Assembly: GCF_024158125.1 (NCBI RefSeq)
Contig: NZ_JAMZFT010000001.1
Span: 558,001 to 622,000, forward strand
Source: Futiania mangrovi
GTDB lineage: Bacteria > Pseudomonadota > Alphaproteobacteria > Futianiales > Futianiaceae
Direction of reading: 5' to 3'
Length of the DNA: 64,000 nt
Part shown: positions 1 through 64,000 of the stretch, in pieces
How positions within the stretch are numbered: the first letter of the stretch is position 1
Layout of the letters: every line of letters begins with the position of its first letter
Made by a program: the position numbers and the translations under genes
The notes under the pieces: model-generated
Databases searched by the model: none
The model's input: only the letters and a program-made list of their open reading frames with translations
Told to the model about the DNA's origin: nothing

Positions 1-113
1 GGATCACGGTCTGGTACCGGCCCCGCGAGGGCGAGACGGACGCCGACCGGGCGCGCATGGCCGACGAACTGACAACATACCTGATAAACGGTTTGCGGAG
101 GGATGAGGCGTGA
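1..113 (+). CDS. TetR/AcrR-type regulator, C-terminal fragment
   Basis: This is the last 36 codons of a gene that begins before the window; the reading frame is open from base 3 to the TGA at 111-113. The tail reads ITVWYRPRE followed by a helix ending in YLINGLRRDEA. That resembles the C-terminal ligand-domain end of many TetR-family regulators of acyl-CoA catabolism (a WYRP motif followed by a final helix ending LL-x-GL). The stop overlaps the GTG start of the ligase gene, so the regulator would lead the operon it may control. The DNA-binding domain is outside the window, so the family call rests only on this tail. Confidence 0.5.
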   Translation, partial: ITVWYRPREGETDADRARMADELTTYLINGLRRDEA

Positions 114-1441
114 TCGTAGCGGAGCCGTATTCGGCCGATGTCTGGGACGAGCGGGAACTCTGGTCGCGCGACCGGATCGAGGCACACCAGCTGTCCGCCC
201 TGAAGACGCAGCTTGCCCGCGTCGCCCGCGACAGCGCGCACTATGCGCAGGTGTTCAAGGACGCAGGGTTCGAGGCGGGTGATCTCACGTCCTTCGACGA
301 CCTGCGCGCGCTGCCGCTGACGCGCAAGTCGGACTACCTGAAAAGCGTGGAGGCCGCGCCGCCCTTCGGGTCGATGCTGGCGGTCGCACCTGAGGACGTG
401 ATCCGGGTGCACTTCTCCTCCGGCACGACGTCCAAGCCCTCGCCCGACTGCTGGACCGGCGCCGACATCGAGCGCTGGGCCGACCTCTATGCCCGGCTCG
501 CCTACAGCCACGGCGTGCGCAAGGGCGACGTCTACCAATGCCTGTTCAACTTCTCCTGGTTCGTGGGCGGGCTCGGCGCCTTCATGGCCTATCAGCGGAT
601 CGGTGCGATCTGCATCCCGGGCGGCAGCGGCGACAGCGAGCGCCAGATCGACACCATGTTCGAGTATGGCACGACCTGCACGACCTCGACGCCCTCCTTC
701 ATGGCGCACCTGGCGGAGGTCGCGCGCAAGATGGGCCGCGATCCGCGCCAGACCAAGGTTTCCAAGATCATGCTGGGGGGCGAGCCCGGCGCGAACATCC
801 CCGCCACGCGCCAGATGATCGAGGAGCTTTGGGACGCCAGGTGCTACGACGGCTACGGCAGCCTGGAGTTCCAGCCGATCGCCTGGGATTGCGCCGCGCA
901 GAACGGGCCGCACCTTGTAGAGGATTTCGCGTTCGCCGAGGTGCTGGACCCCGACACCCACGAGCCCGTGGCCGACGGCACGCCGGGCGTGCTGGTGCTC
1001 ACCCATCTCGACAAGCAGGCGACGCCGCTGGTGCGCTGGTGGACCGGCGACATGGTGGTGCGCGACCGGGCGCCCTGTTCGTGCGGGCGCACGCATGCCC
1101 GCCTGGTCGGCGGCGTGCAGGGCCGTGCCGACGACATGATGGTCATTCGCGGCGTCAACGTCTTCCCCTCCGCGGTCGAGGAGGTGGTGCGCTCCACCCC
1201 CGGCACGACGGGCGAGTACCTGATCGTGCTCGACAAGGACACGCGCGATGCGAAGACGGGCTTCCTCACGGGCTTCAAGCTGCGCATCGAGGCGGCGAAG
1301 GGTGCACCAGCCGACCTCAAGGAGCGGATGGCCGCCGCCGTGCGCACGCGTCTGCAGGTCCGCGCCATCGTCGAGGTGATGGCGGAGGGAGAGCTTCCCC
1401 GCTCCACCCACAAGGCCAAGCGCATCCTGCGCGAGGAGTGA
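110..1441 (+). CDS. PaaK-like acyl/aryl-CoA ligase (AMP-forming)
   Basis: A 443-residue member of the phenylacetate-CoA ligase (PaaK) branch of adenylate-forming enzymes, which activate a carboxylic acid with ATP and CoA in the cytosol. Visible features are the P-loop SSGTTSKPS at about 103-111, YGSLE at about 250 in the aromatic-loop position, WWTGDM at about 316, a CSCGR cysteine pair at about 322-326 typical of PaaK zinc-binding loops, GRADDMMVIRGVNVFPS at about 338-354, and a C-terminal lysine-rich tail THKAKR. Length fits PaaK (430-450). It starts at GTG 110, overlapping the upstream stop as GTGA. No paaABCDE genes are nearby, so phenylacetate itself is unlikely to be the substrate; the true acid is unknown. 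Confidence 0.85.
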   Translation: MIVAEPYSADVWDERELWSRDRIEAHQLSALKTQLARVARDSAHYAQVFKDAGFEAGDLTSFDDLRALPLTRKSDYLKSVEAAPPFGSMLAVAPEDVIRVHFSSGTTSKPSPDCWTGADIERWADLYARLAYSHGVRKGDVYQCLFNFSWFVGGLGAFMAYQRIGAICIPGGSGDSERQIDTMFEYGTTCTTSTPSFMAHLAEVARKMGRDPRQTKVSKIMLGGEPGANIPATRQMIEELWDARCYDGYGSLEFQPIAWDCAAQNGPHLVEDFAFAEVLDPDTHEPVADGTPGVLVLTHLDKQATPLVRWWTGDMVVRDRAPCSCGRTHARLVGGVQGRADDMMVIRGVNVFPSAVEEVVRSTPGTTGEYLIVLDKDTRDAKTGFLTGFKLRIEAAKGAPADLKERMAAAVRTRLQVRAIVEVMAEGELPRSTHKAKRILREE

Positions 1442-1445
1442 GCCG

Positions 1446-2252
1446 ATGACCGCTGCCGACTTCCGCCCCGTGCTGGCGCAGGACGCGCTTTCCGGGCACA
1501 GCGTGATCGTCACCGGCGCAGGCTCCGGCATTGGCCGGGCCATAGCGCTGCGGCTGCTGGCGCTCGGTGCCCGCGTCACGGGTGTGGGGCGCCGGGCGGA
1601 GACGCTGGAGGAGACGGGCCGCATGGCCGGTGCGGACGCGGCCTATGCGGCCGAGGTCTGCGACGTGCGCGAGGCGGACGCGGTCGAGGCGCTGGTCGCG
1701 CGCGTGGGCGAGGCGCACGGCCTCACCGGCCTCGTCAACAATGCGGGCGGGCAGTTCTTCGCGCGGGCCGAGGACATCTCGCCGCGTGGCTGGCAGGCGG
1801 TCGTGAACCTCAACCTCAACGCGGTTTTCGCGATCACCCGGGCGGCGCGGCCCTATCTGGAGGCCTCCCGCGGGGCGGTCGTCAACATGTCGCTGAGCCC
1901 GGTCGAGCGGGGCGCCATCGGCATGTCGCACTCGCTGGCCGCGCGGGCGGGCGTGCTGGCGATGACGCGGGCGCTGGCGCTCGAATGGGGGGGGCAGGGC
2001 ATCCGCGTGAACTGCCTGGGGCCGGGCACGGTGCTGACACCGGCGCTCGCCGACGAGGCGCATGCCCCCCATGTCGCGAAATTGGTGGCAGGGGTGCCTC
2101 TGGGGCGTGCAACCTCTCCGGAGGAAGTGGCGGAGCTGACCGCGTTCCTCATCAGCCCGGCGGGCGCGCTGATGACCGGCCAGCTCATCCAGATCGACGG
2201 CGGCGCGCACCTCGGCGTGCCGGTCAACATGCTCGGGGAGGATGGCGCATGA
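1446..2252 (+). CDS. SDR-family protein lacking the YxxxK pair
   Basis: A 268-residue short-chain dehydrogenase/reductase fold. It has the cofactor motif TGAGSGIG at 23-30, NNAGG at about 98-102, and the C-terminal block IRVNCLGPGTV. The place where the catalytic Tyr-x3-Lys should lie reads HSLAARAGVLAMTR (about 161-174), with no tyrosine and arginine for lysine. The HSxAARAGV string recalls PECR/DECR-type enoyl-CoA reductases rather than ordinary ketoreductases. A role as an enoyl- or dienoyl-CoA reductase in this CoA operon is therefore my inference; a non-classical or inactive SDR is also possible. It lies 4 bases after the ligase and overlaps the next gene as ATGA. Confidence 0.8.
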   Translation: MTAADFRPVLAQDALSGHSVIVTGAGSGIGRAIALRLLALGARVTGVGRRAETLEETGRMAGADAAYAAEVCDVREADAVEALVARVGEAHGLTGLVNNAGGQFFARAEDISPRGWQAVVNLNLNAVFAITRAARPYLEASRGAVVNMSLSPVERGAIGMSHSLAARAGVLAMTRALALEWGGQGIRVNCLGPGTVLTPALADEAHAPHVAKLVAGVPLGRATSPEEVAELTAFLISPAGALMTGQLIQIDGGAHLGVPVNMLGEDGA

Positions 2253-2704
2253 GCAATTCGCTCTATTACGAGGATTTCGAGACGGGGCAGATCTTCAAAA
2301 GCCCCGCCCGGACCATCACAGAGGCAGACCTGACGATATTCTCCATGGTATCGGGCGACTGGAACCCGATCCACGTGGACGCCGAATACGCCAAGACGAC
2401 GCGCTTCGGGCAGCGCCTCGTCCACGGCGCGCTGGGCATCGCGATCATCACCGGCTTCTACGACCGGATCGGGGTGTTCGAGGACTCCGCGCTCGCGCTG
2501 CTCGGCATCCAGGACTGGCAGTTCAAGGCCCCGATCCTGATCGGTGACACGCTGCACATGGAAATGGAAATCGGCGAGAAGCGCCTGACGAGCAAGGGCG
2601 ACGCTGGCATCATGGACCGCATCATCCGGCTGAAGCGCCACGACGGGACCGTCGTGCAGGAAGGCCGCATGGGCATCATGCTGAAGCTGAAGCCGAAGGG
2701 CTGA
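2249..2704 (+). CDS. MaoC-like (R)-specific enoyl-CoA hydratase
   Basis: A 151-residue single hot-dog domain of the MaoC/hydratase-2 family, which adds water across a trans-2-enoyl-CoA. The diagnostic hydratase-2 motif is intact: SGDWNPIHVD (about 33-42), with Asp and His four residues apart, followed by RFGQRLVHGALG. The start ATG at 2249 overlaps the SDR stop. Longer upstream reading in this frame runs through the SDR gene and is a shadow. It sits between the putative reductase and a second ligase, so it probably hydrates an intermediate of the same pathway. The substrate cannot be read from sequence. Confidence 0.85.
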   Translation: MSNSLYYEDFETGQIFKSPARTITEADLTIFSMVSGDWNPIHVDAEYAKTTRFGQRLVHGALGIAIITGFYDRIGVFEDSALALLGIQDWQFKAPILIGDTLHMEMEIGEKRLTSKGDAGIMDRIIRLKRHDGTVVQEGRMGIMLKLKPKG

Positions 2705-2728
2705 GCCAGGAAACGGGATACGGAACCG

Positions 2729-4354
2729 ATGCAGGCGGACAGCGCAAACGCGAAAATGATCGCGGCGCCGGAAAGGACGCTGACCGCCATGCTGGCGGCG
2801 CAGCCGGCGGACGCGACGGCGATCGTCTACGAGGGAGAGCGCTGGACCTTCGGCGCGCTTCTGGAGCTGAGCCGGAAGGCCGCCGGCGGGCTTGCCCGCC
2901 TCGGCATCGGGCCGGGCGACCGGGTGGCGATCTGGCTGCCCAATTGCGTCGCCTATGCCGCGACGATGCTCGGTTGCGCGCAATTGGGCGCGGTGGCGGT
3001 CGCGGTCAACACGCGATTCCGGTCGGTCGAGGTCGAGGACATCGTGGGCCGCGGGCGCTGCAAGGCGCTGATCTTCTGGCCGGGGTTCAAGAGCATAGAT
3101 TTCGCAGGGATTCTCAAGGCGGTGGACCCGAAGGCTCTGACCACGCTCGAAACGCTCGTGGTCTATGACGAGGGGGGCGACGCGCCCGACGACGTGGGCC
3201 TTCCGGGCATCGCGACCGTGCGCTACGCGGACGTGATGTCGGCCGATCCTTACGCCGATTGCCACGGCACGCCGGAGAGCCCGTGCAACATGTTCACGAC
3301 CTCGGGCACCACGAAGAAGCCCAAGTTCGTCATGCACAAGCAGTCGGTCGTCGTGCACCACGCGCGCGAGGTGGTCCGCGGCTTCGGCTATGGCGCGCGG
3401 GACGCGGTCATGCTGCAGACCGTGCCGATGTGCGGGGTCTTCGGCTTCTGCCAGTTCCTCGCAGGCCTCGCCGCCGGCCGGCCCAACGTGCTGATGTCGG
3501 TGTTCGACGCCGAGGGCGCGGTCGACCTGATCCGCGAACATGGCGTCACCCACACGGTCGGCGGCGACGACATGGCCGACCGGATGATCGCGGCGGCGGA
3601 CGCGAGCGGCAAGCCCATGAGCACGCTGCGTCATTTCGGCTATGCCCGGTTCAACGCAGCGCTCACCGACATCGTGGAACGTGCTGACGCGCACGGCTTC
3701 ACCATGTGCGCGGTCTATGGCAGCAGCGAGGTGCAGGCGCTCTTCTCGGTCCAGCGCGCCGACGCCCCGGCGGAGCAGCGAAAGATCGGCGGCGGGATCC
3801 CCGTCTCCCCGGATGCGGAAATCCGGGCGCGGGACCGGGAGACAGGCCGCATCCTGCCGCACGGGGAGCCGGGCGAACTGGAGATGCGCGCGCCGAGCCT
3901 GATGATCGGCTACGACGGCAATCCGGAAGCGAGCGCCGAGGCGATGACCGAGGACGGGTACTTCCGTACCGGCGACCTTGGCTACACGACGGAGCGGGAA
4001 GGCTTCGTCTACCTCTCGCGCATGGGCGACGTTCTGCGGCTCGGCGGATTCCTCGTCAATCCGGCGGAGATCGAGGATCACCTCGTCCATCATCCGGCGG
4101 TCGACGGCGCGCAGGTCGTGGGCGCGGAAAGGCATCCGGGCACGGTCGCGGTCGGCTTCGTGATGCTGAAGCCGGGGGCGGAGACGGACGAGGCTGCGCT
4201 GAAGGCCCACTGCAAGGCGGGGCTCGCGAGCTTCAAGCAGCCGGCGCGCATCTTCATCGTCGACGCTTTCCCCGTCACGCAGAGCGCGAACGGCACCAAG
4301 ATACAGCGCGCCAAGCTGCGGGAGATGGCGGCGGAACGCCTCGCGGAGGCTTGA
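2729..4354 (+). CDS. AMP-dependent acyl-CoA synthetase
   Basis: A 541-residue ANL-superfamily ligase. Core motifs are TTSGTTKKPK at about 190-199 (P-loop, with lysine in place of the usual glycine after GTT), YGSSE at about 329-333, FRTGDLG at about 412-418, and a C-terminal GTKIQRAK with the adenylation lysine at about 521. The hinge region RMGDVLRLGGFLVNPAEIE is slightly divergent because leucine replaces the usual asparagine after GG-x. It is the second acid-activating enzyme in the operon after the PaaK-like gene. Either two acids are activated, or one ligase re-activates a ring-opened or side-chain product. Substrate unknown. Confidence 0.85.
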   Translation: MQADSANAKMIAAPERTLTAMLAAQPADATAIVYEGERWTFGALLELSRKAAGGLARLGIGPGDRVAIWLPNCVAYAATMLGCAQLGAVAVAVNTRFRSVEVEDIVGRGRCKALIFWPGFKSIDFAGILKAVDPKALTTLETLVVYDEGGDAPDDVGLPGIATVRYADVMSADPYADCHGTPESPCNMFTTSGTTKKPKFVMHKQSVVVHHAREVVRGFGYGARDAVMLQTVPMCGVFGFCQFLAGLAAGRPNVLMSVFDAEGAVDLIREHGVTHTVGGDDMADRMIAAADASGKPMSTLRHFGYARFNAALTDIVERADAHGFTMCAVYGSSEVQALFSVQRADAPAEQRKIGGGIPVSPDAEIRARDRETGRILPHGEPGELEMRAPSLMIGYDGNPEASAEAMTEDGYFRTGDLGYTTEREGFVYLSRMGDVLRLGGFLVNPAEIEDHLVHHPAVDGAQVVGAERHPGTVAVGFVMLKPGAETDEAALKAHCKAGLASFKQPARIFIVDAFPVTQSANGTKIQRAKLREMAAERLAEA

Positions 4355-4412
4355 TCGGGCGCGCACACCGGCGTTTTCTGCCGGGAAAGCAAGAGCCAAG
4401 GAAGGACAAGGG

Positions 4413-5612
4413 ATGAAACCCCTCAAGGGCATGACGGTGCTCGACCTCAGCAAGGTCATCGCGGGACCGCTGTGCGGGCAGTACCTGGGCGACCTCGGCG
4501 CCGACGTCATCAAGGTGGAACCGGTCGGCGTGGGCGACGACACGCGCACCTGGGCGCCGCAGGAGAAGGGTGTCTCCGCGCTGTTCCTCAGTTTCAATCA
4601 CAACAAGCGCTCGGTCGCCGTTGATCTGAAATCGGAAGAAGGCCGCAAGATTGTCCACGACATCGCCCGCAAGGCCGACATCGTGCTGCAGGGCTTCGGC
4701 AGCGGCACGGCGAAGAAGCTGGGCGTCGACTACGAGACGCTGAAGGCGCTGAACCCCACGATCATCTATTGCGAGATCTCCGGCTACGGGCGCGACGGCC
4801 CCCTGGGCACGCGGCCGGGCTACGACGCCATGCTGCAGGCGTTCAGCGGCCTCATCAGCACCATGGGCGAGGAAGGCGAGCCCTACATGCGGGCAAGCTT
4901 TTCTCCCGTAGACCTCGCCACGGGGTCGCACGCGCTTTCCGGCATCCTCGCCGCCGTGATCGAGCGGGGGCGCACCGGCAAGGGGACCTACCTTGAGGTG
5001 TCGCTGCTCGACAGCTCCATGATGCTCATGAGCTATCTCGCGCAGAACTACTGGCGGTCGGGCAAGCTGCCGAAGCGGATGGGCACGGCACACCCGGCGC
5101 TCGCGCCCTATCAGACGTTCGATGCGTCCGACGGCGCGCTGCTGATCGGCTGCGGCAACGATGCGCAATGGCGGCGGATGTGCGTGCTGATGGGACGGCC
5201 CGAGCTTGCGACCGACCCCGATTTCGCGACCAATGAGGCCCGCGTGCGCAATTTCGACCGCACGGTCGCCGCAGTCGCGGAGAAGATCGCCGAGAAGCCG
5301 GTCGCGCACTGGCTGGAGGTGCTGGCGGAGGCGAAGCTGCCGTGCGCGCCCATCCACACGGTCGCGCAGGCGCTGGAGCATCCGCAGGTCGCGGCGCGCA
5401 AGCTCCTGGTGGAGACCGAGCATCCGGTGCTGGGGCACATCAAGAACGTCGGTTATCCCGTTCGTTTCGAAGGGGAGGCGCGGGCGGCCGAGCGAACGCC
5501 GCCGCTGCTCGGCCAGCATACGGAGGAGGTGTTGCGCGAGCTGGGCTACGACGATGAGGCGATTGCCGCGCTGGCGACGTCGGGCCGCATCGGCACGGGG
5601 GACGCCGCATGA
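4413..5612 (+). CDS. class III CoA-transferase (CaiB/BaiF)
   Basis: A 399-residue family III CoA-transferase, which moves CoA between carboxylates through an enzyme-aspartyl anhydride. Visible features are the N-terminal VLDLSKVIAGPLCGQYLGDLGADVIKVE block in two pieces (roughly residues 10-38), the adenine-pocket NHNKRS, and SFSPVDLATG at about 164-173 carrying the catalytic aspartate. Length matches CaiB and formyl-CoA transferase (about 400). It follows the ligase by 58 bases and overlaps the next MaoC gene as ATGA. Together with two ligases it gives the operon three ways to make a thioester. The donor and acceptor are not deducible. Confidence 0.87.
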   Translation: MKPLKGMTVLDLSKVIAGPLCGQYLGDLGADVIKVEPVGVGDDTRTWAPQEKGVSALFLSFNHNKRSVAVDLKSEEGRKIVHDIARKADIVLQGFGSGTAKKLGVDYETLKALNPTIIYCEISGYGRDGPLGTRPGYDAMLQAFSGLISTMGEEGEPYMRASFSPVDLATGSHALSGILAAVIERGRTGKGTYLEVSLLDSSMMLMSYLAQNYWRSGKLPKRMGTAHPALAPYQTFDASDGALLIGCGNDAQWRRMCVLMGRPELATDPDFATNEARVRNFDRTVAAVAEKIAEKPVAHWLEVLAEAKLPCAPIHTVAQALEHPQVAARKLLVETEHPVLGHIKNVGYPVRFEGEARAAERTPPLLGQHTEEVLRELGYDDEAIAALATSGRIGTGDAA

Positions 5613-6088
5613 GCGAGGGCTGGACGAGGGCCGCCCACCGGGGCGTGCCGCAGCGCTGGTTCGAGGATTTCAGCGTGGGCGAACGCTACGCCCAGCCGAG
5701 CCGCACGGTGACCGGCGCGAACTTCGCGGCCTTCCAGGTCGTCTCCGGCGACAATCACGAAAGCCACTACGATATCGAATATTGCCGGGAGCATGGGCAC
5801 GCCGACCTGCTGGCGCACGGGCTGCAGGTCAATTGCTTCACGGCGGCGGGCGCAGGGCAGTTCCCGCACGAGGTATCGGAGTCGCTCGTGGCCTTCCTCG
5901 AGCAATCCTCGAAGTTCCTGAAACCCGTCGTGCGCGGCGACACGCTCTATCCCGCGCTGGAGATCGTGGAACTGACGCCCCAGCGGACGACGGGCGTGAT
6001 CGCCATGCGCGCAACGATCCACAACCAGCGGGGCGAACTGGTGCTCGAAGGCGAGCACCGGTACCTGATACGCAAACGGCCCGCCTGA
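5609..6088 (+). CDS. MaoC-like hydratase, second copy
   Basis: A 159-residue hot-dog protein with the hydratase-2 catalytic arrangement SGDNHESHYD (about 50-59, Asp and His four apart) followed by LLAHGLQ. It is clearly divergent from the MaoC protein at 2249-2704. Some relatives hydrate mesaconyl-type or other branched thioesters, and the CoA-transferase next door would suit such chemistry, but that is inference. The start ATG overlaps the CoA-transferase stop. The stop codon lies in the loop of a GC-rich hairpin that separates it from the converging gene. Confidence 0.83.
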   Translation: MSEGWTRAAHRGVPQRWFEDFSVGERYAQPSRTVTGANFAAFQVVSGDNHESHYDIEYCREHGHADLLAHGLQVNCFTAAGAGQFPHEVSESLVAFLEQSSKFLKPVVRGDTLYPALEIVELTPQRTTGVIAMRATIHNQRGELVLEGEHRYLIRKRPA

Positions 6089-6099
6089 GGGGCGGGCCG
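6077..6099. terminator. hairpin between converging genes
   Basis: A perfect 9-bp stem, CGGCCCGCC (6077-6085) against GGCGGGCCG (6091-6099), with a five-base loop that includes the stop codon of the plus-strand gene. It lies between the 3' ends of two converging operons. On the minus strand it is followed by TTTGCG, a weak U-tract. Probably a bidirectional terminator. Confidence 0.5.
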
Positions 6100-6135
6100 C
6101 AGCGCATGTGAGGGGCGCGGGGCGCGCCCTCCGCG

Positions 6136-6789
6136 TCAGATCTTCGCGAACTTGGCCAGCGCCTCCCGGAAGGTGAGGCCCTTTTCCATTTCCTTCATCG
6201 CCTTCGCGTCGTCGTCGGCGAAGCGGGTCACCATGTCGGCGACCTCGTCGGCCTTCTCCGCTGGGATGCAGACGACGCCGGTGCCGTCGGCCACGATCAC
6301 GTCGCCCGGGCGCACGCGCACGCCGGCGCAGACGATGGGCTCGCCGATCGCTTCGACCTTCAGGCGCGTCTTGCCGGGGGTGGGGACCATGTGGGTGGAG
6401 AAGGCTGCGAAGCCGAACTCCACGATCTCCTCCCGGTCGCGGATGCCGCCATCGACCACCAGGCCCTCGATCCCCTTGAGCTTCGCGGCGTAGGAGGCCA
6501 TGCCGCCCCAGGTCGAAACCGGCACGCCGCCGTTCGCCACGACGATCACGTCGCCGGGGCCGGCCGCGTCGATCATGTGGCCGACCTTGAAATCCTCGGT
6601 CGGGAAGGAGCCCTTTGGCCCCGTCACCTCGCGCACGGTCACGGCGCGCCCGACGCAGCGCAGGCCGGTGCCAGCGGCGTGCAGGCCCAGCATCACGCCG
6701 TCGAAGCCGATGTCGTCGAGCGCGTTGGCGATGGTCGGCGTGGCGATGTCCTTGAGCTTCGCCAGGGTCTCGTCGGAAACGCGGATCAC
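6136..6789 (-). CDS. RraA-like / HMG aldolase family protein
   Basis: A 217-residue member of the RraA-like family, which includes 4-hydroxy-4-methyl-2-oxoglutarate (HMG) and CHA aldolases as well as the RNase E inhibitor RraA. The enzyme-type motif is present: VVDGGIRDRE at about 111-120, whose Arg117-Asp118 match the catalytic Arg-Asp pair of HMG aldolase, plus GGVPVSTWGG at about 87-96. An aldolase or oxaloacetate-type decarboxylase role is therefore more likely than RNase regulation. It starts at GTG 6789 with GGAGG eight bases upstream. It is only 3 bases after the E1-like gene, so the two are co-transcribed. Confidence 0.8.
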   Translation of the reverse strand: MIRVSDETLAKLKDIATPTIANALDDIGFDGVMLGLHAAGTGLRCVGRAVTVREVTGPKGSFPTEDFKVGHMIDAAGPGDVIVVANGGVPVSTWGGMASYAAKLKGIEGLVVDGGIRDREEIVEFGFAAFSTHMVPTPGKTRLKVEAIGEPIVCAGVRVRPGDVIVADGTGVVCIPAEKADEVADMVTRFADDDAKAMKEMEKGLTFREALAKFAKI

Positions 6790-6792
6790 GTC

Positions 6793-9273
6793 TCAGTCCT
6801 CCAGTGCAAGGGCGCCGTCGATCACGGCCTGTTGTTCCTTCTCGTGCCAGCCCTTCCAGCCCACGGCGGGCGAGGGGGCGGCGGGGCGGGTGACGAGCCG
6901 CACGCGGCGGCCCGCGGCGGCCTCTAGCCGGCGGTCGAGCCAGGTGAAGGGGCCGAGGTTTTCCGGCTCCTCCTGCGCCCAGACGAGATCCGCCTTGGCA
7001 TAGGGCTTGAGCGCGGCGGCCACGGCCTCGGCCGGGAAGGGGTAGAGTTGCTCGATGCGCACGAGCGCCACCTTCTTCTCGAGCCCGCGCTCCTTCCGCG
7101 CCGCATCCAGCAAATAGAACATCTTGCCGGAGCAGAGCACGACGCGCTTTGCCCGCGCGACCGTCTCGCCGATGACCGTCTCGAAGCCCGTGCTGGGTCC
7201 GAAATCGGCAAGCGCCGACTGGCACGCGCCATGGCGCAGCAGGAATTTCGGTGTGAAGACGACGAGGGGCTTGGCCACGTCGCGCACGACCTGGCGGCGC
7301 AGGGCGTGGAAATAATTGGCGGGCGTCGAAGCGTTCACCACGCAGATGTTGCCGCGCGCGCAGCGGGCGAGCACGCGCTCCGGGTGCCCCGTCGAATGGT
7401 CCGGGCCACCGCCGTCCATCCCGTGCGGCAGCAGCATCGTCAGGCGCGAGGTGAGCAGCCAGCGGTCCTCCCCGCCCGTGACGAACTGGTCGAACATGGG
7501 CTGGCAGACGCTGAGGAAGTCGCCGAACTGCGCCTCCCAGATCTGCTGGATGCGCCGCTCTCCCACGCTGATGCCGTATTCGATGCCGAGCACGGCGTTC
7601 TCGATCAGCGGCGTGTTGAAGACCTCGACATCGCTGCCGAACGCGCCGAGGACGGAGTGGACCGCGCCCGTTTCCTGGTCGTGCAGCGCGAGATGGCGCT
7701 GGGTGAAGGCGCCGCGCACGCTGTCCTGGCCGGAGAAGCGCACGGGCAAGCCGTCGTCTGCGGCGACCGCCATGGCAAGCGCCTCCGCGCTCGCCCAATC
7801 GATGCCCTCGCCCTTCTCGAAGGCGGCGCGGCGCTTCTCGAGGAACTGCAGCACCTTCGGGTGCAGCGTCATGCCCTCGGGCGCGGTCGCCATGGCGATG
7901 CCGAGCGCGCGCAGCCGCTCGACGTCCACGCCCGTCTCGACCGGATCGCAGAGCCGCGTCTCGATGTCCTTCGCAAGGCCGGGCGTCATGTCGGGTCCGT
8001 TGGGCGCCCAGGACTTCGCGGCGGCGAACGCCTCGTCCATCTCCGTGCGGAAGGCTGAAAGATCGGGCGCATCGCTCCCCAGCGTCTGCGCGTAGCGTGT
8101 GGAGATCGGCGGCAGCGCGTCGATGACCTTGTATTGCAGCGGCTGGGTGAAGCGGGCTTCCTCGATCTCGTTGTGGCCGCGCCGCCGGAAGGTGACGAGG
8201 TCCACGACGACGTCCGCGCCGAACCGGTTGCGGTAGCGCGCGGCGATGCGCACGGCGGCGAGCACCGCGTCCGGGTCGTCGCCGTTCACGTGGATGACCG
8301 GGGCCTCGATCAGCTTGGCGATGTCGGTGCAGGCGCGCGCGGTGCGCGCCTCCTCCGGGTCGGTGGTGAAGCCGAGCTGGTTGTTGAGGACGAGATGGAT
8401 CGTGCCGCCGACCGAGTATTGCGGCAGGCCGGACAGCTGCAGAAGCTCCATGTTGACGCCTTGCCCTGCGAAGGCCGCGTCGGTGTGGAGGAGGAGGGGG
8501 AGCGGCGCCTCGCCGGTCTCCCGCGCCATGGCGCAGGCGCGCCCGAGCGTCAGCGCGGGCACGATGGAGAGGTGCGAGGGGTGCGGTGCGACCCACATGT
8601 GGACGCCGTCGGCGCGCGTGCCCTCCCAGCCCAGGTGATAGGGCACGTCGGAGGACGCGCCCAGCCCCTCCGGCAGGTCGGGGGTTCCCATGCACTCCGC
8701 GATGCAGCGCACCAGCGGCTTCTCGAAGGAGAGTGCCATCTGCGTCAGGCGCCCGCGGTGCATGCCGCCCACCGCGACGGACTTCGCACCCGCCTCGCGG
8801 ATCGCGGCCTCGATGGCGACGAGATAGGTTTCCGAGCCGGAAAGGCCGAAGATCTTCACGGTCGGCAGGCGCTTGGCGAAGATCGCCTCGAACGCCTCGC
8901 CCCGTGCGATCAGGTCGAGGGCGGCGGCGCGCAGATCGTCGGGCGGGGTCCAGCCCGCCTCGATCTCTCCGACGAGCCAGGCGGCGCGTTCGGCGTCCTG
9001 CAGATGGCCGATCTCCCAGCCGATGGACCCGCACCAGTCCGCGTCGAGACGGGCGGCTTCGTCCGCGTCCATCGCCTCCCGCGCGGTGGCGAGGTCGGGG
9101 TGGACGAGGGGGGCTGACAGCTTCAGCGGGTCGAGGTCGGCCGCCATCCAGCCGAAGCGGTACCAAGGCGCCGGTCCGGGGCCGTTCCCCCCGCCGCGGC
9201 CGAACAGCGCGTCGAGCGCGCCGGGATCGCCCGCGCCCAGGAAATCGAACTGACGCAATTCATCCCTGCCCAT
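6793..9273 (-). CDS. 2-oxoglutarate dehydrogenase E1-like (SucA paralogue)
   Basis: An 826-residue ThDP enzyme clearly related to SucA. Conserved points are CGSIGWE at about 81-87, MHRGRL with His172, DVPYHLG with His213, HTDAAFAGQG with Asp265 and LNNQLGFTT near 297-304 (ThDP-binding), and the C-terminal EAQFGDF, LLPHG and QEEPENLG. It is about 100 residues shorter than SucA, with the N-terminal E2-binding stretch largely missing. Several substrate-region signatures differ: HPSHL for NPSHL, and HNEIEEARFTQPL for HNE-x-DEP-x-FTQPL. No sucB or lpd follows. It probably acts on another 2-oxo acid as a free-standing decarboxylase or carboligase, upstream of the RraA-like aldolase. Confidence 0.82.
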   Translation of the reverse strand: MGRDELRQFDFLGAGDPGALDALFGRGGGNGPGPAPWYRFGWMAADLDPLKLSAPLVHPDLATAREAMDADEAARLDADWCGSIGWEIGHLQDAERAAWLVGEIEAGWTPPDDLRAAALDLIARGEAFEAIFAKRLPTVKIFGLSGSETYLVAIEAAIREAGAKSVAVGGMHRGRLTQMALSFEKPLVRCIAECMGTPDLPEGLGASSDVPYHLGWEGTRADGVHMWVAPHPSHLSIVPALTLGRACAMARETGEAPLPLLLHTDAAFAGQGVNMELLQLSGLPQYSVGGTIHLVLNNQLGFTTDPEEARTARACTDIAKLIEAPVIHVNGDDPDAVLAAVRIAARYRNRFGADVVVDLVTFRRRGHNEIEEARFTQPLQYKVIDALPPISTRYAQTLGSDAPDLSAFRTEMDEAFAAAKSWAPNGPDMTPGLAKDIETRLCDPVETGVDVERLRALGIAMATAPEGMTLHPKVLQFLEKRRAAFEKGEGIDWASAEALAMAVAADDGLPVRFSGQDSVRGAFTQRHLALHDQETGAVHSVLGAFGSDVEVFNTPLIENAVLGIEYGISVGERRIQQIWEAQFGDFLSVCQPMFDQFVTGGEDRWLLTSRLTMLLPHGMDGGGPDHSTGHPERVLARCARGNICVVNASTPANYFHALRRQVVRDVAKPLVVFTPKFLLRHGACQSALADFGPSTGFETVIGETVARAKRVVLCSGKMFYLLDAARKERGLEKKVALVRIEQLYPFPAEAVAAALKPYAKADLVWAQEEPENLGPFTWLDRRLEAAAGRRVRLVTRPAAPSPAVGWKGWHEKEQQAVIDGALALED

Positions 9274-9304
9274 GTGACGTGTTCACCCCTGCACCTTGTT
9301 TTCC

Positions 9305-9328
9305 GGTCGAATTTGTCGATTTTCGACC
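9305..9328. promoter_or_regulatory. inverted repeat between diverging operons
   Basis: GGTCGAA (9305-9311) and TTCGACC (9322-9328) form a perfect 7-bp inverted repeat with a 10-base spacer. It lies in the 243-bp region between the E1-like gene and the thiolase gene, 32 bases from the E1 start. The position and symmetry suit an operator. No regulator gene is adjacent, so the protein that binds it is unknown. Confidence 0.35.
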
Positions 9329-9516
9329 CTGATGCGCACCATAATCAACGCGGACGCAACTGCACCTGAAATTTTCGGCATGACTGGGTTCCGCGCGTGC
9401 GCCGCGCGGCTTGCCCTCGGCGCCGCGCCGCCCCACACTCGGGCCCGGCCAAGAACCGCGAGAAGGCCGCCCGCCAGAAGGGTGGCCAGCAACACAAGGA
9501 TCGAAGGGTGCCTTCC

Positions 9517-10704
9517 ATGACCGACGCCGTCATCGTCTCCACCGCCCGCACGCCCATCGGCAAGGCGTACCGTGGCTCGCTCAACTCCACGCAAGGGGCG
9601 ACGCTCGGCGCCCACGCGATCAGCCACGCCATCGCGCGGGCCGGGATCGACCCGGCGGAGGTCGAGGACATCGTCATGGGCTGCGCCATGCAGGAGGGGA
9701 CGACCGGCTACAATGTCGCGCGCCAGTGCGCGGTGCGCGCAGGGCTTCCCGTCGGCGTCTCCGGCACGACCATCGACCGGCAGTGCGCCTCCGGCCTCAA
9801 CGCCATCGCGGTCGCGGCGCGCGCGGTGATGTTCGACGGTCTCGATGTCGCGGTCGGCGGCGGCATGGAATCGATCAGCCTTGTGCAGAACGAGCATCGC
9901 AACGCCTTCATGGCGAAGGACCAGGGCCTGCTCGACATGAAGCCCGAGGTCTACATGCCGATGATCGACACCGCCGAAATCGTCGCCGAACGCTATGGCA
10001 TCGGGCGCGAGGCGCAGGACCGCTACGGCGCGGAAAGCCAGCAGCGTACCGAAGCCGCCCACAAGGCGGGCATCTTCCGGGACGAGATCGTGCCGATCAC
10101 GACGGTGATGACGCTCGTCAACAAGGAGACGGGCGAGGCGAGCCAGCACGAGGTGACGCTCGACCATGACGAGGGGATGCGCCCCGGCACGACGTTCGAG
10201 GGTATTTCGGCCCTCAAGGCGGTGCGCGGCGAGGGCAAGTGCATCACGGCGGGCAATGCGAGCCAGCTTTCCGACGGCGCCTCGGCCAGCGTGGTGATGA
10301 ACGCCAAGGTGGCGGAGAAGCGGGGGATCGAGCCGCTCGCCATCTTCCGCGGTTTCGTGGCGGCGGGGTGCGAGCCCGACGAGATGGGCATCGGCCCCGT
10401 GTTCGCCGTGCCGCGGCTGCTGAAGCGCCACGGGCTCAGCGTCGACGACATCGACCTGTGGGAACTGAACGAGGCGTTCGCCGTGCAGGTCCTCTATTGC
10501 CGCGACAAGCTGGGCATCGACCCGGCGAAGCTGAACGTCAACGGCGGGGCCATCGCGGTCGGCCATCCCTATGGCATGTCGGGCGCACGGCTCGCGGGCC
10601 ACGCGATCCTCGAAGGCAGGCGGCGCAAGGCGAAATACGCGGTCGTGACCATGTGCGTCGGCGGCGGCATGGGCGCGGCGGGCCTCTTCGAGATCTGCAA
10701 CTGA
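9517..10704 (+). CDS. thiolase (acetyl-CoA C-acyltransferase)
   Basis: A 395-residue thiolase with all catalytic elements: nucleophilic Cys90 in DRQCASG, the NEAF block, [17 protein letters not shown] with the active-site histidine at about 350, and MCVGGGMG with the second cysteine at about 380. It condenses or cleaves 3-oxoacyl-CoA. ATG 9517 is preceded by GAAGGG at suitable spacing; GTG 9508 is an alternative. It is divergent from the E1-like gene and is followed 2 bases later by the ornithine cyclodeaminase-like gene, so the two form a transcription unit. Degradative and biosynthetic thiolases cannot be separated by eye here. Confidence 0.88.
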
Positions 10705-10706
10705 CC

Positions 10707-11699
10707 ATGACGGGAGACGGGCGGGAGGCGGAAGGCTTCGGCGACCTCGCGGACGTGCCGGTCATCGGCCGGGCGCGGATGCGGGAGCTTCTGCCCTGGC
10801 CCGAGCTTGTCGAGGCACTGCGCAAGGGCTTCGACGGCACCATCGTCTCGCCGGTGCGGCACCATCACACGGTCGCGGGCCATGGCGAGCCGGACAAGAC
10901 CCTGCTGCTGATGCCCTGCTGGCGCGACGGGGGCGAGCTGGGGGTGAAGATCGTCAAGGTCACGCCCGGCAACAGCGCGCGGGGGCTGCCCGCCGTCGCG
11001 GGCCTCTACGTGCTCTTTTCGGGCGACACGGGCGCGCCGGTCGCCCTGCTCGACGGCGGCGAACTGACCGCGCGGCGGACGGCAGCGGCGAGCGCGCTGG
11101 CGGCGAGCTATCTCGCGCGCAAGGATGCACGCCGCCTGACGGTGATCGGGACCGGGCGGCTCGCGCCCAACCTTGTGGAGGCGCACCGGGCCGTGCGCGA
11201 TTATGCCCATGTCACGGTCTGGGGACGCTCTGCGGAGAAGGCGGCGGCGCTGGCCGCCGATCTCTCGGCGCGGCTGGGCATAGAGGCGGCCGCCGAGCCC
11301 GATCTCGAGAAAGCCGTGAGGGGGGCGGACACGGTAAGCGCGGCGACACTGTCGCGGGTGCCGCTGGTGCGCGGGGCGTGGCTCACGCCCGGCATGCACG
11401 TCGATCTCGTGGGCGCGTTCACGCCGCAGATGCGGGAGAGCGATGCGGACGCGCTGGCCCGCGCGCGGGTCTTCGTGGACACCCGCGCCGGTGCGCTGAA
11501 GGAAGCGGGCGACGTGGTGCAGGCCATCGCCGAGGGCGCGCTGGGGGAGGGGGACATCGCCGCCGACCTCTTCGATCTTTGCAGCGGGCGGCACAAGGGA
11601 CGGACGTCGGCGGACGAGATCACGCTCTTCAAGTCGGTGGGGGCGTCGCTCGAGGATCTGGCGGCGGCGGAACTCGCCTACCGGCTCGCCACGGGCTGA
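10707..11699 (+). CDS. ornithine cyclodeaminase/mu-crystallin family
   Basis: A 330-residue protein of the OCD/mu-crystallin family, NAD(P)-dependent enzymes that include ornithine cyclodeaminase, delta-1-pyrroline-2-carboxylate (ketimine) reductase and alanine dehydrogenase. Family markers are KIVKVTPGN at about 72-80, LLDGGELTARRTAAASALAA (about 112-131), the dinucleotide motif VIGTGRLAPN at about 147-156, and a late GAFTPQMRE. The second glycine of the usual GxGxxA reads GTGRLAP. It is probably translated with the thiolase (2-base gap). A ketimine reductase in an acyl-CoA unit would be unusual, so a different imine- or keto-acid substrate is possible. Confidence 0.82.
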   Translation: MTGDGREAEGFGDLADVPVIGRARMRELLPWPELVEALRKGFDGTIVSPVRHHHTVAGHGEPDKTLLLMPCWRDGGELGVKIVKVTPGNSARGLPAVAGLYVLFSGDTGAPVALLDGGELTARRTAAASALAASYLARKDARRLTVIGTGRLAPNLVEAHRAVRDYAHVTVWGRSAEKAAALAADLSARLGIEAAAEPDLEKAVRGADTVSAATLSRVPLVRGAWLTPGMHVDLVGAFTPQMRESDADALARARVFVDTRAGALKEAGDVVQAIAEGALGEGDIAADLFDLCSGRHKGRTSADEITLFKSVGASLEDLAAAELAYRLATG

Positions 11700-11718
11700 T
11701 CCGCGCGCGAAAAAGGAA

Positions 11719-11747
11719 ACGGCCGCCCGGGGGGAGCGGGCGGCCGT
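11719..11747 (-). terminator. intrinsic terminator of the ahp operon
   Basis: An 11-bp perfect stem, ACGGCCGCCCG (11719-11729) against CGGGCGGCCGT (11737-11747), with a 7-base loop. Read on the minus strand it is followed by TTCCTTTTT, so it is a good intrinsic terminator for ahpC-ahpD. It may also stop transcripts from the converging OCD-like gene. Confidence 0.7.
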
Positions 11748-11775
11748 CAGGCGTGTCAGGCGTACCTTTTGGGGG

Positions 11776-12327
11776 TCAGGCCGCCTGCGCCAGGGAGGAC
11801 TGCAGCGCGGCCTCGCCGTCGAGGACGGCAGCCACCGCGTTCACGACGGAGGCGATGCGCACGGCGGTCTGGATCTCGGCGGGCTTCAGGCCATGCTTGC
11901 GCAGTTCGGCCTCGTGCGCGTCGATGCATGCGCCGCAGCCGTTGATCGCGGAGACGGCGAGCGACCAAAGCTCGAAATCCGCCTTCTCGACACCCGGATT
12001 GCCGATGACGTTCATCCGCAGTTTGGCGGGCAGCGTCTTGTAGTCCGGCGCGGACGCGAGGTGCACGAAGCGGTAGTAGATGTTGTTCATCGCCATGATC
12101 GCGGCGGCTGCACGCGCGGCCTTCAGTGCCTCGGGCGCAAGCTTGTCCGCAGCCTCCGCCTCGATGGCGGCGATCACGTCGCGCTGGCGCGTGGCGTGCG
12201 CGGAGGCGACGAGGGTGCCCCACAGGCGCTGCGCGCCCAGGCTTTCGTCATTGGCGATGGAGGACAGGTTGAGCTTGATGTCCTTGGCGTAGTCGGGCAG
12301 TGCCGACTTCAGCGTCTCGATCGACAT
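11776..12327 (-). CDS. ahpD: alkylhydroperoxidase AhpD
   Basis: A 183-residue AhpD. In the known system AhpD uses a CxxC thiol pair, kept reduced by a lipoamide-linked partner, to reduce AhpC. The active-site motif [10 protein letters not shown] is intact with Cys131, Cys134 and His138, in the usual Glu/His relay setting. Length fits AhpD (about 175-185). It is encoded 76 bases after ahpC on the same strand with a strong hairpin between them, so it is probably made at lower level than AhpC. Its start ATG at 12327 was chosen because upstream residues in frame belong to the hairpin region. Confidence 0.92.
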
Positions 12328-12358
12328 GGGTGCGGGTCTCCAGCGTTCGGGGAAGGGT

Positions 12359-12384
12359 GGGGCCGGCGGCGGTCCGCCGGCCCC
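12359..12384 (-). promoter_or_regulatory. intra-operon hairpin between ahpC and ahpD
   Basis: An 11-bp perfect stem, GGGGCCGGCGG (12359-12369) with CCGCCGGCCCC (12374-12384), and a tetraloop. It sits in the 76-base gap after the ahpC stop. It has no U-tract on the minus strand, so it is more likely an mRNA-stabilising or attenuating element than a full terminator. Confidence 0.55.
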
Positions 12385-12403
12385 GTCTCGCGGGGGAGAG
12401 AGA

Positions 12404-12961
12404 TCAGGCCGCGGGGCGCAGGACGTCGCCGCCCACCGAGCGGTTGCAGGGGCAAAGCTCATCCGTCTGCAGCGCGTCGAGGATGCGCAGCGTCTCCTTC
12501 GGGTTGCGGCCGACGTTGAGGTTGTTGACCGAAACGTGCTGGATGACGCCATGCGGGTCGACCAGGAAGGTCGCGCGCAGGGCCACGCCTTCCTCGGAGC
12601 GGACGCCAAGCCCGTCGACCAGCGCGCCCGTCGTGTCGCCGAACGAGTAGTGGTTGAGGTTCGCGAGGTCCGGGTGCGCCCGGCGCCATGCGAGCTTCAC
12701 GAACTCGTTGTCCGTCGAGCCGCCAAGGAGCACGCAGTCGCGATCCTCGAGGTCGTCCTTGATGTTCGCGAACTCGACGATCTCCGTCGGGCAGACGAAG
12801 GTGAAGTCCTTCGGATAGAAATAGATGAGCTTCCACTTGCCCTGGAAGCTCGCTTCCGTGATCTCCTCGAACGCGCTCTCGCCGTTCTCTTCGGGGTTCA
12901 TGAAGCCGGGCTTCGCAGCCAGGACCTTGAATTCGGGGAGACGATCGCCAACACCGAGCAT
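12404..12961 (-). CDS. ahpC: peroxiredoxin AhpC (AhpD-dependent type)
   Basis: A 185-residue typical 2-Cys peroxiredoxin that reduces hydrogen peroxide, alkyl peroxides and peroxynitrite. The peroxidatic cysteine is Cys57 in FTFVCPTEI. The C-terminal region reads DELCPCNRS with Cys170 and Cys172, an arrangement seen in AhpC proteins that pair with AhpD (the mycobacterial type) rather than AhpF. The neighbouring ahpD supports this. Transcription probably starts in the AT-rich stretch near 13040-13072, about 100 bases upstream, where a LysR-type palindrome lies. Confidence 0.94.
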
Positions 12962-13041
12962 GATTGAAACCTCTCTCGTTTCCGTTGCGTTTTCAAAACC
13001 TTGGTAGCGCGCGACAGGCCGTCGCCGCCGTCACGAACAGG

Positions 13042-13072
13042 CATATAATGGAACTATTCTAAAACGCAATAG
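13042..13072 (-). promoter_or_regulatory. putative ahpC promoter with LysR/OxyR-like palindrome
   Basis: On the minus strand TTGCGT (13069-13064), 16 bases, then TATATG (13047-13042) form a reasonable sigma-70 promoter. Overlapping the -35 is the interrupted palindrome CTATT-N9-AATAG (13054-13072), which contains an ATT-N9-AAT / T-N11-A LysR-type box. OxyR, a LysR-family peroxide sensor, commonly controls ahpC, so this is a candidate OxyR site. No oxyR gene is in the window. Confidence 0.4.
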
Positions 13073-13102
13073 CCCAACAGGGCGCCGGACACGATTTTTT
13101 GC

Positions 13103-13126
13103 GCCGCAGCGAGGTCGCGCTGCGGC
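13103..13126 (-). terminator. hairpin downstream of the iclR-type gene
   Basis: GCCGCAGCG (13103-13111) and CGCTGCGGC (13118-13126) form a perfect 9-bp stem with a 6-base loop, 30 bases after the regulator stop and before the ahpC promoter. It is followed on the minus strand by an A-run, not U, so termination would be weak or factor-assisted. Confidence 0.35.
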
Positions 13127-13156
13127 ACCGGGCCAAAAGGGGAATGGGACAACCGG

Positions 13157-13972
13157 TCAGACGGTGCCGCGGCCGAGGATCGCTGCGATCTCCACGAGGC
13201 GGGGGCCGAACTCCTGCATCAGCCGCTCCTGCGAGAGCTTGAAGGCCGGTGCGCCGCAGTTGAGGCCGAAGATCGGCGCGCCCTCGTCATTGAGGATGGC
13301 GACGCCGACGGCGTTCACGTCGGCCTGCCAGTCGCCGAAGGAGGTGCAGAAGCCCTGGGCGGCGATCTCCTCGCGTGCGCGCTCCACCCCCTCCACGATC
13401 CGGGGATAGGCGTCGGGCATCCGGTCTTTCATGGCGCGCAGCAGGTAGTCGCGCTCCCCGTCCGGCAGGGCGGCGAGCAGGGCGCGGCCCATGGCCGACG
13501 TGCCCAGCGTCACCCGCGAACCCACGTCGAGGCTGAGCGTCACCGTGCCCGGCCCGCGCGCACATTCGAGGTAGACCATGGCGAGGCGGTCGCGCGCGCC
13601 GAGCGCGACGGATGCGTCCGCCGCAGTCGCCAGTTCCTGCAGCAGGGGGCGCGCACGGGTGCGGATGTCGAGACCCGACAGCATGGAGTAGCCGAGCGAG
13701 AGAACCCCAGCCCCCAGCCGGTAGCGCCCGCTGTCCGGCGACAGCGTCAGATAGCCGAGCTTGGTCAGCGTGAATGTCAGCCGCGAGACGGTCGCTTTCG
13801 GAAGGCCCGTCCGTTCTGCGAAATCGGCGTTCGTGAGCCCAAGCTCCCCCTTGCGGAAGCACCGCAGGATCTCGAGCCCGCGTGCGAGCGCCGTCACGAA
13901 ATGGCGCTCGCCCTCGAACTCGTCCGGAATCCAGCCCGCGTCTTCGGCTATCGGCTTGGGCGGACGTTTCAT
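13157..13972 (-). CDS. IclR-family transcriptional regulator
   Basis: A 271-residue IclR-type regulator. The N-terminal winged helix-turn-helix (about 25-85) includes VTALARGLEILRCF and the recognition region TGLPKATVSRLTFTL; the C-terminal IclR ligand domain follows (LGTSAMGRALLAALP and a late FGLNCGAPAF). I chose ATG 13972 because GGAG lies eight bases before it, whereas the GTG nine bases upstream would overlap that ribosome-binding site. It is divergent from the acyl-CoA dehydrogenase gene. Matching palindromes in three nearby catabolic promoters make it the likely local regulator of transport and catabolism. The inducer is unknown. Confidence 0.9.
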   Translation of the reverse strand: MKRPPKPIAEDAGWIPDEFEGERHFVTALARGLEILRCFRKGELGLTNADFAERTGLPKATVSRLTFTLTKLGYLTLSPDSGRYRLGAGVLSLGYSMLSGLDIRTRARPLLQELATAADASVALGARDRLAMVYLECARGPGTVTLSLDVGSRVTLGTSAMGRALLAALPDGERDYLLRAMKDRMPDAYPRIVEGVERAREEIAAQGFCTSFGDWQADVNAVGVAILNDEGAPIFGLNCGAPAFKLSQERLMQEFGPRLVEIAAILGRGTV

Positions 13973-14033
13973 GAGAGACACTCCAGGGGGGCGGGCGAAC
14001 TTTTGGCGGTCATCTTACAGATGCGGCCGCCGT

Positions 14034-14061
14034 TTCAAAACAACCTCTCGCGCGTTTTGAA
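14034..14061. promoter_or_regulatory. inverted repeat in the iclR/acd divergent region
   Basis: TTCAAAAC (14034-14041) and GTTTTGAA (14054-14061) form a perfect 8-bp inverted repeat with a 12-base spacer. It lies in the 208-bp region between the IclR-type gene and the acyl-CoA dehydrogenase gene, upstream of the predicted -35. It could be an autoregulatory or activator site, distinct from the N3-spaced palindromes. Confidence 0.35.
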
Positions 14062-14115
14062 CGGGCCAGGCGCGGGATGGCAGCCCGCGCAGACCCGACA
14101 CGCAAGGGAACCGCA

Positions 14116-14143
14116 TTGCGAAACCCAGTTCCGTTTTTATACT
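14116..14143 (+). promoter_or_regulatory. acd promoter with IclR-like operator (site A)
   Basis: TTGCGA (14116-14121), 16 bases, TATACT (14138-14143) form a good sigma-70 promoter for the acyl-CoA dehydrogenase gene starting 37 bases later. Overlapping it at 14117-14135 is TGCGAAAC-CCA-GTTCCGTT, the same pattern as the palindromes at 20300-20318 and 23103-23121. The overlap with the -35 suggests repression in the absence of inducer. Confidence 0.5.
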
Positions 14144-14180
14144 CCGCGGGCGGGAGAAAAGGAAATCAGGAGAACGACCG

Positions 14181-15335
14181 ATGGCGCTGGATGCGGAGAC
14201 CTTCAACAGTCTGCTCGACACGATCGAGCGCTTCGTCGCCGAACGCCTGCGGCCCGCGGAAGCCCAGGTCGATGCCGAGGACAAGGTCCCCGACGCCATC
14301 GTCGAGGAGATGAAGGAGCTGGGGCTCTTCGGCCTGACCATCCCGGAGGAGTTCGGGGGGCTCGGCCTCAATTGCTCGGAAGAGGCCCGCGTCGCCGTCG
14401 CGCTGGGGCATACCTCCCCCGCGTTCCGGTCGATCTTCGGCACCAATGTCGGGATCGGCGCGCAGGGCATCGTCATGGACGGCACCGAGGAGCAGAAGCA
14501 GAAGTATCTGCCCGGAATGGCATCGGGGGATATCATCGGCTCCTTCTGCCTGACAGAGCCCGATTCGGGATCGGACGCCGGTGCGCTCAAGACCCGCGCC
14601 GACCGGGACGGCAACGGCTACGTGCTCAACGGCACGAAGCGCTACATCACCAATGCGCTGAGGGCGGACGTGCTGACCGTCATGGCGCGCACGGACCAGG
14701 GCGAGCCGGGGGCGCGCGGCGTCTCCGCCTTCATCGTGGACGCCCACACCGACGGCATCCGCATGGGCAAGCCCGAAAAGAAGATGGGCCAGCGCGGCAC
14801 CTATGTCTCCGACGTGATCTTCGAGGACGTGAAGGTGCCCGCCGACGCGCTGATCGGCGGCAAGGAGGGCCAAGGCTTCAAGACCGCGATGAAGGTGCTC
14901 GACCGCGGGCGGCTCCACATCTCCGGCGTCTGCGTGGGCGTGGCCAAGCGGCTGATCGCGGATTCGCTCGCCTATGCCGCGGAACGCAAGCAGTTCGGCA
15001 AGCCCATCGCCGACTTCCAGCTGATCCAGGCGATGCTGGCGGACAGCGAGACCGAGTGCGCGGCTGCGGAAGCCCTGCTGCACGACGCGGCGCGGCGCAA
15101 GGACGCGGGCGAGCCGATGACGAAGCTCGCCGCCATGTGCAAGTATTACGCTTCCGAGATGGTGGGGCGCGTGGCCGACCGGGCCGTGCAGGTCCACGGC
15201 GGCGCGGGCTATGTCGCCGACTACGGGATCGAGCGGTTCTACCGCGACGTGCGCCTTTTCCGGATCTACGAGGGCACCTCGCAGATCCAGCAGATCATCA
15301 TCGCCCGCGAGATGCTGAGGGAGTTGCGCGGATGA
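14181..15335 (+). CDS. acyl-CoA dehydrogenase
   Basis: A 384-residue FAD-dependent acyl-CoA dehydrogenase, which makes the trans-2-enoyl-CoA and passes electrons to ETF. Landmarks are GLFGLTIPEEFGG at about 48-60, SFCLTEPDSGSDAG at about 121-134, GTKRYITNA, the RKQFGKPI block near 271-278, and QVHGGAGYVADYGIERFYRD in the C-terminal half. The late YEGTSQIQQIIIAR supplies the family's usual active-site glutamate region. The ribosome-binding site AGGAG lies 8 bases before the ATG. It is translationally coupled (ATGA) to an acyl-CoA ligase, suggesting that the ligase product is its substrate. Chain specificity cannot be told. Confidence 0.93.
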   Translation: MALDAETFNSLLDTIERFVAERLRPAEAQVDAEDKVPDAIVEEMKELGLFGLTIPEEFGGLGLNCSEEARVAVALGHTSPAFRSIFGTNVGIGAQGIVMDGTEEQKQKYLPGMASGDIIGSFCLTEPDSGSDAGALKTRADRDGNGYVLNGTKRYITNALRADVLTVMARTDQGEPGARGVSAFIVDAHTDGIRMGKPEKKMGQRGTYVSDVIFEDVKVPADALIGGKEGQGFKTAMKVLDRGRLHISGVCVGVAKRLIADSLAYAAERKQFGKPIADFQLIQAMLADSETECAAAEALLHDAARRKDAGEPMTKLAAMCKYYASEMVGRVADRAVQVHGGAGYVADYGIERFYRDVRLFRIYEGTSQIQQIIIAREMLRELRG

Positions 15336-16918
15336 CAGAGGCCGGGGAGGTGGCGCCGACGCTCGCGCCGCCCGTTCCGCCGGCGCCGCATGGGGCGCCC
15401 GAACTGCCCATCGGCCGGTTCCGCTGGCTCGACGAGCCGGTCCGGCACTGGGCGGGGGTGACGCCGGAGCGGGTGGCGGTCGGCGACGGCCGCCTGAGCC
15501 TCTCATATAGCGCGCTCGACGCCGCCGTCGACCGGATGGCGGAGCGGCTGGCCGAACTGGGCGTCCAGGCTGGCGACCGGGTGACGATCGTGCTCGAGAA
15601 CTCGGTCGCGGGTGCGGTGACGCTTCTGGCCTGCGCGCGGATGCGGGCGTGGGCGGTGCCGCTCAACGCGCGCCTGTCGGACCGGGAGATCGATGCCATT
15701 GCAGACCACTGCGGACCGCGCGTCATGGTCTTCACGGATGCAGCCTCGCACGATGCGCGCCACCAGGCCGACCGGCTGGGCGCGGCCGAGGACGCGGCGT
15801 TCGGCCAGCTCGGCGCGCGCGTCCGGGTGCTGGAGCCCTCTTGGCCCGAGCCCGTCTCCGCCGATCCTGTAGAGCAGGTCGCGGCGCTGATCTACACCTC
15901 CGGCACGACGGGTGCGCCGAAGGGGGTGATGCTGACCCACGACAATCTCGTCTTCGTCGCCGGGCGGTCGTCGGTCACACGCTTCCTCAACCGCGAGGAC
16001 CGGGTCTATGGCGTGCTGCCGATGAGCCATGTGTTCGGCCTCGCCTCGGTGCTGTGCGGCACGCTCTACCAGGGCGCGCGGCTCGACGCCGTGGCGCGCT
16101 TCCAGGCGGAGGAGTGCGCCCGCGCGCTGGCGGAGGACGGCGTGACGATCTACCAGGGCGTACCGCAGATGCACGCGCGCCTCGTCTCGCTCGCCAAGGT
16201 CCGGGGCGCGCCGCTGCCCGCGCCGCGGCTGCGCTACATGTCCTCGGGCGGTGCGCCGCTCGACATCGGGCTGAAGATCGCGATGGAGGCGATGTGGGGC
16301 CAGCCGCTGCACAACGGCTACGGTCTGACCGAGACCTCGCCCACGGTCACGACGACGCCGACGGATGCGCCGGCGCGCGACGCAAGCTCCGGCAAGCTGA
16401 TGCCGGACGTCGAGGTGCGCATCGCCGATCCGGAAACGGGCGCGGCGCTGGCCCCCGGTGCGGTCGGCGAGATCCAGGTGCGCGGGCGCCTGGTGATGAA
16501 GGGCTATTACCGCGATCCGGCGCAGACCGAGGCGGTGATGACGGCGGACGGTTTCTTCCGCTCCGGCGACCTCGGCCGCATGACGGAGGAGGGGGAGCTT
16601 TACGTCGTCGGACGGCTCAAGGAACTCATCATCCGGTCGGGCTTCAACGTCTATCCGCCGGAGGTCGAAGCGGTGCTGACCGGCCACCCGGACGTCGCCA
16701 TCTCGGCGGTCGTGGGCAAGGAAATCGACGGCAACGAGGAGGTGGTGGCCTTCCTCCAGCCGGTGCCGGGACGCACGCTCGACGAGGCGGAACTTCGCGC
16801 CTTCGTGGAGTCGCGGCTCGCGCCCTACAAGCGGCCCTCGCGCTATGTCGTCATGGAGGAATTGCCCGCGACGTCGACGGGCAAGCTTCTGAAGGCGCGG
16901 CTGCGGGAGATCGCCTGA
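15332..16918 (+). CDS. AMP-forming acyl-CoA ligase
   Basis: A 528-residue adenylate-forming acyl-CoA synthetase. Motifs are YTSGTTGAPKGVMLTH at about 189-204, the aromatic loop GYGLTETSP at about 329-337, FRSGDLG at about 409-415, GRLKELIIRSGFNVYPPEVE near 427-446, and TSTGKLLKARL with the catalytic lysine near the C-terminus. The N-terminal 25 residues are alanine- and proline-rich. Its start overlaps the acyl-CoA dehydrogenase stop, so the two enzymes are made together. They likely form the first two steps (activation, then oxidation) of the acid imported by the TAXI/TRAP system encoded next on the other strand. Confidence 0.9.
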   Translation: MTEAGEVAPTLAPPVPPAPHGAPELPIGRFRWLDEPVRHWAGVTPERVAVGDGRLSLSYSALDAAVDRMAERLAELGVQAGDRVTIVLENSVAGAVTLLACARMRAWAVPLNARLSDREIDAIADHCGPRVMVFTDAASHDARHQADRLGAAEDAAFGQLGARVRVLEPSWPEPVSADPVEQVAALIYTSGTTGAPKGVMLTHDNLVFVAGRSSVTRFLNREDRVYGVLPMSHVFGLASVLCGTLYQGARLDAVARFQAEECARALAEDGVTIYQGVPQMHARLVSLAKVRGAPLPAPRLRYMSSGGAPLDIGLKIAMEAMWGQPLHNGYGLTETSPTVTTTPTDAPARDASSGKLMPDVEVRIADPETGAALAPGAVGEIQVRGRLVMKGYYRDPAQTEAVMTADGFFRSGDLGRMTEEGELYVVGRLKELIIRSGFNVYPPEVEAVLTGHPDVAISAVVGKEIDGNEEVVAFLQPVPGRTLDEAELRAFVESRLAPYKRPSRYVVMEELPATSTGKLLKARLREIA

Positions 16919-16940
16919 GCGGCCCCCCGCCGTTGCGGTC

Positions 16941-18950
16941 TCAGGCGGCAGCGAGGCTCGCCTGCCGCCGCGCCCGGGCGAACAACGCGGCGGGCGCCGC
17001 GAGCAGCACGCCGATCCCCGACATGGTGAAGTGGCCGAGCCCGAACACCACCCCGTTCGGCACGATGAAGGCGATGCCCGCGACGAACAGCAGAAGGCGC
17101 AGCGCGAGCGCGAGCGGGCTGCCGCCAATCGAGCCGAAGCCCGCGAGATAGCCCTGCAGCGACGAGCCCAGGAACCACACGCCGACGAGCGCCGTGGCGA
17201 TGTTGAGGGTCACGTTGATTGCGCCGCCCTCGCCGATCAGGGCCGGGTTCAGCACGAAGAAGAAGGGCACGATGTAGATGACGGAGCCGAGGCGCATCGC
17301 CTCGAACCCGGCGCCCATCGCGCTCGTCCGGGCGAGCGTCGCGGCCGCGAACGCCCCCAGCGCCACCGGCGGCGTGATGAAGGACACCATGCCCCAGTAG
17401 AGGATGAAGAGGTGCACGGCCAGCTCGTTCAAGCCCGCCTGCACGAGCGCGGGCGCGAGCACCACGGCAAGGAAGATGTAGCAGGCCGTCACCGTCATCC
17501 CCATGCCGAAGATGAAGCTGGTGATCGCCCCCATCAGCAGCAGCATGAAGACGGAGCCGCCGGCGAGGAACACGAGGTCGTTGACGAGCGTGCCGGCAAG
17601 GCCCGTCGCGGAGAACGCGCCCACCACGAGACCGATGCCAAGGAGCACGGCCACAAGCTCCGCCAGCGCCTTGCCGATGGCGAATGCGAGGTTGAAAAAG
17701 CCCGAAAGCGACAGCCGGTGCGTCTTCGAGAACTGGTTGATCACCAGCAGCAGCGCGGTCGCGTAGAAAGGGGCCCACGTCTCCTGCCTCAGCACCATCA
17801 GGAACACGATCAGCAGGCCGAAGACGAAAAGATAGAACCAGCCCGAGCGCATCGTCTCGCGCATCGAGGGCAGCTCCTCGCGCGGCATGCCCTTGAGCCC
17901 GCGCCGGGCGGCATAGGCGTCGATCTGCACGAACAGGCCGAAATAATAAAGGACCGACGGGATCGCCGCAGCGAGCGCGATGTGGATGTAGGGGATGCCC
18001 AGGAACGACGCCATGATGAAGGCCGTCGTGCCCATGACAGGCGGCATCAGCACGCCGCCGGTCGACGCGCACGCCTCCGTCCCCGCGGCGTAGCGCGCCG
18101 GGAAACCCGACTTCTTCATGGCCGGGATGGAGACCGCGCCCGTGGTCAGAACGTTGGAGATCACGCTGCCCGACATCGATCCCATGAAGCCGCTGGCGAA
18201 GATCGCGACCTTTGCCGCGCCGCCGCGCAGATGGCCGACCATGGCGAGCGCCAGATTGTTGAAGAAGGCGCCGCCGCCCGTCATCTGTAGCGCGGCGCCG
18301 AAGACGATGAAGCCGATGACCAGCGTGCCGAAGGCGCGCATCGGGATGCCGAAGGAGCTTTCGCTCGAGATCATGTGGAAGGGAATCGCGTCCCAGAAGG
18401 GCAGCGGATAGCCCGAGACCGGTCCCGGCACCATGTCGGCAAACGTCGGGTAAAGGCCGAAGAACAGCACGACGAGGAAGATGACCGTGCCGCCCGCGCG
18501 CCGTGCCGCCTCCAGAACCAGGACCCAGAGAGCAACCGAGAGATAGCGCGCATCGTCGGGGGCTGCATACTCCCACCCCTCGGTCAGGCTCTGGTCCGAG
18601 GTCCACGCGAACCAGAAGGCCACGGCAAGCGAGACCGCCGACAACAGCACGTCGTACCAGGGGACCCGGTCGCTCTCCGTCGCGAAGGGTGGGAAAACGA
18701 GGAAGGTGATTGCGAGAAACGCACCCGCCAGGAGGTAGAGATAGGCCCCCTCGAGCACGACCAGGCCGAACAGCTGCAGGTTGAAGAGCTGGTTGACCGA
18801 GATCAGAAGCGCCGCCAGCGTCAGGACGACCACCACGGCCTTGAACGGGCCGGACAGTGCGCGCGTGCGCACGCCGTCGGCGATCTGTTTGGGCGGCACG
18901 CTGCCCTCCTGCGAGGACGGACCGGCTGTCTGGTCGTTGGCGTTCGGCAT
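16941..18950 (-). CDS. TRAP transporter fused 4TM/12TM permease (TAXI type)
   Basis: A 669-residue inner-membrane permease in which the small (DctQ-like, 4TM) and large (DctM-like, 12TM) TRAP subunits are fused, as is usual for TAXI systems. Many hydrophobic segments are visible. The large-subunit core contains GFMGSMSGSVISNVLTTG and CASTGGVLMPPVMGTTAFIM, both typical of DctM-like proteins, and a later FGMGMTVTACY repeat of the same fold. It imports organic acids using a sodium or proton gradient. ATG 18950 was chosen; upstream in-frame codons begin only with TTG. The partner binding protein is encoded just upstream in the same operon, separated by a hairpin. Confidence 0.92.
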   Translation of the reverse strand: MPNANDQTAGPSSQEGSVPPKQIADGVRTRALSGPFKAVVVVLTLAALLISVNQLFNLQLFGLVVLEGAYLYLLAGAFLAITFLVFPPFATESDRVPWYDVLLSAVSLAVAFWFAWTSDQSLTEGWEYAAPDDARYLSVALWVLVLEAARRAGGTVIFLVVLFFGLYPTFADMVPGPVSGYPLPFWDAIPFHMISSESSFGIPMRAFGTLVIGFIVFGAALQMTGGGAFFNNLALAMVGHLRGGAAKVAIFASGFMGSMSGSVISNVLTTGAVSIPAMKKSGFPARYAAGTEACASTGGVLMPPVMGTTAFIMASFLGIPYIHIALAAAIPSVLYYFGLFVQIDAYAARRGLKGMPREELPSMRETMRSGWFYLFVFGLLIVFLMVLRQETWAPFYATALLLVINQFSKTHRLSLSGFFNLAFAIGKALAELVAVLLGIGLVVGAFSATGLAGTLVNDLVFLAGGSVFMLLLMGAITSFIFGMGMTVTACYIFLAVVLAPALVQAGLNELAVHLFILYWGMVSFITPPVALGAFAAATLARTSAMGAGFEAMRLGSVIYIVPFFFVLNPALIGEGGAINVTLNIATALVGVWFLGSSLQGYLAGFGSIGGSPLALALRLLLFVAGIAFIVPNGVVFGLGHFTMSGIGVLLAAPAALFARARRQASLAAA

Positions 18951-19025
18951 GGCAAACTCGGCAGGCTGAAGCGCACGGGGGCAGCGAACGGGGCGGCCGG
19001 TCGCACGCAAGGGTCCGGATCGAAA

Positions 19026-19051
19026 GAGGGGCGGCCTTGCAACCGCCCCTC
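19026..19051 (-). promoter_or_regulatory. hairpin between TAXI binding protein and permease genes
   Basis: A perfect 9-bp stem, GAGGGGCGG (19026-19034) with CCGCCCCTC (19043-19051), 8-base loop, in the 151-base gap inside the transporter operon. On the minus strand it is followed by TTTCG only. Such hairpins after binding-protein genes often protect the upstream mRNA and lower permease expression. Confidence 0.5.
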
Positions 19052-19101
19052 ATGGGTTCACCGAAGGACGCCGTCTCAGGACGTCTGGTTCGTGAGCGCG
19101 A

Positions 19102-20250
19102 TCAGAAGACCGGGTCGAAGCCCGCGGCCTCGAGCGCCATGCGGCGCTTCTGGACCCAAGTTTCTTCCCACTTGTCGTCGGCGACATCGAGAGTGAGCGC
19201 CTCCTGCCATGCCTGTGCCAGCACGCGCTGACGCTCGAGCAGGCGGTCGTTGTGGGCCTGCGCCTCGTCGTTCCAGACGCCCTTCTCCTTGAAGTAGCGG
19301 ATCGCGCCGTCGTGATAGGGCACGGCCCACTTGAAGTTCTGCCGCTCCAGCGCCCAGCCGCCGATGCCCGGCGCCTTTCCGTCGTACTGCGGGAACAGCT
19401 CCACCATCGCCTTCGTCATGTTGTAGGCGAGGTCGCCGTCCTGGCTCTCGTAAGCGGTCAGCACCGGATAGGGATAGGCGCCGCCCTCATATGGATTCTC
19501 TTTGGACATGCCCGCGCCGACGGTCGCCATGTTCGGCTGGAAGAACGGGGCGATGGCCCGCATGCGCGCCCAGCCCTCGGTATCTTCGTGCGGCAGCGGC
19601 GGCCAGACGATGCCGCGCGGGCTCGCCTCGAGTTCGTAGACCTTGCCGGAGTTCGTGGCGGCGAACGCCGCGTCCGCCTGGCCGTTGATGATGGCGTTCC
19701 AGGAATCGCCGAAGCCGCCGAACTCGACCTTGATCACGTCGTCCCAGGTCAGGCCCGCAAAGGCGAGATAGGCGGTCACGTTCACGTTGAGCGCCGGCGC
19801 GCCGCGCACCCATGCGACGCGCTTGCCCTTCAGATCGGCATAGGTCTTGACGCCGATGTCGCCCGCGACACCCACCGCGAGGTTGATGTTGCCGTTGTTG
19901 GCCAGCAGGACGCGGATCGCCTGCGGTCCCCAACGCTTCTCGCCGAACTCGAACACGCCCTCCTGCGCCATGAAGCTCGCGCCGACACCGGTCGCGGAGA
20001 ACTGGACCCGTCCCTGGCGCAGCGGCTCGTTGCGCGAGACGTCGTTCTTGCCGGGCAGGACGCGCAGGTCGACCCCCAGTTCGTTCTTCAACGCACCGCC
20101 GATCGCCACGGCCTGGTTGTAGCCCGCAGAGCCCGTGTCGTAGGCGGTCCAGGCGATCTGGCCCGGAAGCTTGATGTCCTGGGCCGAAGCGGACCCGAGA
20201 GCCATTGCGCAGGCGGCCGCGATGGACGCCGCATATACGTGAAGACGCAT
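19102..20250 (-). CDS. TAXI-family periplasmic solute-binding protein
   Basis: A 382-residue secreted binding protein of the TRAP-associated TAXI family. Residues 1-24 form a signal peptide ending ASA|Q. The mature start (IAWTAYDTGSAGYNQAVAIG) carries the family's T-x-GT/SAGY-like ligand-loop pattern, and the RVAWVRGAPALNVNVTAYLAFAGLTWDDV stretch, read in pieces, is typical. The start ATG 20250 has a strong AGGGAGGT 8 bases upstream; seven extra upstream codons are untranslated. TAXI proteins bind organic acids such as glutamate or 2-oxoglutarate, but the ligand here is unknown. It is divergent from the ThDP enzyme gene, with a palindromic operator between them. Confidence 0.9.
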   Translation of the reverse strand: MRLHVYAASIAAACAMALGSASAQDIKLPGQIAWTAYDTGSAGYNQAVAIGGALKNELGVDLRVLPGKNDVSRNEPLRQGRVQFSATGVGASFMAQEGVFEFGEKRWGPQAIRVLLANNGNINLAVGVAGDIGVKTYADLKGKRVAWVRGAPALNVNVTAYLAFAGLTWDDVIKVEFGGFGDSWNAIINGQADAAFAATNSGKVYELEASPRGIVWPPLPHEDTEGWARMRAIAPFFQPNMATVGAGMSKENPYEGGAYPYPVLTAYESQDGDLAYNMTKAMVELFPQYDGKAPGIGGWALERQNFKWAVPYHDGAIRYFKEKGVWNDEAQAHNDRLLERQRVLAQAWQEALTLDVADDKWEETWVQKRRMALEAAGFDPVF

Positions 20251-20299
20251 GTGTTCAGACCTCCCTGTCATGCAGAACAGCTTCTTGAACGGTCCGTCT

Positions 20300-20318
20300 T
20301 GCGGAACGCTGTTTCGCA
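20300..20318. promoter_or_regulatory. IclR-like operator (site B)
   Basis: TGCGGAAC-GCT-GTTTCGCA is a 19-bp palindrome with one mismatch, lying 49 bases from the TAXI gene start and 85 bases from the ThDP enzyme start. It has the same arms and N3 spacing as sites at 14117-14135 and 23103-23121. It would couple uptake and catabolism to one regulator, most likely the IclR-type protein at 13157-13972. Confidence 0.55.
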
Positions 20319-20403
20319 GATCAGGCTAAGCCGAAACCGGCGGCCACGACAAGGGCGCGGTCGCCGCACCGTGACAAAGAATCGAACCGAGGAGTTTTCG
20401 CCC

Positions 20404-22065
20404 ATGGCCTCCACCGCTGCCGCGCGGCTCGTCGAAGCGCTCCGCGCCCATGGCGTCGACCGTGTGTTCTGCGTTCCCGGCGAGAGCTATCTCGCGCTGC
20501 TCGACGCGCTGCATGATGCCGACGACATCGACGTGGTGGTCACGCGCCACGAATCGGGAGCGGGCTTCATGGCGCTCGCCGACGCCAAGCTGACGGGGCG
20601 GCCGGGCGTCGCGGCGGTGAGCAGGGGACCGGGGGCGACGAATGCCTCCATCGCGGTGCACCTGGCCGAGCAGGATGCAGCGCCGCTCGTCCTGCTGGTC
20701 GGGCAGGTCGCCCGGCACGAGCGCGGGCGGGGCGCGTTCCAGGAGGTCGACTACGGCAAGACCTTCTCCGACATGGCCAAGGGCGTGTGGGAGGTGCACG
20801 ACGCAGAACGCCTGCCGGAGGTGGTCGCGCGCGCCTTCCACGTCGCCATGTCCGGCACGCCTGGCCCGGTGCTGATCGTGCTGCCCGAGGACATGCTGGA
20901 GGACGCCTGCGCAGCAGACGTCGTACCGCCCCTGCCGGTGGCCGCGGGTGGCCCGTCGCAGGAGGACGTGGCGCGCGTCGCGGCGCTGCTCGAAAAGGCA
21001 GAGCGCCCGCTGATCGTCGCGGGCGGCGCGCTCGACAGCGAACGGGGGCGCGCCGCACTTGCGCGTGCCGCGGCGCACCATGGGATCCCGGTCGCGCTGA
21101 GCTTCAAGCGGCAGGATATCTTCGACAATGCCTCGCCGCTCTATGCCGGGTACCTCGGCTTCAAGATCCCGAAGCCGCTCGTCGAAACGCTGTCGCAGGC
21201 GGACCTGATCCTCGCCATCGGCACGCGGCTGACCGACACGGCGACGCAGGGCTACACGCTGCCCACCGCGCCGGTTCCGCGGCAGCCGCTCGTCCACGTC
21301 TACCCGGACGCGGGCCAGATCGGGCGCGTCTTCCGCACCGACGTGGGGCTGGCGGCGGACCCGGCGGCGCTGCTGGAGGCGCTGGCGAGCCTCAACGCGA
21401 CGCGGGCGGGCGACCGCACGGCATGGGCGGAAAAGACCCACGCCGCCGCGCTGGGTGCGGCCTTCGCGCCGCGCGATCTGCCCCGTGGCGTCGACTTCGG
21501 CCGCGTCGTGCAGGCACTGCGCGCCAGGGCCGACCGGGATGCGACGATCATCACGGATTCGGGGAATTTCTCCAGCTGGGTGCACAAGCTGTGGGGCTGG
21601 GACGGAACGACGCGGGCCATCGGCTCGGTCGGGGGCGCGATGGGCCTCGCCATGCCCGGCGCGGTCGCGGCGGCGCTGCGCGATCCGGGCCGGCAGGCGC
21701 TGACTTTCATCGGCGACGGCGGCGCGCTGATGACCGGGAACGAGCTTGCGACCGCGTGCGCGCGCAACCTGCCGGTCAAGGTCTTCATCCTCAATAACGG
21801 GACCTACGGCACGATCCGCCTGCACCAGGAAAAGGCCTATCCGGGACGGGTCGTGGGCACGGACCTCGTCAATCCCGATTTCGCGGCATGGGCGCGCGCC
21901 TTCGGGGCGGACGGGCTGACCGTCGCGGCGCCCTCGGATGTGGAGGGCGTCGTCGCGCAGGCGCTGGCCGCCAAGGGGCCGGTCGTCGTGGACGTGAGGT
22001 CGGATGCGGAACTGCTGTCGGCCTTCGCCACCGTCAGCGGGCTGCGCGCGGCTGCGGGGGCGTAA
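20404..22065 (+). CDS. ThDP-dependent enzyme (acetolactate synthase-like)
   Basis: A 553-residue three-domain ThDP enzyme of the acetolactate synthase/benzoylformate decarboxylase superfamily. The catalytic glutamate is Glu50 in TRHESGAGF. The cofactor motif runs GDGGALMTGNE (about 437-447) to NNGTYG. The central domain carries GGALDS and GTRLTD. Nothing marks it as the true IlvB: there is no ilvN-like gene. Family members decarboxylate or carboligate 2-oxo acids or cleave acyloins and 2-hydroxyacyl-CoA. It is divergent from the TAXI binding protein and shares its operator, so it probably acts on the imported compound or a product of it. Confidence 0.87.
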   Translation: MASTAAARLVEALRAHGVDRVFCVPGESYLALLDALHDADDIDVVVTRHESGAGFMALADAKLTGRPGVAAVSRGPGATNASIAVHLAEQDAAPLVLLVGQVARHERGRGAFQEVDYGKTFSDMAKGVWEVHDAERLPEVVARAFHVAMSGTPGPVLIVLPEDMLEDACAADVVPPLPVAAGGPSQEDVARVAALLEKAERPLIVAGGALDSERGRAALARAAAHHGIPVALSFKRQDIFDNASPLYAGYLGFKIPKPLVETLSQADLILAIGTRLTDTATQGYTLPTAPVPRQPLVHVYPDAGQIGRVFRTDVGLAADPAALLEALASLNATRAGDRTAWAEKTHAAALGAAFAPRDLPRGVDFGRVVQALRARADRDATIITDSGNFSSWVHKLWGWDGTTRAIGSVGGAMGLAMPGAVAAALRDPGRQALTFIGDGGALMTGNELATACARNLPVKVFILNNGTYGTIRLHQEKAYPGRVVGTDLVNPDFAAWARAFGADGLTVAAPSDVEGVVAQALAAKGPVVVDVRSDAELLSAFATVSGLRAAAGA

Positions 22066-22087
22066 AGCGCGGATTTAACCGACATGT

Positions 22088-22259
22088 CCGTCGTCCCCGG
22101 CCCCGTGCTGGGGACCCATGCCCGGGGCGGTGGCTGAGTGAGGGAGGCGTTTGCTGCCGGTTTCGCGTCACATGCGAGCGTCGGCGATAATGGATCCCCG
22201 GCACGGGGGCCGGGGATGACGATTGAATATAAGGGCGGGGTAGTGCCGGGGATGACGGG
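22088..22259. repeat. REP-like palindromic intergenic element
   Basis: An imperfect inverted repeat of about 31 bases: the left arm 22089-22119 (core TCCCCGGCCCCGTGCTGGGG) pairs with 22191-22221 (core GATCCCCGGCACGGGGGCC). About 70 bases lie between the arms. A partial third copy, GTGCCGGGGATGACGGG, follows at 22243-22259, and GATGACGGG recurs near 22277. Elements with this GTCATCCCCGG...CCGGGGATCC pattern are scattered between genes in many alphaproteobacteria. It lies between two converging genes and may also end transcription. Confidence 0.65.
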
Positions 22260-22294
22260 AGAAGAGGCAGGCCCGCCGATGACGGGAGGGGGCG

Positions 22295-23077
22295 CTACTC
22301 CCCCTTGAACTCCGGCCGGCGCTTGTCGAAGAAGGCCTGCATCCCCTCGCGCTTGTCCTGGGAGGAGAAGACGACCTGGAAGGACTTGCGCTCCAGCGTG
22401 AGCGCGGCCTCGAGGCTCGCGTCCTGGCCGAGCACGATGGCCTCCTTGATGGCCTGTGCGGCGAGCGGGGGCATGCGGGCGATGTCGCGCGCGGTCTTGA
22501 GCGCGGTCTCCAGCACCTCGGCGTCCGGCACGACCTGGCTGACGAGCCCCATCTGCAACGCTTCCGCCGCACCGATGGGCCGCCCGGTGAGGCAGAGACG
22601 CATCGCCTGGAACTTGCCGATGGCGCGGGTGAGGCGCTGCGTGCCGCCCGCACCCGGAATGATGCCCACGCGAATCTCCGGCTGGCCGAGCTGCGCACCT
22701 TCGCCCGCGATCAGGATGTCGCAGCACATGGCAAGCTCCAGCCCCCCGCCCAGCGCATAGCCGCTGATCGCCGCGATCACGGGTTGCGGCGCGCGGGAGA
22801 CCGCCTGGAAGTAGCGTTCGGAGCGGCGCTTCAGGACCTCGATCGCGGTGGCGTCGATGAACTCCTTGAGGTCGGCGCCGGCGGCAAACGCCTGATCGTC
22901 GCCGGTCAGCACGATGGCGCGCACGCTCTCGTCGTCGTGCAGGTCGAGGAAGGCGGCGGCCAGCGCCTTGCGCGTAGCCATGTTGAGCGCGTTGCGCGCC
23001 TCCGGCCGGTTGATGCGGACGAGGGCCACACCCTCCTCCGGCCGCTCCACGAGAACCAGTTGCTTGTCGGTTGCCAT
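22295..23077 (-). CDS. enoyl-CoA hydratase (crotonase family)
   Basis: A 260-residue crotonase-fold protein that hydrates trans-2-enoyl-CoA to (S)-3-hydroxyacyl-CoA. Oxyanion-hole segments are FAAGADLKEF (about 63-72) and ALGGGLELAMCCD. Both catalytic glutamates are present, in GGGLELAM and in QPEIRVGIIPGAGGTQRL. I prefer ATG 23077, seven bases after GGGAGG; the ATG six bases upstream is too close to the ribosome-binding site. It is divergent from the thiolase operon, with a perfect CGAAACG-T-CGTTTCG palindrome between. It would complete a beta-oxidation set with the neighbouring dehydrogenases and thiolase. Confidence 0.9.
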   Translation of the reverse strand: MATDKQLVLVERPEEGVALVRINRPEARNALNMATRKALAAAFLDLHDDESVRAIVLTGDDQAFAAGADLKEFIDATAIEVLKRRSERYFQAVSRAPQPVIAAISGYALGGGLELAMCCDILIAGEGAQLGQPEIRVGIIPGAGGTQRLTRAIGKFQAMRLCLTGRPIGAAEALQMGLVSQVVPDAEVLETALKTARDIARMPPLAAQAIKEAIVLGQDASLEAALTLERKSFQVVFSSQDKREGMQAFFDKRRPEFKGE

Positions 23078-23102
23078 CGCCATTCCTCCCGTTATTCTGC
23101 AC

Positions 23103-23121
23103 GCCGAAACGTCGTTTCGCA
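23103..23121. promoter_or_regulatory. IclR-like operator (site C)
   Basis: The core CGAAACG-T-CGTTTCG (23105-23119) is a perfect 15-bp palindrome, and the right arm extends to GTTTCGCA as in site B. It lies 26 bases from the hydratase start and 103 bases from the thiolase start. On the minus strand CTGCGA-N17-CAGAAT overlaps it as a possible promoter, again placing the site over a -35 element. Confidence 0.55.
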
Positions 23122-23223
23122 GGCTCGGCGGCGACTATGGCAGACCGGGCCGGAGCGATAAACACCGCGGGCAATGCGCGTCGCGCATGGAGAACCCGCA
23201 GAACCACCGTCGGAGGGATGGAC

Positions 23224-24432
23224 ATGGCCGAAGCCTTTATCTGTGATGCCGCGCGCACGCCTATCGGGCGTCATGGCGGCAGCCTGGCGCAGGTGCGCAC
23301 GGACGACCTGGGCGTCGTGCCGCTGAAGGCGCTGATCGACCGCAATCCCGACGTCGACTGGGGCGCTGTGGACGACGTGATCTACGGATGCGTGACGCAG
23401 GCGGGCGAGGACAGCCGCAACGTAGCGCGCAACGTGGCCCTGCTCGCAGGGCTTTCGACCGACATTCCGGGGGTGACGGTCAACCGGTTGTGCGGGTCGT
23501 CCATGGAGGCGGCGGTGCAGGCCGCACGCGCGATCAGGACGGGCGACGCCGAGCTGGTCGTCGTCGGCGGCGTCGAGAGCATGTCGCGCGCGCCCTATGT
23601 TATGGGCAAGGCGACCGAGCCCTTCTCGCGCAACGTCCAGATGTTCGATACGACCATCGGCTGGCGCTTCCCAAATCCGGTGATGGCCAAGAAATTCGGC
23701 CTCGACGCCATGCCGGAGACGGCGGAGAACGTGGCCGAGCAATTCCAGATCAGCCGCGAGGACCAGGACAGGTTCGCCGCATGGAGCCAGGCGAAGGCCG
23801 TGGCGGCGCAGGAAAACGGGCGGCTCGCGAAGGAGATCGTCCCCGTCCTGATCCCGCAGCGCAAGGGCGATCCCATCGTCGTCGACAAGGACGAGCATCC
23901 GCGCGCGGGCACGACCGTCGACAAGCTCGCCAAGCTCGGCACCCCCTTCCGCAAGGAGGGCGGCACGGTCACGGCGGGCAATGCGAGCGGCGTCAACGAC
24001 GGTGCGGTCGCGATGATCGTCGCCTCGGAAGCGGCGGTGAAGAAATATGGGCTCACGCCGCGGGCGCGCCTCGTCGCGGGCGCGGTCGCGGGTGTGGAAC
24101 CGCGCATCATGGGCATCGGCCCGGCGCCTGCGTCCGACAAGCTGCTGAAGCGGCTGGGGCTCAAGACCGACGACCTCGACGTGATCGAGATGAACGAGGC
24201 GTTCGCGGCGCAGGTGCTCGCCTCGGCCCGCATGCTCGGCATCGCCGACGACGATCCCCGCGTGAACCGCAACGGCGGGGCCATCGCGTTGGGCCACCCC
24301 CTCGGCATGAGCGGGGCACGCCTCATCATGACGGCGGTGCAGGAACTGCAGGAGACGGGCGGCAACCGCGCGCTCTGCACCATGTGCATCGGCATCGGCC
24401 AGGGCATCGCAACGGTCGTGGAGCGCGTCTGA
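23224..24432 (+). CDS. thiolase, 3-oxoadipyl-CoA thiolase-like (PcaF/PaaJ type)
   Basis: A 402-residue thiolase. Catalytic points are VNRLCGSSMEA (Cys at about 90), NEAFAAQ, NGGAIALGHPLGMSGAR and TMCIGIGQG. The N-terminal half (DVIYGCVTQAGEDSRNVARN, and MFDTTIGWRFPNP near 140-152) closely resembles 3-oxoadipyl-CoA thiolases PcaF/PaaJ. No other beta-ketoadipate or phenylacetate genes are present, so a dicarboxylyl- or branched 3-oxoacyl-CoA is a reasonable but unproven substrate. ATG 23224 is six bases after GGAGGG. It is followed after 1 base by the 3-hydroxyacyl-CoA dehydrogenase gene. Confidence 0.88.
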   Translation: MAEAFICDAARTPIGRHGGSLAQVRTDDLGVVPLKALIDRNPDVDWGAVDDVIYGCVTQAGEDSRNVARNVALLAGLSTDIPGVTVNRLCGSSMEAAVQAARAIRTGDAELVVVGGVESMSRAPYVMGKATEPFSRNVQMFDTTIGWRFPNPVMAKKFGLDAMPETAENVAEQFQISREDQDRFAAWSQAKAVAAQENGRLAKEIVPVLIPQRKGDPIVVDKDEHPRAGTTVDKLAKLGTPFRKEGGTVTAGNASGVNDGAVAMIVASEAAVKKYGLTPRARLVAGAVAGVEPRIMGIGPAPASDKLLKRLGLKTDDLDVIEMNEAFAAQVLASARMLGIADDDPRVNRNGGAIALGHPLGMSGARLIMTAVQELQETGGNRALCTMCIGIGQGIATVVERV

Positions 24433-24433
24433 C

Positions 24434-25942
24434 ATGGTGGATTTCGAGAAGGCCACCGCGACCGTTGGCGTCGTCGGCGCGGGCGCGATGGGGCAGGGCA
24501 TCGTCCAGGTTTCCCTTCAGGGCGGGCTCAATGTCGTCGTCCACGACGCGCGCGAGGGTGGCGCCGCGGCGGGCGCCGAACAGGTGCTGAAGCGGATCGA
24601 CCGCCTGGTCGAGAAGGGCACGCTGAAGGCCGAGGATGCGGCCGCCATGCGCGGGCGGCTGACGGTCGCCAGGGGGCTCGACGACCTCAAGCCCTGCGAC
24701 GCGGTCATCGAGGCCGTGTTCGAGGACCTGGAGGTCAAGCGCGCGCTCTTCCAGGAGATCGAGGGCGTGGTGCGCGAGGACTGCATCATCGCGTCCAACA
24801 CCTCCTCGCTGCCGATCGCGTCCATCGCGCGGGTGTGCAGGCACAAGGGCCGGATCGCGGGGATGCACTTCTTCAATCCCGTGCCCTTGATGAAGCTCGT
24901 CGAGATCATCCGCGGGCCGGAGACGTCGGATGCGACCGCGCAGGCGCTCATGGCGCTCGGCAAGCGGCAGGGGCGGGTGCCGGTGCTGGTGGCGGACAGC
25001 CCGGGCTTCCTGGTCAACATGGGCGGTCGGGCCTTCACGACGGAGGGCCTGCGCATCCAGCAGGAGTGCGTGGCCACCCCGGCGCAGATCGACGCCATCA
25101 TGCGCGACTGCGGGCACTTCCGCATGGGTCCGTTCGAGCTGATGGACCTGACGGGCATCGACGTGAACTATCCGGTCAGCATGATCGTCTTCTCCGAATT
25201 CGGATACGACGCGCGCCTCCGGACCACGCCGCAGCACAAGCTGCTCTACGAGGCGGGACGCCACGGCCGGAAGACGAAGGCCGGGCACTTCACCTATGAC
25301 GCGGACGGCAAGGCGACCGACGCGACCGGCGCAGACCATGTGACGGACGCGACGCCCGCCACGGCATGCGCGGTCGTGGAGGGGAACGACCGGCTCGCGA
25401 GCCTGCTGGAGGAGGCAGGCATCGCGGTCGGCGCGGACGACGGCAAGGTGGCGCTGGTCGCGGCCCCGATGGGCGAGGACGCCACGACCTTCGCGGTGCG
25501 GACAGGGGCCGATCCGAAACGCCTCGTCGCCGTCGACGTGACCGGCGACACGAGCCGCCGCGTGACGGTCATGACCGCGCCGGGGGCAGACCTTTCCCAC
25601 CGCGACGCGGTCGCAGCGGCCATCGCGGGCACGGGTCGCAAGGTCACGGCGATCAAGGACTCGCCGGGCTTCGTGCTGCAGCGGATGCGGGCGATGATCG
25701 CCAACCTCGGCTGCGAGATCGCGCAGATCGGGCTCGCCACGCCCGCCGACATCGACACGGCGCTGCAACTGGGGCTCAACTACCCGCTGGGCCCGCTGCA
25801 GATTGCGGAGGACATGGGCGCAAGGACGACGCTCGCGATCATGGAGCATCTGCAGGCGATCACCGGCGACGACCGCTACCGGCCGAGCCTGTGGCTGCGC
25901 CGCCGCGCGCTGCTGGGCCTGCCGGTTCACGACGCCGGCTGA
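24434..25942 (+). CDS. 3-hydroxyacyl-CoA dehydrogenase (PaaH-like)
   Basis: A 502-residue stand-alone 3-hydroxyacyl-CoA dehydrogenase. The NAD-binding motif is VGVVGAGAMGQGI at about 11-23. SNTSSLPI (about 118-125) and GMHFFNPVPLMKLVEII, with the catalytic histidine at about 140, mark the active site. A second C-terminal HCDH domain (about 405-500) includes SPGFVLQRMRAMI and GLNYPLGPLQ. The duplicated C-terminal domain and length match PaaH-type enzymes rather than the short mitochondrial type. It oxidises the hydroxyl made by a hydratase and feeds the thiolase one base upstream. Confidence 0.92.
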   Translation: MVDFEKATATVGVVGAGAMGQGIVQVSLQGGLNVVVHDAREGGAAAGAEQVLKRIDRLVEKGTLKAEDAAAMRGRLTVARGLDDLKPCDAVIEAVFEDLEVKRALFQEIEGVVREDCIIASNTSSLPIASIARVCRHKGRIAGMHFFNPVPLMKLVEIIRGPETSDATAQALMALGKRQGRVPVLVADSPGFLVNMGGRAFTTEGLRIQQECVATPAQIDAIMRDCGHFRMGPFELMDLTGIDVNYPVSMIVFSEFGYDARLRTTPQHKLLYEAGRHGRKTKAGHFTYDADGKATDATGADHVTDATPATACAVVEGNDRLASLLEEAGIAVGADDGKVALVAAPMGEDATTFAVRTGADPKRLVAVDVTGDTSRRVTVMTAPGADLSHRDAVAAAIAGTGRKVTAIKDSPGFVLQRMRAMIANLGCEIAQIGLATPADIDTALQLGLNYPLGPLQIAEDMGARTTLAIMEHLQAITGDDRYRPSLWLRRRALLGLPVHDAG

Positions 25943-26019
25943 CGGCCGGAACGACACGCAAGAGGATGCGGGCGGCGGCCGGACCAACGGCCGCGCCCTC
26001 CGGTTCAGGGAGGTAAGGG

Positions 26020-26742
26020 ATGGAAGGGGCCGTTCTGGTCACCGGCGCGAGCCGGGGCATCGGGCGCGCGGTGGCGCGCGACCTGGCCGCGGCGGGCGCA
26101 ACCGTCATCGGCATGGCGCGCCGGGCGCCGGGCGACGATTTCGAGGGCGAGGACTTCGTCGAGGCGGACCTCACGGACGCGCGCGCCGCCGCCGCGGCGC
26201 TGGAAGCGGTCGCGAAGCGCTGGCGCATCACGCGCCTCGTCGCCAATGCCGGGCTTGCGCGCATCGCGCCGGTCGAGAGCGCGTCGCTTGAGGACTACGA
26301 GGCGACGATGGCGCTCAACGTGCGGGCCGTGCTGCAATCCATGCAGGCGGTGATCCCGGCGATGAAGGCTGCGCGCTTCGGGCGGATCGTCCTGCTCGGC
26401 AGCCGGGCAGCGCTGGGCAAGGAGGGGCGCGCGGTCTATTCGGCGTCCAAGGCGGCGCTCACGGGGCTGATGCGGACGGCGGCCCTCGACCTCGCGCCGC
26501 ACCGGATCACGATCAACACGGTCTCGCCCGGTCCGATCGACACCGAACTTTTCGCCGAGAACGCGCCGCCCGGATCGGCGGCCCGGCACGCGGTCGAATC
26601 GAAGGTGCCGCTTGGCCGCATGGGCCGGCCGGACGAGGTCGCGCATGCGATCCGCTATTTCCTCGAGGACAAGGCGGGCTACACCACCGGGCAGACGATC
26701 TATGTCTGCGGTGGGCTGTCGCTCGGATCGGTAGCGCTGTGA
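26020..26742 (+). CDS. SDR-family oxidoreductase
   Basis: A 240-residue classical SDR with an intact active site: TGASRGIGRAV at 7-17, NAGLARI near 76-82, serine in LGSRAAL, and the catalytic YSASK at about 144-148. The C-terminal GQTIYVCGGLSLG is standard. It probably reduces or oxidises a 3-oxo or hydroxy group of an intermediate in this pathway. It is the third gene of the thiolase operon, 77 bases after the dehydrogenase, and overlaps the acyl-CoA synthetase gene as GTGA. Substrate and NAD/NADP preference were not assigned. Confidence 0.88.
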   Translation: MEGAVLVTGASRGIGRAVARDLAAAGATVIGMARRAPGDDFEGEDFVEADLTDARAAAAALEAVAKRWRITRLVANAGLARIAPVESASLEDYEATMALNVRAVLQSMQAVIPAMKAARFGRIVLLGSRAALGKEGRAVYSASKAALTGLMRTAALDLAPHRITINTVSPGPIDTELFAENAPPGSAARHAVESKVPLGRMGRPDEVAHAIRYFLEDKAGYTTGQTIYVCGGLSLGSVAL

Positions 26743-28835
26743 GCGATCTTCCTGCAAGCCTGCAACACATCCTCGCGCCGCGCCGGGTGGCGATCCTCGG
26801 GGCGTCGGACGGCCCCTCGCGGATCGGCGGGCGGCCGATCCACTACATGAAGGAAGCGGGCTTCGAGGGCGACATCCTACCGGTGAACCCGAACCGGGAG
26901 ACGGTGCAGGGCCTCACGGCCTATCCCACGGTCAGCGACGTGCCGGGCGAGATCGACTTCGCGCTGGTCGCGCTGCCGGCGGCCGGGGTTGCCGAGGCCG
27001 TGCGCGCGTCCGCCGCAAAGGGGGCGAAGGCGTGCCTGATCTTCTCCTCCGGCTTTGCCGAGGTGGGTGAGGAGGGCGAGAGGCTGCAGGCCGAACTGAC
27101 GGCCATCTCGCGGGAAACGGGCGTGCGGGTGATCGGGCCAAACTGCCTCGGCCTCTTCAACCCGTCGGCGGGCTTCTACCCGACGTTCTCGTCCTCCGTG
27201 GACGGGAACTTCCCGACGCCGGGCGGGCTTGCCATCGTGACCCAGTCGGGCGCGTTCGGCAGCCACCTCTTCTATACCGCGAACCAGAAGGGCATCGGCA
27301 TCCGCACCTGGATCAGCACCGGCAACGAATCCGACGTGGACGTGTCGGAACTGATCGGGCACCTGGCGGAGGATCCGGGCACGAAGGTGATCCTCGCCTA
27401 TGTCGAGGGCGCTAAGGACGGCCGCCGCCTGATCGCAAGCCTGGAGAAGGCGCGCGCGGCGAGGAAGCCGGTGCTGTTCTTCAAGGTCGGCCGGTCGGAG
27501 GTCGGGGCGGAGGCAGCACGGTCGCACACGGCGGCGCTCGCCGGCGCGGACGCGGTCTATGACGGCGTGTTGCGCCAGTACGGGGCCTATCGCGGTTCGA
27601 CCGTGGAGGAATTGCTCGACGTCGCCTACGCAGCGCAGACGGGCGTCTACCCCACGGGCAAGCGCATCGGCCTGGTCACCATCTCGGGCGGCGCGGGCGT
27701 GATGATGGCGGACGCGGCGGAGGATGCGGGCCTCGACGTCGCGCCCATGCCGGAGGAGGCGCAAACGACGCTGAAGGAGCTTCTGCCCTTTGCCGCCGTG
27801 CGCAACCCGGTCGACATCACGGCGCAAGTGCTGAACAACCTAGACCTCGTGCCGCAGTTCCTGCAGGCGATGTACCGCGAGGGCGGCTACGACGCGATGG
27901 TCGCCTTCTTCACGATGACGGCCTCCTCGCCGATGATCGCCGACACGATGCGCGACCGCATCCTGAAGGGGCTGGAGGGCTATGAGGACCGCCTGACGGC
28001 GCTCTCCATCGTCGGCGGGCCGGAGGCGCTGAAGCGCTACACCGATGCCGGGCTTCTGAACTACGAGGATCCGGTCCGCGCGATCCGCGCCTTCGCGGCG
28101 CTGATGGGCTTCGGCCGCTCCTTCGCAGGGCAGGAGGGCCGCATGGCCGTCGCGGTGCCGCAGATGGCGCCGCTGCCTAGCGGCCCGCTCGGCGAGAAGG
28201 AGGCAAAGGAGATCCTCGCGAAAGCCGGGCTTCCGGTGGTCGAGGACCGGCTCGCCACGACAGCGGCGGAAGCGGAAGCCGCGGTGCGCGCCTTCGGGCG
28301 GCCCTGCGCCCTGAAGATCGCCTCGCCCGACATCCTGCACAAAACGGACGCGGGCGGTGTGCGCCTCAATGTGGCGGCGGAGGGGGCGGCAGACGCCTTC
28401 GACGCGATCATGGCGGCGGCGAAGGCTTATGACGCAAGCGCCCGCCTCGACGGCGTGCTGGTCTCGCCCATGGCGGGCGAGGGGGTGGAAACCATCCTGG
28501 GCGTGCAGCGCGATCCGGTGTTCGGGCCGGTGGTGATGCTGGGTCTCGGCGGCATCCACGTGGAGGTGCTGAAGGACGTGACGTTCCGCGCCGCGCCCTT
28601 CGACATGGAGGAAGCGCGCGCGATGATCGCCGACCTCAGGGCGCGCGCCATCTTCGACGGCGTGCGGGGCGCGCCGCCCGCGGACGTGGAGGCGCTGGCG
28701 GAGGCCGCGCACCGGCTGTCGCTCTTTGGGGCTGCACATGCCGATACGGTGGAGAGCGTCGACCTCAACCCGGTGCGCGTGATGGCCCGCGGCGAGGGGG
28801 TGCTGGCGCTCGACGCCCTGATCGTGAGGCGCTGA
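26739..28835 (+). CDS. NDP-forming acyl-CoA synthetase
   Basis: A 698-residue ADP/GDP-forming acyl-CoA synthetase (acetate-CoA ligase family), which interconverts acyl-CoA plus NDP and acid plus NTP. The order is CoA-binding Rossmann domain (about 10-130, with AILGASD), ligase-CoA domains (about 150-455), and an ATP-grasp domain (about 475-695) with GPVVMLGLGGIHVEVLKDV. The phosphorylated histidine lies in RSHTAALAGADAVYD at about 263-277. It starts at GTG 26739, overlapping the SDR stop. It could recover energy from a pathway thioester or activate a substrate without pyrophosphate. It ends 3 bases from the converging FliM-like gene. Confidence 0.9.
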   Translation: MSDLPASLQHILAPRRVAILGASDGPSRIGGRPIHYMKEAGFEGDILPVNPNRETVQGLTAYPTVSDVPGEIDFALVALPAAGVAEAVRASAAKGAKACLIFSSGFAEVGEEGERLQAELTAISRETGVRVIGPNCLGLFNPSAGFYPTFSSSVDGNFPTPGGLAIVTQSGAFGSHLFYTANQKGIGIRTWISTGNESDVDVSELIGHLAEDPGTKVILAYVEGAKDGRRLIASLEKARAARKPVLFFKVGRSEVGAEAARSHTAALAGADAVYDGVLRQYGAYRGSTVEELLDVAYAAQTGVYPTGKRIGLVTISGGAGVMMADAAEDAGLDVAPMPEEAQTTLKELLPFAAVRNPVDITAQVLNNLDLVPQFLQAMYREGGYDAMVAFFTMTASSPMIADTMRDRILKGLEGYEDRLTALSIVGGPEALKRYTDAGLLNYEDPVRAIRAFAALMGFGRSFAGQEGRMAVAVPQMAPLPSGPLGEKEAKEILAKAGLPVVEDRLATTAAEAEAAVRAFGRPCALKIASPDILHKTDAGGVRLNVAAEGAADAFDAIMAAAKAYDASARLDGVLVSPMAGEGVETILGVQRDPVFGPVVMLGLGGIHVEVLKDVTFRAAPFDMEEARAMIADLRARAIFDGVRGAPPADVEALAEAAHRLSLFGAAHADTVESVDLNPVRVMARGEGVLALDALIVRR

Positions 28836-28838
28836 AGG

Positions 28839-29837
28839 TCAGGCCGCTTCCGCGGCGGCGACGCCTTCGACGGTGTCGTGCAGTTCCGCGAATGGCTGGG
28901 CGAAGGCGCTGAGCCCGTCGTCTGCGAGGCGGATGCCCTTCTGCCCCTTCAGCGCGCCGAGACGGCCGCGCGCAAGCGGCATGTAGCCCGAGCCGTCGCC
29001 CACGTCGATTTCCAGCGAGACGGGCAGGCTTCGGTCGATCTCCAGCGGCACGAGGGACCCCACCTCGAGCTTGGCGAGCGCGGCAACGGGCAGCGTGACC
29101 CGGTGCAGCACCGCCTCGATCGGCAGGGGCGCGCGGGCGACCTGGCGGGTCAGCGTTTCCGACCAGCCCGGATCGGGCCGCGTGTCGCCGCGCCAGGGCT
29201 GGCGGAGCACCTGCTTGACGGGCTCCAGCATCGGCATGGGGATCAGAAGCTCGATCCGGTCGGTCGTCTCGGAGGTTCCCAGCGTCAGGTCGAAGCCCGC
29301 GAGAATGGCGGGCGTCTGCGGTCGCGCCACGGCAGCCCGCGCGATGTCGAGCTCGGCGCCGGAAATGTGCGCGGCGGGCGCCTCCGCATCGGGGGCCGCA
29401 TCGGTAAGGCCGAGCGAGAAGGCATCGGCCGCGAGGCCCGCAAAACGCATGGCCAGACGGCGGTCGAGCGGGGTGGGCGACCAGTCCTCCGGTATCTCGG
29501 CGGCGGCATCTCCCGCATGGCCGAGGAGACGTTCCACGACGCGCTCCACCAGTGGGGCGGGCAGGCGGATCAGCGCGGAGACGGCCCAGCCGTCCACCGA
29601 CAGGATGCAGGCGAGCGCAGGCCCCTCGAACGCGGTGGCAGCCTCGCCATAGCGGCGCACGCGGATCGCGGCGGGCTTGACCTCGGCCTCGGTGCCGAAG
29701 AGCGCGCCCGCGCGCGCGGCCAGCCTGCGGCCCATGCAGTCGAGCACGACCGGAAGAAGCGGATATTCGCCAAGCTGGTCGGAGACCATGCCGAGCTTGC
29801 GGCGCAATGTCGCTGCCGTGGTTCCCGTGGAAGACAT
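28839..29837 (-). CDS. FliM-like protein, orphan
   Basis: A 332-residue protein with the layout of the flagellar motor-switch protein FliM: a CheC-like middle domain (about 40-225) and a C-terminal SpoA/FliN-like domain (about 240-310) with RVTLPVAALAKLEVGSLVPL and a late GRLGALKGQKGIRL. The N-terminal CheY-binding motif of FliM is not evident. Length fits FliM. No other flagellar or type III secretion gene is in the window. It could be a displaced part of a flagellar regulon. The start ATG 29837 has AAGG seven bases upstream; an upstream in-frame ATG would add 20 residues. Confidence 0.72.
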   Translation of the reverse strand: MSSTGTTAATLRRKLGMVSDQLGEYPLLPVVLDCMGRRLAARAGALFGTEAEVKPAAIRVRRYGEAATAFEGPALACILSVDGWAVSALIRLPAPLVERVVERLLGHAGDAAAEIPEDWSPTPLDRRLAMRFAGLAADAFSLGLTDAAPDAEAPAAHISGAELDIARAAVARPQTPAILAGFDLTLGTSETTDRIELLIPMPMLEPVKQVLRQPWRGDTRPDPGWSETLTRQVARAPLPIEAVLHRVTLPVAALAKLEVGSLVPLEIDRSLPVSLEIDVGDGSGYMPLARGRLGALKGQKGIRLADDGLSAFAQPFAELHDTVEGVAAAEAA

Positions 29838-30038
29838 GCCCTGACCTTGTTTCCCTTCCTGCGCGTGCCTGGGAAATTCTGCACCTATAGGTCGCATGGA
29901 CTTTGCTAAGAGGCCATTAACGCTATGGCCCGGAAAGGTTGCCTTTCGCGCCCGGATCGCGACGATAGGCGGCACACGGGGCAGGCCGCTCGGGACCGGC
30001 CGGACCTGCCCGCAGACAGTCAGACAACGAGGCTTATC

Positions 30039-30902
30039 ATGGTGGAATGGTCGCGTACCTGGACGTGGATCGAGGGCGGCTGGCACGAGGGCAACGTCCA
30101 GATCATGGGGCCGCGCACGCACGGGATGTGGCTGGGCTCGGTCGTCTTCGACGGGGCGCGCGCGTTCGAGGGGGTGGCGCCCGACCTCGACCTGCACCTC
30201 GAGCGGGTGAACCGGTCGGCGGCGGCGCTGAAACTCAAGCCCTTCATGGCCGTCGGAGAGATGCTGGAGCTGGCGCAGGAGGGGATGGCGAAGTTCTCTC
30301 CCGACGAGGCGGTCTACATCCGCCCGATGTACTGGGCCGAGGAGGGTGGTTTCTTCTCCGTGCCGCCGGATCCTGAGACCACGCGCTTCTGCCTCTGCCT
30401 CTACGAGGTGCCGATGCCGCAGCCGGGGCGCAAGCTGGCGCTGACGCTGTCGCGCTACCGCCGCCCGACGATCGAAACCGCGCCGGTGAACGCAAAGGCC
30501 GCCTGCCTCTATCCGAACGGGGCGCGCGCCCTGATGGAGGCGAAGGAAAAGGGCTTCGACAACGCCATCCTGCTCGACGCCATGGGCTATGTGGCGGAAC
30601 TGGCGACCGCCAATGTCTTCATGGTCAAGGACGGCGAGGTGCACACGCCCTATCCGAACGGCACCTTCCTCAACGGCGTGACGCGGCAGCGGGTCATCGC
30701 GCTGCTGAAGGCGGCAGGCGTGACGGTGCACGAGCGGCCGATCCTCTATGACGAGTTCCTGGCGGCGGACGAGATCTTCTCCACCGGCAATTATTCCAAG
30801 GTCGTGCCGGTCACGCAGATCGAGGGCCGGGAGCTGGAACCGGGACCGGTCGCGGCAAAGGCTCGGGAACTTTACTGGGCGTTTGCCCACGGCGGCCTAT
30901 AG
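30039..30902 (+). CDS. branched-chain aminotransferase-family protein
   Basis: A 287-residue fold-type IV PLP enzyme related to IlvE. The early RTWTWIEGGWHEGN and VVFDGARAFEG lead to the lysine-bearing NAKAACLYPNGARALMEA stretch (about 153-170), where the usual K-x-x-GNY reads K-A-A-CLY. GYVAELATANVF and FLNGVTRQRVI follow in the C-terminal half. This CLYPN variant appears to be a recurrent alphaproteobacterial subgroup usually labelled branched-chain aminotransferase; whether it uses branched-chain substrates is uncertain. It is divergent from the FliM-like gene across 201 bases in which I found no convincing promoter. Confidence 0.82.
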   Translation: MVEWSRTWTWIEGGWHEGNVQIMGPRTHGMWLGSVVFDGARAFEGVAPDLDLHLERVNRSAAALKLKPFMAVGEMLELAQEGMAKFSPDEAVYIRPMYWAEEGGFFSVPPDPETTRFCLCLYEVPMPQPGRKLALTLSRYRRPTIETAPVNAKAACLYPNGARALMEAKEKGFDNAILLDAMGYVAELATANVFMVKDGEVHTPYPNGTFLNGVTRQRVIALLKAAGVTVHERPILYDEFLAADEIFSTGNYSKVVPVTQIEGRELEPGPVAAKARELYWAFAHGGL

Positions 30903-30948
30903 GGGGAGCGAGAGGGGCCGTCTTGGCGGCGGCCCCGCGCAACCCCAC

Positions 30949-31725
30949 ATGGGCGACATGGTGCTGACCCGTCTGAAGTCCTATCTCGATGCCGGAAGCG
31001 GCTGGCCGCGCGCGCCCGGCGACACGGTGATCTATGCCGTGGGCGACGTGCACGGGCGCGCCGACCTGATGGACGCGCTGACCGACCGCATCCGGCGGGA
31101 CGCCGAGCGGCGCGAGGCGGAGCGGCGGCTGCTGGTCTTCCTCGGCGACTACATCGACCGGGGCGAGGATAGCCGGGGCGTGATCGACCGGCTGACCGAC
31201 GACCCGCCGGACGGGTTCGAGCGGGTGTGCCTGCGCGGCAATCATGAGGAAGCGTTCCTCGCCTTCCTCGCGGATTCCTCGGGCGGCCCGGCCTGGTGCC
31301 GCTTCGGCGGGCTGGAGACGCTGATGTCCTATGGCGTGCTGGCGCCGGATGCGCCCGCGCCGCGCACGGCGGCGGAGTTCGAGGCGGTGCGCCTCGCGCT
31401 CTCCGCCGCGCTGCCGCAGACGCACCGCGAGTTCCTGGAGACCCTGCCCGTGCGGCACGAGGAGGGCGACTACCTGTTCGTCCATGCGGGCGTGCGGCCG
31501 GGCGTGCCGCTCGACGCCCAGACCGAACGCGACCTCACGTGGATCCGCGACGCGTTCCTGGCGCACGAAGAGCCGTTCGAGCGGTTCGTCGTGCACGGCC
31601 ACACTCCGAGCGAACGCCCCCAGATCAAGCCGAACCGCATGGGCGTCGACACTGGCGCCTATCTGACGGGACGCCTTACGGCCGCGGTGCTGCACGCCGA
31701 CCGGCGCACCACGCTCAGCACCTGA
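30949..31725 (+). CDS. PPP-type metallophosphatase
   Basis: A 258-residue calcineurin-like phosphatase of the bacterial Ser/Thr phosphatase/ApaH-like group. All metal-binding motifs are visible: GDVHG at about 31-35, GDYIDRG at about 66-72, GNHE at about 96-99, and HGHTPS near 222. Substrates in this group are phosphoproteins or dinucleoside tetraphosphates. ATG 30949 is used; ATG 30958 is an alternative. It lies just before the promoter of the polysaccharide locus on the same strand, so a link to that locus or to its BY-kinase is possible but unproven. Confidence 0.87.
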   Translation: MGDMVLTRLKSYLDAGSGWPRAPGDTVIYAVGDVHGRADLMDALTDRIRRDAERREAERRLLVFLGDYIDRGEDSRGVIDRLTDDPPDGFERVCLRGNHEEAFLAFLADSSGGPAWCRFGGLETLMSYGVLAPDAPAPRTAAEFEAVRLALSAALPQTHREFLETLPVRHEEGDYLFVHAGVRPGVPLDAQTERDLTWIRDAFLAHEEPFERFVVHGHTPSERPQIKPNRMGVDTGAYLTGRLTAAVLHADRRTTLST

Positions 31726-31740
31726 GGGTTGATCCCGGAA

Positions 31741-31768
31741 TTGCCGAAACGCGCAGAGCGGGTATAAG
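31741..31768 (+). promoter_or_regulatory. candidate promoter of the polysaccharide export operon
   Basis: TTGCCG (31741-31746), 16 bases, TATAAG (31763-31768) match sigma-70 hexamers at 4/6 and 5/6. They lie 40 bases before the start of the Wza-like gene. No other good candidate occurs in the 82-base gap after the phosphatase gene. Confidence 0.45.
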
Positions 31769-31807
31769 GAAACCCGTCGCGCACAGGCTTCCGGGGAGAC
31801 CCTCATC

Positions 31808-32386
31808 ATGTGGCAGACCGCCTTGCGCCATGCCGCCGCCTTGCTGCTGCTGACGCTGGCGGCCTGCACTGGCACGCCCGCAGGCGTCGAGATCGCGGAC
31901 GGGCCGGCGCTGGAGGCGCGCGCGCCGCTGCTCTACCGGCTCGGACCCGGGGACGAGGTGCGGCTGATCGTCTTCGGCGAGGACAATCTGTCGGGCACGT
32001 TTGCCGTCGATGCCGAGGGCACGCTCGCCATGCCCCTGATCGGCGCGGTGCAGGCCGCTGGGCTGAGCGTGCGGGAGCTGGAGGAGGCCGTGGCGCGGCG
32101 CCTCGCGGATGGCTACCTGCTCGATCCGAAGGTCAGTGCGCAGATCGCTGTCTATCGTCCCTACACCATTCTGGGCGAGGTCGCGCGGCCGGGAAGCTAT
32201 CCCTATGCCGTGGGGCTCGGCCTGCTCGATGCGGTCGCGGCGGCAGGCGGCTACAGCTACCGGGCGCGGACGGGCGTCGTGCACATCGTGGCAGAGGGGG
32301 AGCGCGTGGCCCGAACCTACAAGGCCGCCCCGGACCTGCCGGTCTATCCGGGCGACCAGATCGTGGTGCCGGAACGCTACTTCTAG
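31808..32386 (+). CDS. Wza/GumB-like polysaccharide export lipoprotein
   Basis: A 192-residue outer-membrane polysaccharide export protein. A lipoprotein signal ends in the lipobox LAAC with the lipidated cysteine at about 20. The Poly_export domain (about 40-115) includes YRLGPGDEVRLIVFGEDNLSG in two pieces, and an SLBB domain follows (TILGEVARPGSYPY near 116-129). At this size it matches the short GumB type rather than full-length Wza (about 380). It presumably forms the outer-membrane exit with the BY-kinase co-polymerase encoded three genes later. It leads the operon behind the promoter at 31741-31768. Confidence 0.92.
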   Translation: MWQTALRHAAALLLLTLAACTGTPAGVEIADGPALEARAPLLYRLGPGDEVRLIVFGEDNLSGTFAVDAEGTLAMPLIGAVQAAGLSVRELEEAVARRLADGYLLDPKVSAQIAVYRPYTILGEVARPGSYPYAVGLGLLDAVAAAGGYSYRARTGVVHIVAEGERVARTYKAAPDLPVYPGDQIVVPERYF

Positions 32387-32483
32387 GAGACATCTGCCAC
32401 CGAAAATCATCCGAAGGTTGCAAGATGCTGACACTTCGCACCTAATACGCACGTGTGGGGACAAGCCTGGGGGGCAGAAGGCC

Positions 32484-33005
32484 ATGCGGGCGCGCAGGAA
32501 GGTCGCAGCGGTCGCCGTTGCACTGGCAATCGGGGGGCTGCCGGCCGCGGGGTTTGCTGCGGCGGCGTCCTGCGCGCCCGGCATGGCGGAAGATGTCTTC
32601 CGCGCCCATTCGGCCGGTGGGCCGCAGCTTGTCGCCCGGCTTGACGAGCTTGTGCGGGCGTGCCCGGCCGCGGCGGTGGAGATCACGGCGACTGCCTCGC
32701 GCGCGGGGCCGGCCGTGCAGGCCGCCGCGGGCGCGGGCCTGGCGCGTGCGGCCGCTGCACTGTGGACCGCCGACCGGGAGGCGGCAGCGACCGTCGCCGG
32801 CATCGTTCAGGACATGCCGGCGGGCGTCTTCTCCGGCGCCTTCTTCGCAGTCGTGGGCGTGCTTGCGGGCAAGGGGCCGGACCCGTGGCGGCCGCTGCCC
32901 GCCGGACACCCCAATCCGACGCCCGGCGGGGGGACCGGCAACGCCCCCTGCCGCCCCGGCAACTCATGGCACGACCGCGACCGGTGCGCGGCAAGCCCGC
33001 GCTGA
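32484..33005 (+). CDS. secreted protein of unknown function in polysaccharide locus
   Basis: A 173-residue protein I do not recognise. Residues 1-28 form a clear signal peptide (RRK then a hydrophobic run ending GFAAAA), giving a periplasmic or outer-membrane product. The body is alanine-rich and helical, with a paired-cysteine pattern (one near 30, one near 60, two in the last 25 residues). A glycine/proline-rich linker (PLPAGHPNPTPGGGTG) precedes a short tail ending CRPGNSWHDRDRCAASPR. It lies between the export lipoprotein and the beta-barrel gene, so a role in secretion or chain handling is inferred. ATG 32484 follows AGAAGG. Confidence 0.7.
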   Translation: MRARRKVAAVAVALAIGGLPAAGFAAAASCAPGMAEDVFRAHSAGGPQLVARLDELVRACPAAAVEITATASRAGPAVQAAAGAGLARAAAALWTADREAAATVAGIVQDMPAGVFSGAFFAVVGVLAGKGPDPWRPLPAGHPNPTPGGGTGNAPCRPGNSWHDRDRCAASPR

Positions 33006-33013
33006 GACCGGCG

Positions 33014-34261
33014 ATGCGGTGTGCGGGCAGGGTCATGGCAGCAGGTCTGCTGGCGGCGGCAACGCTGGCCGGTCCAGCATGCGCAGCCGATCCCTTCGGC
33101 CTGTGGCAGACGGAGGTGCGCCCGCGCGGGGCCGAGACGCCTGCCCCCATGCGGCTCGGCCCGGTCGACGTGGCGCCCGACCTGCGCGTGGGGCTCGCGC
33201 ACGACAGCAACGTCTATGCGCAAGGCGCGGGCGCGCGGTCCGACTGGCGCACCACCGTCGAGCCGCAGGTGCGGCTCGCCCTGCAGACCGGCCCACATGC
33301 GCTGGAGTTTGCGGTGCGGCTGCGCGACGTGCGGCATCGGCGCGAGGGGCGCCTCGATCACACCGATGGGGTGTTTGCAGGCACCGCGACGCTGGCCGCC
33401 GATGCGGCGACGGCACTGACGGTGATGGGGGAGGCCGGGCGGCGGCACCTGCTGCCGGGGGCGCCGGACGCAGCCGATGCCGCGGCCGAGGCCGCGCCGG
33501 TCGGCTGGGTTGCGGCCGGCGTCGCGGTGGCGCGGCGAATGGGGCGGGTGCAGGCCGGCGCAGGGGGCGGCGTCGAGGTCGTGGAGCACCGCGACGTTGC
33601 GCGTATCGGCGGCGGCCTGACGGAACAGGACTTCCGCGACCGGACCGAATGGCGGGTCAATGTGTTCGCAAGCTACGACGTGTCGCCGGACATGACCGCC
33701 TTTGCGGAGGTGGAGGGGGACCGCCGGGAGCATGGCGCGGCCGATCCGGGCGGCGTGCAGCACGATTCGCGTGCGCTGGGCATGGTCGCCGGCATGCGGG
33801 TGGAGGTTGCGGAGATCCTCGCCGCGGAGGTGCGGGGCGGCTGGCTGACCCGGCAATTCGAAGACACGGCGCTCGACGACGTGTCCGGCCTCGACGCGGG
33901 ACTCGCGGTGCGCTGGCGGGCGACGCCGCTGACCGCGCTCGCGGTCGAGATCGACCGGGACGTGCTGGAGTCGGGCCTTCCGGGCGGGGCGGCCATCGTG
34001 CGCACGCGCGCGCGTCTCGGCCTCGATCACGAATTGCTGCGCACGCTGATGGTGCGGCCCGCCGTGGCCTACAGGCGCGATGCCCATGCGGGCCTGGCGC
34101 GTACCGACGAGGTCTATGCTGCGGGCGTGAAGCTCGACTACCTGGTGAACCGCAGTCTCGCCGCGGGTCTCAGCGTTTCGCACGGGCGCCGGGAATCGAC
34201 CGCGCCGGGCCGCGATCACGACCGCACGGTGGCGGAGGTGCAGGGCCGTGTCCGGTTCTGA
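33014..34261 (+). CDS. outer-membrane beta-barrel protein (BBP2-like)
   Basis: A 415-residue outer-membrane protein with a signal peptide (about 1-25, ending ACA|A), then a repeating pattern of alternating hydrophobic strands typical of a beta-barrel. It ends in phenylalanine (QGRVRF), the usual outer-membrane assembly signal. The early region LRVGLAHDSNVYAQ matches the start of the 'putative beta-barrel porin 2' group found in alphaproteobacterial polysaccharide loci. It may form or support the export pore. ATG 33014 gives a compact signal peptide; ATG 32966 would add 16 arginine- and proline-rich residues. It overlaps the BY-kinase gene by 14 bases. Confidence 0.83.
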   Translation: MRCAGRVMAAGLLAAATLAGPACAADPFGLWQTEVRPRGAETPAPMRLGPVDVAPDLRVGLAHDSNVYAQGAGARSDWRTTVEPQVRLALQTGPHALEFAVRLRDVRHRREGRLDHTDGVFAGTATLAADAATALTVMGEAGRRHLLPGAPDAADAAAEAAPVGWVAAGVAVARRMGRVQAGAGGGVEVVEHRDVARIGGGLTEQDFRDRTEWRVNVFASYDVSPDMTAFAEVEGDRREHGAADPGGVQHDSRALGMVAGMRVEVAEILAAEVRGGWLTRQFEDTALDDVSGLDAGLAVRWRATPLTALAVEIDRDVLESGLPGGAAIVRTRARLGLDHELLRTLMVRPAVAYRRDAHAGLARTDEVYAAGVKLDYLVNRSLAAGLSVSHGRRESTAPGRDHDRTVAEVQGRVRF

Positions 34262-36431
34262 GGCCGAGGCGGATACCGCAACCGCTGCCGGCGGAACGGC
34301 CGACCTGCGCGCGGGCGTGCGCTTCCTGCGGCGGCGCGCGGGATGGATCGCTGCGGGCACGGCGCTGGGCCTTGGCGCCGCGGCGGCGGTCCTGGCGCTG
34401 CTGCCCGTCCGGTATACGGCGTCTGCGACGCTGATGCTCGATCCGCGTGCGCCGCAGGTGGTGCCTGCGGACGCGGTGTTGCCGGGCCTGAGCGGCGACC
34501 AGGCGACCATCGACGGTGAGGTGGAGGTGCTGCGTTCCCGCATGCTGGCGGAGGCGGTGGCGGCGCGGGTGGATGTCCCGCCCGCGGGCCCGGGGGCGCG
34601 TGCGCGTGCGGCGGCGGTGCTGGACCGCCTGCTCGGATTCGGACCGCTGCCTTCAGCGCCTGCGGCGACGGGCGCAGACGCCGCCGAGGTGGTGCAGGCC
34701 GGACTCGACGTCCGCCGCGAGGGGCTGACCCGCGTGATCAGGGTCGCCTTCACCCATTCCGATCCGGTCGCGGCGGCAGACATCGCGAACACGGTGGCCG
34801 GAACCTATGTCGCCGCGCAGGAGGAGGCGAAGACCGCTGCGACACAGGCCGCCAACGCGGTGCTGGCCGAGCGGGTCGCCGCGCTGCGCGCCGACGTCGA
34901 AGCGGCGGAGCGTGCGATCACCCGCTTTCGGACGGAGAACGGGCTTTCCGGCACGGCGGGCGAGGCGATCACGGAGCAGCAGATCAGCGAGCTGAACGCG
35001 CGGCTGGTCCTGGCGCGGGCCGAAACGGCGGAACAGGCGGCGAAATACCGGCAGGTCGCGCGCCTTCTCGACACCGGCGGGGCAGCGGACACGGTGGCGG
35101 ACGTGCTGGCCTCGCCCGTGATCGCGCAGTTGCGCCAGCAGGAGGCGGCGATCGCGCGCGAGGAGGCGGAGCTTGCCACGCGCTATGGCGACCGGCATCC
35201 GCGCCTTCTGAAGGTGCGGGCCGAGCGCGCCGATCTGGCCGAACGCATCCGGGACGAGGCAGGCCGGATCGTTGCTAACCTGCGGAACGAACTGGCAGTT
35301 GCCCAGAGCCGGGAAGCCTCGCTCGCCCGCAGCCTGGAGGCGCTGAGCGTGCGCGAGGGGGAAAACGACGCCGCCGCCGTCGGCCTGCGGGAACTGGAGC
35401 GCAAGGCGGAAGCCGCGCGGCAGATGTACGGGGCGGTGCTGGCCCGCTTCCTCGAGACGCGCGAGGCCGCCGGGACCGAACGCGCGGATGCCCGCATCCT
35501 CTCGCCCGCCGCGGTGCCCACACGGCCGACCGGGCCGCCGGTGCCGCTGGTGCTGGCGCTTGGCGGGCTGTTCGGCCTCCTGGCGGGCACCGGAGCGGGC
35601 GCAGCGGCCGACCGGCTGGTGGCGGGTTTCCGCACCGCGGTGGAGGCGGAACGGGTGCTGGGGATGCCCTGCCTGGGCGGTATTCCGGAGCTTCGGGCGC
35701 GCGACCGCCGGGTCGGCGGCAAGGCGCTCTCGCCTGCGGACTACCTCGTGGCGCGGCCCTTGTCGGGGTATGCGGAGGCGGTGCGCGGGCTGAGGACGGC
35801 GGTCGCCTTCTCGGCGCGCGGCGGCGCGGGCGGGGTGAAGGTGATCGCGGTCACCTCATCGCTGCCGGAGGAGGGCAAGACGACGCTCTCGGTCTCGCTG
35901 GCGCGGTCCGCGGCACTGGCAGGTCTGGGCACGCTGCTGATCGACGCCGACCTGCGGCACCCGCGCGTGGCCGCCGCGCTGGGTGCGGAGCCGCAGGCGG
36001 GTCTCGGCGACTATCTTTCGGGACGGACGGCCTTGCTCGATGCGCTGTTCACGGACACGGCGACCGGGCTGCGCGTGCTTCCTGTCGCGGGCGGCATGGA
36101 GACCACGCCCGACGTGCTGGGGACCGAGGCGATGACGCGCCTGATGGCGGCGTGCCGGCAGACCTTCGACCTCGTCATCATCGACACGCCGCCGATCCTG
36201 CCGGTCGTCGACGCGCGCCTCGTCGCCGCGCACGCGGACGCCATGGTCTTCGCGGTCCGGGCACTCGCCACGCCGCGCGCGACGGTGCGCCAGGCGCTCG
36301 CCCGGCTGGGACCGGAGGCGCCGGTCGCGGGGCTTGCCCTGACGCGGGTCGACGTGCGTGCGCAGGCTCTCCACGGGGAGACTGACACGGGCTACGGCTA
36401 TCCGCCCTATACCCGCTATTACGATGGTTGA
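34248..36431 (+). CDS. polysaccharide co-polymerase and BY-kinase (Wzc/ExoP-like)
   Basis: A 727-residue inner-membrane chain-length regulator with a fused tyrosine autokinase. Order: first transmembrane helix about 32-53; Wzz-type periplasmic region with coiled-coil-rich stretch (about 190-400); second helix about 428-450; cytoplasmic kinase. Kinase motifs are SLPEEGKTT (Walker A, about 535-543), LLIDADLR (A', about 563-570) and LVIIDTPP (Walker B, about 642-649). The C-terminus GYGYPPYTRYYDG is the tyrosine cluster that is autophosphorylated. It starts at GTG 34248. Cycling of phosphorylation normally sets chain length and export. Confidence 0.92.
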   Translation: MSGSEAEADTATAAGGTADLRAGVRFLRRRAGWIAAGTALGLGAAAAVLALLPVRYTASATLMLDPRAPQVVPADAVLPGLSGDQATIDGEVEVLRSRMLAEAVAARVDVPPAGPGARARAAAVLDRLLGFGPLPSAPAATGADAAEVVQAGLDVRREGLTRVIRVAFTHSDPVAAADIANTVAGTYVAAQEEAKTAATQAANAVLAERVAALRADVEAAERAITRFRTENGLSGTAGEAITEQQISELNARLVLARAETAEQAAKYRQVARLLDTGGAADTVADVLASPVIAQLRQQEAAIAREEAELATRYGDRHPRLLKVRAERADLAERIRDEAGRIVANLRNELAVAQSREASLARSLEALSVREGENDAAAVGLRELERKAEAARQMYGAVLARFLETREAAGTERADARILSPAAVPTRPTGPPVPLVLALGGLFGLLAGTGAGAAADRLVAGFRTAVEAERVLGMPCLGGIPELRARDRRVGGKALSPADYLVARPLSGYAEAVRGLRTAVAFSARGGAGGVKVIAVTSSLPEEGKTTLSVSLARSAALAGLGTLLIDADLRHPRVAAALGAEPQAGLGDYLSGRTALLDALFTDTATGLRVLPVAGGMETTPDVLGTEAMTRLMAACRQTFDLVIIDTPPILPVVDARLVAAHADAMVFAVRALATPRATVRQALARLGPEAPVAGLALTRVDVRAQALHGETDTGYGYPPYTRYYDG

Positions 36432-36930
36432 ACGGGTCCTTGCCGGTGTTGCCGGCCTCGCGGCGGTGGCGCTGGCGGCGGCGCTGAGCGTGGCTCCGGC
36501 GGTGCGGCCGGCGGCGGGGACCGAAGCCGCGGCGGTCGAGCGTGTGCGCGACGCGCCGCGCGATGCGCGCGGGTGGGTTGCGTTGGCGCAGGCGCGGATG
36601 GCGGAGGCCGGGTGGGACAGCCGGGCCGGGGCGGGCTTGCGCGAAAGCTACCGGGCCGGCCCGCGGGATGCCCGCGCAGGGTTTCGGAGGCTGGCGCTGA
36701 TCCTGCCGTTCTGGCCGCTCATGGGGACAGACGTGCGTGCCGCCGCGCTTGCAGAACTCGAAGCGCTCGCGGCCTGGCCGGAGGCGGCGGGCGTCACGCG
36801 CGGGTTCCTGCACGACCCCGCGGTCTGGCCTCACGTCTGCGCGCTGCCGGACCCGGACCGGGCGCGGGTCATGGCGCTGTCGCGCGCGCTCTCGGTGCGG
36901 CGTGCCGTCGAACCTGCCTGCCCCGCCTGA
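36424..36930 (+). CDS. small membrane-anchored protein, polysaccharide locus
   Basis: A 168-residue protein not assignable to a named family. One N-terminal hydrophobic segment (about 4-26) anchors it or serves as a signal. It is followed by a single TPR-like helix pair (VRDAPRDARGWVALAQARMAEA in two pieces, about 41-62) and a further helical domain with PFWPLMG. The start ATG overlaps the BY-kinase stop by 8 bases, so it is translationally coupled to it. That suggests it works with the co-polymerase. Its last 100 bases overlap the converging O-antigen-ligase-like gene, a point worth checking in both gene models. Confidence 0.68.
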   Translation: MVERVLAGVAGLAAVALAAALSVAPAVRPAAGTEAAAVERVRDAPRDARGWVALAQARMAEAGWDSRAGAGLRESYRAGPRDARAGFRRLALILPFWPLMGTDVRAAALAELEALAAWPEAAGVTRGFLHDPAVWPHVCALPDPDRARVMALSRALSVRRAVEPACPA

Positions 36931-38222
36931 GCGAGGCCGAGGCCGAAGAGCACGGCGAAAAGGCCGCCGACAGCGGGAAGGGTCAGGGGCTCGTCAGCGA
37001 GCCCGTGCAGCGCCATCTGCAGCGCCGCCGCGCAGGCCAGCAGCGGGAGCGGATGACCGTGCTGGCGGGAGAGGGCACCCGCGCAAGAGAGTGCAAGCCG
37101 CGCCAGCGACGCCAGCAGCAGCGCGAAAACCGGAAGTCCGAGGGCGAGCGCCGCCCCGATCCATGCCGAATGGGCCCGGTCCCACAGGACGTGCGGCATC
37201 AGGGCCGGCGGCAGGTAGGGTGCGGCCGCGTCCGCGAAGCTGGCAAGGCCGATGCCGGTCCATGGCGCTTCGGCGAGCGCGGCAAGGCTTGCGCTCGTCA
37301 GCGCGAGGCGCGTCGCGAGCGCATCGGCCGCACCGGGAAGGCGGTCGAGGAGAGGGTTCGACAGGGCGAGAAGGAGCGCGGCGAAAAGGCCGCAGCCCAT
37401 CAGCAGGGGACGGCGCAGGCGTGGGACCTGCCAGGCGATCACGCCCGCCTGAAATGCAAGGGCTATGCCCGCCGCGGCGATCCCCGCGCGCGAGCCGGTC
37501 AGCAGCAGTGCCGCGGTGAGCGCGAGCAGGCCCGCGGCGAGGAGCGGCGCGCGTACCTGCCCGCGCGCGGACGACACGTGCAGGTACGCGATGCCGGCCA
37601 GCACGGTGAGCCCGGCAAAGGCCGCGAAATCGTTGCGATTGACGAAGGTCGCGGTCAGCGCGCCAGGATAGGCCCATTTTGCCATGTGCAGGACCGTGGC
37701 GTTTCCCGTGGCGAACACTGCAAGGCCGTAAAGCGCGACCGTGACGCCGGAGACGATCAAGGCGGCAAGCAGCAGGCGAGCGCTTGCCAGGTCGCGCGCG
37801 GCGAGCAGCGTCGCCGCGAACGCCGCGGCATGGCCGAGCCAGGTGAGGAGGGCACCGGACGCGCCCTCCCCCGTGAGCGCGATCCGGCCCAGCGGCTTCG
37901 TGCCGAGCACGGCGGAGGCGTCGAGATGGGCGGGATGCGTCCAGGGTCCGGGCGGGAGCGGGAGATGCTGAACGACCGGCCAGAGGAGAACGAGCGCGAG
38001 CCCGGCGAACGGCCACCGCGGCAGGGCGCGCGGCCGATGCGCAGCCGCGGGGGGACCAAGCGCGATGAGCAGCGCCGCCAGACCCTGCATGACGGCGAGC
38101 AGCAGGGCGGGTAGCGGCGGCGCGCTGCCGAGCGGCAGGGGGGCGAGCAGCAGGCACGCGCACAACAGGGCAAGGCCGGCCGCGCCGAAGAGAGCTTGCA
38201 GGGATTTCCGCTTGCACGCCAT
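36831..38222 (-). CDS. O-antigen ligase/polymerase-like membrane protein (first)
   Basis: A 463-residue polytopic membrane protein with roughly ten to twelve hydrophobic segments and the O-antigen ligase (Wzy_C/WaaL) signature: ATFVNRNDFAAFAGL near 190-204, LLLTGSRAGIAAAG near 233-246, and a long extracytoplasmic loop with WTGIGLASF and RAHSAW. It probably polymerises or ligates the repeat units. It is on the opposite strand to most of the locus and diverges from the sugar transferase gene. Its 3' end overlaps the 168-residue-protein gene by 100 bases; the overlapping 33-residue tail is low-complexity and rich in arginine and serine. Confidence 0.83.
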   Translation of the reverse strand: MACKRKSLQALFGAAGLALLCACLLLAPLPLGSAPPLPALLLAVMQGLAALLIALGPPAAAHRPRALPRWPFAGLALVLLWPVVQHLPLPPGPWTHPAHLDASAVLGTKPLGRIALTGEGASGALLTWLGHAAAFAATLLAARDLASARLLLAALIVSGVTVALYGLAVFATGNATVLHMAKWAYPGALTATFVNRNDFAAFAGLTVLAGIAYLHVSSARGQVRAPLLAAGLLALTAALLLTGSRAGIAAAGIALAFQAGVIAWQVPRLRRPLLMGCGLFAALLLALSNPLLDRLPGAADALATRLALTSASLAALAEAPWTGIGLASFADAAAPYLPPALMPHVLWDRAHSAWIGAALALGLPVFALLLASLARLALSCAGALSRQHGHPLPLLACAAALQMALHGLADEPLTLPAVGGLFAVLFGLGLAQAGQAGSTARRTESARDSAMTRARSGSGSAQT

Positions 38223-38336
38223 GCGCGAATGAATAGCATCGTATGCAACCAAAAGACATGGGGATGCGCCTTCAGACCAGCGGCCCGACGGTTGCCGCTG
38301 AGGTCCCTCCCTAGGGGTGGGGCGGAAAGGAGCATC

Positions 38337-39872
38337 GTGGCGGGCAGGCACATGGCTGCCGCCGTCGGAGGGGCCGCCGGAACCGGCGGTGCCGGGGGGG
38401 CGGCGTATGGGCAGGAGAGGGACACCCCGGGCCGTAGCGCGGCGGAGGGTGCCCCGGGGGCGGTCTGCGCGTGCGCCGTTCGGTGGCCCGCGCGGATCAG
38501 GGCAGGGCTGCGTGCCTATCCGGCGGTTCTTCTGGGGCTGACGGATGCGGTGGCGATCCTCGCGGCAGGAGCGGCGGCGCGCGGGCTCTACAATGTGGCG
38601 GTGCTGGGCGAGGCGTTCGGGGCAGGCCAGACCGCGGTCGCAGGTGCGGTGGTCGTGCTCGCCTACCTGGCCGTGGCGCGGGCGCGCGGTGTGTTCGACG
38701 TACGCGACTACAACCCCTACCGCTTCGCCTATGGGCGGGTCGCGGGCAGCGTGTTCGTGGCCATGCTGATCGCAGTCGCGGTACTGTTTCTCGCAAAGCT
38801 GACGGATGGCGTGTCGCGCGGCTGGATCGCGGGATGGGCGGCGCTGGCGGTCGCAGGCGTGCCGGCAGTGCGGTTCGGCGTGTTCTCCCTGCTGCACGGG
38901 CCGGACGGGCGGCGGCGTCTGCTGGCGCAGCGCGCGCTTGTCGTTGCGGAGACGCAAGGCCTGGCGCAGCAGGCGGCGGGCGCGCTCGGCATTTCCCGCG
39001 ACGTTGCGGTGGCCGAGGCGCTGACCCCGTGCGCGGCGGGTGGCGTGGCGGCGCTCGTCGCGCGGGTGCGTGCGGGGGTGGCGGCCCACATGCTGGACGA
39101 GGTCGTGGTGGCGGCCACCCCGGACCGGATGAAGGCGGCGCGCGCGTTGGCCGAGGCGCTCGGCGACCTTCCCGTCCAGGTGCGGGTCTGCGTCACGGGA
39201 ACGGGCTTGCGCGCGCGCGGTGCGCGGCTGCTGGACGGAGGTGCGGTCGAACTGTCGCTGGCGCAGGGGCCGCGCGGGCGGCTCGGCTATCTGGTCAAGT
39301 CGCTGGGCGACCGGGTGCTGGCGGCAGTTCTGCTGGTGCTGCTCGCGCCCGTCCTGGCGGCGATCGCGCTCGCCATCCGGATCGAGGGGCGGGGGCCGGT
39401 GCTGTTCTCGCAAGCGCGCCACGGCTTCAACGAGAATGTCATCCGCGTCTGGAAGTTCCGAACGATGACCGTGGTCGAGGATGGGCCCGTGATTGCGCAG
39501 GCGCGCGTGGGCGACCCGCGGATCACCGGTGTGGGCAGGGTGCTGCGGCGGCGCAGCCTCGACGAGTTGCCGCAACTCTGGAACGTGCTGAAGGGCGAGA
39601 TGTCGCTGGTCGGCCCGCGGCCCCACGCCATCGCGCACAATTCCGCCTATGGCCGCATGATCGCGCGCTATGCCGGACGCCACCGGGTCAAGCCCGGCAT
39701 CACCGGGTGGGCGCAGGTCCAGGGCTTCCGCGGCGAGACGCGCGACGTGGCGGCCATGCAGGCGCGGATCGCTTGCGACCTTCATTACATCGAGAACTGG
39801 TCGCTGCTGCTCGACCTGCGCGTCCTGTTCCTGACGGTTCTCGTCGCCTGGCGACAGGAGGGCGCGCGATGA
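38337..39872 (+). CDS. initiating sugar transferase (WcaJ/GumD-like)
   Basis: A 511-residue polyprenyl-phosphate hexose-1-phosphate transferase, which starts repeat-unit assembly on undecaprenyl phosphate. It has four to five hydrophobic segments, a central Rossmann-like domain, and the C-terminal bacterial sugar-transferase domain: [44 protein letters not shown] in two parts, and [18 protein letters not shown]. The PRPHAIAHN form is typical of glucose-type WcaJ/GumD enzymes. I chose GTG 38337, four bases after AAAGGAG; ATG 38352 is too far from that site. The first 60 residues are low-complexity. It overlaps gmd as ATGA. Confidence 0.88.
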
Positions 39873-40960
39873 GCGGCGCGGGCCGGAAGACCGCCCTGAT
39901 CACGGGCGTGACGGGACAGGACGGGGCGTGGCTCGCGCGGCTGCTGCTCGACAAGGGGTACACGGTACACGGGGTCAAGCGGCGGGCCTCGTCCTTCAAC
40001 ACGGGCCGTATCGACGATCTCTACGTCGATCCGCACGAGGGTGAGACTCGGTTCCGCCTGCACTATGGCGACATGACGGACGCGACGAACCTGATCCGGC
40101 TGGTGCAGGAGACGCAGCCCGACGAGATCTACAATCTCGCGGCGCAAAGCCACGTGATGGTGAGCTTCGAGACGCCGGAATATACCGCCAACGCGGACGC
40201 GCTGGGGCCCTTGCGCCTGCTGGAAGCGATCCGGATCCTGAAGATGGAGGAAAGGGTGCGCTTCTACCAGGCCTCCACCTCGGAGCTTTACGGCAATGCC
40301 GGCGAGACGCCGCAGACGGAAGCGACGGCGTTCGCGCCGCGTTCGCCCTATGCGGTGGCCAAGCTCTATGCCTACTGGATCACGGTGAACTACCGCGAGG
40401 CCTACGGGCTCCATGCCTCGAACGGCATCCTCTTCAACCACGAGGGGCCGACGCGGGGGGAGACCTTCGTCACCCGCAAGATCACGCGCGCCGCGGCGGC
40501 CATCGCGGCGGGGCGGCAGGGGTGCCTCTACCTCGGCAACCTCGATGCGCGGCGCGACTGGGGCCATGCGCGCGACTATGTCGAGGGGATGTGGCGCATC
40601 CTGCAGCAGGACGCGCCCGGCGACTATGTGCTGGCGACGGGCGAGACGCACAGCGTGCGCGCGTTCGCGGAGGTGGCCTTCGCGCGGGCGGGGCTGGCGC
40701 TCGACTGGCGGGGGCGCGGCGTGGAGGAGCGGGGCGTCTGCCGGGCGACGGGGCGTACGCTCGTGCGCGTCGACCCGCGCTATTTCCGGCCCGCCGAGGT
40801 CAATGCCCTGCAGGGCGATGCGGTGCGTGCGCGCGAGGTGCTCGGCTGGCGGCCGAAGACGCGGTTCCGCGACCTGGTGCACGAGATGGTCGATGCCGAC
40901 ATGGCCGCACTCGCCGGTGGCGCAACGATGCAGGACGCGCCTGCCTTTGCCGATGAGTGA
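39869..40960 (+). CDS. gmd: GDP-mannose 4,6-dehydratase
   Basis: A 363-residue extended SDR that converts GDP-D-mannose to GDP-4-keto-6-deoxymannose. Signatures are [15 protein letters not shown] at about 9-23, [17 protein letters not shown] at about 33-49, the catalytic YAVAK with preceding serine in QASTSELYG, and [15 protein letters not shown], the classic Gmd substrate loop (GDWGHA appears here as [11 protein letters not shown]). Length matches Gmd (about 360-375). It overlaps the initiating transferase upstream and the fucose synthase downstream, so it supplies GDP-L-fucose, or possibly another 6-deoxyhexose, to the polysaccharide. Confidence 0.95.
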
Positions 40961-41924
40961 GGTCATCTTCCCGCTGAAGGGCCGCCGGATCTGGGTCGCG
41001 GGCCACGCCGGCATGGTGGGGCGCGCGCTTGTCCGCAGGCTGGAGGCGGAGCATTGCGAGGTTCTGACCGTCGCGCGGGCCAGGCTGGACCTGCGCGATC
41101 CGGACGCGGTGTCTGCCTGGATGCGGGCGGAGCGGCCAGACACCGTCTTCCTGGCGGCGGCGCGCGTGGGCGGCATCCTCGCCAACACGGCTGCGCCCGT
41201 CGACTTCCTGCACGACAACCTGACGATCGCGGCGAGCGTCATGCGGGCCGCGTGGGCGGAGGGGGTGGGAAAGCTGCTGTTCCTCGGCTCCTCCTGCATC
41301 TATCCGCGCGCCGCTCCCCAGCCGATCCCGGAAGAGGCGCTGATGACCGGGCCTCTCGAACCCACGAACCGCTGGTACGCGCTGGCCAAGATCGCGGGCG
41401 TGTGGCTGGGCCAGGCCTATCGGGAGCAGTACGGGGCGGATTTCGTCAGCGCGATGCCGACGAACCTCTATGGGCCCGGCGACAATTTCGGGCTCAGGAC
41501 GGCGCACGTGTTGCCGGCGCTGATCCGCAAGGCGCACGAGGCGAAGCTGGCGGGCGCGCGGCGGCTGACGATCTGGGGCACCGGCAAGCCGTTGCGCGAA
41601 TTCCTGTTCGTGGACGACGCGGCGGATGCCTGCGTGCACCTGATGACGCACTATTCCGACGCCGCCCCGGTCAATGTGGGCAGCGGGCAGGAGGTCGCGA
41701 TCCTTGATCTTGCCCGTACCGTCGCGGCTGTCGTGGGCTTTGCGGGCGAGATCGCGACCGATCCCGCCAAGCCGGACGGTGCGCCGCGCAAACGGCTCGA
41801 CACCGCGGTCATGGACGGGCTGGGCTGGCGTGCGCGGGTCTCTCTGATAGAGGGGATCGAGGCGACATACCGCGCCTTCCTCGACGGCGACTGGCGCGAC
41901 GGCGACAGGTTCCGCATCGCGTGA
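40953..41924 (+). CDS. fcl: GDP-L-fucose synthase
   Basis: A 323-residue epimerase/reductase (also called WcaG) that turns GDP-4-keto-6-deoxymannose into GDP-L-fucose. Markers are [16 protein letters not shown] at about 15-30, [10 protein letters not shown] near 69-78, [10 protein letters not shown] near 108-117, RWYALAK with the catalytic Tyr-x3-Lys near 138-144, and NLYGPGDNF. Length and order beside gmd are standard. ATG 40953 overlaps the gmd stop by 8 bases. The product is probably the fucose donor for one of the glycosyltransferases in this locus. Confidence 0.95.
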
Positions 41925-43153
41925 GCGCGGCAGGGGCAGGCGCGGCGGTACGTGCGCGAGGGAGCTTCTGCTGGCGCGCGGCGCTGGCGTTCGTGCTGCC
42001 GCTCGGCATGGCGGCGAAGGTGCAGGCGGGGGGAGAGCTGTTCGGGGCGGAGATCGCCGCGCTCGTGGTGCTGCCGGTGCTGCTGCTGACGGACGGGCGG
42101 CGGACGCTCGGGGGCGGCGGCGGGCTGCTGCTGGCGCTGGCGGGGGTGTGGCTCGCGGGGCAGGTGGCGACCGACCTCGCGGTGGGGGCGCCATCCGCCA
42201 ACATGGCGAAGGGCGCTGCCCGGGTCGTGATGCTCGCGGTGCTGCTGGCGGTGTTCCTGGCGCTGATCCGGGGGCGGGCGCGGATGGCGGGGTGGGCGGC
42301 GCTGGGGCTCGGCGCGGGGCTGGCGCTCCAGACGCTCGCCGATCCGGACGCGCTGCAACGGGCGCTGCCGGTCAAGTTCGGCTATGGCCCGGCGCTGTTG
42401 CTGGCTGTGGGGGGTGCGTGCGCGCTCTGCCGGGTGCCGCGGTGGCTGCGGGCAGCGGCGTTCGCGGGCGTTGCGGCGCTGGCGCTGGGGGAGGGCGCGC
42501 GCAGCCTCGCGCTCATCGCCGTGCTCGCAGGCGTGGCGGAGGCGGTGCGGCCGCGCGCGGCCGGTGCGGAGTGGCGGCGCCTTGTGCTGGGTGCGGTTCT
42601 TCTCGCGCTCGCCGGCGGGACGTTCGCGGCAGGATACGGTGCGCTCGCGGGGGCGGGCGCGCTGGGGCCGGAGCAGCAGGCGAAACATGCCCGCCAGGCG
42701 GGCTCCGACCTCGGCCTGCTGGCCGGGCGGGGCACGGTGCTGGCGGGGCTCGAGGCGCTGGCAGAGAACCCCTGGCTCGGGCGCGGGTCGTGGGCGCGCG
42801 ACCGCGAGAGCCAGATCGCGCACCTGCGCCTGCTGGCCGAAGCGGGCGTGCCGGTCGACCTGGAAAGGCCGGTGGCGGAGGGGCGCGTGGTCGCACACTC
42901 CCACCTCGTCGGAAGCTGGCTGGAAGGCGGGATATTGGCTGCGCCGTTCTGGATCGCGGCGCTGTGGCTCTGCGTACGGGGGCTGGCGCGCGTGGCGGGG
43001 GGACGGGCGGGCGTGCTGGCCCCGCTCGCGATCGTCGCGGCGCTGACGCTGGGCTGGGACGTGCTGTTCTCGCCCTTCGGGGCGGAAGCGCGGATCAAGG
43101 CGGCGTTCGCGCTGGCCGTGCTGGTGAGCGTTCGGGAGGGGGCGCGGGCGTGA
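41921..43153 (+). CDS. O-antigen ligase/polymerase-like membrane protein (second)
   Basis: A 410-residue polytopic membrane protein with about ten hydrophobic segments. The long loop near 265-330 contains NPWLGRGSWARD and HSHLVGSWLEGGI, the pattern of the O-antigen ligase/polymerase family (an NPxxGxG motif followed by H-x-H-x-x-x-L). It starts at GTG 41921, overlapping the fucose synthase stop. It is the second such protein in the locus after 36831-38222, so one may polymerise and the other ligate or modify. Sequence alone does not tell which. Confidence 0.75.
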   Translation: MSAAGAGAAVRARGSFCWRAALAFVLPLGMAAKVQAGGELFGAEIAALVVLPVLLLTDGRRTLGGGGGLLLALAGVWLAGQVATDLAVGAPSANMAKGAARVVMLAVLLAVFLALIRGRARMAGWAALGLGAGLALQTLADPDALQRALPVKFGYGPALLLAVGGACALCRVPRWLRAAAFAGVAALALGEGARSLALIAVLAGVAEAVRPRAAGAEWRRLVLGAVLLALAGGTFAAGYGALAGAGALGPEQQAKHARQAGSDLGLLAGRGTVLAGLEALAENPWLGRGSWARDRESQIAHLRLLAEAGVPVDLERPVAEGRVVAHSHLVGSWLEGGILAAPFWIAALWLCVRGLARVAGGRAGVLAPLAIVAALTLGWDVLFSPFGAEARIKAAFALAVLVSVREGARA

Positions 43154-43947
43154 GGGTGAGCGTGGTCACGATCTCGTTCAACCAGGGCCGGTTCCTGCGG
43201 CACGCGCTGGCGAGCGTCAGGGCACAGAAGGGCGTGGAGGTCGAGCATATCCTCGTCGATCCGGGCTCCACCGACGGCAGCCGGGAGGTCGTGGCCGAGG
43301 CGGCGGCGCGCGGCGCGGTCGCGGTGCTGGAGCCGGATTCGGGCCCGGCCGACGGGCTCAACAAGGGGCTGGCGCGGGCAAGCGGGGAGGCGGTCGCCTT
43401 CCTCAATGCCGACGACATGCTGCTGCCCGGCGCGCTCGCCGCGGCGGTGACGGCGTTGCAGGCGCGCCCGGGCGCGGCGTGCGTCCACGGCCATGCCCGG
43501 CTGATCGACGGGGCGGGCAAGCGGATCGGGACCGCGCGGGCGACGCCCCTCTCGGTGCGCGGCTACTTCCGGGGATGGGCGACCATCGTGCAGCCCGCCA
43601 TGGTCTTCCGGACGCAGGCGGTGCGCGGGGCGGGCGGCTTCAACGCGCAGAACCGGATTGCGTGGGATGCCGAACTGATCCTGGCGATGCTGGCGGAGGA
43701 CGCGCGCTTCGACATGGTGGGCGGGGAGTGGGCGGCGTTCCGCCTGCACGGGGAGGGGATTACAGGGTCGGGCAGGTTCCGCGCCGCGCACGACGCCTGG
43801 GTGCGCGCGGCCTTCGCGCGGGAATGGGGGCGGCCCTGGGACTGGCGCGATACGGCGCTGCTGAAGGCCGGGCGCGCGGTGAAATGGGCGCGCGATCCCA
43901 TGCACTACGCGCGCCGTCTTCTGGACCTGGCAGGGGACGGGGCTTGA
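43150..43947 (+). CDS. family 2 glycosyltransferase
   Basis: A 265-residue GT-A fold glycosyltransferase, cytoplasmic and probably membrane-associated. The N-terminus SVVTISFNQGRFLRHALASV is typical, with DPGSTDGS near 38-45, then EPDSGPADGLNKGLARASG and the metal/nucleotide-binding NADD near 92-95. WDAELILAML provides the acceptor-side acidic region. GTG 43150 overlaps the upstream stop as GTGA. It would add one sugar of the repeat unit; donor and linkage are not predictable. Confidence 0.88.
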   Translation: MRVSVVTISFNQGRFLRHALASVRAQKGVEVEHILVDPGSTDGSREVVAEAAARGAVAVLEPDSGPADGLNKGLARASGEAVAFLNADDMLLPGALAAAVTALQARPGAACVHGHARLIDGAGKRIGTARATPLSVRGYFRGWATIVQPAMVFRTQAVRGAGGFNAQNRIAWDAELILAMLAEDARFDMVGGEWAAFRLHGEGITGSGRFRAAHDAWVRAAFAREWGRPWDWRDTALLKAGRAVKWARDPMHYARRLLDLAGDGA

Positions 43948-44657
43948 GCGCGGGCGCGGTCTTGCGGATGCGGGCGCGGCGGGCCGTGTGGCGCCATCCG
44001 GTGCTCTTCCAGCCGCTCTACCGGGCGCTGGCGCGTGCGCCGCACCTGGCGGTGGGGCGGGAGACGAAACTCGTCGTGGAGGGGTTCCCGCGCAGTGGCA
44101 ACAGTGTGTTCGTGACGGCGCTCGTCCATGCGGGGGTTTCGCCCAACGCCATCGCGCACCACACCCATGCAGCGGCGCAGGCGATCGCGGGCGTGCGCCG
44201 GGGGCTGCCGGTCTGCGTCCTGCTGCGGGAGCCGGAGGGGGCCATCCGCTCCCTCGCCGTCCGTCACGGCGCGCCCGTCAGGGAGATCGCGCGCGACTGG
44301 CTGAGCTTTCATGCAGGCGTCGAAACGGTCGGGCATGGAGTGCTGCTGATCCCCTTCGAGACCGCGGTCGGCGATCCGGCGGCGGGCTGCGCGGCGCTCA
44401 ACCGGCGCTTCGGACTGGGCCTCGCGGTACCGGAGGACGGGGCGGCCTGGCGGGCGGCGATGGCGGCGGACGTGGCGGCGCTGGAGGCCGACCGGCTGCG
44501 CGTAAGCCTGCCGGATGCGGAGAAGGAGAGGGCGAAGGCTGGGGTGGACCTGACGGACTGCGCGGATCTGCTCGCCCGCTGCCGCGCAGTTCATGCACGG
44601 CTCCATGCGCGCGCCGTTCAGGAGATGAGGGCGCTGGCGGCCCCGGCGGCGAGGTAG
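43944..44657 (+). CDS. sulfotransferase-fold P-loop protein
   Basis: A 237-residue protein with a PAPS-type P-loop, VEGFPRSGNSVF (about 46-57), and LLREPEGAIRSLAVRHG further on, resembling the 3'-phosphate-binding R-x-P-x-x-x-x-x-S stretch of sulfotransferases. It starts at TTG 43944, which overlaps the upstream stop as TTGA and is preceded by AGGGGA; ATG 43968 has no ribosome-binding site. It could transfer sulfate to a polysaccharide sugar. It is short for the family, so it may lack part of the acceptor domain. Its last 40 bases overlap the converging flippase gene. Confidence 0.7.
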   Translation: MSAGAVLRMRARRAVWRHPVLFQPLYRALARAPHLAVGRETKLVVEGFPRSGNSVFVTALVHAGVSPNAIAHHTHAAAQAIAGVRRGLPVCVLLREPEGAIRSLAVRHGAPVREIARDWLSFHAGVETVGHGVLLIPFETAVGDPAAGCAALNRRFGLGLAVPEDGAAWRAAMAADVAALEADRLRVSLPDAEKERAKAGVDLTDCADLLARCRAVHARLHARAVQEMRALAAPAAR

Positions 44658-46027
44658 GCAGCGGCCCACGCCGCGAGAAAGAGCACCGCCGCCAGCGCCG
44701 CCACCCCCCCGGCGCCCGCGAGGGGCGGCTTGCGCGGCAGGGAGAGCGCGTAGACCAGGACCTCCGCGGCTGCGAAACCGGCCATGACGGCAGCGGCGAG
44801 ATGCGCTGGCGGCAGCGCGCCGGCAAGCTTCAGTGCGAAGATGCAGCCAATGCCGATATGCGCGATCCCGGCGTTGGCAATCGCGCGGGCCCGGTTCGCA
44901 GCAGCGAGCCCTTGCGACCTGATCTGGAAGGGCACGGTGAGCACGACGGGCAGGACGAGTACGGCGAGCAGCCATGGGTCGGGCGCGGCGTGCCCGCCCG
45001 TCCACACCGTCAGCAAGAGCCCGCCCGCACCCATCAGCAGCCCGGCGCCGATCCCGGTCAGCGGCCATAGGCGGGAGAGGGTCTGGCTGGCGAGGGCCGC
45101 AGATGCGTTCGATCCTTGCGCGGCGCGGGCTTGCGCCGTCTCCACCGCGACGGAGCCCGCCACGAGCTGCACCCCCTGGCGCAGCAGTCCTGTGAGCGTC
45201 CGCGCCGCGGCGAAGGTGACGAGAACGGCCGGGCCAGCGCCCAGCATGGCGAGCAGGACGACCGGGACGTGACGTGTACCCACGCCGGCTGCGGCGATCA
45301 TCGCGAAGGGCGGAAGGCGGCGGAGGTGACGCGCGGCCTCGCGGCCCTCCGGCCAGCCGGGCCGCCAGCGCACGTCCGGGGCATGGCGGCGAAGAGTTGC
45401 TGCGAGCAGAAGGGCACCGAGCGCCGCGTGGGCGAGCATCATCGCCGCCGCTGCGGCCGCAGGGCCCCCGCCTGCGCCGAGAACCGCCGCGGTGCCACAC
45501 ATGGACGCGAGCCGCACGAGTACCTGCCCGCGCAGGAAGGCGCCGTGCCGCCCGTTGGCGCGCAAGGGGCCTGCGAGCGCGGCAAGGAGTCCCGGCATCG
45601 GCATCGCCGCGGCCAGAAGTGCGAAGGCGAGGCCCGCCTCGCCCAGGGCGAGCGTGCCCGGCGCAAGCCATGCCGGGGCGCCACCGGCCGCAATGAGCGC
45701 GCCCACGCCGGCCGCGACGAGAAGGGTGAGCGCGAGACAGGCAATCGCGCCGGTCAGCACGAGGGAGAACAGCCGGGCATGGCGTGCCTGCCGCCCGCGC
45801 GCGCGGGCGAAATGCAGCGCGCTCGCCCCGTAACCCGAAAGACCCGCATCGAGCAGCGCGGCAAAGCTCGCCGCGGCAAGAAGACGCAGCCAATCGCCAT
45901 ATGCAGCCGTCCCCCACGCCCAGAGGAAGACCGGCAGAAGCACGAGCTGTTCCGCCGAGCGCAGTCCGAGAAGCACCGCGTTCAGACGCACAAGCGATGC
46001 AACGCGCCTTCCCGGTTCGGCTGGCAT
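44618..46027 (-). CDS. Wzx-like polysaccharide flippase
   Basis: A 469-residue polytopic membrane protein with about twelve to fourteen hydrophobic segments, consistent with the MOP-superfamily flippase Wzx, which moves lipid-linked repeat units across the inner membrane. Early features are AAYGDWLRLLAAASFAALLDAGLSGYG in two pieces, where the family usually has YG-x-w and a DxGl-x-x-g motif. The start ATG 46027 is chosen because the preceding 105 in-frame bases are AT-rich and lie in the divergent promoter region. It is on the opposite strand to its neighbours. Confidence 0.75.
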   Translation of the reverse strand: MPAEPGRRVASLVRLNAVLLGLRSAEQLVLLPVFLWAWGTAAYGDWLRLLAAASFAALLDAGLSGYGASALHFARARGRQARHARLFSLVLTGAIACLALTLLVAAGVGALIAAGGAPAWLAPGTLALGEAGLAFALLAAAMPMPGLLAALAGPLRANGRHGAFLRGQVLVRLASMCGTAAVLGAGGGPAAAAAAMMLAHAALGALLLAATLRRHAPDVRWRPGWPEGREAARHLRRLPPFAMIAAAGVGTRHVPVVLLAMLGAGPAVLVTFAAARTLTGLLRQGVQLVAGSVAVETAQARAAQGSNASAALASQTLSRLWPLTGIGAGLLMGAGGLLLTVWTGGHAAPDPWLLAVLVLPVVLTVPFQIRSQGLAAANRARAIANAGIAHIGIGCIFALKLAGALPPAHLAAAVMAGFAAAEVLVYALSLPRKPPLAGAGGVAALAAVLFLAAWAAAYLAAGAASALIS

Positions 46028-46154
46028 GTCAAGGCGATGCAAGCAAAATCCCCTATTGAAAAAGAATAAATATATGTCAGTCTCGCTGACGAAAGCATAC
46101 CAATGTATAATGTAATGTGAAATTTCAAGCATAGCGAAGTGCCTGGAGGGGGGG
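46028..46154. promoter_or_regulatory. AT-rich divergent promoter region
   Basis: This 127-base stretch between the flippase and a glycosyltransferase is markedly AT-rich for the window. It contains a perfect TATAAT (46106-46111, plus strand) without a clear -35 at normal spacing, and a small inverted repeat GTCAG-N5-CTGAC (46076-46090). It likely drives both genes and could be bound by a nucleoid protein or activator. Confidence 0.4.
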
Positions 46155-47324
46155 ATGCGGATCGTTCACGTGATCGCGACGCTGGCGGCAGCGCACGGCG
46201 GGCCTCCGCGTGCATGTATCGGCATGGCGCGGGCACTCGTTGCGCGCGGTCATACGGTGTCCATCGAGACCACCTCCATCGCGATGACGCCCGGCGATCG
46301 CGCCATGTGCGCCGCATTGCGGGCGGAGGGGATCGCCGTGGGCTGCCATGCGCCCGCGTGGCCGCAGCGTTGGGCGCGCTCTCCCGGGCTGGCGGCGGCG
46401 GTCGCGCGCGCGGCGGAAAGCGCCGACGTCCTGCACTGCCATGCCTTGCACCTGCATCACGACCTTGCCGCATGGCGGGCTGCGCGGCGCATGGGCGTGC
46501 CGCTGGTGCTGACGCCGCATGGCGGCCTGTCTGCGCATGTCCGGAGGCGGGGCCGGGCGCGCAAGGCGCTCGCCGGGGCGCTGTTCCAGCGGGAGATGCT
46601 GGCGGGCGCCGCGGCGCTGCATTGCCTCGGCCCAGCGGAGGCGGCGGACCTCGCAGCCCTGGGATTCGGGGGCCGGGTGGCAGTGGTGCCGCCGCTCGTC
46701 GATGCGGCTGAGGAGGCGGTGCCCCGGGGCCGCTTCCGGGAGCGTTTCGGTATTGCGGAGGCGGTGCCGCTGGTGCTGTTCCTCGGCCGGTTGGCACCGG
46801 GCAAGGGTGTGGAGGCGCTGGTGCAGGCGTTCGCGCAAGCGGCGCAGGGCCAGGGGGACGCGGTGCTTGTACTCGCCGGGCCCGACTTCGGTGCTGCGGC
46901 AGGGGCGCAGGCTGCGGCGGAGGTGGCGGGCCTCGGTAGCCGGGTCATCCTGACCGGCGCGCTCGACCGGCGGACTTGTGCGGAGGCGCTGGCGGATGCG
47001 GATGTCTTCGCGCTGCTGTCGGAGGGGGAGAGCTTCGGAATTGCGGCGCTCGAGGCGATGGCGGCGGGCGTGCCCGTACTGCTGAGCCCGCAGGTGCCGC
47101 TCGCCGCGGTGGCGGAGGCAGCCGGCGCGGGGCTGGTCGCAGGGCACGGAGACGCAGGGGAGGCGCTCGCCCACCTGCTTTCCGATGCAGGGAGGCGTGG
47201 GGAGATGGGTCAGGCAGGCCGGCGACACGTGCTGGCGCACCATGGGCGGGACGCCGTGGGCGCAGAACTCGAGACGCTTTATGCCCGCGTGATTGCGGAC
47301 CGGAGGGTGCGCAATGCAGCCTGA
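46155..47324 (+). CDS. family 4 glycosyltransferase
   Basis: A 389-residue GT-B glycosyltransferase. The N-terminal domain begins IVHVIATLAAAHGGPPRACIGMARAL in two parts, with a conserved GG-x-P loop. The C-terminal nucleotide-sugar domain has FLGRLAPGKGVEALVQAF near 212-229 and the EX7E motif in SEGESFGIAALEAMAAG near 290-306. It adds a sugar to the lipid-linked repeat unit on the cytoplasmic face. A strong GGAGGGGGGG precedes the ATG. It begins a seven-gene run of overlapping genes that ends at 51758. Confidence 0.9.
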   Translation: MRIVHVIATLAAAHGGPPRACIGMARALVARGHTVSIETTSIAMTPGDRAMCAALRAEGIAVGCHAPAWPQRWARSPGLAAAVARAAESADVLHCHALHLHHDLAAWRAARRMGVPLVLTPHGGLSAHVRRRGRARKALAGALFQREMLAGAAALHCLGPAEAADLAALGFGGRVAVVPPLVDAAEEAVPRGRFRERFGIAEAVPLVLFLGRLAPGKGVEALVQAFAQAAQGQGDAVLVLAGPDFGAAAGAQAAAEVAGLGSRVILTGALDRRTCAEALADADVFALLSEGESFGIAALEAMAAGVPVLLSPQVPLAAVAEAAGAGLVAGHGDAGEALAHLLSDAGRRGEMGQAGRRHVLAHHGRDAVGAELETLYARVIADRRVRNAA

Positions 47325-48192
47325 AAGCGAGCCAGTCCAACGCGCGCCGCGCATTCCCGTTTCCGTGATCGTCCTGACACGGAACGAGGAGAAGAACATC
47401 GCCTTCTGCCTCGACAGCCTCGGCGCGTTCGCCGAGGTCTTCGTGGTCGATTCCGCAAGTACCGACGATACCGTCGCGATTGCAGAGGCGAAGGGCGCAA
47501 CCGTCGTGCCCTTTGTTTGGAACGGGCGCTATCCGAAGAAGAAGCAATGGGCGCTGGAGAACTGCCCGGCGGCGCACGACTGGGTGCTGTTCGTCGATGC
47601 GGACGAGCAGGTGACACCGCGGCTGGCGCATGAGATCGGCGGGATCGTCGCGCAGGGCGGACCGCACGTGGGGTATTTCGCGGCCTTCGACTATGTGTTC
47701 ATGGGGCGCGTCCTGCGGCACGGGCGCCGGGTACACAAGCTGGTCCTGTTCCGCCGTGGCAAAGGCCGGTTCGCGGAGGTCGACGACCTCGAGGCGCAGA
47801 ACATGTGGGAGGTCGAGGGGCACTATCAGCCGCGGATCGACGGCAGCGTCGGGCGGCTGCGCGCGACGATGCTGCACCGCGACCACGACCTGCTGTTCCA
47901 CTATTTCGAGCGGCACAACCGCTACTCCGACTGGGAGGCGGTCGTGCGGGAAAAGCATGCGGTGACCGGCGAGATCGAAACGCAGGAGCCCGCCCGCGCC
48001 CTGCTGAAGCGGGTATTCTCGCGGATACCGTTCCGCGGGTTCGCCGCGTTCCTGGACTCCTACGTGTTGAACTTCGGCATGCTCGACGGGCGGGCCGGAT
48101 TCCACTACGCGGTCGCCCGCGGTGTCTATTACTGGCAAGTCGGGCTGAAGCAGCGCGAATGGCGCGCCTGGGCGCGCGGAGGTGCCGAATGA
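47314..48192 (+). CDS. family 2 glycosyltransferase (WaaE/KdtX-like)
   Basis: A 292-residue GT-A glycosyltransferase. ISVIVLTRNEEKNI-type start (here PVSVIVLTRNEEKNIAFC, about 16-33), VVDSASTDDT near 47-56, and FVDADEQ near 96-102 with the DxD motif. YPKKKQWALEN near 75-85 and the later RHNRYSDWEA are typical of the WaaE/beta-1,4-glucosyltransferase group. ATG 47314 follows GGAGG by 7 bases and overlaps the upstream gene by 11 bases. Donor sugar unknown; glucose is common for the group. Confidence 0.88.
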   Translation: MQPESEPVQRAPRIPVSVIVLTRNEEKNIAFCLDSLGAFAEVFVVDSASTDDTVAIAEAKGATVVPFVWNGRYPKKKQWALENCPAAHDWVLFVDADEQVTPRLAHEIGGIVAQGGPHVGYFAAFDYVFMGRVLRHGRRVHKLVLFRRGKGRFAEVDDLEAQNMWEVEGHYQPRIDGSVGRLRATMLHRDHDLLFHYFERHNRYSDWEAVVREKHAVTGEIETQEPARALLKRVFSRIPFRGFAAFLDSYVLNFGMLDGRAGFHYAVARGVYYWQVGLKQREWRAWARGGAE

Positions 48193-48917
48193 GGCGCACG
48201 GCCGCCCGCGCTGTCAAACTGGTCTGGCTGCTCGGCGTGCCGTCATGGCGGCGGGCCCTGCGCGCTGGGGTGGCGGCGGCGGTCGAACATGCGCCGATGC
48301 TGCGCGAAGGCGCCTGGCGCACGGTGGTCGACGTGGGCGCCAACCGCGGCCAGTTCGCGCTGGCCGCCCGCGCGGTACTGCCGGGGGCGCGGATCTTCTC
48401 GCTCGAACCGATGGAGGAGGCGCAGGCGGTCTGGCGCGGACTTTTCGCAGAGGACGCCGCCGCGACGCTGATCCCCGTGGCGGCGGCGGCAGAGGCGGGA
48501 GAGGCGCGGTTCTTCCTGTCGCGGTCGCCCGATTGCTCCTCCCTGCTGCCGATCGGGGAGGGACAGGTGCGGCGGTTTCCGGGAACGGGTGCGGCAGGCT
48601 GCCGCCACGTGCAGGCCGCGCGTCTCGACGGGGTGCTGGCGATGGCGGACCTCGTGCCCCCCGTGCTCCTCAAGATCGACGTGCAGGGTGCCGAACGCGA
48701 GGTGCTGGAAGGCGCTGGCGATCTTCTTTCCGCGATCCGGGACGTATGGGTCGAAGCCTCCTTCGAGGCGCTTTACGATGGGCAGGCGCTTGCGGGCGAG
48801 GTGGCCGGGTGGCTGGGCGCGCGCGGCTTCCGGCTGACGGCGGTGCGCAACCCGGTCACGGTGAGCGGCGGGGTGGTGCAGGCTGATCTGTGCTTTCGCC
48901 GCGAGGGGGGCGCATGA
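48189..48917 (+). CDS. FkbM-family methyltransferase
   Basis: A 242-residue SAM-dependent methyltransferase of the FkbM type, often used to O-methylate sugars. The SAM-binding motif is VVDVGANRGQFALAAR near 46-61, followed by the acidic strand end SLEPMEEA, and LLKIDVQGAEREVLEGA near 160-176, the classic FkbM motif. The start overlaps the upstream stop as ATGA. In this context it probably methylates a sugar of the polysaccharide. The terminal segment reads GGVVQADLCFRRE. Confidence 0.9.
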   Translation: MRRTAARAVKLVWLLGVPSWRRALRAGVAAAVEHAPMLREGAWRTVVDVGANRGQFALAARAVLPGARIFSLEPMEEAQAVWRGLFAEDAAATLIPVAAAAEAGEARFFLSRSPDCSSLLPIGEGQVRRFPGTGAAGCRHVQAARLDGVLAMADLVPPVLLKIDVQGAEREVLEGAGDLLSAIRDVWVEASFEALYDGQALAGEVAGWLGARGFRLTAVRNPVTVSGGVVQADLCFRREGGA

Positions 48918-49885
48918 GCGCGGACGCACCGCCCGCCTTTATCGTCGGCCTCGCGCGGTCGGGGACGACATGGCTTGCCCATGCGCTGGACAGTCACCCG
49001 GACATCGCGGTTCTGGGCGAAACGGCGGCGATGGGACGCCTGCACCCGGGTACCGAGGGACCGCTGCCGCCGCACCGGGCGCGCGCCTACATGGAGGGAA
49101 TCGCGGCGCGGTCGCGCGCGCTCTACGAAGCCGAGATGGCGTTCGCTGCGCAGGAGACGGCGCGCGCGGGGCGCGCGGCGCGGCTGACCCCGCCCGTGCC
49201 GCTGGCGCCGGAAGATCGCACGGCGGCGGCGCTGTTTCCGCGGGCACTCGCCGCCGTGGCGCAGGCGCAGGGCAAGGCGCGTGCCGTCGAGAAGACACCG
49301 CATCACCTGATCTGGCACCGGCGCATCGCGCGGACCTTTCCCGACGCCCGCTTCGTGGTCTGTCTGCGCGACCCCTACGCGGCGATGCTGTCCTACAAGC
49401 ACCAGGGCGACCGGCGGGGCCGGGAGGGACGTGCGGCGGCGCGGAGCTATCACCCCATCGGCTTCGCGCTGGTCGCGCGGGCGAGTTTCAAGGCCGCGCG
49501 GACCCTGCTGGCGGAGCGGGGCGACCGGGTGCTGCTGGTGCGCGACCGGGAGATTGCGGAGGCGCCGGGGGAGGTGCTGGCGCGCGTGCAGCACTTCCTG
49601 GGCGCGGAGGTGCGCGCCCTGACTCATGCGCCGGTCAATTCGAGCTTTCCGGAAGGGGCGCGGCCCGGCCTCGCGCCTGCCGACATCTTCTGGCTGAACC
49701 TGATCGCGCTGCCGTCGGCACGCTGGTACGGGGTGCGGCGGCGGGCATCGGGTGCAGGCGTGCGGGAGGTTGCCGCCTCTCTCGCGGCGGCTATCCCCTG
49801 GGCGGTCTTCACGGCAGGGCTCAAGCGGCGCGAGCAGACGATGGGCTTCGCGGCCTATGTCCGCGGCTGGGTGGCGGGCGGGTGA
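48914..49885 (+). CDS. sulfotransferase
   Basis: A 323-residue sulfotransferase-family protein. The PAPS 5'-phosphosulfate loop is FIVGLARSGTTWLAHAL near 9-25. The 3'-phosphate-binding segment RFVVCLRDPYAAMLSYKHQ near 147-165 has the R-x-P/D...S pattern. EKTPHHLIW carries the usual K-TP motif. The length suits a sugar or lipid sulfotransferase. With the P-loop protein at 43944-44657 it gives the locus two candidate sulfation enzymes. No cysDN or cysH genes are in the window, so PAPS must come from elsewhere. ATGA overlap with the FkbM gene. Confidence 0.85.
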   Translation: MSADAPPAFIVGLARSGTTWLAHALDSHPDIAVLGETAAMGRLHPGTEGPLPPHRARAYMEGIAARSRALYEAEMAFAAQETARAGRAARLTPPVPLAPEDRTAAALFPRALAAVAQAQGKARAVEKTPHHLIWHRRIARTFPDARFVVCLRDPYAAMLSYKHQGDRRGREGRAAARSYHPIGFALVARASFKAARTLLAERGDRVLLVRDREIAEAPGEVLARVQHFLGAEVRALTHAPVNSSFPEGARPGLAPADIFWLNLIALPSARWYGVRRRASGAGVREVAASLAAAIPWAVFTAGLKRREQTMGFAAYVRGWVAGG

Positions 49886-49899
49886 GCGGGGAGGCCCCC

Positions 49900-50517
49900 A
49901 TGCGCTTCGGCTGGACGGATGCGGAGACGCCCGCCGCGCATGCCTATCTCGCGCCGGCAGTGCTGCGCGCACTCGATGCCCACGCGCCGGGCTGGCGGCG
50001 GGGCAGGCGGCTGCTCGACGCGGGCTGCGGGAACGGGGCGCTGGCGGCGCTGCTGGCGGAGGGGGGCGCGGACGTTCTGGGCGTCGACCCGGCGGACGAT
50101 GCGGTCGCCATGGCGCGGACGCGGGCGACGGCGGCGCGGTTCGAGGTGGGCTGCGCGGGCGCGGCCCTCGCGGCGCGGGAAGGGGCGTTCGACGCGGTGC
50201 TCGCGGTCGAGGTGATCGAGCATGTCTACGATCCGCAGGGTTTCGCGGAAGCCTTGCGCGCCATGCTGAAGCCCGGCGGCGTCGCGATCCTGACGACGCC
50301 CTATCACGGGTACTGCAAGAACCTGGCGCTGTCGCTCGCCGGTGCATGGGACCGGCACCACCATCCGGGCACGCTGCACGGGCATATCAAGTTCTTCTCC
50401 CGCCCGACGCTGGCCGCGGTGCTGGAGGCGGGCGGGCTGGCGGTCGTGGAGACGCGCAGGCTGGGCCGCATCCCGCCGCTGGCGAAATCGCTGCTGGCGG
50501 TGGCGCGCGCGCGATGA
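49900..50517 (+). CDS. class I SAM-dependent methyltransferase
   Basis: A 205-residue methyltransferase of the UbiG/Methyltransf_11 type. SAM-binding motif I is LLDAGCGNGALAALL near 38-52, then GVDPADDAV, AVEVIEHVYDP near 101-111, and LKPGGVAILTTP. The later WDRHHHPGTLHGHIKFFS is common in methyltransferases of polysaccharide clusters. ATG 49900 is favoured by GGGGAGG five bases upstream; GTG 49882, which overlaps the previous stop, would add six residues. It probably methylates a sugar or a glycan end. Confidence 0.85.
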   Translation: MRFGWTDAETPAAHAYLAPAVLRALDAHAPGWRRGRRLLDAGCGNGALAALLAEGGADVLGVDPADDAVAMARTRATAARFEVGCAGAALAAREGAFDAVLAVEVIEHVYDPQGFAEALRAMLKPGGVAILTTPYHGYCKNLALSLAGAWDRHHHPGTLHGHIKFFSRPTLAAVLEAGGLAVVETRRLGRIPPLAKSLLAVARAR

Positions 50518-51758
50518 GGCGGCTGAAGCTGCTGGTCCACGGGGTGAACTATCCCCCGGACATGCTTGGAATCGCGAAATATACAGGCGAGATGTGCGCC
50601 TGGCTCGCGGCGCGGGGGCACGAGGTGGCGGTCGTGACCGCGCCGCCGCACTACCCGGCATGGAAGGTGCCCGACGGCTGGCCGAAAGGGTGGCACGAGG
50701 AGTGGCGGGACGGCGTGCGCACGATCCGCTGCCCGGTCCATGTCCCGGGGCGGCCGGGGGCGGCGGGCAGGCTGCTGCACCAGGCGAGTTTCGCAGGCGC
50801 GAGCGCGCGGCCCCTGCTGCGTGCTGCGCGGTGCATGAGGCCGGACGCGGTCATGGGCATCGCGCCCGCCACGTTACCCGTACCGCTGGTGCGCCTCGCC
50901 GCACGGACAAGCGGGGCGGCAAGCTGGCTGCATGTGCAGGATCTGGAGGCCGACGCGGCGTTGGGGCTGGGGATGCTGCCGCTCTGGCTCGGGCGCGCTG
51001 CGAGGGCGGGGGAGCGGTGGCTGCTCACGGGCTTCGACCGGGTGAGCGCGATCACACCCCCCATGGCGGACCGGCTGGCGGCGAAGGGCGTGGCGCGGGA
51101 CAGGCTCTCGCTGTTCGGCAACTGGGTCGACACGGCCACGATCCGCCCGGATGTGGACGGCGGCGCGTTCCGCGCGGCTTGGGGCGCGCGGGCGGGGACG
51201 GTTGTCGCGCTCTATGCCGGGAGCATGGGGGAAAAGCAGGGCCTCGGCGTGCTCGCGGAGGCCGCGCGGGTGCTGAAGGACCGTGGCGAGGTGCTGTTCG
51301 TGCTGGCGGGCGCGGGGGCGGGGCGGGCGGCGCTGGAAGACGCGGTGGAGGGCCTGCAGAACGTGCGGATGACGGGGCCGGTGGCGGAGGCGGACCTCCC
51401 CGCGCTGCTTGCCGCGGCCGACCTGCACCTGCTGCCGCAACGGGCGGGAGCGGCGGACCTGCTGCTGCCGTCGAAGCTCGCCGGCATGCTGGCCTCGGGC
51501 AGGCCCGTGGTCGCCGGGGCCGCGCCGGGGACGAGCCTTGCCGCAGAGGTCGAGGGGGCGGGCCTGTGCGTCGCGCCGGAGGATGGGGAGGCGCTCGCCC
51601 GCGCGGTCGCGGACCTTGCAGGCGATGCGGAGCGCCGCCGGACGCTGGGCGCGGCGGCACGCGCGCGCGCCTGCGCCCGGTGGGACCGGGAGACGGTGCT
51701 GGGCGGCCTCGAACGCGAGCTCACCGCCCTGGCAGACGCGCGGGACCTCAGCCGCTGA
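50514..51758 (+). CDS. WcaI-like family 4 glycosyltransferase
   Basis: A 414-residue GT-B glycosyltransferase closely resembling colanic-acid WcaI. The N-terminus reads VHGVNYPPDMLGIAKYTGEM, followed by AARGHEVAVVTAPPHYPAWKV; both are hallmarks of the WcaI group. The C-terminal domain has YAGSMGEKQGL near 235-245 and LLPSKLAGMLASGRPVVAG near 320-338. In colanic acid synthesis WcaI is a putative fucosyltransferase, which fits the GDP-fucose genes here. ATGA overlap with the methyltransferase. Its last 11 bases overlap the converging BKACE gene. Confidence 0.9.
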   Translation: MRRLKLLVHGVNYPPDMLGIAKYTGEMCAWLAARGHEVAVVTAPPHYPAWKVPDGWPKGWHEEWRDGVRTIRCPVHVPGRPGAAGRLLHQASFAGASARPLLRAARCMRPDAVMGIAPATLPVPLVRLAARTSGAASWLHVQDLEADAALGLGMLPLWLGRAARAGERWLLTGFDRVSAITPPMADRLAAKGVARDRLSLFGNWVDTATIRPDVDGGAFRAAWGARAGTVVALYAGSMGEKQGLGVLAEAARVLKDRGEVLFVLAGAGAGRAALEDAVEGLQNVRMTGPVAEADLPALLAAADLHLLPQRAGAADLLLPSKLAGMLASGRPVVAGAAPGTSLAAEVEGAGLCVAPEDGEALARAVADLAGDAERRRTLGAAARARACARWDRETVLGGLERELTALADARDLSR

Positions 51759-52605
51759 CCGGGGTGCGGCTCATGCCGAGGATGGCGCGGGCCTGTGCCC
51801 CCGTGGCGACGGTGCGGCGCGCGGCGGCGGCAGCCTTCGCGGCCTCCGTCACCAGAGCGGCATTGTCGGGCGCGGTCGTGCCGTCGGGCAGCAGCATGTT
51901 GTTCTCGAACCCGACGCGGGCATGGCCGCCGTGCGCGATGGCATGGCCGACGCAGGCACCCTCCTTCGCGCCGAACGCGCAGACGAACCAGGGACCGATC
52001 AGGCCTGCGGGCACGTCCTTCGCCGCCGCGAGGAAGGGGTCGAGGTCGGCGGGATCGGACTTCTGGCCCACGGTGTAGCGGCCGAGGACGTAGAGGACGG
52101 TCAGGTCGTCGCCCGGGATCACGCCGCGCGCGCACAGGTCGGCGAAGCGGGCCACCTCCTCCGGCGTGAAGAGGATGTGCTGCAGGTGGATGCCCTCGTC
52201 CGTGGCCCAATGGTAGAAGTCGCGGGCCAGCGCCTCGCCCGCGTCGTCGGGCACGATCTCGCGCAGCGCGACGCTCGCGGCCTCGGGCCGGACGGTGCGG
52301 ACGGTCGCGATCTGCTGCTCCGGCGTGTAGAGGCCGACCGCCTCCGTCGTGATCTGGACGATCATGCCGTCGCCCACGGCGGCGCGCACCTCCGCCGTCG
52401 CCTCCCGGTAGATGCCGGGGTCGAGCGTGTGCCGCCCGTCTGCGTCGCGCACGTGCAGGTGGATGAGGCTCGCACCCGCGGCTTGCGCGGAGACCGCGGC
52501 AGCGGCGAGGTCAGCCGGCGTCATCGGGATCGCAGGGTGGTCGGCCTTGGTGCGCCGTGCGCCGTTGGGCGCGACGGAGAGGATGGCGGGCGTCGCGTCG
52601 GTCAT
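51748..52605 (-). CDS. BKACE (3-keto-5-aminohexanoate cleavage-like enzyme)
   Basis: A 285-residue beta-keto acid cleavage enzyme, which condenses a beta-keto acid with acetyl-CoA to release acetoacetate and a new acyl-CoA. The zinc-binding SLIHLHVRD (about 46-54) with two histidines is intact, as are GHARVGFENNMLLPDG near 228-243 and the early SVAPNGARRTKADHP. BKACE enzymes vary widely in substrate. It follows the class III aminotransferase gene by one base on the same strand, so it probably receives that enzyme's beta-keto acid product. Confidence 0.9.
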   Translation of the reverse strand: MTDATPAILSVAPNGARRTKADHPAIPMTPADLAAAAVSAQAAGASLIHLHVRDADGRHTLDPGIYREATAEVRAAVGDGMIVQITTEAVGLYTPEQQIATVRTVRPEAASVALREIVPDDAGEALARDFYHWATDEGIHLQHILFTPEEVARFADLCARGVIPGDDLTVLYVLGRYTVGQKSDPADLDPFLAAAKDVPAGLIGPWFVCAFGAKEGACVGHAIAHGGHARVGFENNMLLPDGTTAPDNAALVTEAAKAAAAARRTVATGAQARAILGMSRTPVSG

Positions 52606-52606
52606 G

Positions 52607-53962
52607 TCAGGCGGCAATCTCCAGGCTGTCGAGGGCGAGGCCGATCGCATCGGCAAGCCGGTCCACGATCAGCTCCACATGGGTGTCGTCGATGATGAAG
52701 GGCGGCGCGAGCAGCACATGGTCGCCGCGGCGGCCGTCGAGCGTACCGCTCATCGGGTAGCACATGAGCCCGCGCGCCATGGCGGCCTTCTTGATGCGCG
52801 CGGCAAGCCCGTGCGCGGGGTCGAAGGGGGCCTTCGTCTCCCGGTCCTCGACAAGCTCCAGCCCCAGGAAGAGGCCGCGCCCGCGGATGTCGCCGACGTT
52901 CGGGTGCTGGCCGAAGCGGTCGCGCAGGGCGGCGTCGAGCTTGCCCCCCATCTCGCGCACGCGGGCGAGCATGGCGGGGCCGGAGATCTTGTCGAACACG
53001 GCGACGCCCGCCGCGCAGGCCGCCGGGTGCCCCAGATAGGTGTGACCGTGCTGGAAGAAGCCCGAGCCCGCGGCGATGGCGTCGTAGATGCGCTGGCTCG
53101 CCAGCATCGCGCCGATCGGCTGGTAGCCCGCGCCGAGGCCCTTGGCGATGCAGGCGATGTCGGGGGCGATGCCCTCCTGCTCGCAGGCGAAGAGGCTGCC
53201 CGTCCGGCCCATGCCGCACATGACCTCGTCGAGGATGAGGAGGACGCCGTGGCGGTCGCAGATCTCCCGGATGCGCCTGAAATAGCCGGGTGCGGGCGTG
53301 ACGGCGCCGAGCGTGGCGCCGACCACCGGTTCGGCCACGAAGGCGGCGACCGTCTCCGGCCCCAGGCGCTGAAGTTCGGCCTCCAGCGCGTCGGCGGCAC
53401 GGATGCCGTAGGCTTCCTCCGATTCTCCCGGCTCCCGGTAGCGGTAGGCGTAGCAGGGATCGACGTGCGACATGGAGACGAGCAGCGGCTCGAACGGCTC
53501 CCGCCGCCAGCGGTTGCCGCCAGCCGAAAGCGCGCCAAGCGTATTGCCGTGATAGCTCTGCCAGCGGGCGACGATGTGGCGGCGCTGCGGCTGGCCGATC
53601 TCGAGGAAATACTGGCGCGCGAGCTTCAGCGCGGCCTCCACCGCCTCCGACCCGCCGGAGACGAAATAGACGCGCGAAAGATCGCCCGGCGCACGGTCGA
53701 TCAGGCGGTCGGCCAGTGCCTCCGCCGGTTCCGAGGTAAAGAAGCCGGTGTGCGCGAAGGCGATGCGATCCAGCTGGTCCTTGATCGCCTGGGTGACCTC
53801 AGGATCGGAATGGCCGAGGCAGGAGACGGCCGCACCGCCGGAGGCGTCGAGGTACTTCTTTCCGTCCGAATCGACGATGAAGCAGCCCTCGCCGCGTACG
53901 GCGACGGGAACGCTGGCCTTCGTGTGACGGGGGAAGACCCGGCTGGCGCGGGCGTCGGGCAT
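52607..53962 (-). CDS. class III aminotransferase
   Basis: A 451-residue fold-type I PLP aminotransferase of the omega-amino-acid/class III group. Features are GGAAVSCLGHSDPEV near 42-56, FVSGGSEAVEAALKLAR near 99-115, YHGNTLGALS near 136-145, the PLP-binding LILDEVMCGMGRTG near 240-253, and the lysine in IAKGLGAGYQPIGA near 269-282. These enzymes transaminate beta- or omega-amino groups. Coupling to BKACE suggests degradation of a beta-amino acid via a beta-keto acid. No transporter or regulator is adjacent. It is divergent from the cbb3 operon. Confidence 0.9.
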   Translation of the reverse strand: MPDARASRVFPRHTKASVPVAVRGEGCFIVDSDGKKYLDASGGAAVSCLGHSDPEVTQAIKDQLDRIAFAHTGFFTSEPAEALADRLIDRAPGDLSRVYFVSGGSEAVEAALKLARQYFLEIGQPQRRHIVARWQSYHGNTLGALSAGGNRWRREPFEPLLVSMSHVDPCYAYRYREPGESEEAYGIRAADALEAELQRLGPETVAAFVAEPVVGATLGAVTPAPGYFRRIREICDRHGVLLILDEVMCGMGRTGSLFACEQEGIAPDIACIAKGLGAGYQPIGAMLASQRIYDAIAAGSGFFQHGHTYLGHPAACAAGVAVFDKISGPAMLARVREMGGKLDAALRDRFGQHPNVGDIRGRGLFLGLELVEDRETKAPFDPAHGLAARIKKAAMARGLMCYPMSGTLDGRRGDHVLLAPPFIIDDTHVELIVDRLADAIGLALDSLEIAA

Positions 53963-54097
53963 GGTGCGTCTCCCTCATACGGCGCGCACCCTGGCGGATG
54001 GCGCCGAAGCCTTGTGTTTCCAACAGACAAACGCGGCGTGTCCCGAATGTCACATGCTTTTTTCCTATGGCCGGAAAAGGGGCGCCGTACCGACAAC

Positions 54098-54111
54098 TTG
54101 ACGTGCATCAA
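54098..54111 (+). promoter_or_regulatory. FNR/FixK-type anaerobox upstream of ccoN
   Basis: TTGAC-GTGC-ATCAA is a near-perfect match to the FNR/FixK consensus TTGAT-N4-ATCAA. Its centre is about 62-69 bases before the ccoN start codons. If it is a class II site (-41.5), transcription would begin near 54146 with a -10 around 54134-54140. FnrL, encoded at 63150-63890, is the likely activator. Confidence 0.8.
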
Positions 54112-54173
54112 AGCCCTCGCGCGCACGTTGGGGACTAAGTGGCGCGGTTTACGTCCTCAGGGGGATGGCAGTA

Positions 54174-55823
54174 ATGACGTTCGAAACTATCCGCTCCGAA
54201 CCGGCCAGCCGGTCGGAGATGCTGATGCTCGCGGGGTTGGGCATCATGCTGGTTGTGGGTTTCGCGCTGATGATCGCGGCGCGCGACCTCGAGATGCAGA
54301 TCCACGCCTTCATCTTCACGGCGGGGGCCGCGTTCGCCACGTTCGTGCTGGTGAAGCGCCGGCTTGAAGGCCGCGACGGCGTGGTGGACAAGGGCTATAA
54401 CGAGTCCGTTGTCCGGGCCGGCGTGATCGCCGCCATGTTCTGGGGCATCGTGGGCTTCCTGGCCGGGGACGTGATCGCCTGGCAGCTTGCCTACCCGGTG
54501 CTGAACTTCGACCTGCCCTGGACGAATTTCGGACGTCTTCGCCCCCTTCATACCTCCGCGGTGATCTTCGCGTTCGGCGGCAACGTCCTGCTGGCGACGA
54601 GTTTCTACGTCGTGCAGCGGACCTGCCGGGCGCGGCTCGCAGGGGAAATGGCGCCCTGGTTCGTGTTCTGGGGCTACCAGATGTTCATCGTTCTGGCGGC
54701 GACCGGCTATGTGCTCGGGACGACCCAGGGCAAGGAATACGCCGAGCCGGAATGGTACGTGGACCTGTGGCTGACGGTCGTCTGGGTGGTCTACCTGCTG
54801 GTGTTCCTCGGCACGCTCGCCAAGCGCAAGGAGCCGCACATCTACGTGGCGAACTGGTTCTACCTGGCGTTCATCGTGACCATCGCGATGCTGCACCTGG
54901 TGAACAACGCCACGCTGCCCGTGCACTGGGCCTCGTCCAAGAGCGTCATCCTGTGGTCGGGCGTGCAGGACGCGATGACCCAGTGGTGGTACGGCCACAA
55001 CGCGGTGGGCTTCTTCCTGACCGCGGGCTTCCTGGGGATCATGTACTACTTCATCCCGAAGCGGGCCGAGCGGCCGGTCTATTCCTACCGGCTGTCCATC
55101 GTGCACTTCTGGTCGCTGATCTTCCTCTACATCTGGGCGGGTCCGCACCATCTGCACTACACGGCGCTGCCCGACTGGGCGCAGACGCTGGGCATGACCT
55201 TCTCGATCATGCTGTGGATGCCGTCCTGGGGCGGCATGATCAACGGCCTGATGACGCTGTCGGGCGCGTGGGACAAACTGCGCACGGACCCCGTGATCCG
55301 GATGCTGGTCGTGTCGGTCGCCTTCTACGGCATGTCGACCTTCGAGGGCCCGCTGATGTCGGTGAAGGCGGTGAACTCGCTGTCGCACTACACCGACTGG
55401 ACCGTCGGCCACGTCCATTCGGGCGCGCTGGGCTGGGTCGGCTTCGTCAGCTTCGGGGCGCTCTACTGCCTCGTGCCGTGGCTGTGGAAGCGCCCGCGCC
55501 TCTACTCGCACCGGCTGGTCGAGTGGCACTTCTGGATCGCGACGCTGGGGATCCTTCTCTACATCACCGCGATGTGGGTGTCGGGGATCCTGCAGGGCCT
55601 GATGTGGCGGGCGTACGATGCGCTGGGCTTCCTCCAGTACTCCTTCGTCGAGACGGTCGAGGCCATGCATCCCTTCTACGTCATCCGGGCGATCGGCGGG
55701 CTCATGTTCGTCGCCGGCTCCCTGATCATGGCCTACAACCTGTGGCGCACCGCGCGGGGCGACCTCGCCGAGGAAGAGGGCTTCGTTGCCGAGCCCATTC
55801 CCGCCAACCAGCCTGCTGAGTGA
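54174..55823 (+). CDS. ccoN: cbb3 cytochrome c oxidase subunit I
   Basis: A 549-residue haem-copper oxidase subunit of the cbb3 type, the catalytic core in the inner membrane. About twelve hydrophobic helices are visible. Haem and copper ligands lie in [40 protein letters not shown] and [17 protein letters not shown], the last holding the high-spin and low-spin haem histidines typical of CcoN. ATG 54174 is 9 bases after AGGGGG, whereas ATG 54165 directly abuts it and would add three residues. It is first in the operon, behind the anaerobox at 54098-54111. Confidence 0.97.
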
Positions 55824-55834
55824 GGAGACGCGCG

Positions 55835-56575
55835 ATGTCGCTCTGGTCGAAGCACGCCATCTTCGAGAAGAACTCGATCGTCCTTCTCGTCGGCATCCTC
55901 GTCGTCGTCGCAATCGGCGGCCTGGTGGAAATCGCACCGCTCTTCTACCTGAAGAGCACGATCGAGAAGGTGCAGGGCATGCGTCCCTACACCCCGCTCG
56001 AACTTGCGGGGCGCAACATCTACGTCCGCGAGGGCTGCTACAACTGCCACTCGCAGATGATCCGCACGCTGCGCGACGAGGTGGAACGCTACGGCCACTA
56101 CTCGCTGGCCGCGGAAAGCATGTACGACCATCCCTTCCAGTGGGGCTCGAAGCGGACGGGTCCGGATCTCGCCCGCGTCGGCGGCAAGTATTCGGACGCC
56201 TGGCACGTGGACCATCTGAAGGCGCCGCGTACCCTGGTGCCGGAATCGATCATGCCGGGCTATCCGTTCCTGGCGGAACGGCCGCTCGACACGGCAAACC
56301 TGCAGGCCGAGGTCAAGGCGCTCTCCGTGGTGGGCGTGCCCTACACGGAAGAGATGGTCGCCAATGTCGAGGCCGACGTGCTGGGACAGGTGCGGCCCGA
56401 CAGCGAGTGGGCCGAAGGCCTGGTCGCGCGCTATGGCGACAAGGTCCAGGTCCGCGACTTCGACGGCGATCCGTCGCGGTTGACGGAGATGGACGCGCTC
56501 GTGGCCTACCTCCAGATGCTCGGGACGCTCGTGGACTTCGACGTCTACGACCCGAGCGGCGAAAACGCGCGGTAG
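55835..56575 (+). CDS. ccoO: cbb3 oxidase subunit II, monohaem cytochrome c
   Basis: A 246-residue membrane-anchored monohaem cytochrome c. One N-terminal transmembrane helix (about 13-36) precedes the haem-binding CYNCH at 68-72 and the conserved [25 protein letters not shown] region, given here in shortened form. [10 protein letters not shown] and [11 protein letters not shown], with a likely axial methionine, follow. It transfers electrons toward CcoN. AGGAG lies 8 bases before ATG 55835. It follows ccoN by 11 bases. Confidence 0.97.
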
Positions 56576-56588
56576 GGGAGGTGCAGAG

Positions 56589-56753
56589 ATGACCTACCAG
56601 ACCGTTGCCGGCTTCGCCCAGACTTGGGGGCTTGGCTTCTTCTTCCTCATGTTCCTCGTCGTGCTGGCCTATGCGCTGTGGCCGAAGAACCGCGAGCGGT
56701 TCGAACGCGCCGCCCATGCGCCCCTGCGCCACGACGATCATCCGGAGAACTGA
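56589..56753 (+). CDS. ccoQ: cbb3 oxidase small subunit
   Basis: A 54-residue single-helix membrane protein (FixQ/CcoQ). The hydrophobic segment is about 13-31 (WGLGFFFLMFLVVLAYALW), then a positively charged stretch PKNRERFERAA that is typical of CcoQ, and an acidic/histidine-rich tail. It sits between ccoO and ccoP as in other alphaproteobacteria. CcoQ stabilises the complex. It is easily missed because of its size. Confidence 0.93.
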   Translation: MTYQTVAGFAQTWGLGFFFLMFLVVLAYALWPKNRERFERAAHAPLRHDDHPEN

Positions 56754-56756
56754 GAC

Positions 56757-57626
56757 ATGGCGCACGAGCGCGAAAGAGATCACGTCACGGGCACCGAGAC
56801 CACGGGTCACGAGTGGGACGGCCTCAAGGAACTGAACACCCCGCTTCCGAAGTGGTGGCTCTATGTCTTCTACGCGACGATCGTGTGGTCGATCGGCTAC
56901 TGGATCGTGTACCCGGCGTGGCCGCTGGCGGCCGACTACACCCGGGGCATCTGGGGCTATTCCCAGCGCGAGCGGGTGATGGAGCAGGTCGAGCAGGCGA
57001 AGGCCGCGCAGGCGGGCTTCGTGGAGCGTATCCGCGAGGCCTCCCTGCAGGAGATCGTCGGCGACGAAGACCTGCGCCGCTTCGCCATGGCCGGCGGGCG
57101 CGCGTCCTTCGGCGACAATTGCGCAGGTTGCCACGGCGCCGGTGCGGAAGGGGCGCCGGGCTATCCCAACCTCGCCGACGACGCATGGCTGTGGGGCGGC
57201 ACGCTCGACGACATCCACACCACCCTGGAGGTGGGGATCCGGTCCGGACACCCGGACGCGCGGGTGAGCGAGATGCCAGCGTTCGGCGTCGACCAGATCC
57301 TCAGCCGCGAGGAGATCGACCAGGTGGCGGAATACGTCCTGTCGCTGAGCGGCAACGCCACGAACCAGCAGGCCGCGGAGGCGGGTGCGACAATTTTCGC
57401 CGACAATTGCGCCGCCTGCCATGGTGAGAATGGCGAGGGCATGACGGCGCTGGGCGCGCCCAACCTGTCGGACGCCATCTGGCTCTACGGCGGGCAGAAG
57501 GCGGACATCGTCCACACGGTCACGCACTCGCGCGCGGGCGTCATGCCGGCGTGGAGCGGGCGCCTGTCGCCTGAGACGATCAAGCAGCTGACCGTCTATG
57601 TGCACGAGCTTGGCGGCGGCCAGTAG
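56757..57626 (+). CDS. ccoP: cbb3 oxidase subunit III, dihaem cytochrome c
   Basis: A 289-residue dihaem cytochrome c. The N-terminal region carries the conserved HEWDGLKELNTPLPKWW and one transmembrane helix (about 34-53). Two haem-binding sites are CAGCH at 122-126 and CAACH at 218-222, with likely methionine ligands in EMPAFG and MPAWSG. It receives electrons from cytochrome c or the bc1 complex and passes them to CcoO. Only 3 bases separate it from ccoQ. Confidence 0.97.
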   Translation: MAHERERDHVTGTETTGHEWDGLKELNTPLPKWWLYVFYATIVWSIGYWIVYPAWPLAADYTRGIWGYSQRERVMEQVEQAKAAQAGFVERIREASLQEIVGDEDLRRFAMAGGRASFGDNCAGCHGAGAEGAPGYPNLADDAWLWGGTLDDIHTTLEVGIRSGHPDARVSEMPAFGVDQILSREEIDQVAEYVLSLSGNATNQQAAEAGATIFADNCAACHGENGEGMTALGAPNLSDAIWLYGGQKADIVHTVTHSRAGVMPAWSGRLSPETIKQLTVYVHELGGGQ

Positions 57627-57663
57627 CGCAAGCGCCTGGGTCGCGTAGGGAAGGGCAAGAGGC

Positions 57664-59190
57664 ATGGCAGCCGAAGGGCTTCAGGACCTGGCCGACAAGG
57701 CGGCGGCGGAAGCCGCCGGCGCGAAACCGGCAGACCGGGGCGCGGCGGAAGCCGCCCCCGGCGTCGGGCGTCACGAGGTCGAAGCGGTCAACAAGGCGGA
57801 GGCCCGCCCGCTCTATGCGAGCCGTCCGAGCATCCACCCCAAGCGCGCCACCGGCATCTTCCGGAACGTGAAATGGGTGGTGATGGCGGTCACGCTCGGC
57901 ATCTACTATCTGTTGCCCTGGGTGCGATGGGACCGCGGCCCCAACGCGCCCGACCAGGCGGTCCTGCTCGATTTCCCCAACCGGAAATTCTACTTCTTCT
58001 TCATCGAGATCTGGCCGCAGGAAGTCTATTACATCACGGGCCTGCTGATCCTTGCGGCGCTCGCTCTCTTCCTGGTCACGTCCATCGCGGGCCGTGTATG
58101 GTGCGGCTACACCTGCCCGCAGACGGTCTGGACCGACCTCATGATCGCCATCGAGCGCTTCGTGGAGGGCGACCGCAACGCGCGCATCCGCCTCGACAAG
58201 CAGCGGTGGAACGGGGAGAAGATCCTCAAGCGCAGCCTGAAGCATTTCCTGTGGCTGATGGTCGGCGTGGTGACCGGCGGTGCGTTCGTCTTCTATTTCC
58301 GCGACGCGCCCACGCTTGCCATGGAGTTCCTGACCCTCGACGCGCCGTTCATCGCCTGGCTGTTCGTCGGCATCTTCGCCGCCACGACCTATCTTCTGGG
58401 CGGCCTCGCGCGCGAGCAGGTCTGCACCTACATGTGCCCCTGGCCGCGCATCCAGGGCGCGATGTTCGACGAACATTCGCTTCTGGTGAGCTATCGGGCA
58501 TGGCGGGGCGAGCCGCGTGGCCCCCATCGCAAGGGCGAGCCGTGGGAAGGGCGCGGCGACTGCATCGACTGCAAGCAGTGCGTCGTCGTCTGCCCGGCGG
58601 GCATCGACATCCGCGACGGGGCGCAGCTCGAATGCATCCAGTGCGCGCTGTGCATCGATGCGTGCAACGAGATCATGGACAGGATCGGCCGCCCGCGGAA
58701 CCTGATCGCCTACGACACGCACGCCGGCCTCGCGACGGGCAAGGCGACGCGCCTGTCGCAGGTGCCGTACGTGCGGGCGCGCACCGTCGTCTATGCGGCG
58801 GCGATCGCCGTCGTCGCGGTGATCATGGCGTTCACGCTGGCGACCCGCGACACGATGAGCCTCAATGTCCTGCGGGAGCGCAACCCGCTGTTCGTCACGC
58901 TGTCAGACGGGTCGATCCGCAACACCTACACGCTGAAGATCATCAACAAGCTGCACCGCCCCGCGGAGTTCCGCGTGAGCGTCAGCGGCGTCGAGGGCGC
59001 GACGATCGCGCTGGGCGGGCACGAGGGCGACACGCTGACCGTGCCGGCCGACGACCTGCTGGACGCGCGGCTGTTCGTCGCGGCGCCGAACCCGGGACGC
59101 GAGGTGAGCGACCTGGAGGTGCGGCTGGAGGAGATCGGCGGCGAGCGCAGTGCGACCTATGAAACCACCTTCCGGGGGCCGGAACGATGA
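57664..59190 (+). CDS. ccoG: cbb3 assembly ferredoxin-type protein
   Basis: A 508-residue membrane-bound iron-sulfur protein (CcoG/FixG). An alanine-rich N-terminal tail is followed by about five hydrophobic segments. Two 4Fe-4S motifs lie at about 302-333: CIDCKQCVVVCP and CIQCALCIDACN. YTCPQTVWTDLM and YMCPWPRIQGAM are further conserved CP motifs. A C-terminal immunoglobulin-like domain (about 400-500) follows. The protein is thought to reduce copper(II) for cbb3 assembly. It follows ccoP by 37 bases and overlaps ccoH as ATGA. Confidence 0.95.
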   Translation: MAAEGLQDLADKAAAEAAGAKPADRGAAEAAPGVGRHEVEAVNKAEARPLYASRPSIHPKRATGIFRNVKWVVMAVTLGIYYLLPWVRWDRGPNAPDQAVLLDFPNRKFYFFFIEIWPQEVYYITGLLILAALALFLVTSIAGRVWCGYTCPQTVWTDLMIAIERFVEGDRNARIRLDKQRWNGEKILKRSLKHFLWLMVGVVTGGAFVFYFRDAPTLAMEFLTLDAPFIAWLFVGIFAATTYLLGGLAREQVCTYMCPWPRIQGAMFDEHSLLVSYRAWRGEPRGPHRKGEPWEGRGDCIDCKQCVVVCPAGIDIRDGAQLECIQCALCIDACNEIMDRIGRPRNLIAYDTHAGLATGKATRLSQVPYVRARTVVYAAAIAVVAVIMAFTLATRDTMSLNVLRERNPLFVTLSDGSIRNTYTLKIINKLHRPAEFRVSVSGVEGATIALGGHEGDTLTVPADDLLDARLFVAAPNPGREVSDLEVRLEEIGGERSATYETTFRGPER

Positions 59191-59696
59191 GCATGGCTGA
59201 AAATGGGACCGGCGGCTTCCGCATCACGGGCAGGCACGTGCTGTTCGGCATGATCGGCGCGTTCAGCGTCATCTTCATCGTCAACGGCATCTTCCTGACC
59301 AAGGCGATCCAGACGTTTCCGGGGCTGGAGACGCAGGCCGGCTACAAGTACGGGCTGAAGTTCAACGAGCGCATCGCCGAGGCGGAGCGGCAGGCCGCGC
59401 TGGACCTGAACCTGGGCCTGGAGACGGCGGAGCTTGGGCCCGGGCGCTACCAGTTCGTGGTCGCGGCGCAGGACCATGCCGGTACGGGCGTCGCCTTGCG
59501 CAAGGTCGAGGCGCGGCTGATGCGCCCGGCCGACACCTCGCACGACGTCGCGCTGACTCTGACGCCCGCGGGCGGCGCGGGCAGGTTCTCGGCCGCCGCC
59601 GACGTGCCGTTGCGCGGGCAATGGGACTTCACGCTGGCCGCCGAGACGGCGGATGGCGCGCCCGTCACGCTGAGGCGCCGGATATGGCTGGACTGA
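59187..59696 (+). CDS. ccoH: cbb3 assembly protein CcoH/FixH
   Basis: A 169-residue FixH-family protein. There is one N-terminal membrane helix (about 17-38, FGMIGAFSVIFIVNGIFLT), then the family's conserved FPGLETQAGYKYGLKFNERIA region in two pieces, and a beta-rich periplasmic domain. It is needed for cbb3 assembly, probably at the copper-delivery or stability stage. The start overlaps ccoG and the end overlaps ccoI by 13 bases, so the three are translationally coupled. Confidence 0.92.
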   Translation: MSMAENGTGGFRITGRHVLFGMIGAFSVIFIVNGIFLTKAIQTFPGLETQAGYKYGLKFNERIAEAERQAALDLNLGLETAELGPGRYQFVVAAQDHAGTGVALRKVEARLMRPADTSHDVALTLTPAGGAGRFSAAADVPLRGQWDFTLAAETADGAPVTLRRRIWLD

Positions 59697-61996
59697 TCGA
59701 CGGCGTCGAGACGGGACTGGGCGACTGCTGCCCCACGGGCGACGCGGGCCGCCTGCCGGACAGACCCGTGGCCGCGGTTGCGGGCGCGGAGGCGTTCCTG
59801 CGCCAGGGGGCGGAGGGGGCGGCGACGCTGAACCTCGCGGTCGAGAACATGACTTGCGCTGCCTGCATCCACGACATCGAGGCGACGGCGCGGTCCGTAC
59901 CGGGAGTGGCGCAGGCGCGCGTCAACTACACGAACCGGCGGGTGGTCCTGAGCTTCGACGGCGCGGCCGCACCGGCCGGGGAGGCGGCGGAGGCGGCGGT
60001 TTCGGCTCTTGCCGGGCGCGGCTACCGCGTGCGGCCGTTCGATGCGGATGCGCTCGCCTCGGCGGATGCGGGCGAGATGCGCACGCTGCTGCGCGCCCTC
60101 GGCGTCGCGGGGTTCGCGGCGGCGAACGTGATGCTGCTGTCGGTCGCGGTCTGGTCAGGCCAGGCAAGCGACATGGACCCTGCGACGCAGGCGTTCTTCC
60201 ACTGGATGTCCGCGCTGATCGCGCTGCCGGCCATCGCCTATGCGGGCCTTCCGTTCTATCGCAGCGCATGGGCCGCGATCCGGGGCCGCCGGCTGAACAT
60301 GGACGTGCCGATCTCGCTCGCGGTCGTGGTGGCGGGGGGCATGAGCCTGGTTCAGACGGCCCTCGAGCGCGAGCACGTCTATTTCGATGCGAGCGTGACG
60401 CTGCTGTTCTTCCTGCTGCTGGGCCGGGTGCTCGACACGCGGGTGCGGGCGCGGGCACGGACCGCGGCGCAGAACCTGCTGGCCCTGCGTTCGCGCGCGG
60501 CGACGCGGATCGCGGAAGACGGAAGCGCGCGCCACGTCGCCGTGGAAGACCTGGTGCCCGGCGACCGGGTGATGGTCGCCAATGGGGAGCGGATCCCGGC
60601 GGACGGCACGCTTGCTGCGGGCGAGGCGCTGATCGACACGAGCCTGATCACGGGCGAAGCGGTGCCCCGGCGCGTTGCCGCGGGCGAGGCCGTGCACGCC
60701 GGAACGATCAACCTGGGCGCGGCTCTCATGCTGACGGTCACGGCGCGCGACGACCGCTCGCTGCTGGCCGAGATCGCGCGCCTGATGGAGAACGCCGAGC
60801 AGGGGCGGGCGGCCTATGTCCGCCTCGCGGACCGGGTGGCGCGCGCCTATGCGCCGGTGGTGCATGTCCTGGGGGCGGTCACGCTGGCGGGCTGGCTGAT
60901 TGCCGGGGCGGGGATCGAGGACGCGCTGATGACCGCGGTGGCGGTGCTGATCGTCACCTGCCCGTGTGCGCTGGCGCTCGCGGTGCCCGCGGTACAGGTG
61001 GCGGCGGGTGGCCGGTTGTTCCGGCGCGGGGTGCTGCTCACCTCCGGCGACGCACTGGAGCGGCTGGCCGAGGTCGACACGGTCGTGTTCGACAAGACGG
61101 GCACGCTGACCACGGGCGAACTGGAACTTGTGGGCGCCGATGCGATCTCGCCGGCCGACCTGGCACTGGCGGCGCGCATGGCGGTGGCGAGCACGCACCC
61201 GCTGTCGCGCGCACTGGCCGCGGCGGGACGGGGCGTGGAGGCGCTCGCACCCTACGCACTCGCGCGTGTCGAGGAGGTGCCCGGCAAGGGACTGGTCGCG
61301 GAGACGCGCTGCGGACGCACGCTGCGGCTCGGCCGGCGCGACTTCGCCGGGCCGCGGCTGGTGGCGGCGGAGGAGACCGGCGGCGCCGAGAGCGAGATCT
61401 GGCTCGGCCTCGGCGACGGGCGGGCGGTGCGGTTCCGCTTTGCCGACCGGCTGCGCGACGATGTGCGCGGCGTGGTGCAGGGGCTGATGCACGAGGGCGT
61501 TCACGTGCTGCTGCTCTCCGGCGACCGCCGGGAAGCCGTCGGCCCGGTTGCCGACATGCTGGGCATCGCGGACGCCGGGGCGGGCCTGAGCCCGGCGGAG
61601 AAGATCGCCCGGATCGCGGCCCTCAAGGCGGAGGGCCGCAAGGTGCTGATGGTAGGCGACGGGCTGAACGATGCCCCCGCGCTCGCCAGCGCGGACGTTT
61701 CCATGAGCCCGTCGAGTGCGTCCGACCTCGCCCAGACGGCCGCCGACATCATCTTCATGGGCGACAAGCTGGCGGCGGTGCCGGAGGCGATGGAGGTCGC
61801 GCGGCGGTCGCGCCGTCTCGTCTGGCAGAACATCGCGCTGAGCTTCGGCTACAACGCCGTGGCGATCCCACTGGCGATGGCCGGATACGTGACGCCGCTG
61901 ATCGCGGCGGTGGCAATGTCGTCGTCGTCGGTGTGCGTAACGCTCAACGCGCTGCGCCTCGGCCGCGGCGCTGAGCGGAGGGCGGGACGGGCATGA
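59684..61996 (+). CDS. ccoI: copper P-type ATPase for cbb3 assembly
   Basis: A 770-residue P1B-ATPase (CcoI/FixI) that exports copper to the periplasm for the oxidase active site. An N-terminal metal domain has CAAC at 58-61. Eight membrane segments include the copper-binding TCPCALALAVPA near 424-435. Catalytic motifs are SLITGEAVP, DKTGTLTTGE with the phosphorylated aspartate near 469, STHPLSRAL and GDGLNDAPAL. An extra CC pair lies at 15-16. ATG 59684 overlaps ccoH. FixI-type pumps tend to have a short N-terminus and serve the oxidase rather than copper resistance. Confidence 0.95.
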   Translation: MAGLIDGVETGLGDCCPTGDAGRLPDRPVAAVAGAEAFLRQGAEGAATLNLAVENMTCAACIHDIEATARSVPGVAQARVNYTNRRVVLSFDGAAAPAGEAAEAAVSALAGRGYRVRPFDADALASADAGEMRTLLRALGVAGFAAANVMLLSVAVWSGQASDMDPATQAFFHWMSALIALPAIAYAGLPFYRSAWAAIRGRRLNMDVPISLAVVVAGGMSLVQTALEREHVYFDASVTLLFFLLLGRVLDTRVRARARTAAQNLLALRSRAATRIAEDGSARHVAVEDLVPGDRVMVANGERIPADGTLAAGEALIDTSLITGEAVPRRVAAGEAVHAGTINLGAALMLTVTARDDRSLLAEIARLMENAEQGRAAYVRLADRVARAYAPVVHVLGAVTLAGWLIAGAGIEDALMTAVAVLIVTCPCALALAVPAVQVAAGGRLFRRGVLLTSGDALERLAEVDTVVFDKTGTLTTGELELVGADAISPADLALAARMAVASTHPLSRALAAAGRGVEALAPYALARVEEVPGKGLVAETRCGRTLRLGRRDFAGPRLVAAEETGGAESEIWLGLGDGRAVRFRFADRLRDDVRGVVQGLMHEGVHVLLLSGDRREAVGPVADMLGIADAGAGLSPAEKIARIAALKAEGRKVLMVGDGLNDAPALASADVSMSPSSASDLAQTAADIIFMGDKLAAVPEAMEVARRSRRLVWQNIALSFGYNAVAIPLAMAGYVTPLIAAVAMSSSSVCVTLNALRLGRGAERRAGRA

Positions 61997-62169
61997 GCAT
62001 CCTTCTGATCCTCGTGCCGATCGCGCTGTTCCTGGGGCTCCTGGGTCTCGCGGCGTTCCTGTGGTCGCTGAAGAGCGGCCAGTTCGACGACCTCGACGGC
62101 GCGGCACGCCGCATCCTGCAGGACGACGACCTGCCGGAGGAGCAGCGCCCGCCCCGGCAGGATCGCTGA
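61993..62169 (+). CDS. ccoS: cbb3 maturation small protein CcoS
   Basis: A 58-residue protein with one membrane helix (about 3-25, LLILVPIALFLGLLGLAAFLW). It is followed by SLKSGQFDDLDGAARRIL, the exact pattern of CcoS/FixS (SGQFDDL-x-G), and an acidic tail. CcoS is needed to load haem and copper into CcoN. Its start overlaps the ccoI stop as ATGA, and it ends the operon. The next gene converges on it with only 5 bases between stops. Confidence 0.95.
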   Translation: MSILLILVPIALFLGLLGLAAFLWSLKSGQFDDLDGAARRILQDDDLPEEQRPPRQDR

Positions 62170-62174
62170 TCGCC

Positions 62175-62951
62175 TCAGTGAACGGTCGCCTTGTAGGCGT
62201 GCCAGGTCGCGTGCCCGATCAGCGGGAAGGCGACGGCCAGCCCGACGAAGAATGTCACCACGCCGAGAGCCATGATTCCGGCGATCAGCACCGCCCACAG
62301 CAGCATCGGAGCAGGGTTGCGCACCACCGCCTGGATGCTGGTGACGACCGCGGTGAGCGTGTCCACCTCGCGCGAGACCATCATCGGGACGGAGACGACG
62401 CTGATGGCGAACACGACCGCGGCGAAGAAGGCGCCGACCCCGGTCCCGACCACGAGCAGGCCGAGGCCGTGCGTCGTGAAGAGCAGCGTCGGCACGAACT
62501 CCGACATCGGGGGAAAGCCGGTGCCGCTGAAGAACAGCGCGAAGAGCAGATAGGCCACCCGCATCCAGAAGAAATAGGCGAGCAGCAGAACGACGCCGAA
62601 AAAGGCAAGCGACACGGGTGAGCGCGTCTTCACGAGGGCGATGGAGCCGGCTGACACGTGCTCCCCGCCCGCAAGACGCCGGCTCTTCTCGTAAAGGCCG
62701 ACGGCGAGCATCGGCCCGAGCAGCAGGAGGCCACCCGCCAGTGCAAGGAAGAGGGCGGCGATGCCGCTCCACACGAGGCCGTAGAGGATGACGAAGGACG
62801 CAGCCGTGAAGACGAGCCCGTAACCGATGCTGAGACCGGGGTGCGTCCACAGGTCGCGCCACCCGGCAGCAAGCCAGGCCCAGGGCGCCTCGTTGGGAAG
62901 CGTTGCAACCGTTGCCATGCGGCCCGATGCGCCGGTATCTATGGCACTCAT
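62175..62951 (-). CDS. DUF2189-type integral membrane protein
   Basis: A 258-residue polytopic protein with about six hydrophobic segments. It has a cytoplasmic N-terminus containing WLAAGWRDLWTHPGLSIGYG and a C-terminal helix ending HATWHAYKATVH. The pattern W-x-x-x-G-W-x-D-L, SRxVDT-like SREVDTLTAVVTS, and HATWHAY fits the DUF2189 family, found beside respiratory genes in alphaproteobacteria. Its function is unknown. GGGAGG lies 6 bases before ATG 62951. It is divergent from fnrL, so an oxygen-related role is suggested by position only. Confidence 0.8.
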   Translation of the reverse strand: MSAIDTGASGRMATVATLPNEAPWAWLAAGWRDLWTHPGLSIGYGLVFTAASFVILYGLVWSGIAALFLALAGGLLLLGPMLAVGLYEKSRRLAGGEHVSAGSIALVKTRSPVSLAFFGVVLLLAYFFWMRVAYLLFALFFSGTGFPPMSEFVPTLLFTTHGLGLLVVGTGVGAFFAAVVFAISVVSVPMMVSREVDTLTAVVTSIQAVVRNPAPMLLWAVLIAGIMALGVVTFFVGLAVAFPLIGHATWHAYKATVH

Positions 62952-63065
62952 CCGTAACCTCCCTGCATTGTGTTGTTCTGCACAAGTCATGCTACCGTAA
63001 AACAAGCGTGCGGGGATAAGTTTCTCTGCGTAGGCGCACACCGCCAACGCGCTGCCGGCGTTCTG

Positions 63066-63094
63066 TTGGCAAAATTGCATATGTCGTGTTGAAT
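63066..63094 (+). promoter_or_regulatory. candidate fnrL promoter
   Basis: TTGGCA (63066-63071), 17 bases, TTGAAT (63089-63094) match the sigma-70 hexamers at 5/6 and 4/6. They lie 55 bases before the fnrL start, in the 198-base divergent region. I see no good FNR box here, so autoregulation is not supported by this sequence. Confidence 0.4.
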
Positions 63095-63149
63095 GATTTG
63101 TGCGCCGCATCGCTGGCGTGGCTGGACACGGCTGGAAGGCTGGGACGAC

Positions 63150-63890
63150 ATGAGTGACAGATCGGAAGTTTCGGTGGCTGCGCCGGACGGTGTGGTGACA
63201 GCGGTCAAGGGCGGGCCGTCCTCTCGCTGCCATTCGTGCGGCGTCCGGCACGTCACGATCTGCGGCGTGGTCGACGACACCGTGCTGAAGGCGGTCGAAT
63301 CGATCTCGCGCACGATCGGCGTGGAGCAGGGCGAGACCCTGTTCGTCGAGGGCGACCCGGTGACGGCGGTCTACAACATCACCCGCGGGATCGTGCGCCT
63401 GTCCAAGATGCTGCCCGACGGACGCCGCCAGATCACGGGCTTCCTGTTCCCGGGAGATTTTGTCGGCCTGGGCGCGCGGATGGCCTATGGCTACACGGCC
63501 GAGGCGATGACGGCGGCCTGCCTCTGCCGGTTCGAGAAGCCGCGCCTCGACAAGCTGATGCGCGAACACCGGGAGATCGAGGACCAGCTTCTGGCCCTGA
63601 TGGAGAAGGAGGTCGACCTGGCGCAGGAGCGGATGCTGCTGCTGGGCCGCAAGACCGCGGCGGAGAAGGTCGCCTCGTTCCTGATGAGCCTGTCGGAACG
63701 CTTCGACGGCGCGGAGACGTTCCCCGTCGCCATGACCCGCGCGGACATCGCGGACTATCTCGGCCTGACGCTGGAGACGGTCAGCCGGACCCTGTCTGCC
63801 TTCCAGCGCGACGGGCTGATCTCGCTGGAGCGGGCGCACATGATCCGCCTGCTGGACCGGACCCGCCTGGAGGACATGACGGGTACGTGA
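63150..63890 (+). CDS. fnrL: FnrL-type oxygen-sensing Crp/Fnr regulator
   Basis: A 246-residue Crp/Fnr-family activator with the cysteines of an oxygen-labile 4Fe-4S cluster: Cys27, Cys30 and Cys38 in RCHSCGVRHVTIC, plus a fourth at Cys124 or Cys126 in AACLCRFEK. The cyclic-nucleotide-like domain spans about 45-160. The helix-turn-helix ends LTLETVSRTLSAF; Glu209, Ser212 and Arg213 match the FNR residues that read TTGAT-N4-ATCAA. FNR of this type activates ccoNOQP at low oxygen, and a TTGAC-N4-ATCAA box lies upstream of ccoN here. GGAAGG precedes ATG 63150. Confidence 0.94.
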   Translation: MSDRSEVSVAAPDGVVTAVKGGPSSRCHSCGVRHVTICGVVDDTVLKAVESISRTIGVEQGETLFVEGDPVTAVYNITRGIVRLSKMLPDGRRQITGFLFPGDFVGLGARMAYGYTAEAMTAACLCRFEKPRLDKLMREHREIEDQLLALMEKEVDLAQERMLLLGRKTAAEKVASFLMSLSERFDGAETFPVAMTRADIADYLGLTLETVSRTLSAFQRDGLISLERAHMIRLLDRTRLEDMTGT

Positions 63891-64000
63891 GCCCCGCGGG
63901 CAGCGTGCGCCGGCCCCCGCGGCCGCCCCCGCCTGCGCAGGGCCTTGGGGCTTGATCGGCGCGGCGGTCTCTCCCAAGCTACCGGACGACCACGCCGTGC

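Follow-up and report, generated by a model that had tools for sequence, protein, structure and literature searches.

The genome of Futiania mangrovi encodes, apart from the SucA of its tricarboxylic acid (TCA) cycle, a second E1 of the 2-oxoglutarate dehydrogenase type; it is a genuine, constrained member of an old paralogue branch, probably with a catabolic role. The gene lies in the window analyzed here (a stretch of 64,000 nucleotides, positions 558,001 to 622,000 of contig NZ_JAMZFT010000001.1), within a large island of genes for CoA-ligases, MaoC hydratases, a thiolase, and acyl-CoA dehydrogenases (Table 1). By analogy with DHTKD1, the second E1 that serves lysine breakdown in humans, the protein may be a SucA paralogue specialized for a 2-oxo-dicarboxylate in a peripheral catabolic pathway and may borrow the E2 and E3 of the TCA complex, a reading that we favor tentatively, with slightly less than even confidence.

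Table 1. Features in and around the E1 locus (window coordinates)
Coordinates	Strand	Feature	Basis
2729..4354	(+)	AMP-forming acyl-CoA synthetase (PRK06164-like), same catabolic island	Profile search
4413..5612	(+)	CaiB/BaiF-type CoA-transferase, recurrent neighbor of the E1 clade	Profile search
5609..6088	(+)	MaoC-type hydratase, convergent with the E1-RraA pair	Profile search
6136..6789	(-)	RraA-like (PF03737) protein, 217 aa, GTG start, Arg-Asp in DGGIRDREE, 3 bases behind E1	Pfam, alignment
6793..9273	(-)	E1 paralogue, ThDP-dependent 2-oxoglutarate dehydrogenase type, 826 aa	Pfam, profile searches, tree, AlphaFold model
9136..9273	(-)	Shortened N-terminal segment of E1, residues 1-46 before LDPL, without the E2-docking motif DPxSVDPsW	Alignment
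9517..10704	(+)	Acetyl-CoA C-acyltransferase (thiolase), divergent from E1	Profile search, scanned from 9397
10707..11699	(+)	Ornithine-cyclodeaminase family, pyrroline/piperideine-2-carboxylate reductase type (PRK06141, over cut-off)	Profile search, scanned from 10623
14181..15335	(+)	Acyl-CoA dehydrogenase (family by homology), recurrent neighbor type of the E1 clade	Locus comparison

The E1 Protein and Its Separation from SucA

All catalytic domains of an E1 are present at full length (E1_dh, Transket_pyr, and OxoGdeHyase_C; Pfam). Among proteins of solved structure, sequence searches rank Vibrio vulnificus SucA first (535 bits), followed by OdhA and E. coli SucA; DHTKD1 comes after these and scores below bacterial SucA (476 vs 504-535 bits); the AlphaFold model (pLDDT 82.6, with residues 1-31 of low confidence) matches the structures of Vibrio SucA (Z 53.8), E. 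coli SucA (Z 52.5), and DHTKD1 (Z 51.6), and also KGD. Actinobacterial KGD/OdhA shares the E1 domain fold and an Asp before the active-site His, but its N-terminally fused E2-like acyltransferase domain is missing from the F. mangrovi protein, in which Pfam finds only E1 domains. The score falls a hair below the cut-off of the NCBIfam OGDH E1 model (NF006914; 763.7 vs 764) and does not reach that of TIGR00239 (630.9 vs 770). The coordinates and lengths originally assigned to the E1 and RraA-like genes, and the 3-base gap between them (6790-6792), are correct. Both are real, constrained genes: comparison with the nearest relative (locus L032) gives dN/dS values of 0.14 (E1) and 0.13 (RraA-like gene), indicating strong purifying selection.

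The assembly (3.39 Mb, five contigs, 99.85% complete) contains a single further E1 of this type, encoded within a canonical sucCD-sucA-sucB-lpd cluster (L125); because this separate cluster is complete, the window E1 is a paralogue. In a tree rooted on actinobacterial KGD, nine paralogues including the window E1 form one clade (support 100/100), sister to alphaproteobacterial SucA (99/96), with E. coli and deltaproteobacterial SucA outside both; the root position rests on a single outgroup row, and the paralogue/SucA split, which a larger tree repeats, is independent of it. The initial annotation, which took the protein not to be the TCA-cycle SucA and observed that no sucB or lpd accompanies it, thus agrees with the complete suc operon elsewhere, where both genes follow sucA, and with the separate clade. 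That the window E1 is the genome's only SucA is ruled out by the canonical sucA, and that it belongs inside the SucA clade is ruled out by both trees; the sister clade and the second SucA favor the original assignment. Its identity to alphaproteobacterial SucA is 41-46%. A true SucA was found in 5/5 carrier genomes checked with the canonical protein as query (63-69% identity to the F. mangrovi SucA), and among the loci examined the paralogues never occur in a suc operon.

The nearest relative (L032; 83% identical) comes from a MAG named as Salinarimonadaceae, followed by L033 (55%), three genomes of one family (53%), two other genomes (48-49%), and plasmid-borne clade members in Azospirillum and Pseudorhizobium (44-45%). 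A class-wide draw of 385 alphaproteobacterial genomes contained six carriers, F. mangrovi included; a search of 398 genomes drawn across the phylum, with the L114 protein as query, gave no match above 48% identity except the window E1. A narrow search of open-access papers yielded no description of the clade and nothing relevant on bacterial SucA paralogues. Genes of the clade carry the annotation "2-oxoglutarate dehydrogenase E1 component", as seen on plasmids of Azospirillum and Pseudorhizobium, and metabolic models may be misled by it.

Active-Site Residues

Residues of the paralogues were compared with those of 83 SucA proteins, in E. coli numbering. Lys296 is replaced by Pro and Gly356 by Thr in 11/11 paralogues, and a core set (window, L032, L033, and L114-L116) is also changed at Arg226, Asn319, Glu324, Glu728 (to Asp), Ser731, and Arg733; Asp at 728 also occurs in actinobacterial OdhA and is therefore not diagnostic of the clade. 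Seven signature changes (K296P, G356T, N319H, E324S, R226I, S731T, and R733H) distinguish the window E1 from SucA. Changed positions sit beside pocket residues: R226 by F227, K296 by Y297, G356 by the Mg-ligand Asp, and S731 and R733 near H729. The alignment also confirms HPSHL for NPSHL and, for DEPxFTQPL, EEARFTQPL.

The catalytic machinery shared with SucA/E1o of E. coli and the alphaproteobacteria is retained, as are the fold (Z 52-54) and the ThDP and substrate histidines. His172 and His213, correctly singled out by the initial annotation, align with H260 and H298 of E. coli SucA; H729, F227, Y297, F394, and the Mg-ligand Asp after H355 (placed at 357 by spacing from DHTKD1 residues) are likewise kept. 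Phe227, Tyr297, and Phe394 are pocket or cofactor residues named in the literature (PMC7340257, PMC8146983), and since they are of the OGDH type where DHTKD1 differs, a 2-oxo-diacid of about C5 would fit. The Y190/S263/Y370 set of DHTKD1, which fits 2-oxoadipate, is absent from the window E1, where the aligned residues are Phe, Tyr, and Phe; with these three clearest residues OGDH-like, we reject a DHTKD1-type specificity for 2-oxoadipate.

N-Terminus and E2 Docking

Most of the N-terminal E2-contact region is missing from the window E1, as originally noted: 46 residues precede LDPL, where 75 SucA proteins have a median of 128, and LDPL is separated from IGxE by 33 residues rather than the 54 of the same SucA set. 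A DPxSVDPsW segment, present in the genome's own SucA, is absent by alignment from the window E1, L032, and L033, and the same three proteins also lack about 21 more residues from the N-terminal helical region. The segment matches human E1o peptide 27-LENPKSVHKSWDIF-40, which together with peptide 18-22 (YVEEM) makes up the reported E2o/E3 contacts (PMC8146983). The equivalent in the F. mangrovi SucA is LYARYKTDPGSVDPSWRDFF, and the window E1 retains only PGALDALF. The motif is wholly or partly kept in L114, L117, L118, L081, and L082 (5/8 paralogue lineages); judged by alignment, the window's lineage has lost a docking motif that other paralogues retain.

These losses in the window E1, L032, and L033 would suit a stand-alone ThDP enzyme that has given up E2 docking and, without E2/E3, carries out either non-oxidative decarboxylation to a semialdehyde or carboligation with an aldehyde. 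E1o-type enzymes have decarboxylase and carboligase side activities, and an aldehyde dehydrogenase is encoded near E1 at the Azospirillum loci. We nevertheless consider this rather unlikely, given that the window E1 preserves both the GHNE loop and the catalytic histidines facing the lipoyl group, and that most other paralogues retain the docking motif. DHTKD1 lacks both E2-binding motifs mapped in OGDH, yet binds and uses its E2 (PMC7340257), so the loss weakens but does not exclude E2 use by the window E1; in another study, DHTKD1 residues 24-47 were protected upon E2 binding.

Gene Neighborhood

Neighboring genes were called with a codon-usage script and compared by BLAST, the window counts including its upstream flank (L124). 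CaiB-type transferases occur at 6/10 paralogue loci (4/8 lineages, within about 8 kb), TRAP large permeases and acyl-CoA dehydrogenases at five of the ten each, and GlcD-type FAD oxidases at four (3/8 lineages), against 0/15 SucA loci in every case, a control skewed by the fixed TCA operon in which SucA lies. Genomes carry 14-21 CaiB genes in five of six cases (six in the incomplete G126), and finding CaiB in four of eight lineages has a binomial probability of about 0.005 if the background is 0.1, rising to about 0.02 if it is 0.15. The nearest curated models to the transferase in the window are succinate-glutarate (337 bits, cut-off 750) and oxalate CoA-transferases; those of the E1 clade most resemble succinate-glutarate, mesaconate, and 2-methylfumaryl-CoA enzymes, all below cut-offs, and this likeness suggests short dicarboxylic acids. 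Gene company differs among the paralogue lineages; taken over the whole family, the neighbors fit metabolism of CoA thioesters and 2-hydroxyacids better than an aldolase partner.

The window also contains a TRAP-type (TAXI-like) permease with a solute-binding protein near E1 (16941-20250) and, in the same catabolic island, another ThDP enzyme resembling acetolactate synthase (20404-22065), both recognized by eye. In genome G379 a molybdopterin oxidoreductase gene lies 25 bases behind the E1 paralogue (L118:5997-11043), and a homologue lies upstream of the window, about 20 kb from E1 (L124:2718-5108); two short ThDP-enzyme halves, sulfopyruvate-decarboxylase-like by eye, are divergent from the same paralogue (L118:11188-12299). 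Upstream of the E1-RraA pair in L032 (1418-7168) are AtuA-like, PEP-mutase/isocitrate-lyase-like, isopropylmalate-dehydrogenase-type, second RraA, and malate/lactate dehydrogenase genes, suggesting hydroxy-diacid breakdown. The piperideine-2-carboxylate reductase-like gene at 10707-11699 is a lead only toward lysine breakdown, as no second lysine gene was recognized by eye in the window.

The RraA-Like Partner

The junction between the two genes, GGAGGACTGAGACGTG, carries a ribosome-binding-like GGAGGA ahead of the GTG start. The RraA-like protein belongs to the family of the HMG/CHA aldolases and RraA (PF03737; 110 bits, cut-off 24.5) and keeps their Arg-Asp pair, as the initial annotation had it: DGGIRDREE aligns with DAGVRD of 3noj, and the metal/catalytic pair corresponds to Arg123-Asp124 of the P. 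putida F1 enzyme. It also fits a G-x20-R-D-x2-E spacing, which we take to be that of the RraA motif; a literature search on this spacing returned nothing. Unlike the HMG/CHA aldolases, it scores far below the curated aldolase models (TIGR02798, 78 vs 304.5 bits; NF006731, 90 vs 179). Most RraA relatives whose motif is intact are regarded as class II pyruvate aldolases (PMC5065237).

It was originally proposed that the two enzymes act consecutively, aldol cleavage or oxaloacetate decarboxylation by the RraA-like protein being followed by decarboxylation or carboligation of a 2-oxo acid by E1. The close spacing in the window, the strong constraint on both genes, the retained Arg-Asp pair, and the arrangement in L032, where the RraA-like gene is 90% identical and overlaps the E1 stop, argue for such a sequence of steps; so does the presence of the rare RraA orthogroup (at least 51% identity; 6/385 alphaproteobacterial genomes) in two other E1 carriers, L033's genome and G379. 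Co-occurrence is above background in this small sample (2/4 other lineages, P about 0.001; 0.06 for the class draw alone). However, adjacency is confined to the window and L032, with no RraA gene beside E1 at L033 or the other paralogue loci examined, so that the pair holds together in the closest relative and is rarely adjacent in the wider family. In two E1-carrying genomes the orthologue (65-69% identical) lies elsewhere, next to genes for a chemotaxis receptor and a PAS-type protein; this chemotaxis/PAS locus is conserved between G379 and G745, and the orthologues of family f114 (three genomes, about 54% identical) adjoin a Rieske oxygenase. RraA is rejected as a family-wide partner, and it is CaiB that recurs near the E1 clade. 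The partnership is real in the window's lineage and not general, and we regard consecutive action as improbable.

At L143:8188-11924 and L144:8761-12426, RraA-like orthologues of two genomes stand in the same order behind short PAS-like and chemotaxis-receptor-like proteins, a conserved arrangement that suggests a link of this RraA group with sensing.

Proposed Function

In the DHTKD1-like reading, E1 would decarboxylate a 2-oxo-dicarboxylic acid, presumably 2-oxoglutarate or a close C5-type analogue, form the ThDP-enamine, and acylate the lipoyl arm of the genome's own SucB, acting with Lpd; the acyl-CoA product would then enter a CoA-transferase-linked pathway. The RraA-like protein, probably co-translated in the window's lineage, may be an accessory enzyme of the class II pyruvate-aldolase/oxaloacetate-decarboxylase type. 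Like DHTKD1, the window E1 is a second E1 beside that of the TCA cycle, has no E2 of its own, is placed in catabolism rather than in the cycle, and has a short N-terminus without E2-binding motifs. The lack of the docking motif in the window's lineage, the varied gene company, and the biased SucA control count against this reading. If it is correct, the use of one E2 core by several E1 enzymes is not solely a eukaryotic solution, and a bacterial counterpart of DHTKD1 would offer a genetically tractable case.

A redundant SucA isoenzyme, serving 2-oxoglutarate under special conditions, would agree with the OGDH-type pocket and the near-threshold NF006914 score but is doubtful in view of the age and separateness of the clade, its second-shell active-site changes, and loci that are never suc operons and have CoA-transferase and transporter genes nearby. 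There is also a small chance that the clade is an undescribed bacterial E1 family with a 2-oxo-diacid of its own, in which the window's lineage would have a two-gene module made up of an E2-independent decarboxylase or carboligase and a pyruvate aldolase.

Other E2-Type Genes and Records

Besides sucB, the F. mangrovi genome has four E2-type acyltransferase genes: one lies by pyruvate-dehydrogenase-like genes, one by branched-chain-like genes, a third follows another E1-beta-like gene, and the last has no adjoining E1. A lipoyl-domain E2 acyltransferase of the last kind (G000:C2:1204085-1204762; L122), between enoyl-CoA hydratase-like and acyl-CoA dehydrogenase genes, might serve the window E1 as an alternative partner. 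Two records named as Acinetobacter phage (CAKLQF020000003.1, H31, and CAKLQH020000002.1, H32) have sucA on a 254 kb contig, which is probably bacterial sequence in the record.
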